Shown here: piece after piece, positions 1-41,278 of the stretch
Position numbering within the stretch: the stretch's first letter is position 1
How the letters are laid out: each line of letters starts with the position of its first letter
Origin: Bacteroidaceae bacterium
Lineage (GTDB): Bacteria; Bacteroidota; Bacteroidia; Bacteroidales; Bacteroidaceae
Assembly: GCA_017470525.1 (NCBI GenBank)
Contig: JAFUYM010000065.1
Span: 1 to 41,278, forward strand
Direction of reading: 5' to 3'
DNA: 41,278 nt
Notes under the pieces: model-generated
Told to the model about the DNA's origin: nothing
The model's database searches: none
The model's input: only the letters and a program-made list of their open reading frames with translations
Position numbers and translations under genes: made by a program

Positions 1-83
1 AGACTGGAACTTCCATCTGCCAGTTTCTTTTCACGAAGCTTGACTTGTCCTCGTTGAGTTGTTGATGTTTGTTTCTTTGCCAT
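1..83 (-). CDS. Tyrosine recombinase/integrase, N-terminal fragment (runs off the window)
   Basis: An ATG at 83-81 opens a frame that stays open to the window edge, giving 27 residues. The stretch VKLREKKLADGSSS matches the start of the arm-DNA-binding region of Bacteroidales site-specific integrases, which often begin with a basic 'KLREKKLKDG' segment. If correct, the enzyme performs site-specific recombination of a mobile element. The gene reads away from mnmE, and the gap between them (84-331) is rich in short repeats, as expected of an attachment region. Only the N-terminus is visible, so the catalytic R-H-R-Y residues cannot be checked; the call rests on a short motif and context. Confidence 0.6.
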   Translation of the reverse strand, partial: MAKKQTSTTQRGQVKLREKKLADGSSS

Positions 84-123
84 TGCCTTTATAGTTTTAA
101 CGAGTTACTACCAAATGTCGCCA

Positions 124-197
124 CGGGGGACAAAAAACCATCTTTCGGGGGACAAAAAATGGGGGTGCGTCACTCTTCGGGGGACATCTGGGGGACA
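124..197. repeat. Four GGGGGACA direct repeats upstream of the integrase-like gene
   Basis: GGGGGACA occurs at about 125, 147, 179 and 190. The first two copies extend to the same 14-mer, CGGGGGACAAAAAA. Start-to-start distances are 22, 32 and 11, near multiples of the DNA helical repeat, so all copies would face the same side of the DNA. This is seen directly; a role as arm-type or excisionase sites is inference. Confidence 0.7.
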
Positions 198-205
198 AAG
201 TTAGG

Positions 206-312
206 CAAAAATCTGCAAACAAACAATACCTAAATCAAAAATCTGCAAAAACCCGAACAATCTTTAACACTTGAAAACAAGGGATTTACGGGCTTATTTT
301 TGCAGATTTTAT
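206..312. repeat. AAAATCTGCAAA repeat, two direct copies and one inverted
   Basis: CAAAAATCTGCAAA occurs at about 206 and 236, and the reverse complement TTTTTGCAGATTTT at about 296-310. They lie between the integrase-like start and the mnmE stop codon. They could be integrase-binding sites or part of an attachment site. Apart from these and the GGGGGACA repeats I see no gene in 84-331. Confidence 0.6.
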
Positions 313-331
313 GTGTTTCTTTGCAATTGGA

Positions 332-1624
332 CTATTTTCCCACGCAAAAATGGGAGAAGATATTGTTAAGTGTCTCTTGGGGAGTGATTTGGCCACCTGT
401 GATTTCGGCAAGGATGTCGAGGATTTGGCGGAGGTCTTCACTTAGGAGGTCGCCGGGGAGTTGTTGGTGGAGGCCGTTGAGGACGTGGAGGAGGCTCTGG
501 TGGGCACGGAGAAGAGCGTCGTAGTGGCGGGTGTTGGTGACGATGATGTCGGTGTCGGATGTTTGGGGGGCAGCGGTTGCAAGTTGTGTGCGGAGTTTGT
601 CGAGCCCGATGCCGTATTTTGCTTGGAAGGTTTCGGTCTTGTTTTCGATGCGGATGACGGTTTGGTCGTTGCGGATGGGGACGTTGGGATAGGGGATGCC
701 TGGCTCTGTCACCATGAGGATGATGGTGGCACGTTGGGCGGCGGTGAGGGTGCGGCCGATACCAAGGCTCTCGATGTGGTCGGTGGTGTGACGGATGCCG
801 GCGGTGTCGATGAAACGGAAAGTGATGCCGTCGATTTGAAGGGTATCTTCGATGGTGTCGCGTGTGGTGCCTTGGATGTCGGAGACGATGGCACGTTCTT
901 CACCGAGGAGGGCATTGAGAAGGGTGGATTTGCCGACATTGGGGGCACCGATGATGGCAACGGGGATGCCGTTCTTGAGGGCTTGTCCAGTTTCGAAAGA
1001 TTGGGCAAGTTGTTGGATGCGAGTGTCGATTTTTTGTGCCAGTTCAAGGAGTTCTGTGCGGTCGGCAAATTCAAGGTCTTCGTGGTCGGAGAAGTCGAGT
1101 TCGAGTTCGAGAAGAGAGGTGAGTTGCAGCAGTTGGTCACGCAGTTTTTTCAGTTCTGAGGAGAAGTGCCCCTTCAGTTGGCTCATGGCAATTTGGTGGG
1201 TGGCACGGTTGGTGGAGGCGATGAGGTCGGCTACGGCTTCTGCTTGGGAGAGGTCGAGTTTGCCGTTGAGGTAGGCACGTTGGGTGAATTCGCCAGGGTT
1301 GGCTTGGCGACAACCTTGTTGCGTGAGGCAGGAGAGGATTTGCTGAGCGATGTAAGGAGAGCCATGGAAAGAGATTTCAGCAGAGTCCTCACCTGTGTAG
1401 GAGTGGGGGGAACGGAAAATGGAGACAAGAACGTCGTCAATGACCTTCCCTTCGTGGTCGGAGATGACACCATGATGAAGTGTATAAGGACGGGCATCCT
1501 CAATTGGCTTGGAAAACACTTTGCTGAGGATGCTGAAGGTGTTGGAACCAGAGATTCGGATGATGGCAATGGCTCCGCCTGTGGCGGTGGCAATGGCGCA
1601 GATGGTGTCGTTGGGTTGGGGCAT
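332..1624 (-). CDS. mnmE: tRNA uridine-5-carboxymethylaminomethyl(34) synthesis GTPase MnmE
   Basis: MnmE works with MnmG to install the carboxymethylaminomethyl group on wobble U34 of certain tRNAs. The 430-residue product starts with the family N-terminus (DTICAIATATGGAIAIIR), has the G1 motif GAPNVGKS, a GTTRDT switch segment, DTAGIR (G3) and NKTE (G4), and ends in the terminal FCVGK box whose cysteine is needed for modification. The frame is open for 58 more codons upstream, but that part overlaps the ltaE end and lacks family similarity, so the ATG at 1624 is preferred. It is the last gene of a minus-strand run from mutS2. Its 3' end faces an integrase-like gene. Confidence 0.95.
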   Translation of the reverse strand: MPQPNDTICAIATATGGAIAIIRISGSNTFSILSKVFSKPIEDARPYTLHHGVISDHEGKVIDDVLVSIFRSPHSYTGEDSAEISFHGSPYIAQQILSCLTQQGCRQANPGEFTQRAYLNGKLDLSQAEAVADLIASTNRATHQIAMSQLKGHFSSELKKLRDQLLQLTSLLELELDFSDHEDLEFADRTELLELAQKIDTRIQQLAQSFETGQALKNGIPVAIIGAPNVGKSTLLNALLGEERAIVSDIQGTTRDTIEDTLQIDGITFRFIDTAGIRHTTDHIESLGIGRTLTAAQRATIILMVTEPGIPYPNVPIRNDQTVIRIENKTETFQAKYGIGLDKLRTQLATAAPQTSDTDIIVTNTRHYDALLRAHQSLLHVLNGLHQQLPGDLLSEDLRQILDILAEITGGQITPQETLNNIFSHFCVGK

Positions 1625-1692
1625 ATTAGTGGTGGGTTGATGTGGGGTGGGCTGCGACCTCGTCGCAGCATAGAAAACGTGAAAAAGGTTGT

Positions 1693-2724
1693 TTAGAGGG
1701 TTTGGAGGGCTTGGGCGAGTTCTGCAATGTTTTGGTCGGTGGTTGCCCAACTGGTGACGAAGCGGCAGAGGGTGTGGTCGTTGTCGATGGGTTCCCATGT
1801 TTCAAAGAGAACTTGGGATGCCAGTTGTTTCATTTGAGTGTTGGCAAGTTCGACAAATTGCTGGTTGGTAGAGGAGTCGCGAAGGGTGAGGCCTGCATCC
1901 GTGAAGAGTTGTCGCAGTTGCATTGCCTTGTCAATGGCGTGTTGAGCGATGCGCAAGTAGAGTCCTTCGGTAAAAAGAGCATCAAATTGAACACCTGCCA
2001 CACGGCTCTTTGCCAACAGGGCACCGTGGCGTTTGACGATGGTGAAGAACTGACGAGGGGCATTGCCGCGAGGGAAGACGACGGCTTCGCCACAGAGGGC
2101 ACCGACTTTAGTGCCGCCTATGTAGAAAACGTCACAATGATGAGCCAACCAAGGCAGGTCGAAGTCGCATTCGGCAGACATAAGCCCGTAGCCGAGGCGG
2201 GCACCATCAATGAAGAACGGAATCTTGTACTCTTGGCAGATGGCATGAATCTGTTCAATTTCAGCGGCTTTGTAAACGGTGCCGAGTTCGGTGGGGAAGG
2301 TGATGTACACCATGCCGGGATAGACGATGTGCTCCCATGTGGGGTCGGCATGGTAGGCTTTCAGATAGTCGTGCAGTTCCGTGGCATCCATCTTGCCGTC
2401 ATGGGAGGGGAGGGTGATGACCTTGTGCCCAAAGGCTTCGACGGCTCCCGATTCGTGTACGTTGATGTGGGCGGTGGTCACGGCAAGAACGCCCTCGTAG
2501 GAGGCGGTCATGGCATCGATGACGGTAGCGTTGGCTTGTGTGCCTCCCGCAAGAAAGAAGATGTTGGCATCGGGGCACTGAGTGGCTTCCCGTATCTTGG
2601 TGCGGGCGGATTCGCTCCATTGGTCGTAGCCGTAGGAGGCACTTTGCTGGTCGTTGGTTTCTAAGAAATGTCGGAGAATGTCAGGGTGTGCTCCGTTGTT
2701 GTAGTCGCTTTCGAAGGATGTCAT
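1693..2724 (-). CDS. ltaE: Low-specificity L-threonine aldolase (PLP-dependent)
   Basis: Threonine aldolases cleave L-threonine and allo-threonine to glycine and acetaldehyde with pyridoxal phosphate. The protein of about 343 residues shows the fold-type I aminotransferase pattern: an N-terminal SFESDYNNGAHP segment, GGTQANATV near residue 60, the FIDGARLGYGL cofactor-aspartate segment, and GGTKVGALCGEA, whose lysine near residue 206 should bind PLP. The frame can start 10 codons earlier, but that would overlap the upstream DUF3784 gene; the ATG at 2724 leaves a 5-base gap and is preferred. mnmE follows 68 bases downstream. Confidence 0.92.
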   Translation of the reverse strand: MTSFESDYNNGAHPDILRHFLETNDQQSASYGYDQWSESARTKIREATQCPDANIFFLAGGTQANATVIDAMTASYEGVLAVTTAHINVHESGAVEAFGHKVITLPSHDGKMDATELHDYLKAYHADPTWEHIVYPGMVYITFPTELGTVYKAAEIEQIHAICQEYKIPFFIDGARLGYGLMSAECDFDLPWLAHHCDVFYIGGTKVGALCGEAVVFPRGNAPRQFFTIVKRHGALLAKSRVAGVQFDALFTEGLYLRIAQHAIDKAMQLRQLFTDAGLTLRDSSTNQQFVELANTQMKQLASQVLFETWEPIDNDHTLCRFVTSWATTDQNIAELAQALQTL

Positions 2725-2729
2725 AGTTT

Positions 2730-3038
2730 TTATTGTGTTTTGTTTTTGCACCATGTGTTGATGAGGATGACATCGATCAGGCTTATAGCAACGATGGCAC
2801 CAATCAGAATCTTGATGATATTCGGGTGGTCTTCAAACACTTCTATAAAGGGAAGAATGATGGCAACAAACACTAACAGAGCAGATACAACGATTCGCAC
2901 CCGTTTTATGTTCATCTTCATACGTTGCTGTTCGCTGGCAGTGTTGTAGCCAGCAATAAGCATGTCGCCTTTGCCTATGATAACGAGGATGGCAAAAAAG
3001 AGGAAAAGGAGGGATAGTGTGAGAAAGAAATAAAGCAT
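2730..3038 (-). CDS. DUF3784 family small membrane protein
   Basis: A protein of about 102 residues with a hydrophobic N-terminal helix, then GKGDMLIAGYNTAS, the hallmark of the DUF3784 family found in Bacteroidota and Firmicutes, and two further hydrophobic segments (about residues 47-65 and 75-95). It is probably an inner-membrane protein with no known function. An upstream ATG would add 8 residues; the ATG at 3038, just before the hydrophobic helix, is preferred. It lies 51 bases after udp and 5 bases before ltaE, so probably in the same transcript. Confidence 0.8.
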   Translation of the reverse strand: MLYFFLTLSLLFLFFAILVIIGKGDMLIAGYNTASEQQRMKMNIKRVRIVVSALLVFVAIILPFIEVFEDHPNIIKILIGAIVAISLIDVILINTWCKNKTQ

Positions 3039-3089
3039 GTTTTCTTGTTTTTGAGGCAGCAACAGGAATGCGGCATGTTAGACGTTTGA

Positions 3090-3962
3090 TTAGATGCGGT
3101 TGAGGACGAGTTGGATGAGGGTGTCGATGGAGTTTTTGTAGTTAGTGTTCATCTCGGTGGTGTAGCGGTTGGCGATGACCATGCAGCAGGTCATGGCTCG
3201 GTGACCAAGGAGGGAGGAGAGACCTGCAAGGGCAGAACTTTCCATCTCGAAGTTGCAGATTTTCAGCCCTTCATATTCAAAAGCCTCGACTTTCTCGTTT
3301 TGCTGTGGGTCTTGAATCTTCAGGCGGATTTGGCGACCTTGCGGACCATAGAAACCACCGCAAGCAATGGTGATGCCTCGCACCATGTCGTCTCCTGCTA
3401 TTTGGTCAATCAGTTCTGGATTTGCCTGTGCCACGTAGGGGGCACCTTTCATGGGCGACCAATCCATGTGCTGCTTGAAGGCTTCTTCCATTGGCAGGTC
3501 GCAAACTTGGTTGCGGTCAGCATAGTAGTTGAGCAAGCCATCGAAGCCAATGCTCTTGACGGAGGCGATGAAACTACCCGTGGGGGTGAAAGGTTGCAAG
3601 CCACCACAAGTGCCGATACGCACGATGGTGAGGGTGCGGTGTTCATCCTTCTCAGTGCGAGTGTCGAAGTTGATGTTGGCAAGGGCATCCAGTTCGGTCA
3701 TCACAATGTCGATATTGTCGCAGCCGATGCCCGTGGAGAGCACGGTGATGCGTTTGCCTTGATAAGTTCCTGTAATGCTATGGAACTCGCGGCTGCTCAC
3801 TTCGCATTCTTGCTCAGAGAAGTGTGACGCAACGGTTGCCACTCTGCCAGGGTCGCCGACCAGAATCACGCGGTCAGCCAGTTGTTCGGGACGCAGATGG
3901 AGGTGGAACGCAGAGCCATCTTCGTTGATGGGCAATTCGGATGGTGGAAAAAACTTCTTCAT
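3090..3962 (-). CDS. udp: Uridine phosphorylase-type nucleoside phosphorylase
   Basis: The 290-residue protein belongs to the PNP/UDP superfamily, which splits nucleosides with phosphate into base and ribose-1-phosphate; here most likely uridine, in pyrimidine salvage. Visible are VILVGDPGRV near residue 35 (phosphate loop), the IVRIGTCGGL segment, and NFEMESSAL near residue 237, where glutamates contact the ribose. The C-terminus carries the IDTLIQLVL helix. The substrate is inferred from similarity; related enzymes accept other nucleosides. The 107-base gap to the preceding gene holds three 23-base-spaced GC-rich repeats. Confidence 0.88.
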   Translation of the reverse strand: MKKFFPPSELPINEDGSAFHLHLRPEQLADRVILVGDPGRVATVASHFSEQECEVSSREFHSITGTYQGKRITVLSTGIGCDNIDIVMTELDALANINFDTRTEKDEHRTLTIVRIGTCGGLQPFTPTGSFIASVKSIGFDGLLNYYADRNQVCDLPMEEAFKQHMDWSPMKGAPYVAQANPELIDQIAGDDMVRGITIACGGFYGPQGRQIRLKIQDPQQNEKVEAFEYEGLKICNFEMESSALAGLSSLLGHRAMTCCMVIANRYTTEMNTNYKNSIDTLIQLVLNRI

Positions 3963-4003
3963 ATTTCGTATGTATTATTCTTCTGTGTGTGGGTGGCATT
4001 TGC

Positions 4004-4072
4004 ACCCGAGGGGTTCACCATTCCGTACCCGTGGGGTACGCTGTGCCATACCCGAGGGGTAGGTTTCTGTCA
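4004..4072. repeat. Three ACCCGnGGGGT units at exact 23-base spacing
   Basis: ACCCGAGGGGT (4004-4014), ACCCGTGGGGT (4027-4037) and ACCCGAGGGGT (4050-4060) are near-palindromic and start exactly 23 bases apart; the 12 bases between cores differ. The middle copy extends to the near-palindrome GTACCCGTGGGGTAC. The array overlaps the last codon of the PD40 gene and sits 42-110 bases upstream of udp, so it would be transcribed between the two genes. Function unknown. Confidence 0.75.
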
Positions 4073-5395
4073 GGGCTTCGATAGTTCTATTGCCCGTATG
4101 CTCTTTTCAAGTGCATGCACTTCTTCTTGCAGTTCAGGGATGCGCTTTTCGAGTTTGAGAATCTGCTGGGTGGAAGAAGGGGATGTTTCGCGCAGGTGCT
4201 GCAACTGCTCTGAGAGTTTGGCAAGGTCTTTCGACTTTTGCAACCATTCTTGGCATTGTTTCTGCGCTTTTGCCGATTTGAAGTCAGAAAGGGTGTAGCA
4301 GGTTTTAGCATCGTTGAGAATGAACTCAAATTCTTTATACTGCATGGCAGAATGAGTGACGGACATTCGGGCAATCCGTTTGGCCGCATCCGCTTTTGCC
4401 TTTTTCTGTTCATCAGTCAGGGGCATGGCAGCAATGGAACGGAGCGATGCCGCCACGCACAACTCATCAAGGTCTGTCGATTCGTAGTCAATCGTTCGGC
4501 GTGATTCGTTCGGAATGAACGTATAGACACACACCTTACCTGCTGGCTGATAGCGGTCGCTGGCAAACCAACCAAGATTTGCCGCCTCGTCAACCACAAG
4601 CATATAGTCATTGGCAAAGGAGTTGTAGGGAAATCCCATGTTCTCCGCCTGATAAAACTTCTTGGAGTCACTATCGTAGCGAGTTGCATAAAGGTCGTAG
4701 TTGCCATAGCCATCCTTGCTCCGTGCCGCAAAATAGAAAGTTTGTCCGTCGGGCATCAGGAAGGGGTAGTTGACATCCCCTTCTATGCCAAGCCCTTCAA
4801 AAGCCTCACCTTCAGTAAGTTTTTCACCTTCCTGATAATACCGCACAATGTGCAGACGATTGGTGTCTGAGGCTTTCACGGGTCGCAACATCATGCCACT
4901 CATTTGTGTTTGATACTGCACTACGTCACCTCGGTCGGACAAGGTGAGTGTGCCAAGTTCGTCAGAGATGGGATAGGCTTTGAGAAAATCCTTTTTGTCA
5001 ACCACAACACTATCCACAATAATGACCTTATCGACACCTCGCAATCCGTTTTCACCTTTTTGGCAGAGCGACACAAGAGGGTCTAAATCCGCAGTCGATT
5101 GCCGTTTGCGTTTAGCGGTTGCCATGAGTTTTTGAACCGCAGCATCAGCCTTGCTGAAATGGAAAGACATGATGTCGTTGTTCACTTCTTCGTAAGAAGA
5201 AATGGGTTGCAAGTAAGGGAATATCTTGCTGGCTTTTGCAGAATCGGCAGCAGTGGCAAAGACTGCTTGCTTTGCCGTAGCCGGCTTCTTGGCAGAAGTG
5301 CCAAAAACATTCACCAAACTGTCCATGCGCAAATGATGGGCATGTGCTCCTGCAAACAACATGCAGACAATGAGGACGGTTACAAGTCTTTTCAT
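4070..5395 (-). CDS. Exported PD40/WD40-like beta-propeller protein with C-terminal coiled coil
   Basis: The 441-residue protein begins with a signal peptide (MKRLVTVLIVCMLFAGAHA). Residues about 205-300 contain PD40-like repeats, for example YPFLMPDGQTFYFAARS followed by GYGNYDLY, as in the beta-propeller part of OmpA-associated Bacteroidota proteins. Residues about 380-440 are charged and heptad-like, suggesting a coiled coil. No OmpA peptidoglycan-binding domain is visible. It is probably periplasmic, but the function is not known. It starts 9 bases after mutS2 ends, so it is very likely co-transcribed with it. Confidence 0.75.
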   Translation of the reverse strand: MKRLVTVLIVCMLFAGAHAHHLRMDSLVNVFGTSAKKPATAKQAVFATAADSAKASKIFPYLQPISSYEEVNNDIMSFHFSKADAAVQKLMATAKRKRQSTADLDPLVSLCQKGENGLRGVDKVIIVDSVVVDKKDFLKAYPISDELGTLTLSDRGDVVQYQTQMSGMMLRPVKASDTNRLHIVRYYQEGEKLTEGEAFEGLGIEGDVNYPFLMPDGQTFYFAARSKDGYGNYDLYATRYDSDSKKFYQAENMGFPYNSFANDYMLVVDEAANLGWFASDRYQPAGKVCVYTFIPNESRRTIDYESTDLDELCVAASLRSIAAMPLTDEQKKAKADAAKRIARMSVTHSAMQYKEFEFILNDAKTCYTLSDFKSAKAQKQCQEWLQKSKDLAKLSEQLQHLRETSPSSTQQILKLEKRIPELQEEVHALEKSIRAIELSKP

Positions 5396-5404
5396 ATTCT
5401 TTCA

Positions 5405-7969
5405 TTATACAAGTTCAACAATGGTGATGCCCGCACCTCCAAAGCGGATGTCCTCGTCGTAGAAATCGGCTACAGGAGGCATCGTGGAAAGATATTGGCG
5501 GATAACGGTCTTGAGGGCTCCCGTACCAGTTCCATGCAGGATTTTCACACGGGAGGCACGTGCCACACAGGCATCATCGATGAAATAGGTGACTGCCTGA
5601 ACCGCTTCTTCGCCACGCATTCCGCGCACATCGAGTTGTTCCTTGAAGTTGAGCGTCGTCTGGCGGATTTCGTCACGTGTCTGCACACTGACAAAAGTAG
5701 ATGCCACATTCTTGTTTTTAGTGGGCGGCTCTGACGGCTCCAAGCGTTTCAATTTCACGTTGGTGGTCAGTTGACCAAAAACAACGAGGGCTTCGCTGCC
5801 ATTGATTTTCTGGATTTGCCCAATGGTCGTTTGACCTTTCAGCCGGACGAAAGAACCTCTGTCCAAGACCCCCTCTGCCCTGCGGGCATCTCCCCCGTAA
5901 TGGGGAGAACCATCCGGATGGTTTCCCTCCCCATTACGGGGGAGGGCTGGGGAGAGGGTCTCCTTCTTCTTTTCTTCTTTTCTCTTGCGCCTTGCCACCA
6001 GTTTTTCCATCTGTCGGCGTATCTTTTCGTCGGCAATGTCAGGGTCAATCTCGTGGATGTCGTGCTTGAAGTCAGCCAAGTCTTGGCGAATCATCCTGGT
6101 GCGCTCTTTCTCTGCCTGTGCCTCCTTGATGTCCTTGATGGTTTGCTCAATCTTGGCGTTCGACTCTTTCAGCATCTGCTCCGCCTCTTCCTTGGCATGG
6201 GCAATGATGGCTTTCCGCTCGTCATGCACTTTCTGGATGTCCTCTTCATATCGCTGGATGGTTTGCTCCATCTGTTTCTCGTGCTGATGGATGGCTTGGC
6301 GCTTCTGTTCCCAATAGCGTTTGTCGCGCACGATGTCCTGCAAGTACTTATCGGAGTTGATGTAATCCTTGCCCACAATCTCGCTGGCATCCCTGATGAC
6401 CTCGTCGGGAATGCCCGTCTTGCGGGCTATCTCGATGGCAAACGAACTGCCGGGATTGCCAATGGACAATTGGAACAGCGGTTGCATCTGCTGGCGGTCG
6501 TAGAGCATGGCAGCATTGACAATGCCTTCCGTCTCCTGAGCATAGTGCTTCAGGTTCTGATAGTGAGTCGTGATGACACCGAAAGCATGTTTCTTGTTGT
6601 AAATCTTCAGCATCGCCTCAGCCATCGCGCCACCAATTTGAGGTTCAGTGCCACCACCGAACTCGTCAATCAGGATGAGGCTTGCCCCATCGCAATGCTT
6701 CATCATGTTCTTCATGTTGAGCAAGTGGGAAGAGTAGGTCGAGAGGTCGTTCTCCAGACTTTGTTCGTCGCCAATGTCAATGAAGATGCTCCTGAAGATG
6801 CCGAACACGCTGCTCTTGGCAACAGGCACAGGCATGCCGCATTGGAACATGTACTGAAGCAATCCCGTGGTTTTCAGGCAGACAGACTTTCCGCCCGCAT
6901 TCGGTCCCGAAATCAGCAGGAGCCGTTGCTTCTGATTCAGTTTGATGTCTAAAGGAACCACCTTTCTCGGTTCTTCATCAGGATGTTTGAAGTTATAGTC
7001 ACGAAACTTGAGGTCGAGCAAGGGGTGAACAGCAATCGCCCAGTCAATCACCTGCTTGTTCTCCATGCGTGGCTCCGTGCTGTTGGTGGTGATGGCAAAT
7101 TTTGCCTTGGCGCGAACAAAGTCAATCTGTGCAAGGAAGTCATAACTGTGCAGCATGTCGGGCACTTCAGGACGCACCAACTGCGTGAACTCCAAAAGGA
7201 TGCGGTGAATCTCCTTGCGCTCCTCGCTCTCCAGTTCCCGAATCTTGTTGTTAGCCTCCACCACCTCGGCAGGTTCGATGAACACGGTACGTCCCGTATC
7301 GGACTCGTCGTGTACGATACCCTTGATTTTCCGTTTCATGGCAGGAGCCACAGGGATGACCAGACGACCATCGCGGAGGGTGGGGGAGATGTCTTTGTCC
7401 ACAAGCCCTTCTCCCTTTGCCGACTTCAGGATGTTCTGCAAGGCACGTGACACGCTTCCTGCCGTTGCAGCCAACTCCCGACGAATCTGCATCAAGGTCG
7501 GGGATGCGGTGTCCTTCACATGCCCGAACTTGTCGAGGATTTGGTCAATCCGCTTCACCAACTGCGGATAAGTTTTCACGTCGGTGGTCAGCGCATAGAG
7601 GTGGGGGTAAACAGGAACGTTGCGTTCCTCGTCAGAATAGCGATGCAGGAAGTTGAAAATGCCCGCGATGGCAGCCAGCGAACGTTGCAGGTTGAAGAGT
7701 TCATCGACTTCCAGACACGTGTTCTGAATCCGGATGCGTTTCAACGATGGACGCACATCGAAAAAGTTCTGGTCGGGAAAATCCTCCTCTTGCAAAATGC
7801 GCACAAACTCCATCGTCTGCTTCACCGCACGATAAATTTCGTCGAAGTTGACCGAAAACGCCATCTCACTCACCAATCCCTCGCCCAAAGGGCAGAGACA
7901 AAGTGCCGTGAGGTGTTGGCGTATCTGGTCAAAGCCTACCTTCTGTTCGTATGTCGTAGGATAAATCAT
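5405..7969 (-). CDS. mutS2: Endonuclease MutS2 (Smr-domain MutS homologue)
   Basis: MutS2 is a MutS-like ATPase with a C-terminal Smr nuclease domain, linked to suppression of recombination and, in Bacillus, to ribosome rescue. The 854-residue product has Walker A GPNAGGKS at 355-362, STYSSHLLNM at 410-419, Walker B LILIDEFGGGTEP near 431-443, a long charged coiled coil about 520-665, and a C-terminal Smr domain with LDVRG near 779 and HGTGTG near 812. The frame continues 73 codons upstream, but the ATG at 7969 matches the family start and lies just after a good promoter. Residues about 670-701 are encoded by a GC-rich palindromic repeat inserted in frame between coiled coil and Smr region. 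Confidence 0.95.
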   Translation of the reverse strand: MIYPTTYEQKVGFDQIRQHLTALCLCPLGEGLVSEMAFSVNFDEIYRAVKQTMEFVRILQEEDFPDQNFFDVRPSLKRIRIQNTCLEVDELFNLQRSLAAIAGIFNFLHRYSDEERNVPVYPHLYALTTDVKTYPQLVKRIDQILDKFGHVKDTASPTLMQIRRELAATAGSVSRALQNILKSAKGEGLVDKDISPTLRDGRLVIPVAPAMKRKIKGIVHDESDTGRTVFIEPAEVVEANNKIRELESEERKEIHRILLEFTQLVRPEVPDMLHSYDFLAQIDFVRAKAKFAITTNSTEPRMENKQVIDWAIAVHPLLDLKFRDYNFKHPDEEPRKVVPLDIKLNQKQRLLLISGPNAGGKSVCLKTTGLLQYMFQCGMPVPVAKSSVFGIFRSIFIDIGDEQSLENDLSTYSSHLLNMKNMMKHCDGASLILIDEFGGGTEPQIGGAMAEAMLKIYNKKHAFGVITTHYQNLKHYAQETEGIVNAAMLYDRQQMQPLFQLSIGNPGSSFAIEIARKTGIPDEVIRDASEIVGKDYINSDKYLQDIVRDKRYWEQKRQAIHQHEKQMEQTIQRYEEDIQKVHDERKAIIAHAKEEAEQMLKESNAKIEQTIKDIKEAQAEKERTRMIRQDLADFKHDIHEIDPDIADEKIRRQMEKLVARRKRKEEKKKETLSPALPRNGEGNHPDGSPHYGGDARRAEGVLDRGSFVRLKGQTTIGQIQKINGSEALVVFGQLTTNVKLKRLEPSEPPTKNKNVASTFVSVQTRDEIRQTTLNFKEQLDVRGMRGEEAVQAVTYFIDDACVARASRVKILHGTGTGALKTVIRQYLSTMPPVADFYDEDIRFGGAGITIVELV
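5867..5961. repeat. GC-rich palindromic element, copy A, in frame inside mutS2
   Basis: A 95-base element bounded by GACCCCCTCT and GAGAGGGTC. It contains 15-base perfect inverted arms (5893-5907 and 5927-5941, CCCCGTAATGGGGAG and its complement) around a 16-base perfect palindrome, AACCATCCGGATGGTT (5908-5923). Related copies lie in the BT4734-type gene, the DUF5675-like gene and uvrA. Read in mutS2 it encodes a Gly/Pro/Arg-rich linker including SPALPRNGEG and [10 protein letters not shown]. Confidence 0.9.
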
Positions 7970-7990
7970 CTCGTGTATCGTTGTTGAGCG

Positions 7991-8021
7991 CAAAGGTACG
8001 GAAAAGTGCGCACAATGCAAA
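7991..8021 (-). promoter_or_regulatory. Bacteroidota-type promoter for mutS2
   Basis: On the minus strand TTTG (8021-8018), 19 bases, then TACCTTTG (7998-7991). This matches the Bacteroides consensus TTTG-N19/20-TAnnTTTG exactly. Transcription should begin about 7985, giving a leader of roughly 15 bases before the mutS2 ATG at 7969. Confidence 0.8.
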
Positions 8022-8110
8022 GGGAAAAAGCCTTTTTTCCATTTTCCGCATCGAAGAGAGCAAGGTCTGATATGTGATAGAGGATGAATTTCACCCCCTC
8101 GCGTGATATT

Positions 8111-8190
8111 CAACTGTAGCGCTGTAGCAACTGCAACGTTGTAAACAAGGGCGACTCTTTTGCAACTGTAGCGCTGTAGCAACTGCAACG
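8111..8190. repeat. Two identical 28-base CTGTAGC-family repeats
   Basis: The same 28 bases occur at 8111-8138 and 8163-8190, starting CAACTGTAGCGCTGTAGC and ending ACTGCAACG. Internally each is three degenerate 9-mers of the type nnCTGTAGC. Related copies lie at 10454-10480, 16387-16414 (inverted) and 16522-16548. These copies sit in the 235-base gap between mutS2 and the next gene; I see no gene in that gap. Confidence 0.85.
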
Positions 8191-8204
8191 CATCCTGTGT
8201 GGGG

Positions 8205-8621
8205 TCATTTCCGTTTCTTCTTGTTCACATTGATGGGCGTGCTCATCGGGAAAGCGATGGAGTAGGCGGCATCGAGGGCTTTCAGGTCAATTTGCTTGTA
8301 GAAATTGATGCCGAGCCGGATGGCGACAATGGCGCGGAGCAGTTCGCGGTGCTTGCGCGGATAGAGCCGGGGCGGTGGCAACTCGTCCCATCCGCACACC
8401 TCGTCCTCCTCGTCCAGCATGAGCGATGCCAGATGGCACACCTCCCAGATGAAGTCGTCGTTGGCTTCGCCGCCAAACCACACTTGCAGCACCCTCCGGA
8501 TGCAGAACCGCCTGTACTGCCCCTTGAAGAGCCGCCTCGTGCGCTCCAGCCGAAGCCAGAGCCGCACAAAGCATTCCTTGTTGTTTTCAATGTTCATCAT
8601 AGCGATAGCAATTTTTTTCAT
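8205..8621 (-). CDS. Hypothetical protein downstream of the BT4734-type gene
   Basis: A 138-residue basic, arginine-rich protein I do not recognise. It has RLWLRLERTRRLFKGQYRRF near residue 20, an acidic middle, and a lysine-rich end. It starts 34 bases after the BT4734-type gene ends and reads the same way, so it is probably co-transcribed and may share that gene's role in a mobile element. An alternative start at 8597 (MNIENNKE) would drop 8 residues. No signal peptide or membrane segment is evident. The frame is the longest here on the minus strand but other frames are also open, so the call is moderate. Confidence 0.6.
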   Translation of the reverse strand: MKKIAIAMMNIENNKECFVRLWLRLERTRRLFKGQYRRFCIRRVLQVWFGGEANDDFIWEVCHLASLMLDEEDEVCGWDELPPPRLYPRKHRELLRAIVAIRLGINFYKQIDLKALDAAYSIAFPMSTPINVNKKKRK

Positions 8622-8655
8622 TTCTCATTTTCACTTTTCATTTTTCACTTCTTTT

Positions 8656-11034
8656 TTATACCTTTCCTCCATATTTCTGTTTGTACTCCGCTGTCTTGCA
8701 GTAGCCGCCAGTCACTTCGTCGTAGGCAATGTAGCCACGGCTCGTCCATGTGCGCAGGGTGGAGCCGCCATCTCCTGTGCGTCCCTGGCTACGGCGCATC
8801 TGTCGGTACTGTTCGCGTGTGAACTCGTCGGGCAGGAGTTCCAACAGGTTTTGAGGACCCGACTGACGCTGAATCTCCACTTCCTCGTGCAGTTCCTTTT
8901 CCAACTGCTGACCGAAATAGAGCATCTTGCACCAGAGGTTGTACTGCTCCGTCCACCTGACGAAGTCGCTGATGGTCTTGTCCCATTTGTAGCCATGTGC
9001 CACATAGAGCACCATGCCTTTGAGCCATGCAATGACGTTGGCACGGTAGGAGAACACCCTGTAAGCCTCCGATTCGTAAAGCCCTGCCGTGTCGCGGTTC
9101 TCCTGCCTCATCTCCAGCGAGAGCCGCTTGGCTGCCATGCACTCGATAAGTCCGCTGGCACTGTCGAGGCGGTCGATGTAGGGCTTCAGTTCGGCGGCAA
9201 AGGTGTGGTCGTAGATGCCCAGCACGGGTGCAGTGTCATCGTCGCCCTCCGAGCGGATGATGGTCGAGATGTCGAGGCGGCTCACCGTGCCGTCGTTCAC
9301 CATCTTCGTGAAGAACTTGCGGGCATTGGGTGGAGTGGTGGAGGCGTTGAAGTTCCACCGCAGGGGGGCAATGCCGCTCACCGAGTCGGCACCCACACGT
9401 TCCTGACCTGCCATCGAGTTGTCGAACGCCTTGCGGATGAGCAACCCCACCTCGTCCACCGTGCCTCTCGAAGTCACCTTCTTCAGGGCATCAATCTCAT
9501 CCACAATGGTGTAGATGTATCGTTCGCCGTTGTTGTTGACATCCACGATGCGCTGATTGAACACGGCGTCGGTCAGGTTGTCGATGAGCATCTGGATGCA
9601 GATGTCCGTGGGTCGGGGGTCTTTCTTCTGCTTCGCCGTCGGGTTCTTCTGCTTCCATTCCGCCTCACGCTGACGGTTGGGAATGTCTCGCTGGCGGATG
9701 TCCTCCATGATGAACTCGATGGGCTTCTTGATGCTGCCCTTACCGATGCTCTGCCGCCCGATGAGCACGTTCATGAAGGTGGCTTCGTGCTCCACATTGT
9801 CCCAGTAGCGGAACTTCACACCGTGCAGATGGGCACCCAACGCAGGAAACACGGCATTGGCAACAGCAGGTTTGTAGAACGGAGGCACATTCTTCGTCAG
9901 CAACTTGATGAGTGGCGGCAACCGCTTGGGCATGGGTGGGGGAGAGGTGAGCGTGCCGCCACATGCCTTCACGCCAGCCGTCGATTTCAGTGCAGCCAAC
10001 ACCTGCTTCAGGCGGTAGGGCATCCCCTTGCGTGGCTCCTTCAGGGCATTCTCGATGGTCTTGCGCCACTCCACGGCATCGCCTTTCCAGTAGTTGGGAA
10101 TGACTGCCTGCATCCTTTCCAGCGAATAGTCGCAGATGCTCCGCAGGGTCATCGCCAGTTCGTAGGTCTTCACGTTGCGGTCGCCCTCCACGGGTTCCTT
10201 GCCGTCGTTGAACAGTTCCCAATACTTCTGGATGATGTCGGCGAAGGGAATGCCGTTGTATTGAAGACCCTCTCCCCCTGCCCCTCCCCCGTGGAAGGGG
10301 AGGGGAGAGCCATCCGGATTGTTTGTCGTCTGGCTTTCTGATGAAGAATCATTCGGCTCATGGGTCGTTTGCCTTCCTGTTGGGAAGCAAGCCGCATGGT
10401 TCTCCCCCTTCACGGGGGAGATGCCCGTAGGGCAGAGAGGGTCTTCTCTTTCCGAACTGTAGCACTGCAACGGTGTAGCGTCAAACACCTCATCGTCCAG
10501 ATACAGCAACTCGTCCTCGTCAGCCGTCGTGGTGAAGAACACCCGTGTGATGTCCTTTGCACCCTCATCATACTTCACGCCCAGCAGGTCGCTTGCCCAT
10601 CGCAGGTTCTCCTCTTGCGAGAGGTTTTCATGGCGGCGGAACACCAGATGGTAGCCCTTCGATGCCGAACGCTCCAGCATGAGCAACCCCAACGCCTCCC
10701 GTTTCGCCATCACCAACGTTGGCACACTCGCCATCTTCTCCTCCAGCCAAGCCTTCCGTTCCTCGTCCGAAAGCTCCTCGGGAGCCACGAAGTCGATGTC
10801 CATGCCCACCGAACGCGATGCCGTCTTGCACCCCTTCAGGGCACCGTCCTCACCGGGGATGCACGAGTAGTTCATCTGCACGAGCCGATGCTTCTGCCGA
10901 GTGTCGCCCTCTCTCACCAGTCGCAGAATTGCCTTCTGCTTCTCACTTCCGCGCAGACGCAGATACTCGTCTCGCGTGAGGACGGGGCGCATCCTCTTCG
11001 TCCCATCCTGATAATATATTACATGTACGCTCAT
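8656..11034 (-). CDS. BT4734/BF3469-family protein: primase-like N-domain (VirE_N) and helicase-like domain (DUF3987-like)
   Basis: A 792-residue protein of a family common in Bacteroidales genomes. The N-terminal part resembles an archaeo-eukaryotic-type primase: GMDIDF near residues 77-82 (acid pair), SKGYHLVFR at 125-133, and DITRVFF at 161-167. The C-terminal part is P-loop-like: GRQSIGKGS near 426-434 and IYTIVDEID near 507-515. It may handle nucleic acid for a mobile element; function is inferred. The linker between domains, about residues 188-257, is encoded by a CTGTAGC-type repeat and a GC-rich palindromic element in frame. The start at 11034 is preferred over a start 9 codons earlier because the upstream residues are unlike a family start. 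Confidence 0.8.
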   Translation of the reverse strand: MSVHVIYYQDGTKRMRPVLTRDEYLRLRGSEKQKAILRLVREGDTRQKHRLVQMNYSCIPGEDGALKGCKTASRSVGMDIDFVAPEELSDEERKAWLEEKMASVPTLVMAKREALGLLMLERSASKGYHLVFRRHENLSQEENLRWASDLLGVKYDEGAKDITRVFFTTTADEDELLYLDDEVFDATPLQCYSSEREDPLCPTGISPVKGENHAACFPTGRQTTHEPNDSSSESQTTNNPDGSPLPFHGGGAGGEGLQYNGIPFADIIQKYWELFNDGKEPVEGDRNVKTYELAMTLRSICDYSLERMQAVIPNYWKGDAVEWRKTIENALKEPRKGMPYRLKQVLAALKSTAGVKACGGTLTSPPPMPKRLPPLIKLLTKNVPPFYKPAVANAVFPALGAHLHGVKFRYWDNVEHEATFMNVLIGRQSIGKGSIKKPIEFIMEDIRQRDIPNRQREAEWKQKNPTAKQKKDPRPTDICIQMLIDNLTDAVFNQRIVDVNNNGERYIYTIVDEIDALKKVTSRGTVDEVGLLIRKAFDNSMAGQERVGADSVSGIAPLRWNFNASTTPPNARKFFTKMVNDGTVSRLDISTIIRSEGDDDTAPVLGIYDHTFAAELKPYIDRLDSASGLIECMAAKRLSLEMRQENRDTAGLYESEAYRVFSYRANVIAWLKGMVLYVAHGYKWDKTISDFVRWTEQYNLWCKMLYFGQQLEKELHEEVEIQRQSGPQNLLELLPDEFTREQYRQMRRSQGRTGDGGSTLRTWTSRGYIAYDEVTGGYCKTAEYKQKYGGKV
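10265..10445. repeat. GC-rich palindromic element, copy B, in frame inside the BT4734-type gene
   Basis: Outer arms are AGACCCTCTCCCC (from 10265) and GGGCAGAGAGGGTCTTC (to about 10445). Each side carries a CCCCGTGGAAGGGGAG or CCCCCTTCACGGGGGAG hairpin. About 70 bases of other sequence separate the two halves, including GAATCATTCGGCTCATG, so this copy is longer than copy A. It stays open in the gene's frame, encoding a Ser/Thr/Pro/Gly-rich linker, and is read in the opposite orientation to the mutS2 and uvrA copies. Confidence 0.85.
10454..10480. repeat. CTGTAGC-family repeat, in frame inside the BT4734-type gene
   Basis: GAACTGTAGCACTGCAACGG followed by TGTAGCG; 27 bases matching the copies at 8111, 8163, 16387 and 16522. 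It directly abuts copy B of the GC-rich palindromic element and encodes part of the interdomain linker (DATPLQCYSS). Confidence 0.8.
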
Positions 11035-11109
11035 AAATATATCTTTATTAATGTTTCGCAATTTTTTTCTTTACCGCGAAGCGTAAAACACATCCAGAAC
11101 TTGGATCAA

Positions 11110-11496
11110 CTACCACCGGGTTTCGGTGCGACGTGTCTTAATCCACGCCTGTTGCTCTTCCGATTCTTCCCGGTGCAGCGCCTCGATGAGTGCCTTGCCC
11201 AGTTTCTTAGGGAATCGCAGCAGGAAAATCACGCTGTCCTGTGTCTCCTTCACCTCGCCGTGCGCCGTGGTGAAGAGGCGTGTGTATCGGCTTCCGCTGT
11301 CCTTCGCATACGGATGGAAATGGCTCGTGCCCGACTTGTCCGTCACCATGCGACCCTTCTGGCTCGCCTGTTCGCCGCCCGCCACGATGTGCTTTCCCAA
11401 CTCGAACGCACAAGGAAAAATGTTGATGCTGCCATTCTGGCAAAAAACTGTCTGTGTCTCCATTTGGAGGTTGTTGATGAAAACTTGATTTTTCAT
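11110..11496 (-). CDS. Hypothetical protein upstream of the BT4734-type gene
   Basis: A 128-residue protein I cannot place in a family. It contains INIFPCAFELGKHIVAGGEQ, then SHFHPYAKDSGSRYTRLF and a mixed strand/helix C-terminus, and reads like a compact soluble domain. It lies 75 bases upstream of the BT4734-type gene on the same strand and may be its operon leader gene. A weak promoter-like sequence lies about 200 bases upstream (11696-11725). The composition (aromatic, charged, ordered) supports coding, but the function is unknown. Confidence 0.55.
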   Translation of the reverse strand: MKNQVFINNLQMETQTVFCQNGSINIFPCAFELGKHIVAGGEQASQKGRMVTDKSGTSHFHPYAKDSGSRYTRLFTTAHGEVKETQDSVIFLLRFPKKLGKALIEALHREESEEQQAWIKTRRTETRW

Positions 11497-11695
11497 AACT
11501 TGATACTTCTAATAGATTTTAAAGAGTTAAAAGCATCGTGCGCACGTTGCCGTAGTCGATGAAGATGTGTTTGCAACCACATTCCTCATGTCCATGAGAG
11601 ATTGTTGGAACATTTCAAACAGATGGGCACAAAAAAAACTGCACCCCCGAAAGTTCTGAAGCCATTTTCGTGTGCTTCTTTTCTTTTCGACGGTG

Positions 11696-11725
11696 CAAAG
11701 TTCGGGAGAATGCCGCAAAGCCAAA
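11696..11725 (-). promoter_or_regulatory. Possible promoter for the BT4734-type gene cluster
   Basis: On the minus strand TTTG (11725-11722), 18 bases, then GAACTTTG (11703-11696), one mismatch from TAnnTTTG. It would leave a leader of about 190 bases before the ATG at 11496. The stretch 11497-11793 contains no other gene I can support. Confidence 0.4.
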
Positions 11726-11793
11726 ATTGCAAGAAAAAGAAAGTTCTGTCAATGTTTTGTTGGCATTTTGTCAGTTGAAAATCAGCAAGAAAA

Positions 11794-11822
11794 AAGACGC
11801 TGACAAAACTTGCCAACGTCTT
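11794..11822 (-). terminator. Intrinsic terminator of the restriction-modification operon
   Basis: On the minus strand AAGACGTTGGCA pairs with TGTCAGCGTCTT across all 12 positions (two G-U wobbles) around the loop AGTTT, followed by TTTTTTCTT. It lies 27 bases after the stop codon of the last gene (11849), so it ends the four-gene transcript starting at the methyltransferase. Confidence 0.85.
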
Positions 11823-11848
11823 CCATCTTTCCGATTCTCTATTTCTTG

Positions 11849-12811
11849 TCAGAGTGCCATCCCTGATTGGACGGAAATGATGCTCTCAATTCTCTCGCAT
11901 TGCTTTTTCGTGAACACACAGTTTGAACCTCCGAAGTCTTTGCATTTCGCAATGTAGTCGCGGTGTGGCTTGCCCTCTATGGCATTGCTGATTTTAGTTA
12001 CATTATCTTCTATCAGCGTGTCCTTCTTGCTGTCCCCATCGATGTGCATGTCCTTCATCAATCCCAACACGTTGCACACCATTTTCAGGTTCTTTCCCCA
12101 TGCATTGTTCCGAGGCTCCACGTTGTTCAGCAGTTCCATCATGCCGCTCTCTGCGCAGATGGCTCGCCAAATAGATTCGTAGGCATCCCATTCGATTCTG
12201 CACAATGCCCTCATTCCCTTCGTCTGTTCCAGCACATCCTTCACCATTGCCTCAATCTCTCCACGTGCCACCTCGTCCATACGTTCCAAAGAGTTCTCTA
12301 TCTGCATGTAATCGGTGACGGGCAGAACAATCTTGTTCCCCTCATTGTCTTGCCTGACACGTGTGAAAGCCTTGATTAACTTATCTGGATATTCCCTGTA
12401 TGCGGGATTGGTGATGACCTTTGCAAGTGCCCTGCACATGGCTTTGTGAGGATGGTTTTCCACATCCTCGCCAGCGTCGCACAATTGAGAAAAGAGCACC
12501 GTCATCACACAAAGAGCCGTAGCCGTTGCCTCTGCCTCGCAGCGTTCCGTCATCTTTTCTCCATCCTGAAAAGTGCTGTACCTGTCTTTCAGTTCCTTCA
12601 TGAAAAAGTGAATCTCCGTGTCGCGGTGCTCAGGCAACTCCGACAGCCGCACACGCAACAACTCTGCCTCGTTCCAGATTTCCACAGGATTCAAATCGCC
12701 CTTCAACTCTAATCGGGTGAGCGTCTCCACCCATGTACGAAACAAGTCGTCACCGAGATAACGATGACGAAAACCATCCAACTTCTCCCTTGTGAATCTG
12801 ACAAAAGGCAT
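11849..12811 (-). CDS. Unknown helical protein, last gene of the restriction-modification operon
   Basis: A 320-residue protein I do not recognise. It is highly charged and apparently almost all helical, with LFRTWVETLTRLELKGD near residue 23, a run of acidic and basic helices, and a C-terminus with three cysteines. No signal peptide, membrane segment or known nucleotide-binding motif is visible. Its ATG lies 2 bases after the stop of the preceding unknown gene, and a strong terminator follows. The pair therefore forms the tail of the EcoRII-type operon. An anti-phage or immunity-related role is inferred from context only. Confidence 0.75.
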   Translation of the reverse strand: MPFVRFTREKLDGFRHRYLGDDLFRTWVETLTRLELKGDLNPVEIWNEAELLRVRLSELPEHRDTEIHFFMKELKDRYSTFQDGEKMTERCEAEATATALCVMTVLFSQLCDAGEDVENHPHKAMCRALAKVITNPAYREYPDKLIKAFTRVRQDNEGNKIVLPVTDYMQIENSLERMDEVARGEIEAMVKDVLEQTKGMRALCRIEWDAYESIWRAICAESGMMELLNNVEPRNNAWGKNLKMVCNVLGLMKDMHIDGDSKKDTLIEDNVTKISNAIEGKPHRDYIAKCKDFGGSNCVFTKKQCERIESIISVQSGMAL

Positions 12812-12813
12812 GG

Positions 12814-13752
12814 CTATTCAAACACGTCTGGCAGGTTTTTCATGAACACCTTCACCTTGTCATAAGGTGTCGTGCCCATATCTTTCAGCAAAATTTCATC
12901 TCCCACCAACTTCTCAAACACCTTGTCGTCCAGTTTCTCCACCACATACTGCCCCTTGCCCACGAAGACACGTTTTCCTCCTCCCTTCGGATACATGATG
13001 ATGTATGTGCCGCTGCTATTGCTCGTTCCGTGAGCAGACGCACCCTCTACCAACGCCTCCTTGCGAGCCTTGTTCTTTTCGAGGTCAAGCACACCACCGT
13101 CATCCGCAGTGAACGAGAACTCCAAGTCGCTGCTCCAATCTTTTCGCACGTCCGTCAGGAAACCATCCATCACCTTGGTCAGACGCTCAAGGTTCAGGTG
13201 CGGAAAGTGGAACGTTATCTTTCTGAATCCCTTCGGGTGCTCCTCAACAATCCTCCAGAACTCACGCTTCGGATAAGGAGCCTCCAGCAGCACCTTCAGG
13301 CGGTAGCGTTTCAGCAACACGTTCAATGTCGCCTCCAGAATGCCCGCCACCGTTTGTGTCCTCTGAAACACCTTCGTCTTCTTCTCAATTGCAATCCGCT
13401 GAATGCCCTTGCGGTTGTCGATAATCACGAGGCAGTTCCGGTAATCCTTCACAATCTCCTCCTTCAACTGCTCGTTCGTGATGCTCAGGTTCCGCACGTT
13501 CGCCACTCTCATCACATACACCCCATCCTGTGGCTCCACAATCTGCTTGTGCCAATACTCCCATCCCCGCTTGTTCACAAACTGCACCGTCTGCCGATAG
13601 TCAAATTCCAACACCTCATCCAGAAGCTCCTGCCGCCTCGCAAAAGACTCCTCCACATCCACCGCCCTCCAGTCGGGGAATTGAATTTGATACTGCTCGT
13701 CAGGCTCAATGATGCGAGCAAACTGATAGTTGTAGATAACAAAGTTAGCCAT
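12814..13752 (-). CDS. Unknown alpha/beta protein following the EcoRII-type endonuclease
   Basis: A protein of about 312 residues with no family I can name. It opens with NFVIYNYQFARIIEPDEQ, has a strand-rich centre (LVIIDNRKGIQRIAIEK), then ILEATLNVLLKRYRLKVLLE, a FWRIVEEHPKG stretch and a lysine-rich, strand-like C-terminus (YIIMYPKGGGKRVFVGKGQY). A GTG at 13761 could serve as start, overlapping the endonuclease stop codon by one base; the ATG at 13752 is used here. Either start implies translational coupling to the endonuclease. It is not needed for a standard EcoRII-type system, so it is an accessory of unknown role. Confidence 0.75.
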   Translation of the reverse strand: MANFVIYNYQFARIIEPDEQYQIQFPDWRAVDVEESFARRQELLDEVLEFDYRQTVQFVNKRGWEYWHKQIVEPQDGVYVMRVANVRNLSITNEQLKEEIVKDYRNCLVIIDNRKGIQRIAIEKKTKVFQRTQTVAGILEATLNVLLKRYRLKVLLEAPYPKREFWRIVEEHPKGFRKITFHFPHLNLERLTKVMDGFLTDVRKDWSSDLEFSFTADDGGVLDLEKNKARKEALVEGASAHGTSNSSGTYIIMYPKGGGKRVFVGKGQYVVEKLDDKVFEKLVGDEILLKDMGTTPYDKVKVFMKNLPDVFE

Positions 13753-13760
13753 AGATGCCA

Positions 13761-14957
13761 CTATTTTAATATGAAATGCTTAGGTATTCTTTCCTGCTTT
13801 TCTTGTACCATTTGTACAAACTCCTGCAAATTGCGGATGGATGACTGGTATTCTTTGGGGAATGTGCTTACATATTTCTCAGGAACAACCAGATGAACCT
13901 TTTCATCAGTCATTTCCTTCAATTGATTCCGCGATATACCTTGTTGAAGGGTGAACAAATATTTCTCATCCACTCTATTGGCTTCGTTGATAACTTGTCT
14001 CCATCTATCTTTGCATGTGGTTTTTGCTCCAAGCACGGTGAGGTCTTCTGCGGGAAATTCAAAATTATGATAACACTCGCCATTGGGGAACAGGAAGTCA
14101 GGCTTTTTGTTGTTCTCTGTAATGACTTGCTCCTCGAAAATCAGTTGTTCGGCTTTAAAGATGGCAGAAAGATGGTGCTCTAAAGATTTGCCAGCACGTG
14201 ATTTACGGCGATTCAGTATTTTGTTGGAGAAGTCTATTAGTGATTGGCAATCCGCAAAGGGTTGGGTGTATATTGGTTTATAAATCTTCTCTTCTAAATG
14301 TCGGAACAATTCAAGTTCTGTATCATACCAATTGAGCAAGTATTTATCAGGATTTTTACAGATGTCCTTTTCCGTAACCCCGTGAATACGATTGAAGATT
14401 TCTTGTGCCCGCAAGCCCATTTCCTGAGTTTGTGGAAAATCTTGCATTTGAGCAATAATCATATTGATTGCCATTTGCATCGCAATATCATCTGTTGGAG
14501 CATTTGCGACATCAATTAATTGGTTTGTCTGTTCTGGCGACAGGTTGAAATAAGAAAGAAATGTCTCAATCTCATCATCTGTTTCCAATACAAAAGCCTC
14601 ATAATAATCTTCTGTCTGTTCAGCGATAACAAGCAAACTCCCCACATATTTATCCATCAAAAACTCAAAATCACGTCCGAAACGAGTTATACGGTATTCG
14701 TTACGTGTTTTCTGCCCATAGTAAATGAAGCGGCTGTCTGTCTCGAAATCATTTTGCCACTTGATTTTCACCCATTTCTCTCTGTTTGTTCCTCGTTTAC
14801 ACACCTCCCCGAACAAAAGAGGTGCCGCATTCTTGGGGACATAAAAGCCTGCTTGGTGTGACCCTGTGCTTCCAGTGTCATTTCCTGTAATGAAGCGGCA
14901 GAAAGATGTCTTTGCCGATTTGACGCTTTGAATCGATATATCAAGAATTTCACTCAT
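13761..14957 (-). CDS. Type II restriction endonuclease, EcoRII family
   Basis: The 398-residue protein matches EcoRII (about 404 residues). EcoRII cuts before CCWGG and is a type IIE enzyme needing two sites. The N-terminal effector-binding domain shows GNDTGSTGSHQAGFYVPK near residues 25-42. The catalytic domain has E260 in SRAGKSLEHH, PD at 286-287, K312 in LGAKTTCKDRW and R318; the spacing D-25-K-6-R equals that of EcoRII D299, K324 and R330. The CCWGG target is inferred from the family. Its start overlaps the methyltransferase end by 8 bases, so modification would be made first. All catalytic residues are present, so the enzyme is probably active. Confidence 0.93.
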   Translation of the reverse strand: MSEILDISIQSVKSAKTSFCRFITGNDTGSTGSHQAGFYVPKNAAPLLFGEVCKRGTNREKWVKIKWQNDFETDSRFIYYGQKTRNEYRITRFGRDFEFLMDKYVGSLLVIAEQTEDYYEAFVLETDDEIETFLSYFNLSPEQTNQLIDVANAPTDDIAMQMAINMIIAQMQDFPQTQEMGLRAQEIFNRIHGVTEKDICKNPDKYLLNWYDTELELFRHLEEKIYKPIYTQPFADCQSLIDFSNKILNRRKSRAGKSLEHHLSAIFKAEQLIFEEQVITENNKKPDFLFPNGECYHNFEFPAEDLTVLGAKTTCKDRWRQVINEANRVDEKYLFTLQQGISRNQLKEMTDEKVHLVVPEKYVSTFPKEYQSSIRNLQEFVQMVQEKQERIPKHFILK

Positions 14958-16266
14958 GGCTATTCATTTGTTGGTTTAGCATTGTTTCTACAATTTGTTC
15001 GGATACTGCTGTAATGAGAGGAACAACAACGGAATTACCGCATTGAATATAAGTTTGAGTGTCTGAAACCGCCCTTATTGTGTAGTTGTCAGGATAGCCC
15101 ATCAATCTTGCACATTCCCTCGGAGTCAGTTTCCGAGGATTTGTAGCATTGCCTTGCGGAATAAGAATTTCAGAGCCATCCTTATAATATCTGGCACTTA
15201 ACGTGCGAGATATTCCATTCAAATCAACAAGCCCGAAACCGAATCCATTGCCTTTCTCTTGCTGGCGTATAGCATAATCTTGAAGATAATTCCACAGGTT
15301 ATCTGTTAGTGTATATTTCTCCTCAGGATGTGGCTCGAGAATGTCTGCTATCCGATGAACGGGTTCCAATTCTGGAGGAAATTCAAAATTTTCCTCTCCA
15401 TGATACCGCTCTCTATCAAACCCGACAATCAAAATCCTCTCCCTATGTTGCGGTACATATGATTTTCCGTCCATCACACGGTAATGAACGGAATAGTTCA
15501 GTTCTTCCAATGTTTCAAGGATGACCCTGAAAGTTCTTCCCTTGTCATGAGAAACCAGATTCTTTACATTTTCCAAGAAGAAAGCCTTGGGACGGTGCCT
15601 TTGAATAATATCTGCAACATCAAAAAAGAGCGTTCCACGCGTTCTGTCCTGAAAGCCCGTCTTGCGGCCAAGGCTCCCATTCTTTGAAACTCCGGCTATA
15701 GAGAAAGGTTGGCAAGGAAAGCCAGCACATAGAATATCAAAATTCTGAGGAATACGCTGTTTCGTCACCTCCTTTGTGATGTCTCCAAAGGGCATTTCCC
15801 CAAAATTCGCAAAATAGGTCTTTTGGGCATACTTGTTCCATTCTGAAGAAAACACACACTTTCCTCCTTGTGCTTGCATTGCTAAACGGAATCCTCCCAT
15901 ACCTGCAAACAAGTCAATGAACGTGAAACGATATTGCTCTGGCCGAGGAAAAGGGACATTAAAAAAATCCGCAAAGAAAACTCCTGCATAAGGGTCTTCT
16001 GCCACTCGCCACACTTGTTCATCATCGTATTCATCTGCACGATTTCCAGTCTTACGTTCCAGATATTCACGCACACAATAAATAATCTCTTCTCGTCTCT
16101 TTCTCACTTCTTTTTCGTCCCCCTGCAAATCAGGTGAATGCAGGTACTGGCTCAGCACCGCCATCTGCGTCTCGTATGACAATTCGCCATACCACTTCAA
16201 GCCATGTTGCTCATCCACCTCCTCGGGGAAATCCGTCAATTTTATTGCTTTTGTTTTCTTCGCCAT
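14950..16266 (-). CDS. DNA (cytosine-5)-methyltransferase, EcoRII/Dcm type
   Basis: The 438-residue enzyme methylates cytosine C5, presumably in CCWGG, protecting against the adjacent EcoRII-type nuclease. Motif I FAGMGGF is at 120-126, motif IV GFPCQPFS at 182-189 with catalytic Cys185, motif VI ENVKNL at 232-237, motif VIII QHRERILIVG near 273, and motif X GNSVVVPLI near 415. An N-terminal helical extension of about 110 residues is as in Dcm and M.EcoRII. The frame is open 52 codons upstream, but the ATG at 16266 (MAKKTKAIKL) lies just after a clear promoter and is preferred. First gene of a four-gene operon. Confidence 0.94.
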   Translation of the reverse strand: MAKKTKAIKLTDFPEEVDEQHGLKWYGELSYETQMAVLSQYLHSPDLQGDEKEVRKRREEIIYCVREYLERKTGNRADEYDDEQVWRVAEDPYAGVFFADFFNVPFPRPEQYRFTFIDLFAGMGGFRLAMQAQGGKCVFSSEWNKYAQKTYFANFGEMPFGDITKEVTKQRIPQNFDILCAGFPCQPFSIAGVSKNGSLGRKTGFQDRTRGTLFFDVADIIQRHRPKAFFLENVKNLVSHDKGRTFRVILETLEELNYSVHYRVMDGKSYVPQHRERILIVGFDRERYHGEENFEFPPELEPVHRIADILEPHPEEKYTLTDNLWNYLQDYAIRQQEKGNGFGFGLVDLNGISRTLSARYYKDGSEILIPQGNATNPRKLTPRECARLMGYPDNYTIRAVSDTQTYIQCGNSVVVPLITAVSEQIVETMLNQQMNSHE

Positions 16267-16288
16267 GTTAATTTTACTTTTCTTTTTG

Positions 16289-16319
16289 CAAAGATACGAC
16301 ATTCTTTTCACTTTCCCAA
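16289..16319 (-). promoter_or_regulatory. Promoter of the restriction-modification operon
   Basis: On the minus strand TTG (16319-16317), 20 bases, then TATCTTTG (16296-16289), a full match to the Bacteroidota TTG-N20-TAnnTTTG pattern. The predicted start point lies about 15 bases upstream of the methyltransferase ATG at 16266. No control-protein (C-box) repeats are visible. Confidence 0.75.
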
Positions 16320-16386
16320 CAAATCCTCTGCAATTTTTATGCGTGCCTGTTGTTTGCGAAATGGATGTGAGATGAAGGGGGTGGTG

Positions 16387-16548
16387 CGTTGCAGTTGTTG
16401 CAGTGCTACAGTTCCAAAACAAGGGATGGAAAAGTCAAAGGGAAATTTTATATTTATATATAGTATATATATACTATATATAAATATAAGAGTATTTTGG
16501 GGGTCATGGTGACTGTTGCGAGAACTGTAGCGCTGTAGCGGTGTAGCG
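16387..16548. mobile_element. MITE-like unit: inverted CTGTAGC-family ends around an AT palindrome
   Basis: The left end, 16387-16414, is the reverse complement of the CTGTAGC-family repeat; the right end, 16522-16548, is a forward copy. They form imperfect terminal inverted repeats of about 27 bases. Between them, 16448-16489 is a perfect 42-base palindrome made of TA steps with one G-C pair. There is no coding frame inside. No target-site duplication was identified. The unit lies upstream of the restriction-modification operon. Confidence 0.55.
16448..16489. repeat. 42-base perfect palindrome
   Basis: Every position pairs with its partner about the centre between 16468 and 16469. The arms are almost pure A/T (left arm begins TTATATTTATATATAGTATA), with a single G-C pair at 16463/16474. 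It could extrude as a cruciform or form a very long weak hairpin. No T-run follows it on either strand, so it is not a standard terminator. Confidence 0.9.
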
Positions 16549-16691
16549 AGGAGGTGGAGGAAACGGCTTCTCATCATGATGAATGAAAAGGAGCGATGAA
16601 AGGGGGAGGGGAGGATGGAGAATGTGCAAAAAAAATGCAGGAGGGGTGAAAATTTTGGGGGAATCGTTCGTGAACCGCAATCTGGAGGTTG

Positions 16692-16699
16692 TAACTTTG
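16692..16699 (+). promoter_or_regulatory. Possible -7 element for the DUF5675-like gene
   Basis: TAACTTTG on the plus strand matches TAnnTTTG. No good TTG box lies 19-20 bases upstream, so the call is weak. If used, the 23-base tandem repeats at 16740-16828 would lie in the 5' leader of the gene at 16927. Confidence 0.4.
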
Positions 16700-16739
16700 C
16701 AGCGTGAAAAAAACGAAGGCTCTGCGGTGCGCCCTGCGA

Positions 16740-16828
16740 GGTAATTACGGTGAGGGGCGAAAGGTAATTACGGTGACGGGCGAAAGGTAATTGCGGTGAC
16801 GGGCGAAGGGTAATTGCGGTGACGGGCG
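16740..16828. repeat. Four tandem copies of a 23-base unit
   Basis: The unit GGTAATTACGGTGACGGGCG plus AAA is repeated at 16740, 16763, 16786 and 16809; the fourth is 20 bases long. Copies differ at a few positions (TTAC or TTGC, GAGG or GACG). There are no spacers, so it is not a CRISPR array. It lies 100-190 bases upstream of the DUF5675-like gene. Confidence 0.9.
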
Positions 16829-16926
16829 CGGGGCGAGCGTGGGGTGGAGAGGGAGAGTTTCTGATACACGAATGTTGAACGGTAAAAAAACGGATGTGTG
16901 TGTAAACGCTAAATTTTGAAGGACGG

Positions 16927-17472
16927 ATGGAAATCAGGTTGAAAAGGTATTATGGGGACGCTGAGGTCACGAAGTCGGTGATGGAGGTGTGGATGGATGG
17001 GGAGACCCAGCCGAGGATGGTGTGTGAGGCTCGCGAGGTGGGGTTCGCGGATTATGAGGCGTCGTTCCCGGGGGCTTCGAGGGTGTGTCTGCCTCGGGGC
17101 AGGTGGAGGATGAAGGTGGGGCAGTCGCCTTACGGGGCGATGGGCTTGCGGGTGGCGAGGTGCCCGGGGCATCGGCAAGTGTATGTGGGGCACCGGTGGG
17201 CGAGGCAGATGTTTGAGGGCGAGGTGCTGGTGGGGGAAGTGGAGACCCTCTCACCTGAAGACCCTCTCTGTCCTGCGGACATCTCCCCCATGAGGGGGAG
17301 ACCATGCGGCGGGGGGGCTGATGGGGAGCGGCTGAGGGAGATGAAGGAGAGGAGGATTGTGAATGGGGACGTGGTGTTTGAGAAGTTGAATGGGCTGGTG
17401 TATGAGGCTTGGGGGCGGGGCGAGGAGTTCTGGATGGTGGTGGAGAACGGAGAGATGAGCGGCTTCGCCTAA
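16927..17472 (+). CDS. DUF5675-like protein carrying an in-frame palindromic repeat
   Basis: A 181-residue protein with the outline of DUF5675 (small phage-type domain linked to cell-wall hydrolase genes): a strand-rich start (MEIRLKRYYG), then SRVCLPRGRWRMKVGQSPYG, VPG-like ARCPGHRQVYVG and EGEVLVGE. The ATG is preceded by AAGGA, a good ribosome site for this phylum. Residues about 107-128 come from copy C of the GC-rich palindromic element. A conserved histidine of the family (IH.GN) seems replaced by VYVGH, so activity is doubtful. The strand is very purine-rich, unlike its neighbours. It precedes an HU-HIG gene, as commonly seen near BT4734-type genes. Confidence 0.6.
   Translation: MEIRLKRYYGDAEVTKSVMEVWMDGETQPRMVCEAREVGFADYEASFPGASRVCLPRGRWRMKVGQSPYGAMGLRVARCPGHRQVYVGHRWARQMFEGEVLVGEVETLSPEDPLCPADISPMRGRPCGGGADGERLREMKERRIVNGDVVFEKLNGLVYEAWGRGEEFWMVVENGEMSGFA
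17243..17310. repeat. GC-rich palindromic element, copy C (half unit), in frame
   Basis: GACCCTCTC at 17243 is followed by GAAGACCCTCTCTGTCCTGC and a short hairpin CTCCCCCATGAGGGGGAG (17283-17300). It matches only one side of copies A and D, so it is a truncated or half element. It encodes EDPLCPADISPMRG inside the DUF5675-like protein, in the same orientation as copy B. Confidence 0.8.
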
Positions 17473-17514
17473 ATGAGAGATGAGAAAGGGGGAATGGGAT
17501 TTTCGCCTGCGGCG

Positions 17515-17641
17515 GACGAAAGAAAAACAGAAAAAAACAAGTAAAAACAAATAAAAACAGGTCTTTCTTGTTTCATCTCTGTTTAACGAAGAACATGTTT
17601 TTTTCTGTTTTTACTTGTTTTTATTTGTTTTTTCTTCGTCA
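17515..17641. repeat. Long A/T-rich inverted repeat between the DUF5675-like and HU genes
   Basis: AAAAACAAGTAAAAACA (17533-17549) is exactly complementary to 17606-17622. The arms extend imperfectly to GACGAA-type ends at about 17515 and 17641, giving arms near 45 bases around a loop of about 55. It may act as a bidirectional terminator or be a remnant element. No coding frame is evident in 17473-17780. Confidence 0.7.
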
Positions 17642-17780
17642 CGCGAAGCGTAAAAAAGCAATTGAAATATCAGATGGCCAAATGATATATTAGTGTAAAA
17701 AAAACGAATGTTTAACCGCTGGAGGCTCTGGGGAAATGCTGGGGGCTGAAGGCAAAAGAAAAGAAAGGAGAAATGAGATT

Positions 17781-18212
17781 ATGGGTTTGCAGTATCGTAA
17801 AGGTAAGGTGAAACTGAACTACCGCGAGGAGAAGCCTGAGGTGTACAAGGCGATTCAGTTGACGTATCCGCAGGTGACGTATGAGCAACTGGTGGAGGAG
17901 ATTGCGCAGTCGAGGGGCGTGAACACGAACATGACCCGCTCGGTGGTGGACGCGCTGCTGAACCGTCTGGTTCACTACATGGAGATTGGCCACGGGGTGT
18001 CGCTGGGGTCGTTCGGCTCGTTCAAGCCTGTCTTCACGTCGAAGACGGTGCAGACCTACGGCGAGATTGAGGAATCGCTGGCGGCTGACGCAAAGGGTTT
18101 CCGCAAGAAGGTGCGTTTCTATCCTGGCGGCAAGTTTGCGCAGATGCTGAAGGGCATGAGCGTGACGGGGGCTGAGGTGCTGGACGTGCCTGACCCGACC
18201 CCGAGACCTTAA
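17781..18212 (+). CDS. HU-family DNA-binding protein (HU-HIG type)
   Basis: The 143-residue protein begins MGLQYRKGKVKLNYREEKPE and then shows an HU/IHF fold: TYEQLVEEIAQSRGVNTNMT, an alpha-helical pair, GHGVSLGSFGSFKPVF, and a C-terminal KVRFYPGGKFAQML segment. This is the Bacteroidota HU-HIG subfamily, often found next to BT4734-type and phage amidase genes. It probably bends or coats DNA. The start at 17781 is chosen because AAGGAG lies upstream and the longer frame lacks family residues. A paralogue is encoded at 35635-36057. Confidence 0.85.
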   Translation: MGLQYRKGKVKLNYREEKPEVYKAIQLTYPQVTYEQLVEEIAQSRGVNTNMTRSVVDALLNRLVHYMEIGHGVSLGSFGSFKPVFTSKTVQTYGEIEESLAADAKGFRKKVRFYPGGKFAQMLKGMSVTGAEVLDVPDPTPRP

Positions 18213-18262
18213 ACCGCGAAGGGAGTTTTTTGACGTGAATTTTGCGACGAAGAGAGTCTTTC

Positions 18263-18470
18263 TTTAACTACGAATTTCACAGCGGAGAGATTTTCTTGAC
18301 AATGAATTTCACGAATTGAACGAATTTATTGTGTGTGGGTGAATGCTGCCAAGCAGCGGCGAATGGGTCGAATGCCATTCGTTTTCATTCGAGGCACCAC
18401 AGGTGCATTGCCACAATCTCAAAAATTCGTTTGATTCGTGAAATTCGTTGTTAAAAGGAAAAATTCCTTT
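18263..18470. repeat. Nested inverted repeats (ACGAATTTCAC family) between HU and uvrA genes
   Basis: GAATTTCACGAATTGAACG (18304-18327 arm) pairs with 18423-18446 with two mismatches over 24 bases. An outer partial arm, TTTAACTACGAATTTCAC (18263-18280), also matches 18438-18454. Between them are small hairpins GCTGC-CAA-GCAGC and GCACC-ACA-GGTGC. On the minus side AAAGGAATTTTTCCTTTT (about 18453-18470) could end the uvrA transcript. The stretch 18213-18499 has no gene; it looks like a MITE-type repeat. Confidence 0.7.
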
Positions 18471-18499
18471 CGCTGTCAGTTTCGTGTTAAAGAGAATGG

Positions 18500-21181
18500 T
18501 CAGGGCAGTTCTTGCCGCAGGAAGGTGGAGGTGATGCCTTTGCCGCTCCGGGCGACGGATTCGGGGGTGCCGGTCACGACGACGGTGCCCCCTTCTTGTC
18601 CGCCTTCGGGCCCCATGTCGATGATGTGGTCGGCGAGTTTGATGACATCGAGGTTGTGCTCGATGACAATGACGGTGTTCCCCTTGTCGACCAAGCGGTT
18701 GAGCACCACCATCAGGGTGCGGATGTCCTCAAAGTGCAGCCCTGTCGTGGGTTCGTCGAGAATGTAGAGGGTCTTTCCAGTGTCTTTCTTCGCCAGTTCG
18801 GTGGCGAGTTTCACGCGCTGGCTCTCGCCGCCGCTGAGGGTGCTGGAGGGCTGACCAAGTTTGATGTACCCCAATCCCACGTCTTGCAGCACCTTGATTT
18901 TGTGCAGTATCTTGGGTTGGTTCTCAAAGAACTCCACGGCTTGGTTGATGGTCATGCCCAGCACATCGGAAATGCTCTTGCCCTTGAAGCGCACTTCCAG
19001 CGTCTCCCGGTTGTATCGCTTTCCGCGACAAACCTCGCAAGGCACGAGCACATCGGGCAGGAAGTTCATCTGGATGGTCTTGTAGCCGTTGCCGCCGCAG
19101 GTTTCACAGCGTCCGCCCGCAACATTGAAGGAGAATCTGCCTGGTTTATAGGCGCGCATCTTCGACTCGGGCATTTCCACAAAAAGTTTGCGGATGTCGG
19201 TGAACACGTCGGTGTAGGTGGCTGGGTTGCTGCGGGGTGTGCGTCCCAGAGGCGACTGGTCAACACTGACCACCTTGTCAATGTTCTCCACTCCTTCTAT
19301 TGCTTCATACTCCAGCGGGTCGGTTTGAGAACGGTAGAAGTGCTGACTGAGGAACGGCTGCAGGGTCTCGTTGATGAGGGTGGACTTGCCGCTTCCGCTC
19401 ACTCCCGTCACACACACCAGCATGCCCAACGGAATCTCTACCGTCACGTCTTTCAGGTTGTTGCCTTTTGCCCCAATCACCTTGATGCACTTGCCGTTGC
19501 CCTTTCTGCGCGAGGCGGGCACTTCTATCTTCTCCTTCCCGTTCAGGAAACGGGAGGTGAGCGTGTCGGTTTTCAGCATGTCCTCGGGAGTGCCCTGATA
19601 CACCACTTCGCCTCCCTTCCTGCCGGCAAGGGGACCCATGTCGACAATGTAATCGGCATTGAGCATCATATCCTTGTCGTGCTCCACCACAATCACCGTG
19701 TTCCCTTCGTCGCGCAACTCTTTCAGCGAATTGATGAGCCGCACATTGTCGCGCTGATGGAGTCCGATGCTGGGTTCGTCCAGGATGTAAAGCACATTGA
19801 CCAACTTCGTGCCTATCTGCGTGGCAAGGCGGATGCGCTGGCTTTCTCCTCCGCTCAAACTGACGGAACTGCGGGAAAGACTCAAGTAATGCAACCCCAC
19901 ATCGAGCAGGAACTTCAGGCGTGTGCTGATTTCCTTGATAATCTCATGAGCGATGGCTTGCTGCTTCTTCTCCATCTTCGCCTCTACGCTGGTCACCCAT
20001 TCGTATAGGGCAGACAGTTCCATGTCCGACACCTCGCTGATGTTTTTGCCGTCAATGCGGAAATGCAATGCCTCTCTGTTCAACCTTTTTCCCTGGCATT
20101 CAGGGCAGACGACGAGTTTGTCCACCGACTCTTCCCACTTCTGTGCCCATTCCTTCTGTTCCTCTATGCTGAGCCCATGCACATATCCAGCCATTTCCTG
20201 ATAATCCACACTCTCCAAATCCACGGCAGGAACCACACCCAATCCTTTGCAATGCGGACATGCTCCTTGGGGGGAGTTGAAAGAGAAGTTGTTGGGGGCA
20301 GGGTCGCGGTAGCACAATCCTGTCGTGGGGCACATCAACCGCTTGGAGTAATGCTTGAGAAGACCCTCTCTGTCCTGACGGACATCTCCCCCGTAATGGG
20401 GAGAACCATCCGGCTTGTTCCCTGATGACAAAGACCCCGCATGGTCTCCCTCCCCATTATGGGGGAGGGTCGGGGAGAGGGTCTGTACCATCACCTGTCC
20501 GTCGCCCATCTTCATGGCAACCTCCAGGCTCTTCTTCAGCCGCTCCTCATCCTTGTCGCTGATGGCGAGTTTGTCAATCACCACCTCGATGTCATGGTTC
20601 TTGTAGCGGTCAACCTTCATGCCTTCCGTCACATCCACAATCTCTCCATCCACACGGGCATACAGATAGCCCTTCTTGCGGATGCTTTCAAACAGTTCGC
20701 GGTAATGTCCCTTGCGGCTCTGCACCAGGGGTGCCAACAGGAAAATGCGCTTGCCGTTGTATTGCTCCAGCAAGAGCCGCATCACATCCTCTTCGGTGTA
20801 TTTCACCATCTTCTCGCCTGTCTCGTAACTGAAAGCCTCGCCTGCACGGGCATAGAGCAGTCGCAGATAGTCATAGACCTCTGTCACGGTGCCGACCGTC
20901 GAACGCGGGTTCTTGTTGGTCGTTTTCTGCTCGATGCTGATGACAGGGGAAAGCCCGCTGATTTTATCCACGTCGGGGCGTTCCATCCCCCCCAAGAAGT
21001 TGCGGATGTAGGCACTGAACGTCTCGATATATCTTCGTTGCCCCTCCGCAAAAATCGTGTCGAACGCCAGCGACGACTTGCCGCTGCCGCTCAATCCTGT
21101 GATGACCGTCAAACTGTTGCGAGGTATCTCCACATCCACATTCTTCAGGTTGTGTACCCTCGCTCCTTCAATTTTTATCAT
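18500..21181 (-). CDS. uvrA: Excinuclease ABC subunit UvrA
   Basis: UvrA is the damage-sensing ABC ATPase that loads UvrB in nucleotide excision repair. The 893-residue protein has Walker A GLSGSGKS at 29-36 and GVSGSGKST near 595, two LSGGESQR signature motifs, Walker [11 protein letters not shown] and [10 protein letters not shown], and a CETC...CEVC zinc module near 690-715. The N-terminal [16 protein letters not shown] segment is the Bacteroidota form. Residues about 233-274 are encoded by copy D of the GC-rich palindromic element, just before the CPTTG zinc region, so the linker is longer than normal. The start overlaps the stop of the upstream lipoprotein gene (ATGA). Confidence 0.96.
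20361..20484. repeat. GC-rich palindromic element, copy D, in frame inside uvrA
   Basis: 124 bases from AGACCCTCTCTGTCC to GGGGAGAGGGTCT, with CCCCCGTAATGGGGAG and CTCCCCATTATGGGGGAG arms. The interior, GAACCATCCGGCTTGTTCCC and following, differs from copy A. Read in uvrA it gives [10 protein letters not shown] and [10 protein letters not shown], almost the same peptide as copy A gives in mutS2, because orientation and frame are the same. Confidence 0.9.
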
Positions 21182-22044
21182 TCGCTGCCACCTCCTGTCT
21201 CTGTTTCTTGACCTTCCCGGAATCCTGTCAACACATTAATGGATTTCTTTATCTTATACTTTATGCCATCGCTACCAAGTGCATCAAGATGAAGAAGATA
21301 AACACCATCACTTACGACCTTCCCATTATGTTTTCCATCCCAAAGAATCAGTTTGTTTGGTTCACCCTCCACATGCATTGCCGTTTCCAATGTGGCAGAA
21401 TGCATCTCCAATCCCCATCGGTTGAAAAATTGTGCATCCAACTTCACAATGGATTGAGCCGTGATTCTGTAATAGTCATTGATGCTGTCGTTGTTTGGTG
21501 AGAATCCATCCGGGCAAGTCAGTTTTGATTCACTGATGACAATGTTGATGGGGTCACTTTCATACTCAATGGTGTCATTGTCTAAACTGAACGTCACGTA
21601 CAACTTGATGCCATATCCTCCCGACTTTGTCAGAGTGTAAGTCGTGTTTTGTTCAAAACGCGTGACCAAAGGATTCAGTTCACTCCCATTGTCGGCAGTG
21701 CTCCAAATTCTCCACTCACATATATAGTTATAATTATCCGGATTACCCACATTGCCCGTCAAAGTAATCAACAATGGGGCTTGTGCCGTTTGCGATTCAC
21801 CAGGCGTCACTCTCATGGTGTCCTCTTCATCTATTGAATAGAAACTGACATAAGGTGCAGCCCCTGTCTCGTCTGGCGGCAAGATGACAGGTGTCGAGTC
21901 ATTTTTCGTGCTGTCACCTTCAGTGGAGGTTTGCCTTGTCATCCTGCCGATGAAACCCGTTTCATCATTGTCTTGGCTGCATGAAAGGATGATGAAAAAA
22001 CTGGCACATCCAAGGACAAACAATGCTAAGATATTTTTATTCAT
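21178..22044 (-). CDS. Lipoprotein with C-terminal CHU_C/gliding-motility-type domain
   Basis: A 288-residue exported lipoprotein: hydrophobic signal and lipobox FIILSC with Cys22. A low-complexity D/S/T-rich region follows, then Ig-like strands about residues 65-170, and a C-terminal CHU_C-type domain with [23 protein letters not shown] and [20 protein letters not shown]. In Bacteroidota this domain is linked to surface proteins and the type IX export route, though here it may be a non-secreted relative. Its stop overlaps the uvrA start as ATGA, so the two are translationally coupled although functionally unrelated. Confidence 0.85.
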
Positions 22045-22074
22045 GTCTTTTATTCTTATGTGTTCAATTTAGTG

Positions 22075-22082
22075 CAAATTTA
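22075..22082 (-). promoter_or_regulatory. -7 element for the lipoprotein-uvrA operon
   Basis: TAAATTTG on the minus strand, 31 bases before the lipoprotein ATG (22044). No clear TTG box is visible 19-20 bases further up. The 22045-22208 gap is divergent and also holds the promoter for the plus-strand operon. Confidence 0.5.
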
Positions 22083-22143
22083 CTCAATCTCTTTTATAAA
22101 AACACCTTATTTCATCATAAAAACGACGAACACCTCACTTTAA

Positions 22144-22175
22144 TTTGCTCGGAATGGCGTTTTTTACTAATTTTG
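22144..22175 (+). promoter_or_regulatory. Promoter of the LysM-porT-vanW operon
   Basis: TTTG (22144-22147), 20 bases, TAATTTTG (22168-22175): a full consensus match. Transcription should begin about 22182, with a leader of some 27 bases to the ATG at 22209. Confidence 0.85.
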
Positions 22176-22208
22176 TACTCCGAAATCATTAGAACAACTT
22201 AAATAACG

Positions 22209-23864
22209 ATGAAAAAGATAGTTTTATTGTTGATGGCCATTGTGATGACAGCCACATTGTTTGCACAGTCGGTTACCACACAGAAGCATGAAGTGCAATC
22301 AGGCGAGACGCTTTACAGCATCGCACGTCTGTACAATACAGCAGTGGCATCCTTGCTTGAAATGAATCCAGGGTTAGAAGCCGACCACATCATGGCTGGT
22401 CAGAAAATCAATGTGCCGGCTGCCCAGCAGAACAATGTCTCTGCCCCTGTCACCCAGCAACCTGTACAGCAGCAAACACAACCAACCACTCAGCAACCTG
22501 TACAGCAAGCAGTTCGTCAGCAAGTGCAGCCCCAGAATCAGCAGTCGGTGGAAGTGCCTCCTACGCCTAACAGACCTCGATACAAAACCCTGCATGAGGT
22601 GAAGAAAAAGGAAACCATCTATGGCATCTCCCGTATGTATGGTGTGACAGAAGAACAACTCATCAGCGCCAACCCCGATTTGAAGAAAGGGAAATTGAAG
22701 AAGGGAACAGTTCTCAATATTCCATATACAGAAGAAGAAAACGCTGAATACCAAGCAGAACAGCAGAAAATCATAGAAGAGGCAATGAAGCCTAAAGTGA
22801 CCATGTACCCCACTGTGAAGGTGGCGGTTATTCTGCCATTCTCGAAAGCGGAAGAAAAGGTGAGTGCCGAGTCGCAGAAGATGATAAACCTTTATCAGGG
22901 TTTTCTTTTGGCTGTCGATTCGCTGAAACAACGCGGATGCAATGTGGAAGTGTTTGCCTACGATGAAGTGAGTCCTGCCACTCCCGTGAGCACCATCCTG
23001 CAAAAGCCTGAGATGAAGAACATGCAACTTATTATCGGTCCCATCCGTCAGTGGAACATGAAGAGCGTTGCAGATTTCGCCCATCAGAACGGCATTGTTC
23101 ATGTGGCGCCTTTATCGAATGAACTTGCATTGGTCAATGAACACCCGACCACATTTCAAGTGAATGCACCTAATTCCTTGATGTATAATCAAGTATATAA
23201 CCGGTTCTCCCTTATTCACAAGGACCACAACATCATCTTTGTACAGATGGACGATAGGGGAAACAACATGGCATACATCAATGATTTCAAGAAAGACCTC
23301 GATACGAAATCCATCAAGTACCGTAATGGCAGCATGGATGACTTTGCGGCTATCAAAGAATTGTTGAAGCCGGGAACTAACAATGTTGTCATTCCTTCCA
23401 GTGGTTCTTCGGCAGCATTTGAAAGCCTGTGCAAAAAGTTGGATGGGCTCAATCTTACAAGCGAATACACCGTGCAGTTGTTCGGATTTCCCGAATGGCA
23501 GACCTTTGCAACAAAATATGACAAATATTTGAGCAAGTATCAATGCCAGTTCTTCACCTCATTCTACAGCAATGGTTATTCCAGCCGTACACAGCAGTTC
23601 AATGGCCGTTTCAAACGCTGGTTTAATCAAGAACAATACAACAGTTTCCCGAAATATGGCGAACTGGGATATGACATCGGTGCCTACTTCATCAAAGGTT
23701 TGAATGACTTTGGCTCTGCATTTTATGAGAATCTCCACAACTATTCATACATCTCGATGGAGTTCCCTATGATGTTTGAAAAGAAGAACGAATGGTCGGG
23801 CTATCAGAACCGCTCCATGATGATTATCACCTATCGTGGTGACGGCACGGTCTTCGTCAGATAA
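22209..23864 (+). CDS. LysM-repeat protein with a periplasmic-binding-type (type I) domain
   Basis: The 551-residue protein has a signal peptide (cut after LFAQ), a LysM domain at about 24-70 (SGETLYSIARLYNT), a Gln/Val/Pro-rich linker 71-120, a second LysM at 124-172 (KKETIYGISRMYGV), and from about 202 a domain resembling type I periplasmic binding proteins (VKVAVILPFS, IIGPIRQWNM, VVIPSSGSSAAFESL). It should bind peptidoglycan in the periplasm; the ligand of the C-terminal domain is unknown. It leads a three-gene operon: a PorT-like barrel follows 6 bases later. Confidence 0.88.
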   Translation: MKKIVLLLMAIVMTATLFAQSVTTQKHEVQSGETLYSIARLYNTAVASLLEMNPGLEADHIMAGQKINVPAAQQNNVSAPVTQQPVQQQTQPTTQQPVQQAVRQQVQPQNQQSVEVPPTPNRPRYKTLHEVKKKETIYGISRMYGVTEEQLISANPDLKKGKLKKGTVLNIPYTEEENAEYQAEQQKIIEEAMKPKVTMYPTVKVAVILPFSKAEEKVSAESQKMINLYQGFLLAVDSLKQRGCNVEVFAYDEVSPATPVSTILQKPEMKNMQLIIGPIRQWNMKSVADFAHQNGIVHVAPLSNELALVNEHPTTFQVNAPNSLMYNQVYNRFSLIHKDHNIIFVQMDDRGNNMAYINDFKKDLDTKSIKYRNGSMDDFAAIKELLKPGTNNVVIPSSGSSAAFESLCKKLDGLNLTSEYTVQLFGFPEWQTFATKYDKYLSKYQCQFFTSFYSNGYSSRTQQFNGRFKRWFNQEQYNSFPKYGELGYDIGAYFIKGLNDFGSAFYENLHNYSYISMEFPMMFEKKNEWSGYQNRSMMIITYRGDGTVFVR

Positions 23865-23870
23865 ACACAC

Positions 23871-24587
23871 ATGAGAGTCAAGTCTTTCATATTATCTTTC
23901 ACATGCTTTCTGTCCGCATCCTTTGCATGGGCACAAGTAGGAGAACACCGCAATGATTTCTCTATTGGTTTCATGGGTGGTTACACCATGAACACGATGG
24001 ATTTTGTACCCAAAATCAAACAGTCGATGAAAGGTTCGCCAATGGTTGGTTTTGCGGCTCGTTATGTGTGCGAAAAATACTTCACCACCATCTGCGCCGT
24101 TGAACTGGAATTGCAATATAATAATCTCGGTTGGAAAGAGGTGATAGAGGACGGGTCGGAAAACACTTACAAACGTGACTGGCAATTCATTGAGATGCCA
24201 ATTCTCATGCAGATGGGGTGGGGACGTGAACGCAAAGGGCTGAAGTTCCTCTTTGAAGCGGGTCCTCAGGTTGGCTTGTATCTATCAGGGCAAGAACATC
24301 GGGGTGGTGGAACATGGGATCCATCAGCACGTCCGAACGGGGTGGTGTATCAATACGGGAAAGACCCCGACCGAAAGATTGATTATGGCATTGCGGCAGG
24401 TCTTGGTTTAGAATATTCTTCACCGATTGGTCACTTCCTTTTGCAAGGTCGCTATTACTATGGTCTTGGCGACCTCTATGACAATAGCAAACGAGGCGAC
24501 TTTGGGCGTTCCGCCAACCAAACAGTCATGGTTAAACTGACTTATCTTTTCGACCTCATCCGCACAAAAGGAGACAACATCAAATAA
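23871..24587 (+). CDS. PorT-family outer-membrane beta-barrel protein
   Basis: The 238-residue protein has a signal peptide (cut near SFAWAQ) and alternating-strand composition typical of the outer-membrane beta-barrel family that includes PorT: SIGFMGGYTMNTMDF, GFAARYV, a WQFIEMPILMQMGWG strand, LFEAGPQVGLYLSG and GLGLEYSSPIG. PorT of Porphyromonas is part of type IX secretion, but the family is broad and I cannot say this one serves that system. It lies 6 bases after the LysM gene and 4 bases before the VanW gene, indicating a shared transcript. Confidence 0.8.
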   Translation: MRVKSFILSFTCFLSASFAWAQVGEHRNDFSIGFMGGYTMNTMDFVPKIKQSMKGSPMVGFAARYVCEKYFTTICAVELELQYNNLGWKEVIEDGSENTYKRDWQFIEMPILMQMGWGRERKGLKFLFEAGPQVGLYLSGQEHRGGGTWDPSARPNGVVYQYGKDPDRKIDYGIAAGLGLEYSSPIGHFLLQGRYYYGLGDLYDNSKRGDFGRSANQTVMVKLTYLFDLIRTKGDNIK

Positions 24588-24591
24588 GCCT

Positions 24592-25419
24592 ATGAGCCGA
24601 AGACTCTTTTGCGAAATATCTCCTTTCACCTATCGTCTGTCGATGGAGAAAGAAATCTTGAAACGGCATCTGAAGGATTTCTGCGCGGGGAGGCACTTTG
24701 CAAAAAAGCGTTCTAAAGACTCACTACCTGTTATCATCTATCGTCATAACTCCCTTATCCGCCGTCGTCTGGGCAATGTCGATATGCAGTTGCAAGAAAA
24801 TAAGGCGGTAAATCTTTCTCTTGCTGTGGTTCATATCGACGGTCTTCTGATTCATCCGGGAGAAACTTTCTCATTGTGGAAACTTGTAGGAAGAACCTCT
24901 GCACATAAGGGGTACAAGGAAGGTCTCACCATCACAAAAGGACAACCTGCCCATGGCATCGGTGGAGGGCTTTGCCAACTGTCCAACTTAATTCATTGGA
25001 TGGTGCTTCACAGCGAACTGACCATCACCGAGCATCATCATCACGATGGTGTGGACCTGTTTCCCGACCATGGTCGTCAAATACCCTTCGGCACAGGCAC
25101 CAGCATTTCCTACAATTATTTGGATTATCGTGTGAAGAATAACACGGCAAACACTTATCAATTACGTCTTTGGGTTGACGATAAATACCTTAGTGGTGAA
25201 CTTCGTGCTGCAGAACCTCAAGCACACACCTTCCATATCCACGCTCAAAATGAATATTTTTCACGGAAAGCAGGAGTCATTTATCGCAACGGAGAAGTCT
25301 ATCGTGACACCATTGACCGCCAAACAGGGGAAATTATCAACCACCAACTCATTCGCACCAATCATGCCAAAGTCATGTATGAATGCCCTCCATCAATCAC
25401 GATACGTGATGCTGAATAA
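24592..25419 (+). CDS. VanW family protein
   Basis: The 275-residue product carries the VanW-like domain (PF04294): NLSLAVVHIDGLLIHPGETFSLWKLVG (shown in part by PGETFSLW), YKEGLTITKGQPAHGIGGG, and GLCQLSNLIHWMVLHSEL. No signal peptide is seen. VanW proteins accompany some vancomycin clusters, but the domain is widespread and its biochemistry is unsettled; nothing here suggests resistance. The pairing with a LysM protein suggests an envelope-related role. The stop codon sits inside the first of three 18-base tandem repeats, followed by a strong terminator. Confidence 0.85.
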   Translation: MSRRLFCEISPFTYRLSMEKEILKRHLKDFCAGRHFAKKRSKDSLPVIIYRHNSLIRRRLGNVDMQLQENKAVNLSLAVVHIDGLLIHPGETFSLWKLVGRTSAHKGYKEGLTITKGQPAHGIGGGLCQLSNLIHWMVLHSELTITEHHHHDGVDLFPDHGRQIPFGTGTSISYNYLDYRVKNNTANTYQLRLWVDDKYLSGELRAAEPQAHTFHIHAQNEYFSRKAGVIYRNGEVYRDTIDRQTGEIINHQLIRTNHAKVMYECPPSITIRDAE

Positions 25420-25461
25420 AAAATTGATGCTGAATAAAAAATTGATGCTGAATAGAAAATA
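25408..25461. repeat. Three 18-base tandem repeats across the vanW stop codon
   Basis: GATGCTGAATAAAAAATT occurs at 25408 and 25426, and a variant (two changes) at 25444. Being 18 bases, each unit repeats the codons Asp-Ala-Glu-stop in the gene's frame, giving back-up stop codons at 25435 and 25453. Probably replication slippage at the gene end. Confidence 0.85.
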
Positions 25462-25499
25462 TTAGGGTGATTCACTACAAATAGTGATTCACCCTAATA
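25460..25499 (+). terminator. Terminator of the LysM-porT-vanW operon
   Basis: An 18-base perfect inverted repeat: TATTAGGGTGATTCACTA, loop CAAA, and its complement, then AAAAAA on the plus strand. The plus strand lacks a U-run directly after the stem, so efficiency is uncertain, but the stem is very stable. It also abuts the end of a predicted minus-strand small RNA. Confidence 0.65.
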
Positions 25500-25566
25500 A
25501 AAAATTGCTTATCTCACGACAAGCAATCTTTACTAACCTTAAAATAAATCTAATACCATGAAAAAC
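25498..25566 (-). ncRNA. Putative small RNA of about 70 nucleotides
   Basis: On the minus strand a complete promoter (TTG at 25602-25600, 19 bases, TAACTTTG at 25580-25573) is followed by a short leader and an intrinsic terminator: GATTGCTT, loop of about 10, AAGCAAT, then TTTTTT (25527-25498). No open frame of useful size lies between. A minus transcript from about 25566 to 25498 is implied. The sequence resembles a repeated Bacteroidales intergenic motif I have a recollection of, but I cannot confirm a family. Confidence 0.55.
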
Positions 25567-25572
25567 ACGTTG

Positions 25573-25602
25573 CAAAGTTACCACTTTAATTTAATTCTGC
25601 AA
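25573..25602 (-). promoter_or_regulatory. Promoter of the putative small RNA
   Basis: TTG-N19-TAACTTTG on the minus strand at 25602-25573, matching the phylum consensus. No protein gene lies downstream on this strand before the vanW terminator, which supports a non-coding product. Confidence 0.65.
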
Positions 25603-25710
25603 TGCTTTATTGCTTCTTATTGCAATGTTTTAATTTTTTTTAACTAAACAAGAGCGAAAACAACAAAAAAATCCCCTTCAAACAGATTCTTTGCCAACGT
25701 TAAACAATAA

Positions 25711-25741
25711 AAGGAGAGACTTCAATCGAAGTCTCTCCCTT
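25711..25741. terminator. Terminator downstream of the RNase G gene
   Basis: AAGGAGAGACTTC, loop AATC, GAAGTCTCTCC, flanked by A-rich sequence on the left and TTTTGTTTTT on the right. It lies 50 bases beyond the RNase G stop codon (25792) and should work in both directions. The stretch 25603-25710 shows nothing further that I can support. Confidence 0.8.
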
Positions 25742-25791
25742 TTGTTTTTCCGTGTGCCAGACTTTGCGAAGTAAATCTTGCTGAAATCCTA

Positions 25792-27366
25792 TTAACGGGT
25801 TTCCATTTCTTCGGTCATGTCAATCTCGTTACCCTTGGGGTCAATGAATTTGTATTGCAGGAAACCAAGTTCTTGGCTCGGATAGATTTTCACTCCGAAT
25901 CCGTAGGTCAGTTGCCACTTGAGATAGAGGCTGACAAGACCTTTGGAAATGTAGGCTTCCACATAGGGATTGACATAAAGTTTAAATTTCTTCAAACCAA
26001 GATTGTTGACAATGTAGTCGATTTTACGCTCCAGCGTATCTGTGAAGAGGAGGGAGGGTTTTACAACCCCCTTGCCGAAGCAGGTGGGACAAACTTCTTC
26101 CACATGCATGTCCATTGCCGGGCGTACGCGCTGACGGGTAATTTGCATCAATCCAAACTTGCTCAGTGGAAGGATGTTGTGTCGCGAGCGATCACTCTTC
26201 ATGAGTTGTGTCATGTGTTCGTAGAGTTTTTGATTGTGCTCGGCACTGTCCATGTCGATAAAATCGACCACAATGATGCCACCGATGTCGCGCAAGCGCA
26301 GTTGGCGTGCCAGTTCTTCGGCTGCTTCCATGTTCACTGCAAAGGCATTTTCTTCTTGGTCGTTCAGTCCCCGATTGCGGTTGCCCGAATTGACATCGAC
26401 CACATGAAGTGCTTCGGTGTGTTCGATGATGAGGTAGGCACCGTGCTTGAAACTGACTGTACGCCCGAGCCCCGACTTGATCTGCTTCGTCACTCCGAAG
26501 TTGTCGAAAATAGGGACGTTGCCTTTGTAGAGTTTGACAATCGACTCTTTCCCTGGTGCAATGAGACCGACATACCGCTTCACTTCATTGAAGACATCCT
26601 CGCTATTGACGTGGATGCTCTCGTAAGAAGGGTTGAAGAGGTCGCGTAGCATGGAGACAGTTCGACCAGTTTCTTCATGTGCAAGTACTGGCAAACTTGT
26701 AGATTTTTGAATCTTCTTGATGCAGTTGTCCCACGACTCGACGAGCAAACTCATCTCGTTGTTCAGTTCGGCAGCACGTTTTCCTTCTGCCACTGTACGG
26801 ACAATGACTCCGAAGTTTCGGGGTTTGATGCTCTGAATGAGTTGCTTCAAGCGTGTACGTTCTTCCTTCGACTTGATTTTCGTACTGACGTTCACTTTGT
26901 CGTCATACGGGAGAAGGACAATATACCGTCCTGCAAAAGAGATTTCTCCTGTAAGTCGTGGACCTTTGGTGTTGATGGGCTCTTTCGTGATTTGCACCAT
27001 CACCTCCTGTCCGAGTTCGAGCACGTCTTGAATGCTTCCAACTTTCTCCAGCGACGGCTGACCTGCAGCCTTGGTCATCGGGGTGAGTTTCCGGCGGTCG
27101 CTCACCACCTGTTTCACATATTTCTCCAGGGAGAGAAAATGTTTGCCTAAATCTTGGTAGTGCAGAAATGCTTCGCGTTCATGACCCACATCGACGAAAC
27201 ATGCATTGAGTGCCGGCATGATTTTCTTCACTTTCCCGGCGTAGATGTTGCCTACGGAGTACTTGCTGTCTTGACCTTCCTTCTGGAACTCAACGAGCTT
27301 TTGGTCTTCGAGCAGCGCAATGGTCACTTCCTTCGGCTGAGCATCGATGATTAGTTCGCTGGTCAT
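25792..27366 (-). CDS. rng: Ribonuclease E/G family protein
   Basis: RNase E/G enzymes cut single-stranded RNA in rRNA maturation and mRNA decay. The 524-residue protein has an S1-like N-domain with VGNIYAGKVKKIMPALNACFV, the catalytic Mg-binding aspartates in HVVDVNSGNRN and VVDFIDMDS, and the CPTCFGKG zinc-link cysteines near residue 428. It lacks the long C-terminal scaffold of RNase E, so it is closer to RNase G. The start matches the family (MTSELIIDAQPKEVTIALLE). It lies 148 bases downstream of the tiny COX24-type gene and behind a terminator-like hairpin. Confidence 0.93.
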   Translation of the reverse strand: MTSELIIDAQPKEVTIALLEDQKLVEFQKEGQDSKYSVGNIYAGKVKKIMPALNACFVDVGHEREAFLHYQDLGKHFLSLEKYVKQVVSDRRKLTPMTKAAGQPSLEKVGSIQDVLELGQEVMVQITKEPINTKGPRLTGEISFAGRYIVLLPYDDKVNVSTKIKSKEERTRLKQLIQSIKPRNFGVIVRTVAEGKRAAELNNEMSLLVESWDNCIKKIQKSTSLPVLAHEETGRTVSMLRDLFNPSYESIHVNSEDVFNEVKRYVGLIAPGKESIVKLYKGNVPIFDNFGVTKQIKSGLGRTVSFKHGAYLIIEHTEALHVVDVNSGNRNRGLNDQEENAFAVNMEAAEELARQLRLRDIGGIIVVDFIDMDSAEHNQKLYEHMTQLMKSDRSRHNILPLSKFGLMQITRQRVRPAMDMHVEEVCPTCFGKGVVKPSLLFTDTLERKIDYIVNNLGLKKFKLYVNPYVEAYISKGLVSLYLKWQLTYGFGVKIYPSQELGFLQYKFIDPKGNEIDMTEEMETR

Positions 27367-27415
27367 TTTTGCTTACCTTTAGTTTTTTGTGATTCTGTTG
27401 GAGATGAACAGAAAA

Positions 27416-27475
27416 AAGAACAAACTCCGTCATGCCTCCCTGATTAGGGGATGGTTCATAGGGAAGTTTGTTCTT
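27416..27475 (-). terminator. Hairpin between the COX24-type gene and rng
   Basis: AAGAACAAACT (27475-27465 side) pairs perfectly with AGTTTGTTCTT over 11 bases; an inner CCCT-GATT-AGGG hairpin lies in the loop. On the minus strand the stem is followed by TTTTTT. It would terminate or attenuate transcription from the COX24-type gene into rng. Confidence 0.6.
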
Positions 27476-27514
27476 TGTTCTGCCACTCGTAAGATACAGT
27501 TCGGTTTCTCAACC

Positions 27515-27604
27515 TTACTTGCTCTTGTGACGATTCTTTCTCAGTCTCTTCTTACGTTTGTGAGTAGAGATCTTGTGTCTTTTCTTCTTCTTACCGTTTG
27601 GCAT
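27515..27604 (-). CDS. AURKAIP1/COX24-domain small basic protein
   Basis: A 29-residue protein, MPNGKKKKRHKISTHKRKKR then LRKNRHKSK, almost entirely lysine, arginine and histidine. It matches the AURKAIP1/COX24 family of Bacteroidota, related to the mitochondrial ribosome protein mS38, and is thought to be a ribosome-associated protein. The frame is too short for ordinary gene finders but the sequence is near-invariant in the phylum as I know it. A -7 element (TAAATTTG, 27697-27690) lies upstream. Confidence 0.85.
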   Translation of the reverse strand: MPNGKKKKRHKISTHKRKKRLRKNRHKSK

Positions 27605-27689
27605 AGTTGTTGAAAATTTAGTTGTTTATAATATGATTTATTGTAGTCTTTTGTATGGGAGCAGGTGACTCTTACACCCATTTGAAGTG

Positions 27690-27697
27690 CAAATTTA
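27690..27697 (-). promoter_or_regulatory. -7 element for the COX24-type gene
   Basis: TAAATTTG on the minus strand, with a leader of about 80 bases before the ATG at 27604. No convincing TTG box is seen. Confidence 0.45.
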
Positions 27698-27772
27698 GTG
27701 CTTTTTCTTGAATGTAGGAAATTTTTATTCGTGAAATTGCCTTACATATTATGAATAATCGGTAAAAAAGCC

Positions 27773-27780
27773 TAAATTTG
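27773..27780 (+). promoter_or_regulatory. -7 element for the DUF3078 gene
   Basis: TAAATTTG on the plus strand, 23 bases before the ATG at 27803. The expected upstream box is TTA rather than TTG at about 20 bases. Confidence 0.5.
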
Positions 27781-27802
27781 CATCAAAATACTTGTAAAGT
27801 TT

Positions 27803-29161
27803 ATGAATAAAAGCCTCATTTTCCTATTCTTCTTTTCTGCTTGCGGGACATTCGTTCCTGTAAACGCACAACAGTCAAGAAGTGCCTCCAGTTATTCAAA
27901 GGAAGCATCTGCCATCGTCACCAAATATCAAAAACAAATTGCAGAATGTGCCAAGAATGCCACGTCTTTGGAAAAAGAATCGGACGACACCTCTATATCG
28001 CCATATCTATATAAGTTGTTAGGTCCTGGCATCTTCTACAGGTCTGCATTGGAAGACGGATTCAAATTGAATTACAACATGCCGTGGCAGCAGAACGACA
28101 TGACTGCATCAGATGCCATGAATTATCAAGACCGAATGAATGCTTCCGTCAATGAAGTGCTGTTCAACACCTACGCTTCCAATCCTTCAGTGTTCCATTA
28201 TTATGATGCGCAGATTGCATCAGAGAACATCGTTGCGCCAGCATCGGATGCGAGTGAGAAGAAGGAAGACTTGACCGACATCTATAATAAAGTAGAGGAA
28301 ATCAAGGATGTTGCAGATGTAGTGGATAATGTGGATGTAGATATCCACATTGAAAAACCCAACTTTTGGAAAACCAGTGGGAAATTCTCACTCCAGTTCA
28401 CACAAAACTATTTTTCAGAGAATTGGTACAAAGGTGGCAACAACAATGTGACACTGCTTTCCAATCTTGTGCTCGAAGCCAACTACAACGACCAGAAACG
28501 CCTCTCGTGGGATAACAAACTCGACCTTCGATTAGGATTCATCACAGCTACATCTGACTCGATACACCGGTATTTGACCAACAACGATAAGATTAACCTC
28601 TTCTCCAAGTTGGGTGTCAAGGCTGCTAAGTCATGGTACTACACAGTGTCGGTCGAGGCAAATTCACAGTTCTTGCCTGGCTATCGTAGCAATGACCGAC
28701 ATGCTTATTCAAAGTTCATTTCGCCATTGGATGTGTTTATCTCTCTCGGTATGGACTTCAAGCCCAGCCTCAAAAATGGCAACACTTTCTCTCTGGAACT
28801 TCTGCCCTTCTCTTATAAAATGCGATACATCAGTGATGCCGAAGAAACCATCCATTCATCTTACAACATGGTAGGCAAAAACTTTCAGAAAGACTACGGT
28901 TCCAAAGTGGTGCTTAATTCCAAACTGACACTTGCCAAAAACTTCACATGGCGATGCAGGTTCTACTACTTCACCTCCTACAAATATGCCGAATCAGAAT
29001 TGGAGAATGTCTTCTCATTCCAATTCAACAAATACATTTCCAGCGAAGTCAACACCCTTTGGCGTTTCGACGACAACCGCAACAAACAATACTACGACAG
29101 TACCCTCGGCTACTTCCAATTCAAGGAATATTTCACGCTGGGTCTGGCATATAACTTCTAA
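27803..29161 (+). CDS. DUF3078 family outer-membrane protein
   Basis: A 452-residue protein with a signal peptide (cut after PVNAQ) and, from about residue 185, the DUF3078 domain: FWKTSGKFSLQFTQNYFSENWYKGG (seen in part as NYFSENWYKGG), LEANYNDQKRLSWDNKLDLRLG, and FSFQFNKYISSEVN near the end, finishing in FTLGLAYNF with the terminal aromatic residue of barrel proteins. The N-terminal 180 residues are helical and less typical. The function of DUF3078 is unknown; an outer-membrane location is inferred. It has its own promoter and terminator. Confidence 0.85.
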   Translation: MNKSLIFLFFFSACGTFVPVNAQQSRSASSYSKEASAIVTKYQKQIAECAKNATSLEKESDDTSISPYLYKLLGPGIFYRSALEDGFKLNYNMPWQQNDMTASDAMNYQDRMNASVNEVLFNTYASNPSVFHYYDAQIASENIVAPASDASEKKEDLTDIYNKVEEIKDVADVVDNVDVDIHIEKPNFWKTSGKFSLQFTQNYFSENWYKGGNNNVTLLSNLVLEANYNDQKRLSWDNKLDLRLGFITATSDSIHRYLTNNDKINLFSKLGVKAAKSWYYTVSVEANSQFLPGYRSNDRHAYSKFISPLDVFISLGMDFKPSLKNGNTFSLELLPFSYKMRYISDAEETIHSSYNMVGKNFQKDYGSKVVLNSKLTLAKNFTWRCRFYYFTSYKYAESELENVFSFQFNKYISSEVNTLWRFDDNRNKQYYDSTLGYFQFKEYFTLGLAYNF

Positions 29162-29177
29162 TTCTAACAACAAAATA

Positions 29178-29216
29178 CCCTCCGTTATGTCGAACACATA
29201 GCGGAGGGCTTTTTTG
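29178..29216 (+). terminator. Terminator of the DUF3078 gene
   Basis: CCCTCCGTTATGT and ACATAGCGGAGGG pair with one mismatch around the loop CGAAC, followed by CTTTTTTG. It begins 17 bases after the stop codon. Confidence 0.85.
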
Positions 29217-29240
29217 TTTCTTTACACAAAGGGTGGTTTG

Positions 29241-30929
29241 CTACAATTTGAACTTGAGCACCTTTCCTCCATTAGCAGGAAGTTCCACGTAGAAAGTGCC
29301 GTCGGGGATAAGAGCCTTCTTCTCTTTCTTATTAGTGAGAAGGTCTTTGCACTCGCGCTCTTTGTCACTCACTGGTATGTCAAGGCAATCGAACGCATGA
29401 GCAGGAATCTTGACCCATGAACGGGCAGGTTTATCATCAAAGTTCGCAATGACAAGAATCAGTTCCTTACCGCTCTTGCGCAGAAAAGCATATTGATGAT
29501 ACTCATTCATACCCTCACCATAATTGACATACATGATGTCAAAGAAGGAGCCTTCGCGGATGGCTTTCTCCTTGTTGCAAATGTTGAGCACATTGGCATA
29601 GTACCTCTGCAAATCCTTCTCTTCTTTAGAGAGTAGGGTACCGTCGAACTTATTGTTGTTGCGCCAACGACGAATGAGGTCAATGGTCCAGTAGTCGAAA
29701 ATGGTCGTTCTGCCATCCTGCCCACTGAATCCCTCAGAGTACATGCCCTGTTCACCCAACTCTTGACCGAAATAAATCATCATTGGGTTGGTGTTCATCA
29801 AGGCACTGACGAGTAGGGCGGGCTTGCCTTTCTCTGCATTACCAGCAAAGAACTGAGAGGCAATGCGCTGCTCGTCGTGATTTTCGAGGAAGTTGAGCAT
29901 GTGGCTCTGAATATCATCCACACTCTGCCATGATCCAGTGATGCTGGTGGCAGTGTTGCCGCCCACCACCGAACGGATGGTGTCGTAAAGACCCACCTTG
30001 TCATAGAGATAGTCAAAACGTCCGCGATAAATGTAGTTGCGGTATTCATGCGGATTATACACCTCTGCAATGAAGATGATGTTGGGGTGTTTTGCCTTGA
30101 TTTGCGGAATCACCCATCCCCAGAAATCGCAAGGCACCATTTCTGCCATGTCACAACGGAATCCGTCAATGCCCTTGTCTGCCCAAAAGAGCAAAATATC
30201 GCGCATCTTCAGCCATGTACTTGGTGTGGAAGGGCAGAAAATCAATTGATTACACCCTTGATAGTCAACACCATAGTTGAGTTTGACGGTTTCGTACCAA
30301 TCATTCTGACCAGCCCATTGTGTGAAGCAGTCATTGCCTGTCACCTTGGCTGGAGCCTCCACATAATCACCCATCTCGTCATCATGCAGCGAGAAGTTAG
30401 GGGAGAATTGAGTGCCAGGAAGGTAGTAGAAATTATTATAGGGACTGAAAGCCATTGAAGTGTCATCATCCTCACCGAGGTCGCGCACCCCTTCGGGCTT
30501 GACATCTGAATGATACTGCCGTGCCACGTGATTGGGTACAAAGTCAATAATCATCTTCAGGTCGGCTTTGTGAGTGCGCATGACAAGATTCTCAAACTCC
30601 TTCATTCGTTCAGGCACTTTTGTGGCAAGGTCGGGGTCAATGTCATAGTAATCTTTGATGGCGTATGGACTACCCGCGTTTCCTTTCACAACGGCAGGAT
30701 GGTCTCGCTGAATACCATACTGCGTGTAATCCGCTTTGGTGGCATGCTCAATAAGACCCGTGTACCAAATGTGAGTGGCACCAAGTTTCTTGATTTCAGC
30801 CAAAGCAGCCCCCGTAAAGTCAGCCATCTTGCCACAGCCATTTTCCTTTTTGGAGCCGTTGCTCACGTTTTTGTTGGCATTAGCACCGAAGAGGCGTGTG
30901 AAGACTTGATATATGATTAGTTTTTCCAT
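29241..30929 (-). CDS. Glycoside hydrolase family 13 alpha-amylase, cytoplasmic
   Basis: The 562-residue enzyme is a GH13 (beta/alpha)8 protein acting on alpha-glucans. The four classical regions are visible: DFVPNH, GFRCDMAE with the nucleophile Asp near 261, FIAEVYNP with the acid/base Glu near 287, and NFLENHDEQR near 348-355. No signal peptide is present, so it should act in the cytosol, for instance on glycogen or imported maltodextrins; this is inference. The C-terminal part is a beta-sandwich typical of the family. It is convergent with the DUF3078 gene and its transcript ends near the 29178-29216 hairpin. Confidence 0.92.
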   Translation of the reverse strand: MEKLIIYQVFTRLFGANANKNVSNGSKKENGCGKMADFTGAALAEIKKLGATHIWYTGLIEHATKADYTQYGIQRDHPAVVKGNAGSPYAIKDYYDIDPDLATKVPERMKEFENLVMRTHKADLKMIIDFVPNHVARQYHSDVKPEGVRDLGEDDDTSMAFSPYNNFYYLPGTQFSPNFSLHDDEMGDYVEAPAKVTGNDCFTQWAGQNDWYETVKLNYGVDYQGCNQLIFCPSTPSTWLKMRDILLFWADKGIDGFRCDMAEMVPCDFWGWVIPQIKAKHPNIIFIAEVYNPHEYRNYIYRGRFDYLYDKVGLYDTIRSVVGGNTATSITGSWQSVDDIQSHMLNFLENHDEQRIASQFFAGNAEKGKPALLVSALMNTNPMMIYFGQELGEQGMYSEGFSGQDGRTTIFDYWTIDLIRRWRNNNKFDGTLLSKEEKDLQRYYANVLNICNKEKAIREGSFFDIMYVNYGEGMNEYHQYAFLRKSGKELILVIANFDDKPARSWVKIPAHAFDCLDIPVSDKERECKDLLTNKKEKKALIPDGTFYVELPANGGKVLKFKL

Positions 30930-30948
30930 TGATATTAGGTATTAAGTC

Positions 30949-31020
30949 CGAACACGAATCTCTCGAATCGACACAAATAGAAATGACCCCATTCGTGATA
31001 TTTCGAGGGATTCGTGTTCG
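30949..31020. repeat. Inverted repeat with 19-base arms (CGAATC family)
   Basis: CGAACACGAATCTCTCGAA (30949-30967) is complementary to TTCGAGGGATTCGTGTTCG (31002-31020) with one mismatch; the loop is 34 bases and contains further CGAAT and ATTCG words. It lies in the 103-base gap between fabD and the amylase, and may be a terminator for fabD or a small repeat element. Confidence 0.75.
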
Positions 31021-31032
31021 TTCAATAAATCT

Positions 31033-31920
31033 TTAAGCGATACCGTGAGCCGTCACATTGCGGTCAATCTTGGCAATCATGCCTTGAAGAGCCTTACCTG
31101 GACCACACTCTGTGAAGTCAGTAGCACCTGCAGCAATCATTGCCTGCACCTCGTACGTCCACTTCACAGGGGCAGTGAGTTGGGCAATAAGGTTCTGCTT
31201 GATTTCCTCTGGGTTCGTATGTGCCTTGGCATCTACATTCTGATAAACAGGGCACTTAGGTGTAGAGAACGTAGTTGCCTCGATGGCTGCCTGCAACTCG
31301 TCTTTGGCTGGCTGCATAAGAGGAGAGTGGAAAGCACCACCTACAGGGAGTGGGAGCGCGCGCTTGGCACCAGCAGCCTTCAACGCTTCACAAGCCTCGT
31401 TGATAGCCTCCACATTACCAGAAATCACCAACTGACCAGGGTTGTTGTAGTTAGCAGGAACCACAATGTAGCCAGGTTTTGAGATAGAAGCACAAACCTC
31501 TTCAATCTTGGCATCATCCAAGCCGATGATGGCTGCCATCGTGGAAGGAGCGGCTTCGCAAGCCTTCTGCATTGCCTGAGCACGCTGAGAAACAAGTTTC
31601 AAACCGTCCTCGAAAGAGAGGGCACCTGCTGCCACGAGTGCAGAGAACTCACCAAGTGAGTGACCGCCCACCATGTCTGCATCGAATGCATCGCCAAGGC
31701 AGATGGCAGAAATCACAGAATGGAGGAATACGGCTGGCTGAGTCACTTTGGTTTGCTTCAACTCTTCGGGAGTTCCCTCAAACATAATCTTGGTAATCTC
31801 GAAACCGAGAATCTCGTTTGCCTTATCAAAAAGTTCTTTTGCTACAGGATTTGTCTCGTAGAGGTCTTTGCCCATTCCTGGGAACTGAGCGCCCTGACCA
31901 GGGAATACGAATGCTTTCAT
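31033..31920 (-). CDS. fabD: Malonyl-CoA:ACP transacylase
   Basis: FabD transfers malonyl from CoA to acyl-carrier protein, feeding fatty-acid synthesis. The 295-residue protein starts MKAFVFPGQGAQFPGMG, carries the nucleophile serine in GHSLGE near residue 90, QRAQAMQ (arginine for malonate binding), and the catalytic histidine in GAFHSPLM near 200. Length and motifs are complete. It follows the rplT terminator on the same strand and so may have its own promoter, though I see no clear one in the 74-base gap. Confidence 0.95.
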   Translation of the reverse strand: MKAFVFPGQGAQFPGMGKDLYETNPVAKELFDKANEILGFEITKIMFEGTPEELKQTKVTQPAVFLHSVISAICLGDAFDADMVGGHSLGEFSALVAAGALSFEDGLKLVSQRAQAMQKACEAAPSTMAAIIGLDDAKIEEVCASISKPGYIVVPANYNNPGQLVISGNVEAINEACEALKAAGAKRALPLPVGGAFHSPLMQPAKDELQAAIEATTFSTPKCPVYQNVDAKAHTNPEEIKQNLIAQLTAPVKWTYEVQAMIAAGATDFTECGPGKALQGMIAKIDRNVTAHGIA

Positions 31921-31942
31921 GTCTTTTTAAGTTTTAATGATA

Positions 31943-31973
31943 AAAGCATCTTCCTCCATGAGAAAGATGCTTT
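31943..31973 (-). terminator. Terminator after rplT
   Basis: AAAGCATCTT pairs exactly with AAGATGCTTT around an 11-base loop; on the minus strand TTTTATC follows. It ends 22 bases after the rplT stop codon and separates the ribosomal-protein operon from fabD. Confidence 0.8.
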
Positions 31974-31994
31974 ATTTTAGTAACTAATGTTGAT

Positions 31995-32339
31995 TTACTT
32001 AACCTTCTCAACGATAGCCTTGAATGCCTCTGCGTTGTGTACTGCGAGGTAAGCAAGAGTCTTGCGGTTGAGGTCGATGCCTGCCTTGTGGAGTGCGCCG
32101 ATGAACTGAGAGTAAGACATACCCTCGGCACGGGCAGCAGCGTTGATACGCTGAATCCAGAGAGCACGGAACTCACGCTTCTTGCGACGACGGTCTGCAA
32201 ATGCGTAGGTGAGACCTTTCTCATAGGCGTTTTTGGCAACGGTCCAGACGTTCTTGCGAGCGCCAAACTGACCTTTTACGCGCTTCAGAATCTTCTTGCG
32301 GCGAGCGCGTGATGCAACATGGTTTACTGATCTTGGCAT
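31995..32339 (-). CDS. rplT: 50S ribosomal protein L20
   Basis: The 114-residue basic protein begins [20 protein letters not shown] and carries [20 protein letters not shown] and the C-terminal [12 protein letters not shown] segment of bL20. bL20 is a primary 23S rRNA binder needed early in large-subunit assembly. It is the last gene of the infC-rpmI-rplT group, whose order is conserved across bacteria. In other bacteria L20 represses this operon through its leader; no such structure is proven here. Confidence 0.97.
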
Positions 32340-32361
32340 AATTTTGTTTGTTTTGTGAATG

Positions 32362-32487
32362 TTAGCGACGTTTCTTTTGACGTTCTTGTTGGGCTAACAA
32401 TTCGATTAAACTTTTTGTTAAATTACTTACTGGTTTTGTTTGTTCTCCCGAACTTGTGACATTTGTCTTTCCGAAAAAGACTTTCAT
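32362..32487 (-). CDS. Possible small ORF between rpmI and rplT (41 residues)
   Basis: An ATG at 32487 opens 41 codons ending TAA at 32362. The product begins [20 protein letters not shown] and ends [12 protein letters not shown], with a basic tail. It fills the gap exactly, 19 bases after rpmI and 22 before rplT. The L35-L20 gap is normally short and empty, so either this is a real small gene or a chance frame. No strong ribosome site is visible. Confidence 0.35.
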
Positions 32488-32506
32488 CACAGCGTGAGGG
32501 AAAGGT

Positions 32507-32704
32507 TTAGCGGAGTGCGAGACAATCGAGCACCTGCTTGCGGTTTGCCTTTACGACAATCGCGCTGTGGTCGAGATTTCTCTTCTGCTTCTTGGTCTTC
32601 TTAGTCAAGATGTGACTGTGATAAGCATGCTGACGCTTAATCTTTCCTGTTCCAGTAAGCGTAAAACGCTTTTTGGCAGCGGCTTTAGTTTTAATTTTTG
32701 GCAT
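32507..32704 (-). CDS. rpmI: 50S ribosomal protein L35
   Basis: The 65-residue protein has the bL35 signature [20 protein letters not shown] followed by [17 protein letters not shown]. It is a small basic component of the large subunit, complete in length. It lies 85 bases after infC and 167 bases before rplT, the latter gap being unusually wide for this operon and occupied by a 41-codon frame. Confidence 0.97.
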
Positions 32705-32789
32705 TTTTTTATGTATTTAAATATTAATAATGTGTGGCAACGCATATACCAGGGCGTTACGCACTTCTATTCTTCCAATCTCTAAACTT

Positions 32790-33470
32790 TCAACTTTCCT
32801 CCTCTTTAGCAGCCAGTTTCTCAGCCAAACCTGCGAAAGGGCTGTTTGGATTAGGTCCTTCTGCTTCCTTCTGGGTTTTAGCCTCTGCTTTTGCGGCGGC
32901 TTCGGCAGCCTCATTGTCTCGGCGTTGCTGGCTCTTCTTTGGTGCACCAGCCTTTTTGGGGGCGAGCGTCAAGAACATCTTCTTGCCTTCCAGCGATGGC
33001 ATGCTCTCCACCTTTGCCAGTTCTTCGAGGTCGTTGGCGAAACGGAGCAGCAGCACCTCACCTTGTTCTTTGAAGACGATAGAACGTCCCTTGAAGAACA
33101 CATACGCCTTCACCTTGTTGCCGTCGTTCAGGAATTCTTGTGCATGCTTCAACTTGAAAGCGTAGTCGGCTTCGCCTGTCTGAGGTCCAAAACGGATTTC
33201 CTTCACTTCGACCTTCACCTGCTTCGCCTTCAGTTCCTTAGCCTTCTTTTTCTGCTGATAGAGGAACTTGGAGTAGTCGATAAGCCGACATACCGGAGGT
33301 TGTGCATTTGGAGAAATTTCAACGAGGTCCACTCCTTTGTCTTCTGCAAGACGGAGAGCGTCGCGGGTTGACATGACGGTGGATTCGATTCCTTCACCTA
33401 CAATTCTCACGTCGTGTACACGAATCTGTTCGTTGACTCTGTACTGCTGTTTTTTGTTGTCACCTTTCAT
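32790..33470 (-). CDS. infC: Translation initiation factor IF-3
   Basis: IF-3 keeps the 30S subunit free and checks initiator tRNA and start codon. The 226-residue protein shows [55 protein letters not shown] and the [10 protein letters not shown] end of the C-domain. A C-terminal extension of about 50 residues, rich in Ala, Lys and Glu, goes beyond the usual 170-180 residues. The start here is ATG, not the rare AUU used in E. coli. A promoter lies at the thrS stop codon. Confidence 0.95.
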
Positions 33471-33534
33471 TCGGTTGGCTAATTCCTTCGGTATGTTTTG
33501 AGTTAAGTTTTTGTTTTTTATTGAATTTCGGGTG

Positions 33535-33542
33535 CAAAGTTA
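33535..33542 (-). promoter_or_regulatory. Promoter element for infC at the thrS stop codon
   Basis: TAACTTTG on the minus strand overlaps the thrS stop codon (TAA, 33542-33540), with TTC 20 bases upstream inside thrS in place of TTG. It gives a leader of about 60 bases before infC. Confidence 0.5.
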
Positions 33543-35483
33543 GAAATTTTCTGTCATTTGACGAACTTCTTCTTGAATTTTCTTTGCAAAATCGTCGATT
33601 TTCATTGTTTCTTGCTGCTGAGTGCCTTGTTTTCTGACATTCACGGTGCCATCGGCAGCCTCTTTCTCGCCCACAATCAGCAAGTAGGGGATGTGCTTGA
33701 GTTCGTTGTCGCGAATCTTTCTGCCAATTTTCTCGTTGCGCTCGTCGATGATGGTGCGCACATCCTGTGCATTCAGAGTGGCAGCCACCTGCTTGGCATA
33801 GTCGTTGAACTTCTCCGAGATAGGCAGCACCACCACCTGGTCGGGGATGAGCCAGAGTGGGAAGTGACCGGCTGTGTGCTCGATGAGCACGGCGATGAAA
33901 CGTTCCATCGAACCAAATGGGGCACGGTGAATCATCACAGGGCGGTGCTTTTGGTTGTCGGCACCCGTATATTCCAATTGGAAACGCTCTGGCAGGTTGT
34001 AATCCACCTGAATGGTGCCCAACTGCCAGCGGCGACCCAGCGCATCCTTAATCATGAAGTCGAGTTTAGGGCCATAGAAGGCAGCCTCACCCAACTCCGT
34101 GCGAGTGGGCAGCCCCTTTTCTGCACATGCTTCGATGATGGCATTCTGTGCCTCTTCCCACACTTCGTCAGAGCCAATGTACTTCTCCTTATCGTTAGGG
34201 TCACGGAGCGAAATCTGTGCCTCGAAGTCCTTGAAGTCGAGTGCCTTGAAGATGATGTTGATGATGTCCATCACGCGCAGGAACTCATCTTTCACTTGGT
34301 CGGGACGGCAGAAGATGTGGGCATCGTCCTGAGTGAATGAACGCACACGGGTCAATCCGTGCAACTCGCCCGACTGCTCATAGCGATACACGGTGCCGAA
34401 CTCAGCGCAGCGGAAGGGGAGGTCCTTATAAGAACGTGGCTGCCATGCGAAGATTTCGCAGTGGTGGGGGCAGTTCATCGGTTTCAGCAGATACTCTTCA
34501 CCTTCTTCAGGTGTGTGAATCGGCTGGAAGGAATCCTTGCCATAATGTGCATAGTGACCAGAAGTCACATAGAGGTTCTTTCCGCCGATGTGCGGAGTGA
34601 TAACCTCCTGATAGCCATAACGCTTCTGTATTTTGCGCAAGAAATCCTGCAAACGCAAGCGAACGGCAGTTCCCTTGGGCAGCCACATCGGCAGACCCTT
34701 ACCCACACGGTCGGAGAACATGAACAGTTCCATCTCCTTGCCAATCTTGCGGTGGTCGCGCTTCTTTGCCTCTTCCAAGGCAACGAGGTATTCGTCGAGC
34801 ATCTTCTTCTTGGGGAAGGAGATACCGTAGATACGGGTCATCATCGGACGCTTCTCGTCGCCACGCCAGTAGGCAGCAGCCAGCGAGAGCAGTTTGAATG
34901 CCTTAATCGGAGCAGTGGTCATCAAGTGAGGACCCTTGCAGAGGTCGATGTAGTTGCCCTGTGTGTAAGTGGTGATTTTGCCATCCTCCAACTCGGCAAT
35001 CAACTCATTCTTATAACTTTGTCCCTTCGATGCAAAAAGTTCCATCACGTCCTTCTTCGAAATGTCCTTGCGCACGAGAGCCTCTTTCTTCTGCTGCAAT
35101 TCCTGCATCTTCTTCTCAATCTTGGGGAAGTCGGCATCGCTCAACTTCACGCCCTCGGGTGGCATCACGTCATAGTAGAAACCGTTCTCGATGGCAGGAC
35201 CGATACCGAACTGTGTGCCTGGCCACAACTCCTCAATCGCCTCAGCCATGAGGTGAGCCGACGTGTGCCAGAAGGCATGCTTGCCCTCGGCATCCTCAAA
35301 CTTATACAGTGCAATCGTTGCGTCCTCGTTAATCGGGCGGTTCAACTCTGTCGTCTCGCCGTTCACACCACACGCAATCACGTCTTGTGCCAACCGCTGG
35401 CTGATGCTCTCGGCAATCTCTAAACCGGTCACGCCAGCCTCATACTCGCGCACCGAATTGTCAGGAAAAGTAATCTTTATCAT
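33540..35483 (-). CDS. thrS: Threonyl-tRNA synthetase
   Basis: The 647-residue class II synthetase has an N-terminal TGS domain (1-60), an editing domain with HTSAHL near 73 and CKGPHL near 182, motif 2 [20 protein letters not shown] and motif 3 [15 protein letters not shown], and an anticodon-binding C-domain ([14 protein letters not shown] on). Zinc ligands fit CPHHCE. All domains are present and the length is standard. It leads the thrS-infC-rpmI-rplT group. A -7 element and a small hairpin precede it. Confidence 0.97.
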
Positions 35484-35551
35484 TGTCTATACATGTTATA
35501 GTTTCTTCACCCAAATGCACGACACAAGGGTGCCGTGCGCCTAAAATCTTG

Positions 35552-35559
35552 CAAATTTA
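35552..35559 (-). promoter_or_regulatory. -7 element for thrS
   Basis: TAAATTTG on the minus strand, 68 bases before the ATG; TTTG lies 22 bases upstream, slightly over the usual spacing, inside a hairpin TTCAGC-N8-GCTGAA (35577-35596) that may regulate it or end the HU gene. Confidence 0.45.
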
Positions 35560-35634
35560 ACACTAAAAATCCGTTCTTCAGCAAACTTTCGCTGAAAAAC
35601 ATGTGTTATCCTTGCTTTTTTGCTTCAAAAGCCA

Positions 35635-36057
35635 TCAGATTGCCTCTTCTTCCTCCGAATTTTCGTCGATGGCATCCATGTCCACCACCGTCATCTGGCT
35701 CAACACCTCCTTGAACTCCTTGTGAGGATAGAACTGCACTTTGACCTTATACACGCTCTGGCTTCCCAGTTCCTCGGGAGTCGCTGCGCTGTGCGCATTG
35801 AACGTCGGCTTGAGTGTGCCGATGCCGGCAATCTGCACGCTGTGTCCCAGCGTCAGATAAGACCTCAGGCGGTTCGACATCGCACTCGCAATGCCCTTCA
35901 CCTGTGCCTCCGACACTCCTTGTGCCATCACGCATTCTTTCACAAAGTCCTCAAATTTGATGGGTGGGTAACTGAACTGTTCCATCACCCAAGCCTCATG
36001 TTGCAAATGGTCAGAACCGAGGACTCTCTTTTTTCTTTTTCTATAAGGTATAGCCAT
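35635..36057 (-). CDS. HU-family DNA-binding protein (HU-HIG type), second copy
   Basis: A 140-residue paralogue of the protein at 17781-18212: basic start MAIPYRKRKKR, helix pair FEDFVKECVMAQGVSEAQVKGIA (cited in part as FEDFVKECVMAQG), GHSVQIAGIGTLKPTFN and KVKVQFYPHKEFKEVLSQM. It ends in an acidic tail (ENSEEEEAI) that the first copy lacks. It probably binds and bends DNA. It lies between thrS and a toxin-antitoxin pair, without phage-like neighbours. Confidence 0.85.
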   Translation of the reverse strand: MAIPYRKRKKRVLGSDHLQHEAWVMEQFSYPPIKFEDFVKECVMAQGVSEAQVKGIASAMSNRLRSYLTLGHSVQIAGIGTLKPTFNAHSAATPEELGSQSVYKVKVQFYPHKEFKEVLSQMTVVDMDAIDENSEEEEAI

Positions 36058-36105
36058 GACTCCTATATGCTTAGTTGGTTGAAAAAATAAATAAGGAAAA
36101 TTGTT

Positions 36106-36378
36106 TCACTTGTCGTCATAGTGTCCATAAGCAGACAACACATCCACATAGACTTCTGTCTCAAAAATCTCATAAATCAGTCGGTGCTTCTTGGTGATGG
36201 TACGGCTCCATTGCCCGGCGCGGTCACCTCTCAACTGCTCTGGATGACCAGTACCCGTTTTGGGATGATCCATTAGTTCGTTCAGTAGTTTGACTGCTTT
36301 TTTATGGGCAGCAGGTTCACTGCGACGCAGTTTGGCAAGGTCTTCCTTTGCCTTGTCGGAATAGACGATATCGTACAT
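36106..36378 (-). CDS. Txe/YoeB family toxin (ribosome-dependent mRNA interferase)
   Basis: YoeB-type toxins cut mRNA in the ribosomal A site. The 90-residue protein shows DIVYSDKAKEDLAKLRRSEP, GTGHPEQLRGDRAGQWSRT, KKHRLIYEI and the C-terminal SAYGHY, holding the family's Glu, Arg and His-Tyr active residues. An upstream TTG would add 2 residues, but the ATG at 36378 is preferred; it lies 2 bases after the antitoxin stop codon. All key residues are present, so it should be active if not neutralised. Confidence 0.88.
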   Translation of the reverse strand: MYDIVYSDKAKEDLAKLRRSEPAAHKKAVKLLNELMDHPKTGTGHPEQLRGDRAGQWSRTITKKHRLIYEIFETEVYVDVLSAYGHYDDK

Positions 36379-36380
36379 GG

Positions 36381-36626
36381 TCAAAGGGAATTAAGCCATT
36401 CATTCATCTTCTCGCGGTCAGAAAAGCGAGTGCTGTTTCCTCGTTTGATTTGTTCTCTTGCCTCGTCCACACGGGCAAAGAACTCCTCTTTTGTCATCAG
36501 CGTCGGGTCTTCTTTCTTCGCGGTCAACTTCTTCACGTACTTCAGAAGTTTGAGCATCATTCCCTCGTTGTCGAGGATGGGATTGATTTCACGGAACAGT
36601 TCCGCACGTAGTTGTATTGCTGTCAT
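36381..36626 (-). CDS. YoeB-associated antitoxin
   Basis: An 81-residue protein (MTAIQLRAELFREINPILDN at the start, FFARVDEAREQIKRGNS later) of the type paired with YoeB/RelE-like toxins in Bacteroidota. It should bind and silence the toxin and repress its own promoter, as in related systems. The frame is open 43 codons further up, but the promoter lies at 36653-36683, so the ATG at 36626 is the right start. Confidence 0.8.
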   Translation of the reverse strand: MTAIQLRAELFREINPILDNEGMMLKLLKYVKKLTAKKEDPTLMTKEEFFARVDEAREQIKRGNSTRFSDREKMNEWLNSL

Positions 36627-36652
36627 GGTTTCTATGTTTTTAATATTGACTG

Positions 36653-36683
36653 CAAAGTTACGAAAAAAAAACGATATATACAA
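36653..36683 (-). promoter_or_regulatory. Promoter of the toxin-antitoxin operon
   Basis: TTG (36683-36681), 20 bases, TAACTTTG (36660-36653) on the minus strand, an exact consensus match. The leader before the antitoxin ATG is about 20 bases. Confidence 0.8.
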
Positions 36684-36726
36684 CACTTCGTTCAAAAACC
36701 TTATATCCATATCTTCAAGCCGTTTT

Positions 36727-36847
36727 CTTCCACTCCCTCTTTTGGGGACTTTCACATCCCCTTTACCGACGTCGACGAGGTCGGTCGACCGATGTCGTCG
36801 ATGTCGGCAAAGCGATGTCGACGACGTCGGTTAAGAGGTTGTGGAAG
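36727..36847. repeat. Nested GC-rich inverted repeat of GTCGAC and GACGTC words
   Basis: Outer arms CTTCCACTCCCTCTT and AAGAGGTTGTGGAAG pair apart from two central mismatches. Inside lie ACCGACGTCGACGA and its near-complement TCGACGACGTCGGT, with further TCGTCGA and GTCGAC palindromes. No gene is seen. It is the first of three successive hairpins upstream of the TlpA genes. Confidence 0.75.
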
Positions 36848-36857
36848 AGGGTGGGGA

Positions 36858-36898
36858 GAGGAATCGTGAGCGAGTCGGCAGAGGACCCCGCATTCCTC
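36858..36898. repeat. Short inverted repeat GAGGAAT/ATTCCTC
   Basis: Seven-base arms at 36858-36864 and 36892-36898 with a 27-base loop. Weak alone, but it lies in the middle of a run of three hairpins. Confidence 0.4.
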
Positions 36899-36903
36899 CA
36901 TAA

Positions 36904-36965
36904 AACATTAATTATCGGAACAAATGATCGTTAATTATCGGCAATTTGTTCCGATAATCAATGTT
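36904..36965. repeat. Strong hairpin with 22-base arms upstream of the TlpA operon
   Basis: AACATTAATTATCGGAACAAAT (36904-36925, shown here as arms beginning AACATTAATTATCGG) pairs with 36944-36965 with one mismatch around an 18-base loop; TTTTTT follows on the plus strand. No plus-strand gene lies upstream, so a role as insulator, terminator of antisense RNA or leader element is possible. Confidence 0.8.
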
Positions 36966-37003
36966 TTTTGTTGAAACAGGCTTATACCTCAAAATTTTTT
37001 ACG

Positions 37004-37011
37004 TAATTTTG
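37004..37011 (+). promoter_or_regulatory. -7 element for the TlpA operon
   Basis: TAATTTTG on the plus strand, 46 bases before the ATG at 37058; the upstream box is TTA at about 19 bases. It lies after the 36904-36965 hairpin. Confidence 0.5.
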
Positions 37012-37057
37012 TATTCGAAGAGAAAAACTTTACTAAATCTATTAACTGTTATATAAA

Positions 37058-38848
37058 ATGAAAGGAAAAATCTTGACTTCCATTTGGGTCATGCTGGGCA
37101 TGACGATGTGGGCACAGAAGAAGGTGGTGTGGGAAGAGCCTGCAAAGGGTTATTCTCCCTATCCGCAGTTTGAAATCAGTAGGGTGGAACTCACAAAAGA
37201 AAGAACCACCCTGCAAGTTCGTTACTCTAATCCACCCACATCGTGGTTCCAAGTTTCCAAGGAAAGTTATCTGGAATCGAACGGCAAACGGTATGCCGTT
37301 ATTGGAAGTGACAGCATCACGCTGGGTGAACAGCACTACACCGATGAGGAAACTTGGATAAAGGATTTTGTCCTCTACTTCAAGCCCCTGCCGCTTGATG
37401 CCAAAGAATTTGATTTTATGGAGAGCACAGCGCCCAATGATTTCAAGGTGTTCAACATCCATGAGAAGGGTTATACGATGCCTGTCACCCCTGTGCCCGA
37501 CGAATACAAGGCTGACTATGCAGAGGAGGATGTGATGGAAGACCTGAAGTATAGTGACCAACCTGCTATCATCCATTTCAAGTCGACGAACTACCGCAAG
37601 GGCATGAACACAGAAATACAGGTTCAGTATGTGGATCTGAAGAATCCTGCCGACCCTGTGGATGCGAAGGCGCGGCTGAACGATGATGGGGAAGCGGATT
37701 TGAGTCTTCCGATAAGTTTTCCGCAAGTGGTGTACGCTGCCCTTTACAACATTCCGTGGGCTTCACATTGTGGTCTTTATCTTGCTCCCGGCAAGGAGGT
37801 GACGGTACTGATAGACATGCTTAAGGATGATAGTGGAATCAACAGCAAGTTTGTGGGCTTCAAAGGATATTTCGCTAAGTTTGACAAGGATTTGTATCCC
37901 ATGATGGTAGAGTGTGAAAAGTCTGTTAGTGAGGCAATGGAGAAACAACCTAAATGGAAGGATATTCATGAGGTGAAGACTTTAATAGACGCTTTTGAGC
38001 AGGAAAGTGCCATTTGGAAGGCTCTGCCCTCCAGGTTATCTTACAGCAAAACAGCGGTTGAGTATATGGTGAGCCAGATAGATGATCCCCCTGTTTACCT
38101 CGAAAGCGTTGCTGACTCGCTGATGCATACGAAAGAATTCACCGATTACATCCTTCAGCACTGCACCCAAAATCTGTATTCTCCCAAAGCCGTATTCAGC
38201 AACCGATTTGTGGATGTCAGCAAGTATTATGTGATGGCAGATGCAAAGGGAATCAATGCCGACCTCGCCCGCTATTGCTATTATCTGCCACAGGTGTTGC
38301 AAGGGAAGGATGTTGCCAAACCGCTCATCGAGGACAAGGCATTGTCTGACCTGTATGACAAATATGTAGATGAGTACAGAAAAAACGTTGCCTCCAATAA
38401 AGAAGGGGTTGCAGAGGATGCCCATGTGCATTATTTGGATATGACAGATGTGGAGCCAAAAGAAGCCCTGCCTGCCATCCTCGACAGGTACAAGGGCAAG
38501 GTGGTGATGATAGACATTTGGGCAACATGGTGCGCTCCCTGCCGGGTGGGCATCGAACAGATGAAACCCTTGAAAGAGAAACTCCACGACAAAGATATTG
38601 TATATGTTTACATCACTTCTTCCACCTCGCCCTTCGACACATGGAAAGAACTCATCCCCGACATCAAGGGTGAGCAATACTACCTGACGGATGAACAATG
38701 CCTCTCTGTCATGCAACAATACGAATCAGATGGCTACCCCACCTATGCCATCTACTCCCCCGACGGAAACTTGACCTATCAAACAATCGGTTTCCCCGGT
38801 GTGGAGAAAATCAAGGAAGAACTGGAGAAAGCAATCGGTGACAAATAA
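37058..38848 (+). CDS. TlpA-family thioredoxin-fold protein with large N-terminal region, first copy
   Basis: A 596-residue exported protein: signal peptide ending near MTMWAQ, then about 440 residues of strand-rich and helical sequence typical of Bacteroidota TlpA-like proteins, and a C-terminal thioredoxin domain with KGKVVMIDIWATWCAPCR; cysteines at about 492 and 495. The cis-proline is in GYPTY near 565. It probably acts as a thiol oxidoreductase in the periplasm. The second copy starts 7 bases after it, in the same operon. Confidence 0.85.
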   Translation: MKGKILTSIWVMLGMTMWAQKKVVWEEPAKGYSPYPQFEISRVELTKERTTLQVRYSNPPTSWFQVSKESYLESNGKRYAVIGSDSITLGEQHYTDEETWIKDFVLYFKPLPLDAKEFDFMESTAPNDFKVFNIHEKGYTMPVTPVPDEYKADYAEEDVMEDLKYSDQPAIIHFKSTNYRKGMNTEIQVQYVDLKNPADPVDAKARLNDDGEADLSLPISFPQVVYAALYNIPWASHCGLYLAPGKEVTVLIDMLKDDSGINSKFVGFKGYFAKFDKDLYPMMVECEKSVSEAMEKQPKWKDIHEVKTLIDAFEQESAIWKALPSRLSYSKTAVEYMVSQIDDPPVYLESVADSLMHTKEFTDYILQHCTQNLYSPKAVFSNRFVDVSKYYVMADAKGINADLARYCYYLPQVLQGKDVAKPLIEDKALSDLYDKYVDEYRKNVASNKEGVAEDAHVHYLDMTDVEPKEALPAILDRYKGKVVMIDIWATWCAPCRVGIEQMKPLKEKLHDKDIVYVYITSSTSPFDTWKELIPDIKGEQYYLTDEQCLSVMQQYESDGYPTYAIYSPDGNLTYQTIGFPGVEKIKEELEKAIGDK

Positions 38849-38855
38849 AAACAAA

Positions 38856-40532
38856 ATGAGAAGAAGAATCTTGGCTATCGCGCTTGCCATGCTTATCGTA
38901 CCTCTCGGCATGGAGGCGCAAAAGAAATCGAAGAAGGAAGAGGTGCCACAATTGCAGAACTATCCCAGTGCGGAATGGGGTGAATACCGAATGCATGGAG
39001 GCAACGTGGTGATAAAGGGTCAGGTGATAGTGGACGACCCTGCAAAGTTGAAACAACTGAACAACAGCGTCGATGTCATCATGCGTGACTACATCGTGCG
39101 CAAGAAGCAAACCATCCCCATCAAATTCGAGGAAGACGGCACGTTCTCGCTCAATCTCCATGTGCCTTACCCTATGTTTGTTGCCGTCTATCCAATGGCA
39201 GGAGTGTATGCCTGCCCAGGTGACACGGTCGAACTGACGTATGATGCCACGAAACCCATGGAGAAACCTGGAGACAATGTCACATTGAGCGGAAGGGGAG
39301 TCAGTGCGGAAGCGAGCAAGTTGCTCTATCCTGTCATGTACAAGTACCTCATGCCCCTGCAAGGAGAAGTGCATGTGGCACATCCTGACTCGCTGCTGAA
39401 ATGGAGGGACATGCAGGTGGCAAAGTTGGACGGCTTGGTGCGCCAAATGAACGCGGGGTTGCCCGAACTTGAAGGTTGCTCACCCAGAACATCCGACGTA
39501 CTCCGCACGTTCTTAGTCTCGCAATACTTGTATGAAATATGCCATCGCTACTATTTGTTCATGGATTTTCTGAAAGAGAATGAAGGCGTTTACGACATTG
39601 AAAAGGAAACCTATTGGCAGCAGTATTTCAGTTTTTTGGCACCTCGCGAGAAATATCTTATCGACAATCCGCTGCTGATGATTGCCACCGATGAGTTCTT
39701 CTTCAATAGGATGGAGTACACCCTCATGGAACCTATAGATCAATCCAGCATCAAGGGCTACTCACCCCCTGCTGATTATGATCCTGAGACGGCAGAAATT
39801 TGGACAGGCGGGGACATGACAAGCCTTCGCGAGGCGAGAAGGCGAGCCATGAACGAGTTGCACGAAAAACTGAACCTCAGTCCCACGAACTTCTGCGCAC
39901 AGGTGTGCATGGTTCGCGACCTGTTCTGCAAGTTGGAATGGGGCACCGACTATGATTCTGCTGCCGACGATGTGGCTAACACATTGCCCTACATCACAAA
40001 CCCCGAACTCATACGCCGTGCCGTATGGCAATATCGCGAGTTTGTAAAGGCAAAAGAGTCGGAACGGCACTATGTCGATGCCAACAGCCTGCGTCCTTCG
40101 TCTGATGTAGAGGGCATGAGCGATGGCGAAAAGATACTCCGCAAACTCATCGAGCCGTATCAAGGCAAGATTATCTATGTGGACATCTGGGGAACGTGGT
40201 GTGCTCCTTGCCGAGAGAATCTGAAAAAGTCGTGGAGAGTGAGGGAAGCCCTGAAGGACTACGACATCGTATATCTCTTTCTTGCCAACAATAGCAGCGA
40301 CGAGGCATGGAAGAGCCTCATCAGCGAGTACAACCTGACGGGACCGAACTGTGTCCATTATAACCTGCCCAAAGACCAGCAAAGCGCCATTGAGCATTAT
40401 ATCGGTGTCAACGGCTATCCCACCTATAAACTCATCGACAAAGAAGGTGTTATCCACCCCCTGAACTGGCAGCATGCCGACGACATCAACCGCCTCATTG
40501 AAACCATCGGCAAGTTGAACAAACAACAATAA
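38856..40532 (+). CDS. TlpA-family thioredoxin-fold protein, second copy
   Basis: A 558-residue paralogue of the preceding protein: signal peptide (MRRRILAIALAMLIVPLGMEAQ), an N-terminal domain of about 400 residues, and a thioredoxin domain with IIYVDIWGTWCAPCRENL, cysteines at about 449 and 452, and the cis-proline in GYPTYKL. The ATG at 38856 is chosen because the longer frame overlaps the first gene and lacks a signal peptide. The tandem pair probably arose by duplication; the N-terminal regions are only loosely alike. Confidence 0.85.
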   Translation: MRRRILAIALAMLIVPLGMEAQKKSKKEEVPQLQNYPSAEWGEYRMHGGNVVIKGQVIVDDPAKLKQLNNSVDVIMRDYIVRKKQTIPIKFEEDGTFSLNLHVPYPMFVAVYPMAGVYACPGDTVELTYDATKPMEKPGDNVTLSGRGVSAEASKLLYPVMYKYLMPLQGEVHVAHPDSLLKWRDMQVAKLDGLVRQMNAGLPELEGCSPRTSDVLRTFLVSQYLYEICHRYYLFMDFLKENEGVYDIEKETYWQQYFSFLAPREKYLIDNPLLMIATDEFFFNRMEYTLMEPIDQSSIKGYSPPADYDPETAEIWTGGDMTSLREARRRAMNELHEKLNLSPTNFCAQVCMVRDLFCKLEWGTDYDSAADDVANTLPYITNPELIRRAVWQYREFVKAKESERHYVDANSLRPSSDVEGMSDGEKILRKLIEPYQGKIIYVDIWGTWCAPCRENLKKSWRVREALKDYDIVYLFLANNSSDEAWKSLISEYNLTGPNCVHYNLPKDQQSAIEHYIGVNGYPTYKLIDKEGVIHPLNWQHADDINRLIETIGKLNKQQ

Positions 40533-40585
40533 TAGTGCGGCATCCATCGTACCGCTTCCCTCTATTTCTACGAATAGATGTTAAA

Positions 40586-40640
40586 AAACGCTCCATCTCG
40601 TAACTTTTCGATTTCTAAATTTTGCGAGATTGGAGCGTTT
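40586..40640. repeat. Hairpin in the blaI promoter region
   Basis: AAACGCTCCATCTCG pairs with CGAGATTGGAGCGTTT (one bulge) around a 24-base loop. It ends 5 bases before a TTACTTTG -7-like element (40645-40652), so it may end the TlpA transcript and touch the blaI promoter. The usual BlaI operator words (TACA/TGTA) are not evident. Confidence 0.7.
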
Positions 40641-40644
40641 GCTG

Positions 40645-40652
40645 TTACTTTG
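40645..40652 (+). promoter_or_regulatory. -7-like element for blaI
   Basis: TTACTTTG, one mismatch from TAnnTTTG, 59 bases before the blaI ATG at 40712. No clear TTG box 19-20 bases upstream; the region is inside the preceding hairpin. Confidence 0.4.
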
Positions 40653-40711
40653 CATCAGAAAACAATCAAACAGCGAAAATCTTAAAAAAACACTAAAACT
40701 ACGAAACGTCT

Positions 40712-41122
40712 ATGAAGAAGAAAGACAACACGTTGACGAAAGTGGAATTTCAGGTGATGAGCATCCTCTGGGACATCAATCACTCTGCTTGCGCTTGGGA
40801 CATCATTGAGCGATGGGAAGACCCCAAACCTGCCTACACCACCATTGCCACCTACTTGAAGATGCTCTACGAGAGGGGCTATGTGGATTACTTCAAGAAC
40901 AAAGGGGAAGGGAAGACCCACATGTATGTGGCGAAGGTCACCCGTGCCCAATATACGCGCATGACCATGCAGGAGGTGAAGAAGAGTTTCTTCGACGGCA
41001 GCATCAAGTCTATGTTCAGTTTCTTTGTGAAAGAAGAGCATCTCTCGGCTGACGACATCCGTGAGTTATTGGGAATGTTGGAAGAAGAGGATGAGAGTTT
41101 AGAGAAAAGAATTAAGAGATAA
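40712..41122 (+). CDS. blaI: BlaI/MecI/CopY family transcriptional repressor
   Basis: The 136-residue protein has an N-terminal winged helix: LTKVEFQVMSILWDINHSAC, then YTTIATYLKMLYERGYVDYFK, followed by a dimerising helical tail. The family represses beta-lactamase or envelope-stress genes and is normally cleaved or released by a partner BlaR1 metalloprotease. Here the next gene starts like BlaR1 but stops after 25 codons, so the normal antirepressor may be missing. The gene itself is complete. Confidence 0.88.
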   Translation: MKKKDNTLTKVEFQVMSILWDINHSACAWDIIERWEDPKPAYTTIATYLKMLYERGYVDYFKNKGEGKTHMYVAKVTRAQYTRMTMQEVKKSFFDGSIKSMFSFFVKEEHLSADDIRELLGMLEEEDESLEKRIKR

Positions 41123-41123
41123 T

Positions 41124-41201
41124 ATGATGACCTCATTGTTTATCCTAAAATCCGCAACTATCATCCAATACACGATTAAGGGTAGATTTATGAGTCGTTA
41201 G
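41124..41201 (+). pseudogene. Truncated BlaR1/M56 metallopeptidase start
   Basis: Starting 1 base after the blaI stop, ATGATG opens MMTSLFILKSATII, the usual start of the BlaR1-type membrane segment. From about 41166 the sequence departs (QYTIKGRFMSR) and hits TAG at 41201. The M56 HEXXH motif is absent. Either an insertion or a rearrangement broke the gene near codon 14, or the assembly is misjoined here. Confidence 0.6.
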
Positions 41202-41278
41202 TAGCAGCTTTCAGTAAAAAGCAACAGCACAACATCAATATGTAGCCACCATCCCCTTACCCCACGATGCGACTTGAG
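41166..41278. other. Sequence following the broken BlaR1 start; origin unclear
   Basis: After the presumed junction at about 41166 no frame continues the BlaR1 protein. I see no tRNA, no clear repeat and no ORF in these 113 bases to the window end. It may be the left end of an insertion element, but I cannot identify one. Confidence 0.4.

Follow-up and report, generated by a model that had tools for sequence, protein, structure and literature searches.

An EcoRII-type restriction-modification (R-M) operon of a Bacteroidaceae bacterium (assembly GCA_017470525.1, contig JAFUYM010000065.1; the 41,278 nucleotides analyzed are referred to as the window) is followed closely by two genes, here called A and B, that known EcoRII-type systems do not need.

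Organization of the four-gene unit

The unit lies on the minus strand of the window in the order C5 methyltransferase, EcoRII endonuclease, gene A, gene B. The first gene (16266-14950, ATG start) encodes an EcoRII-type C5-cytosine methyltransferase of 438 amino acids that matched PF00145 with an E-value of 2.3e-91 and the PADLOC model MTase_II with 1.9e-136. The endonuclease (14957-13761, 398 amino acids) contains both the C-terminal (PF09019, 5.8e-62) and the N-terminal EcoRII domain (PF09217, 6.2e-30) and, with the adjoining C5 methyltransferase, constitutes an EcoRII-type type II system. Gene A (13752-12814) has an ATG start and codes for 312 amino acids; an alternative GTG start at 13761 would extend the protein to 315. 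Gene B, an open reading frame at 12811-11849, codes for 320 amino acids. The methyltransferase and endonuclease genes overlap by 8 bases, the endonuclease gene and A are separated by 8 bases (or overlap by 1 base with the GTG start), and the gap between A and B is 2 bases. From this layout the four genes are probably co-transcribed.

The unit ends at an intrinsic terminator on the same strand (11824-11792) that consists of a 15-pair stem and a T tail. Its predicted RNA fold of −28.5 kcal/mol (z −5.53) was equaled by none of 200 shuffled sequences; stem and T-tail patterns as such are not unusual, with 4 observed against a mean of 6.1 in shuffles. Upstream of the methyltransferase gene a possible Bacteroides-type promoter (16289-16323, minus strand) was read by eye, with TTTG at 16323-16320 and TATCTTTG at 16296-16289. 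The spacer of 23 bases is longer than the 19-21 bases of Bacteroides promoters, and a sigma-70 scan gave no match at 16289-16319. The surrounding DNA, 16473-16211, is retained with 79% identity in a related locus, L009. A promoter in this region is plausible. The original prediction, made from the bare sequence, had described the same four genes with the same overlaps and gaps, and the coordinates agree. Its assignment of the first two genes to an EcoRII-type pair was confirmed by the Pfam matches and its single strong terminator by the stem and fold statistics. Of the promoter that it placed at 16289-16319, only the two elements named above are visible.

Sequence families of A and B

The prediction had not recognized the two downstream products, of about 312 and 320 residues, and they stayed unassigned in our searches. 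A and B matched no Pfam or NCBIfam family at an E-value of 1, and a Pfam scan of 31 aligned A and 27 aligned B sequences gave only matches of single members, the best with E-values of 0.0085 and 0.0087. With PADLOC, gene B had no match and gene A one weak match, to the PDC-M34A model of the candidate system PDC-M34 (E 0.039). This candidate was rejected, as none of six scanned A relatives matched the model at E 1 and G000 had no match at E 0.001; the PDC-M34A model was present in 7 of 148 genomes, G000 not among them. In PHROGs, gene B matched phrog_8007, a family of unknown function, with an E-value of 0.0035. Sequences in the PDB gave no match to A profiles at E 10, and PDB sequence searches with profiles A5, A6 and A7 and with the E. 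coli pair described below returned nothing convincing. Among titles and opening parts of abstracts we recognized no description of the A-B pair; since accessions may escape full-text search, this is weak evidence of novelty.

Members of the A family share a stretch around I-D-N-R...I-A-I-E and an F-W pair. B proteins have a front of about 110 residues in common, followed by a variable remainder. Structure prediction, proposed earlier as a check, did yield AlphaFold models, calculated from four sequences each (window, L009, L011 and L012), but with pLDDT values of 32.0 for A and 41.5 for B they are too poor for use; in its poor model B appears mostly helical. No segment of window B exceeds the hydropathy threshold, which by this measure marks it as a non-membrane protein.

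Distribution of A and linkage with B

Protein and profile searches placed A in 7 of 393 genomes at the level of the order, 3 of 395 at that of the phylum and 20 of 201 at that of the family, counts that include G000 and partly overlap. In three other families only already known members were recovered (1 of 92, 1 of 100 and 1 of 5 genomes). The neighbors of A were read at 33 places, namely the window, L009-L018, L026 and L051-L071, after removal of re-finds and of L050, a duplicate of L011; L009-L012 are loci from public genome contigs. A B or B-like gene adjoins A at 30 of them. Of these B calls, 13 came from an iterated profile and 15 were chosen by position and pooled into a second profile, which then added L017 and L018. 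hhalign connects the two profiles at 90.8% across their first 110 residues. With the reservation that 15 of the 30 were picked by position, the linkage of A and B appears to exceed chance, and A-B is a conserved unit of undescribed families.

The arrangement varies in detail. L053 has A and B on different strands, B precedes A in L057, the A gene is broken in L018, and in L058 the front of the gene called as B is partly out of frame and overlaps A, its tail alone resembling B. At three places A occurs without B: in L013 and L026 it is overlapped by the gene of a small membrane protein, and in L014 a type I restriction gene comes next. In L016 (5616-13819), A-B is surrounded by genes for a helicase-like protein, for a protein with what by eye is a GIY-YIG-like stretch, and for a large ATPase. 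A scan of the first two gave a single weak PADLOC match (9.7e-6), and the genes possibly represent another undescribed defense cluster.

A search with the B profile returned 20 matches in 16 of 125 genomes. Sixteen were at A places, all of them in the query alignment or duplicates of its members. The other four were new (one strong and three weak, E 2e-18 to 1e-7) and none lay at a known A place, which shows that B-like proteins are not bound to A. They are L173, L174 and L175, whose neighbors were read, and one in G859. In L173 and L175 the B-like protein is encoded, without A, between R-M-like genes and genes that by eye are VapE- or primase-like. Viral contigs contained no relatives detectable with window A, window B, two A alignments or L016 A as queries; window A, L013 A and L017 A found none on plasmids, and window A and L026 A none in phages.

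Restriction genes in the neighborhood of A

R-M, HNH or BREX genes occur within about 5 kb of A at 23 of the 33 places (window, L009, L011-L014, L017, L051-L053, L055, L056, L059-L063 and L066-L071). The assignments are based on a PADLOC scan of 40 selected neighbor proteins, except that L067 was assigned through 86.5% identity to a protein of L066. The labels comprise R-M types I, II, IIG and III, and BREX in L068. Among the remaining ten places, L064 has a PifA-like gene downstream (scanned) and L065 a similar gene (by eye); L016 contains the helicase and ATPase genes, which have no convincing assignment, and L057 a truncated HsdR-like open reading frame (by eye). In L010 and L054 a contig end is close to A, and in L015, L018, L026 and L058 nothing was recognized as R-M.

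The gene that often follows A encodes what we take to be a VapE-like protein. As a control we used 20 VapE-like loci chosen away from known A places, of which 12 offered at least 6.5 kb of upstream sequence and 8 were cut short by contig ends. A or B was detected at E 1e-4 in none of the 20, and their absence from all 12 of the longer loci shows, within this selection, that they are not core genes of the VapE-like locus. An R-M-like gene was nevertheless present upstream in 7 of the 12, as compared with 0 of 15 arbitrary stretches of A-bearing genomes (two of them shorter than 11 kb). Controls were scored by blastp hits (E 1e-10) to R-M proteins taken from the A loci, so that the rates are not strictly comparable with the PADLOC counts; with this proviso 23/33 and 7/12 show no clear difference. 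Proximity to R-M genes is thus largely a property of the hotspot, and the idea that it proves coupling is ruled out: proximity alone cannot prove that A-B cooperates with restriction. The special link of A-B to R-M is weaker than its appearance suggests.

Mosaic structure of the locus

Block comparison delimits a variable segment at 11484-16401 that comprises the R-M and A-B genes; its flanks are kept in L103. On one side are a 128-amino acid open reading frame (11110-11496, minus strand), part of a region with 81.7% DNA identity to L103 over 11484-10480, and a large open reading frame (8656-11061, minus strand) whose product we assume to be VapE-like, that is primase/helicase-like, and for which 14 of 28 genomes contain relatives at E 1e-20. 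The other flank carries, on the plus strand, open reading frames for a protein of 181 amino acids (16927-17472; DNA conserved in L011, L053 and L103) and for a presumably HU-like protein of 158 amino acids (17736-18212; DNA conserved in L011 and L053).

DNA homology to the window begins at the start codon of A, at window position 13767 for L009, 13752 for L010 and 13754 for L011. From there it spans A, B, the terminator and, with gaps, the VapE-like flank; upstream of A the gene content is different. The R-M genes by themselves have thus been swapped as far as the A start codon. At the opposite edge, homology stops at window positions 16386-16401 for L011, L053, L056 and L103, and for L009 it reaches 16211, in the first codons of the methyltransferase gene. 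L056 and L053 have a different A-B, and homology resumes at 11706 and 11700, respectively, beyond the terminator of B. In L103 the two flanks are about 340 bases apart, and A-B is missing. These limits identify R-M plus A-B as variable cargo. The R-M genes have third-position GC contents of 0.40 and 0.41, against 0.70 in A, 0.62 in B and 0.76 in the VapE-like gene, which fits separate histories.

At positions 3-256 of L009, DNA resembling the promoter and first codons of the EcoRII-type methyltransferase gene is still present at a place now occupied by an HNH nuclease gene, a remnant that we regard as a trace of R-M exchange. The element formed by the HU-like, 181-amino acid, 128-amino acid and VapE-like genes (window 8158-18212, L102-L120) has several relatives per genome; G917 contains 10 matching stretches, some of them pieces of one gene. 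Its slot holds varied defense genes, including type I and type II R-M and, by eye, a Zorya-like set in L102. With several copies per genome and such varied cargo, the element looks like a general defense hotspot of the family. A repeat of about 33-61 bases was also noticed inside open reading frames, at 20360-20420 (in a UvrA-like frame at 18500-21181) and 17258-17310 of the window and at 4721-4853 of L009 (VapE-like frame). In the UvrA-like and VapE-like frames it is seemingly in frame, like a small interspersed coding repeat.

Phage and prophage relatives of A

Divergent members of the A family connect it to proteobacterial phages. The E. coli record CP099174.1, matched by the A proteins of L026 and L014 only, encodes a 298-amino acid A relative and an overlapping 154-amino acid protein beside an integrase at icd, a region that we take to be an e14-like prophage. 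Near-identical copies are present in 32 of 5426 complete E. coli genomes. Vibrio phage PQ189321.1 has an A relative with its own overlapping partner gene, and A relatives were found in 11 viral contigs. Of five that were examined, L135, L140 and L143 show a partner gene; for L141 and L142 the available sequence stops at A. Profile A1, which contained no phage relatives, found all five that were tested, with E-values of 5e-16 to 4e-11 (search set of five sequences), and hhalign aligned it with the phage relatives at 98.3% and E 1e-14. In a control with profile A5, the best of 315 control open reading frames scored E 0.17.

Six pairs were measured, those of E. coli, Vibrio, L140, L143, L013 and L026. 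Without exception, the second gene shares 4-26 bases with A, and its small product has four or five hydrophobic segments. In L140 the pair lies past a gene whose product is 57% identical to P2 gpA, on the other strand, which is the P2 tin/old slot. In L143 it is located among tail genes between the S and V regions, the P2 Orf30 slot, where H and I were assigned by tblastn and the other neighbors by eye. The cos-proximal locus of P2 is reported as a hotspot of anti-phage systems (PMC9122126). The phage and prophage records examined showed no recognizable R-M genes next to A; L132 has a phage adenine methyltransferase gene about 8 kb from its A relative. Between the membrane partners of E. coli and L026, blastp gave no match at E 10, and those of L013 and L026 matched at E 0.028. 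With no cross-phylum homology of the membrane partners detected, and nothing that relates B to them, the notion of exchangeable partners is drawn from gene position and from A.

Proposed function and alternative explanations

We favor, at a probability of roughly 0.45, the reading that A-B is the Bacteroidales branch of an unnamed two-gene phage-exclusion (abortive infection) module in which A is the sensor and its partner the effector. A defense role of A-B is likely. The presence of A relatives with a small membrane protein in anti-phage slots of phages points the same way: A-B is probably an extra defense module, one that would travel with swappable restriction systems. By analogy with RexA, the conserved component A would most likely sense infection, and by analogy with RexB the partner would most likely be the effector that arrests growth. 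The partner seems to differ by lineage, being a membrane protein of about four segments in phages of E. coli and Vibrio and at two Bacteroidota places, as opposed to a soluble, putatively helical B in Bacteroidales. In B the conserved front may serve as a docking part and the variable tail as a changing effector part. Because A-B stands at the end of the gene row in the window with the exchangeable R-M cassette in front, both are probably made together, and A-B could act on phages that have got past restriction, in possible cooperation with it.

A second defense layer had been suggested by the original prediction. The occurrence of the A family with a membrane partner in the P2 tin/old slot, the Orf30 slot and at the edge of the e14-like prophage supports this indirectly. 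Its activation on failure of restriction, as also proposed there, would be conjectural, and the R-M neighborhood is not specific to A-B. The other role suggested there, immunity for the restriction system, finds no support, as the phage and prophage records examined showed no recognized R-M next to A. The searches made revealed neither a distribution as housekeeping genes nor a known non-defense family, the two outcomes that had been named as refuting. A survey had further been proposed of whether the pair occurs without R-M but next to other defense genes. The PifA-like gene in L064, its counterpart by eye in L065 and some places without recognized R-M agree with this in part. A wider reading, in which A is an undescribed sensor family with interchangeable effectors (a four-segment membrane protein, or B with its swappable tail) and in Bacteroidales sits behind a socket for any R-M system, with generic growth arrest as backup, we consider doubtful.

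It is rather unlikely that A-B serves the maintenance, expression or movement of the HU-/VapE-like element, with the R-M genes as passengers. Such a role would agree with R-M genes in 7 of 12 loci of this kind that lack A-B, with the single homologous block that A-B and the VapE-like flank form in L009, L010 and L011, and with the B-like proteins that in L173 and L175 stand without A between R-M-like and VapE- or primase-like genes. However, A-B belongs to the variable part of the element, being missing from L103 and replaced by a different A-B in L053 and L056; A occurs in only 20 of 201 genomes of the family, and its relatives in proteobacterial phages were seen without such a locus. A role of A and B as restriction accessories, whether as controllers, stabilizers or a restriction-alleviation device, is unlikely, despite the tight spacing behind the endonuclease gene and a same-strand A directly after an R-M gene in the window, L011, L012, L017, L051, L052, L056 and L059 (one extra gene intervenes in L013 and L068). 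It conflicts with the change of the preceding R-M genes between the window, L009 and L011, whose A proteins are 82-88% identical, with the range of systems that the family accompanies by PADLOC label (types I, II, IIG, III and BREX), with R-M genes on the other strand in L060-L063, L066, L067 and L069, and with the phage relatives, which have no recognized R-M genes beside them; the phage adenine methyltransferase gene of L132 is some 8 kb off.

That A-B is a toxin-antitoxin pair which retains the R-M cassette seems improbable. Two overlapping or abutting genes on mobile cargo, of which the partner changes and A stays, would suit such a pair. Yet B-like proteins of 248-421 amino acids and an A of about 300 are bigger than expected of a classical pair, the two genes lie on different strands in L053, the window pair matched no toxin family, and each Pfam family that matched did so with a single member.

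If the phage-exclusion reading is correct, a family that matched no Pfam entry connects exclusion genes carried by phages of E. coli and Vibrio to the restriction operons of Bacteroidales from gut and rumen, and R-M exchange ahead of a fixed start codon would show how layered defense is assembled. The two-gene module could then be tested directly in E. coli, given the near-identical copies in its complete genomes.

Comparison with known systems

The window unit resembles EcoRII-type R-M systems in that its first two genes make up a complete pair. The L140 pair shares with P2 tin/old its slot and its orientation opposite to gpA, but tin/old and the other systems of P2-like hotspots (PMC9122126) are different proteins.

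Kiwa consists of the membrane protein KwaA and of KwaB (PF16162), and like the phage pairs it combines a soluble protein of about the same length with a small membrane partner. Around R-N-R-E-G-I-Q, KwaB has a short stretch similar to the A motif. The gene order is reversed, however, and the window pair lacks a membrane protein, judged from the hydropathy of B. Six KwaB sequences aligned with the A profile at an hhalign probability of 6.8% over 33 columns, with a score of 27.6 against a best score of 24.5 in 40 column shuffles. The sequence similarity amounts to this short motif, too little to name A a KwaB homolog. A Pseudomonas syringae plasmid (L151) was found to carry a KwaB (DUF4868) gene that, with the preceding hypothetical gene, probably represents Kiwa; it adjoins a DUF4928 gene and a cytosine methyltransferase gene.

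The closest parallel in layout is RexAB. In this system, to which RexABpp of P. putida belongs, RexA is described as a DNA-binding trigger and RexB as a membrane effector (PMC12894663). RexA and RexB of phage lambda have 279 and 144 amino acids. When A was compared with lambda RexA, its close relatives and Butters gp30, hhalign probabilities did not exceed 0.55%. As the RexA-like gp30 itself scores only 4.0% against RexA, this test is too weak to exclude homology; the phage pairs share the RexAB layout, with no sequence homology of A to RexA detected in this weak test. The window pair differs from RexAB in that B is, by hydropathy, soluble and not a small four-segment membrane protein, and in its position behind R-M genes. 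The phage A pairs, in contrast, share with RexAB a soluble protein of about 300 amino acids followed by an overlapping small protein with about four membrane segments, encoded in phages at the positions of lysogenic-conversion genes.
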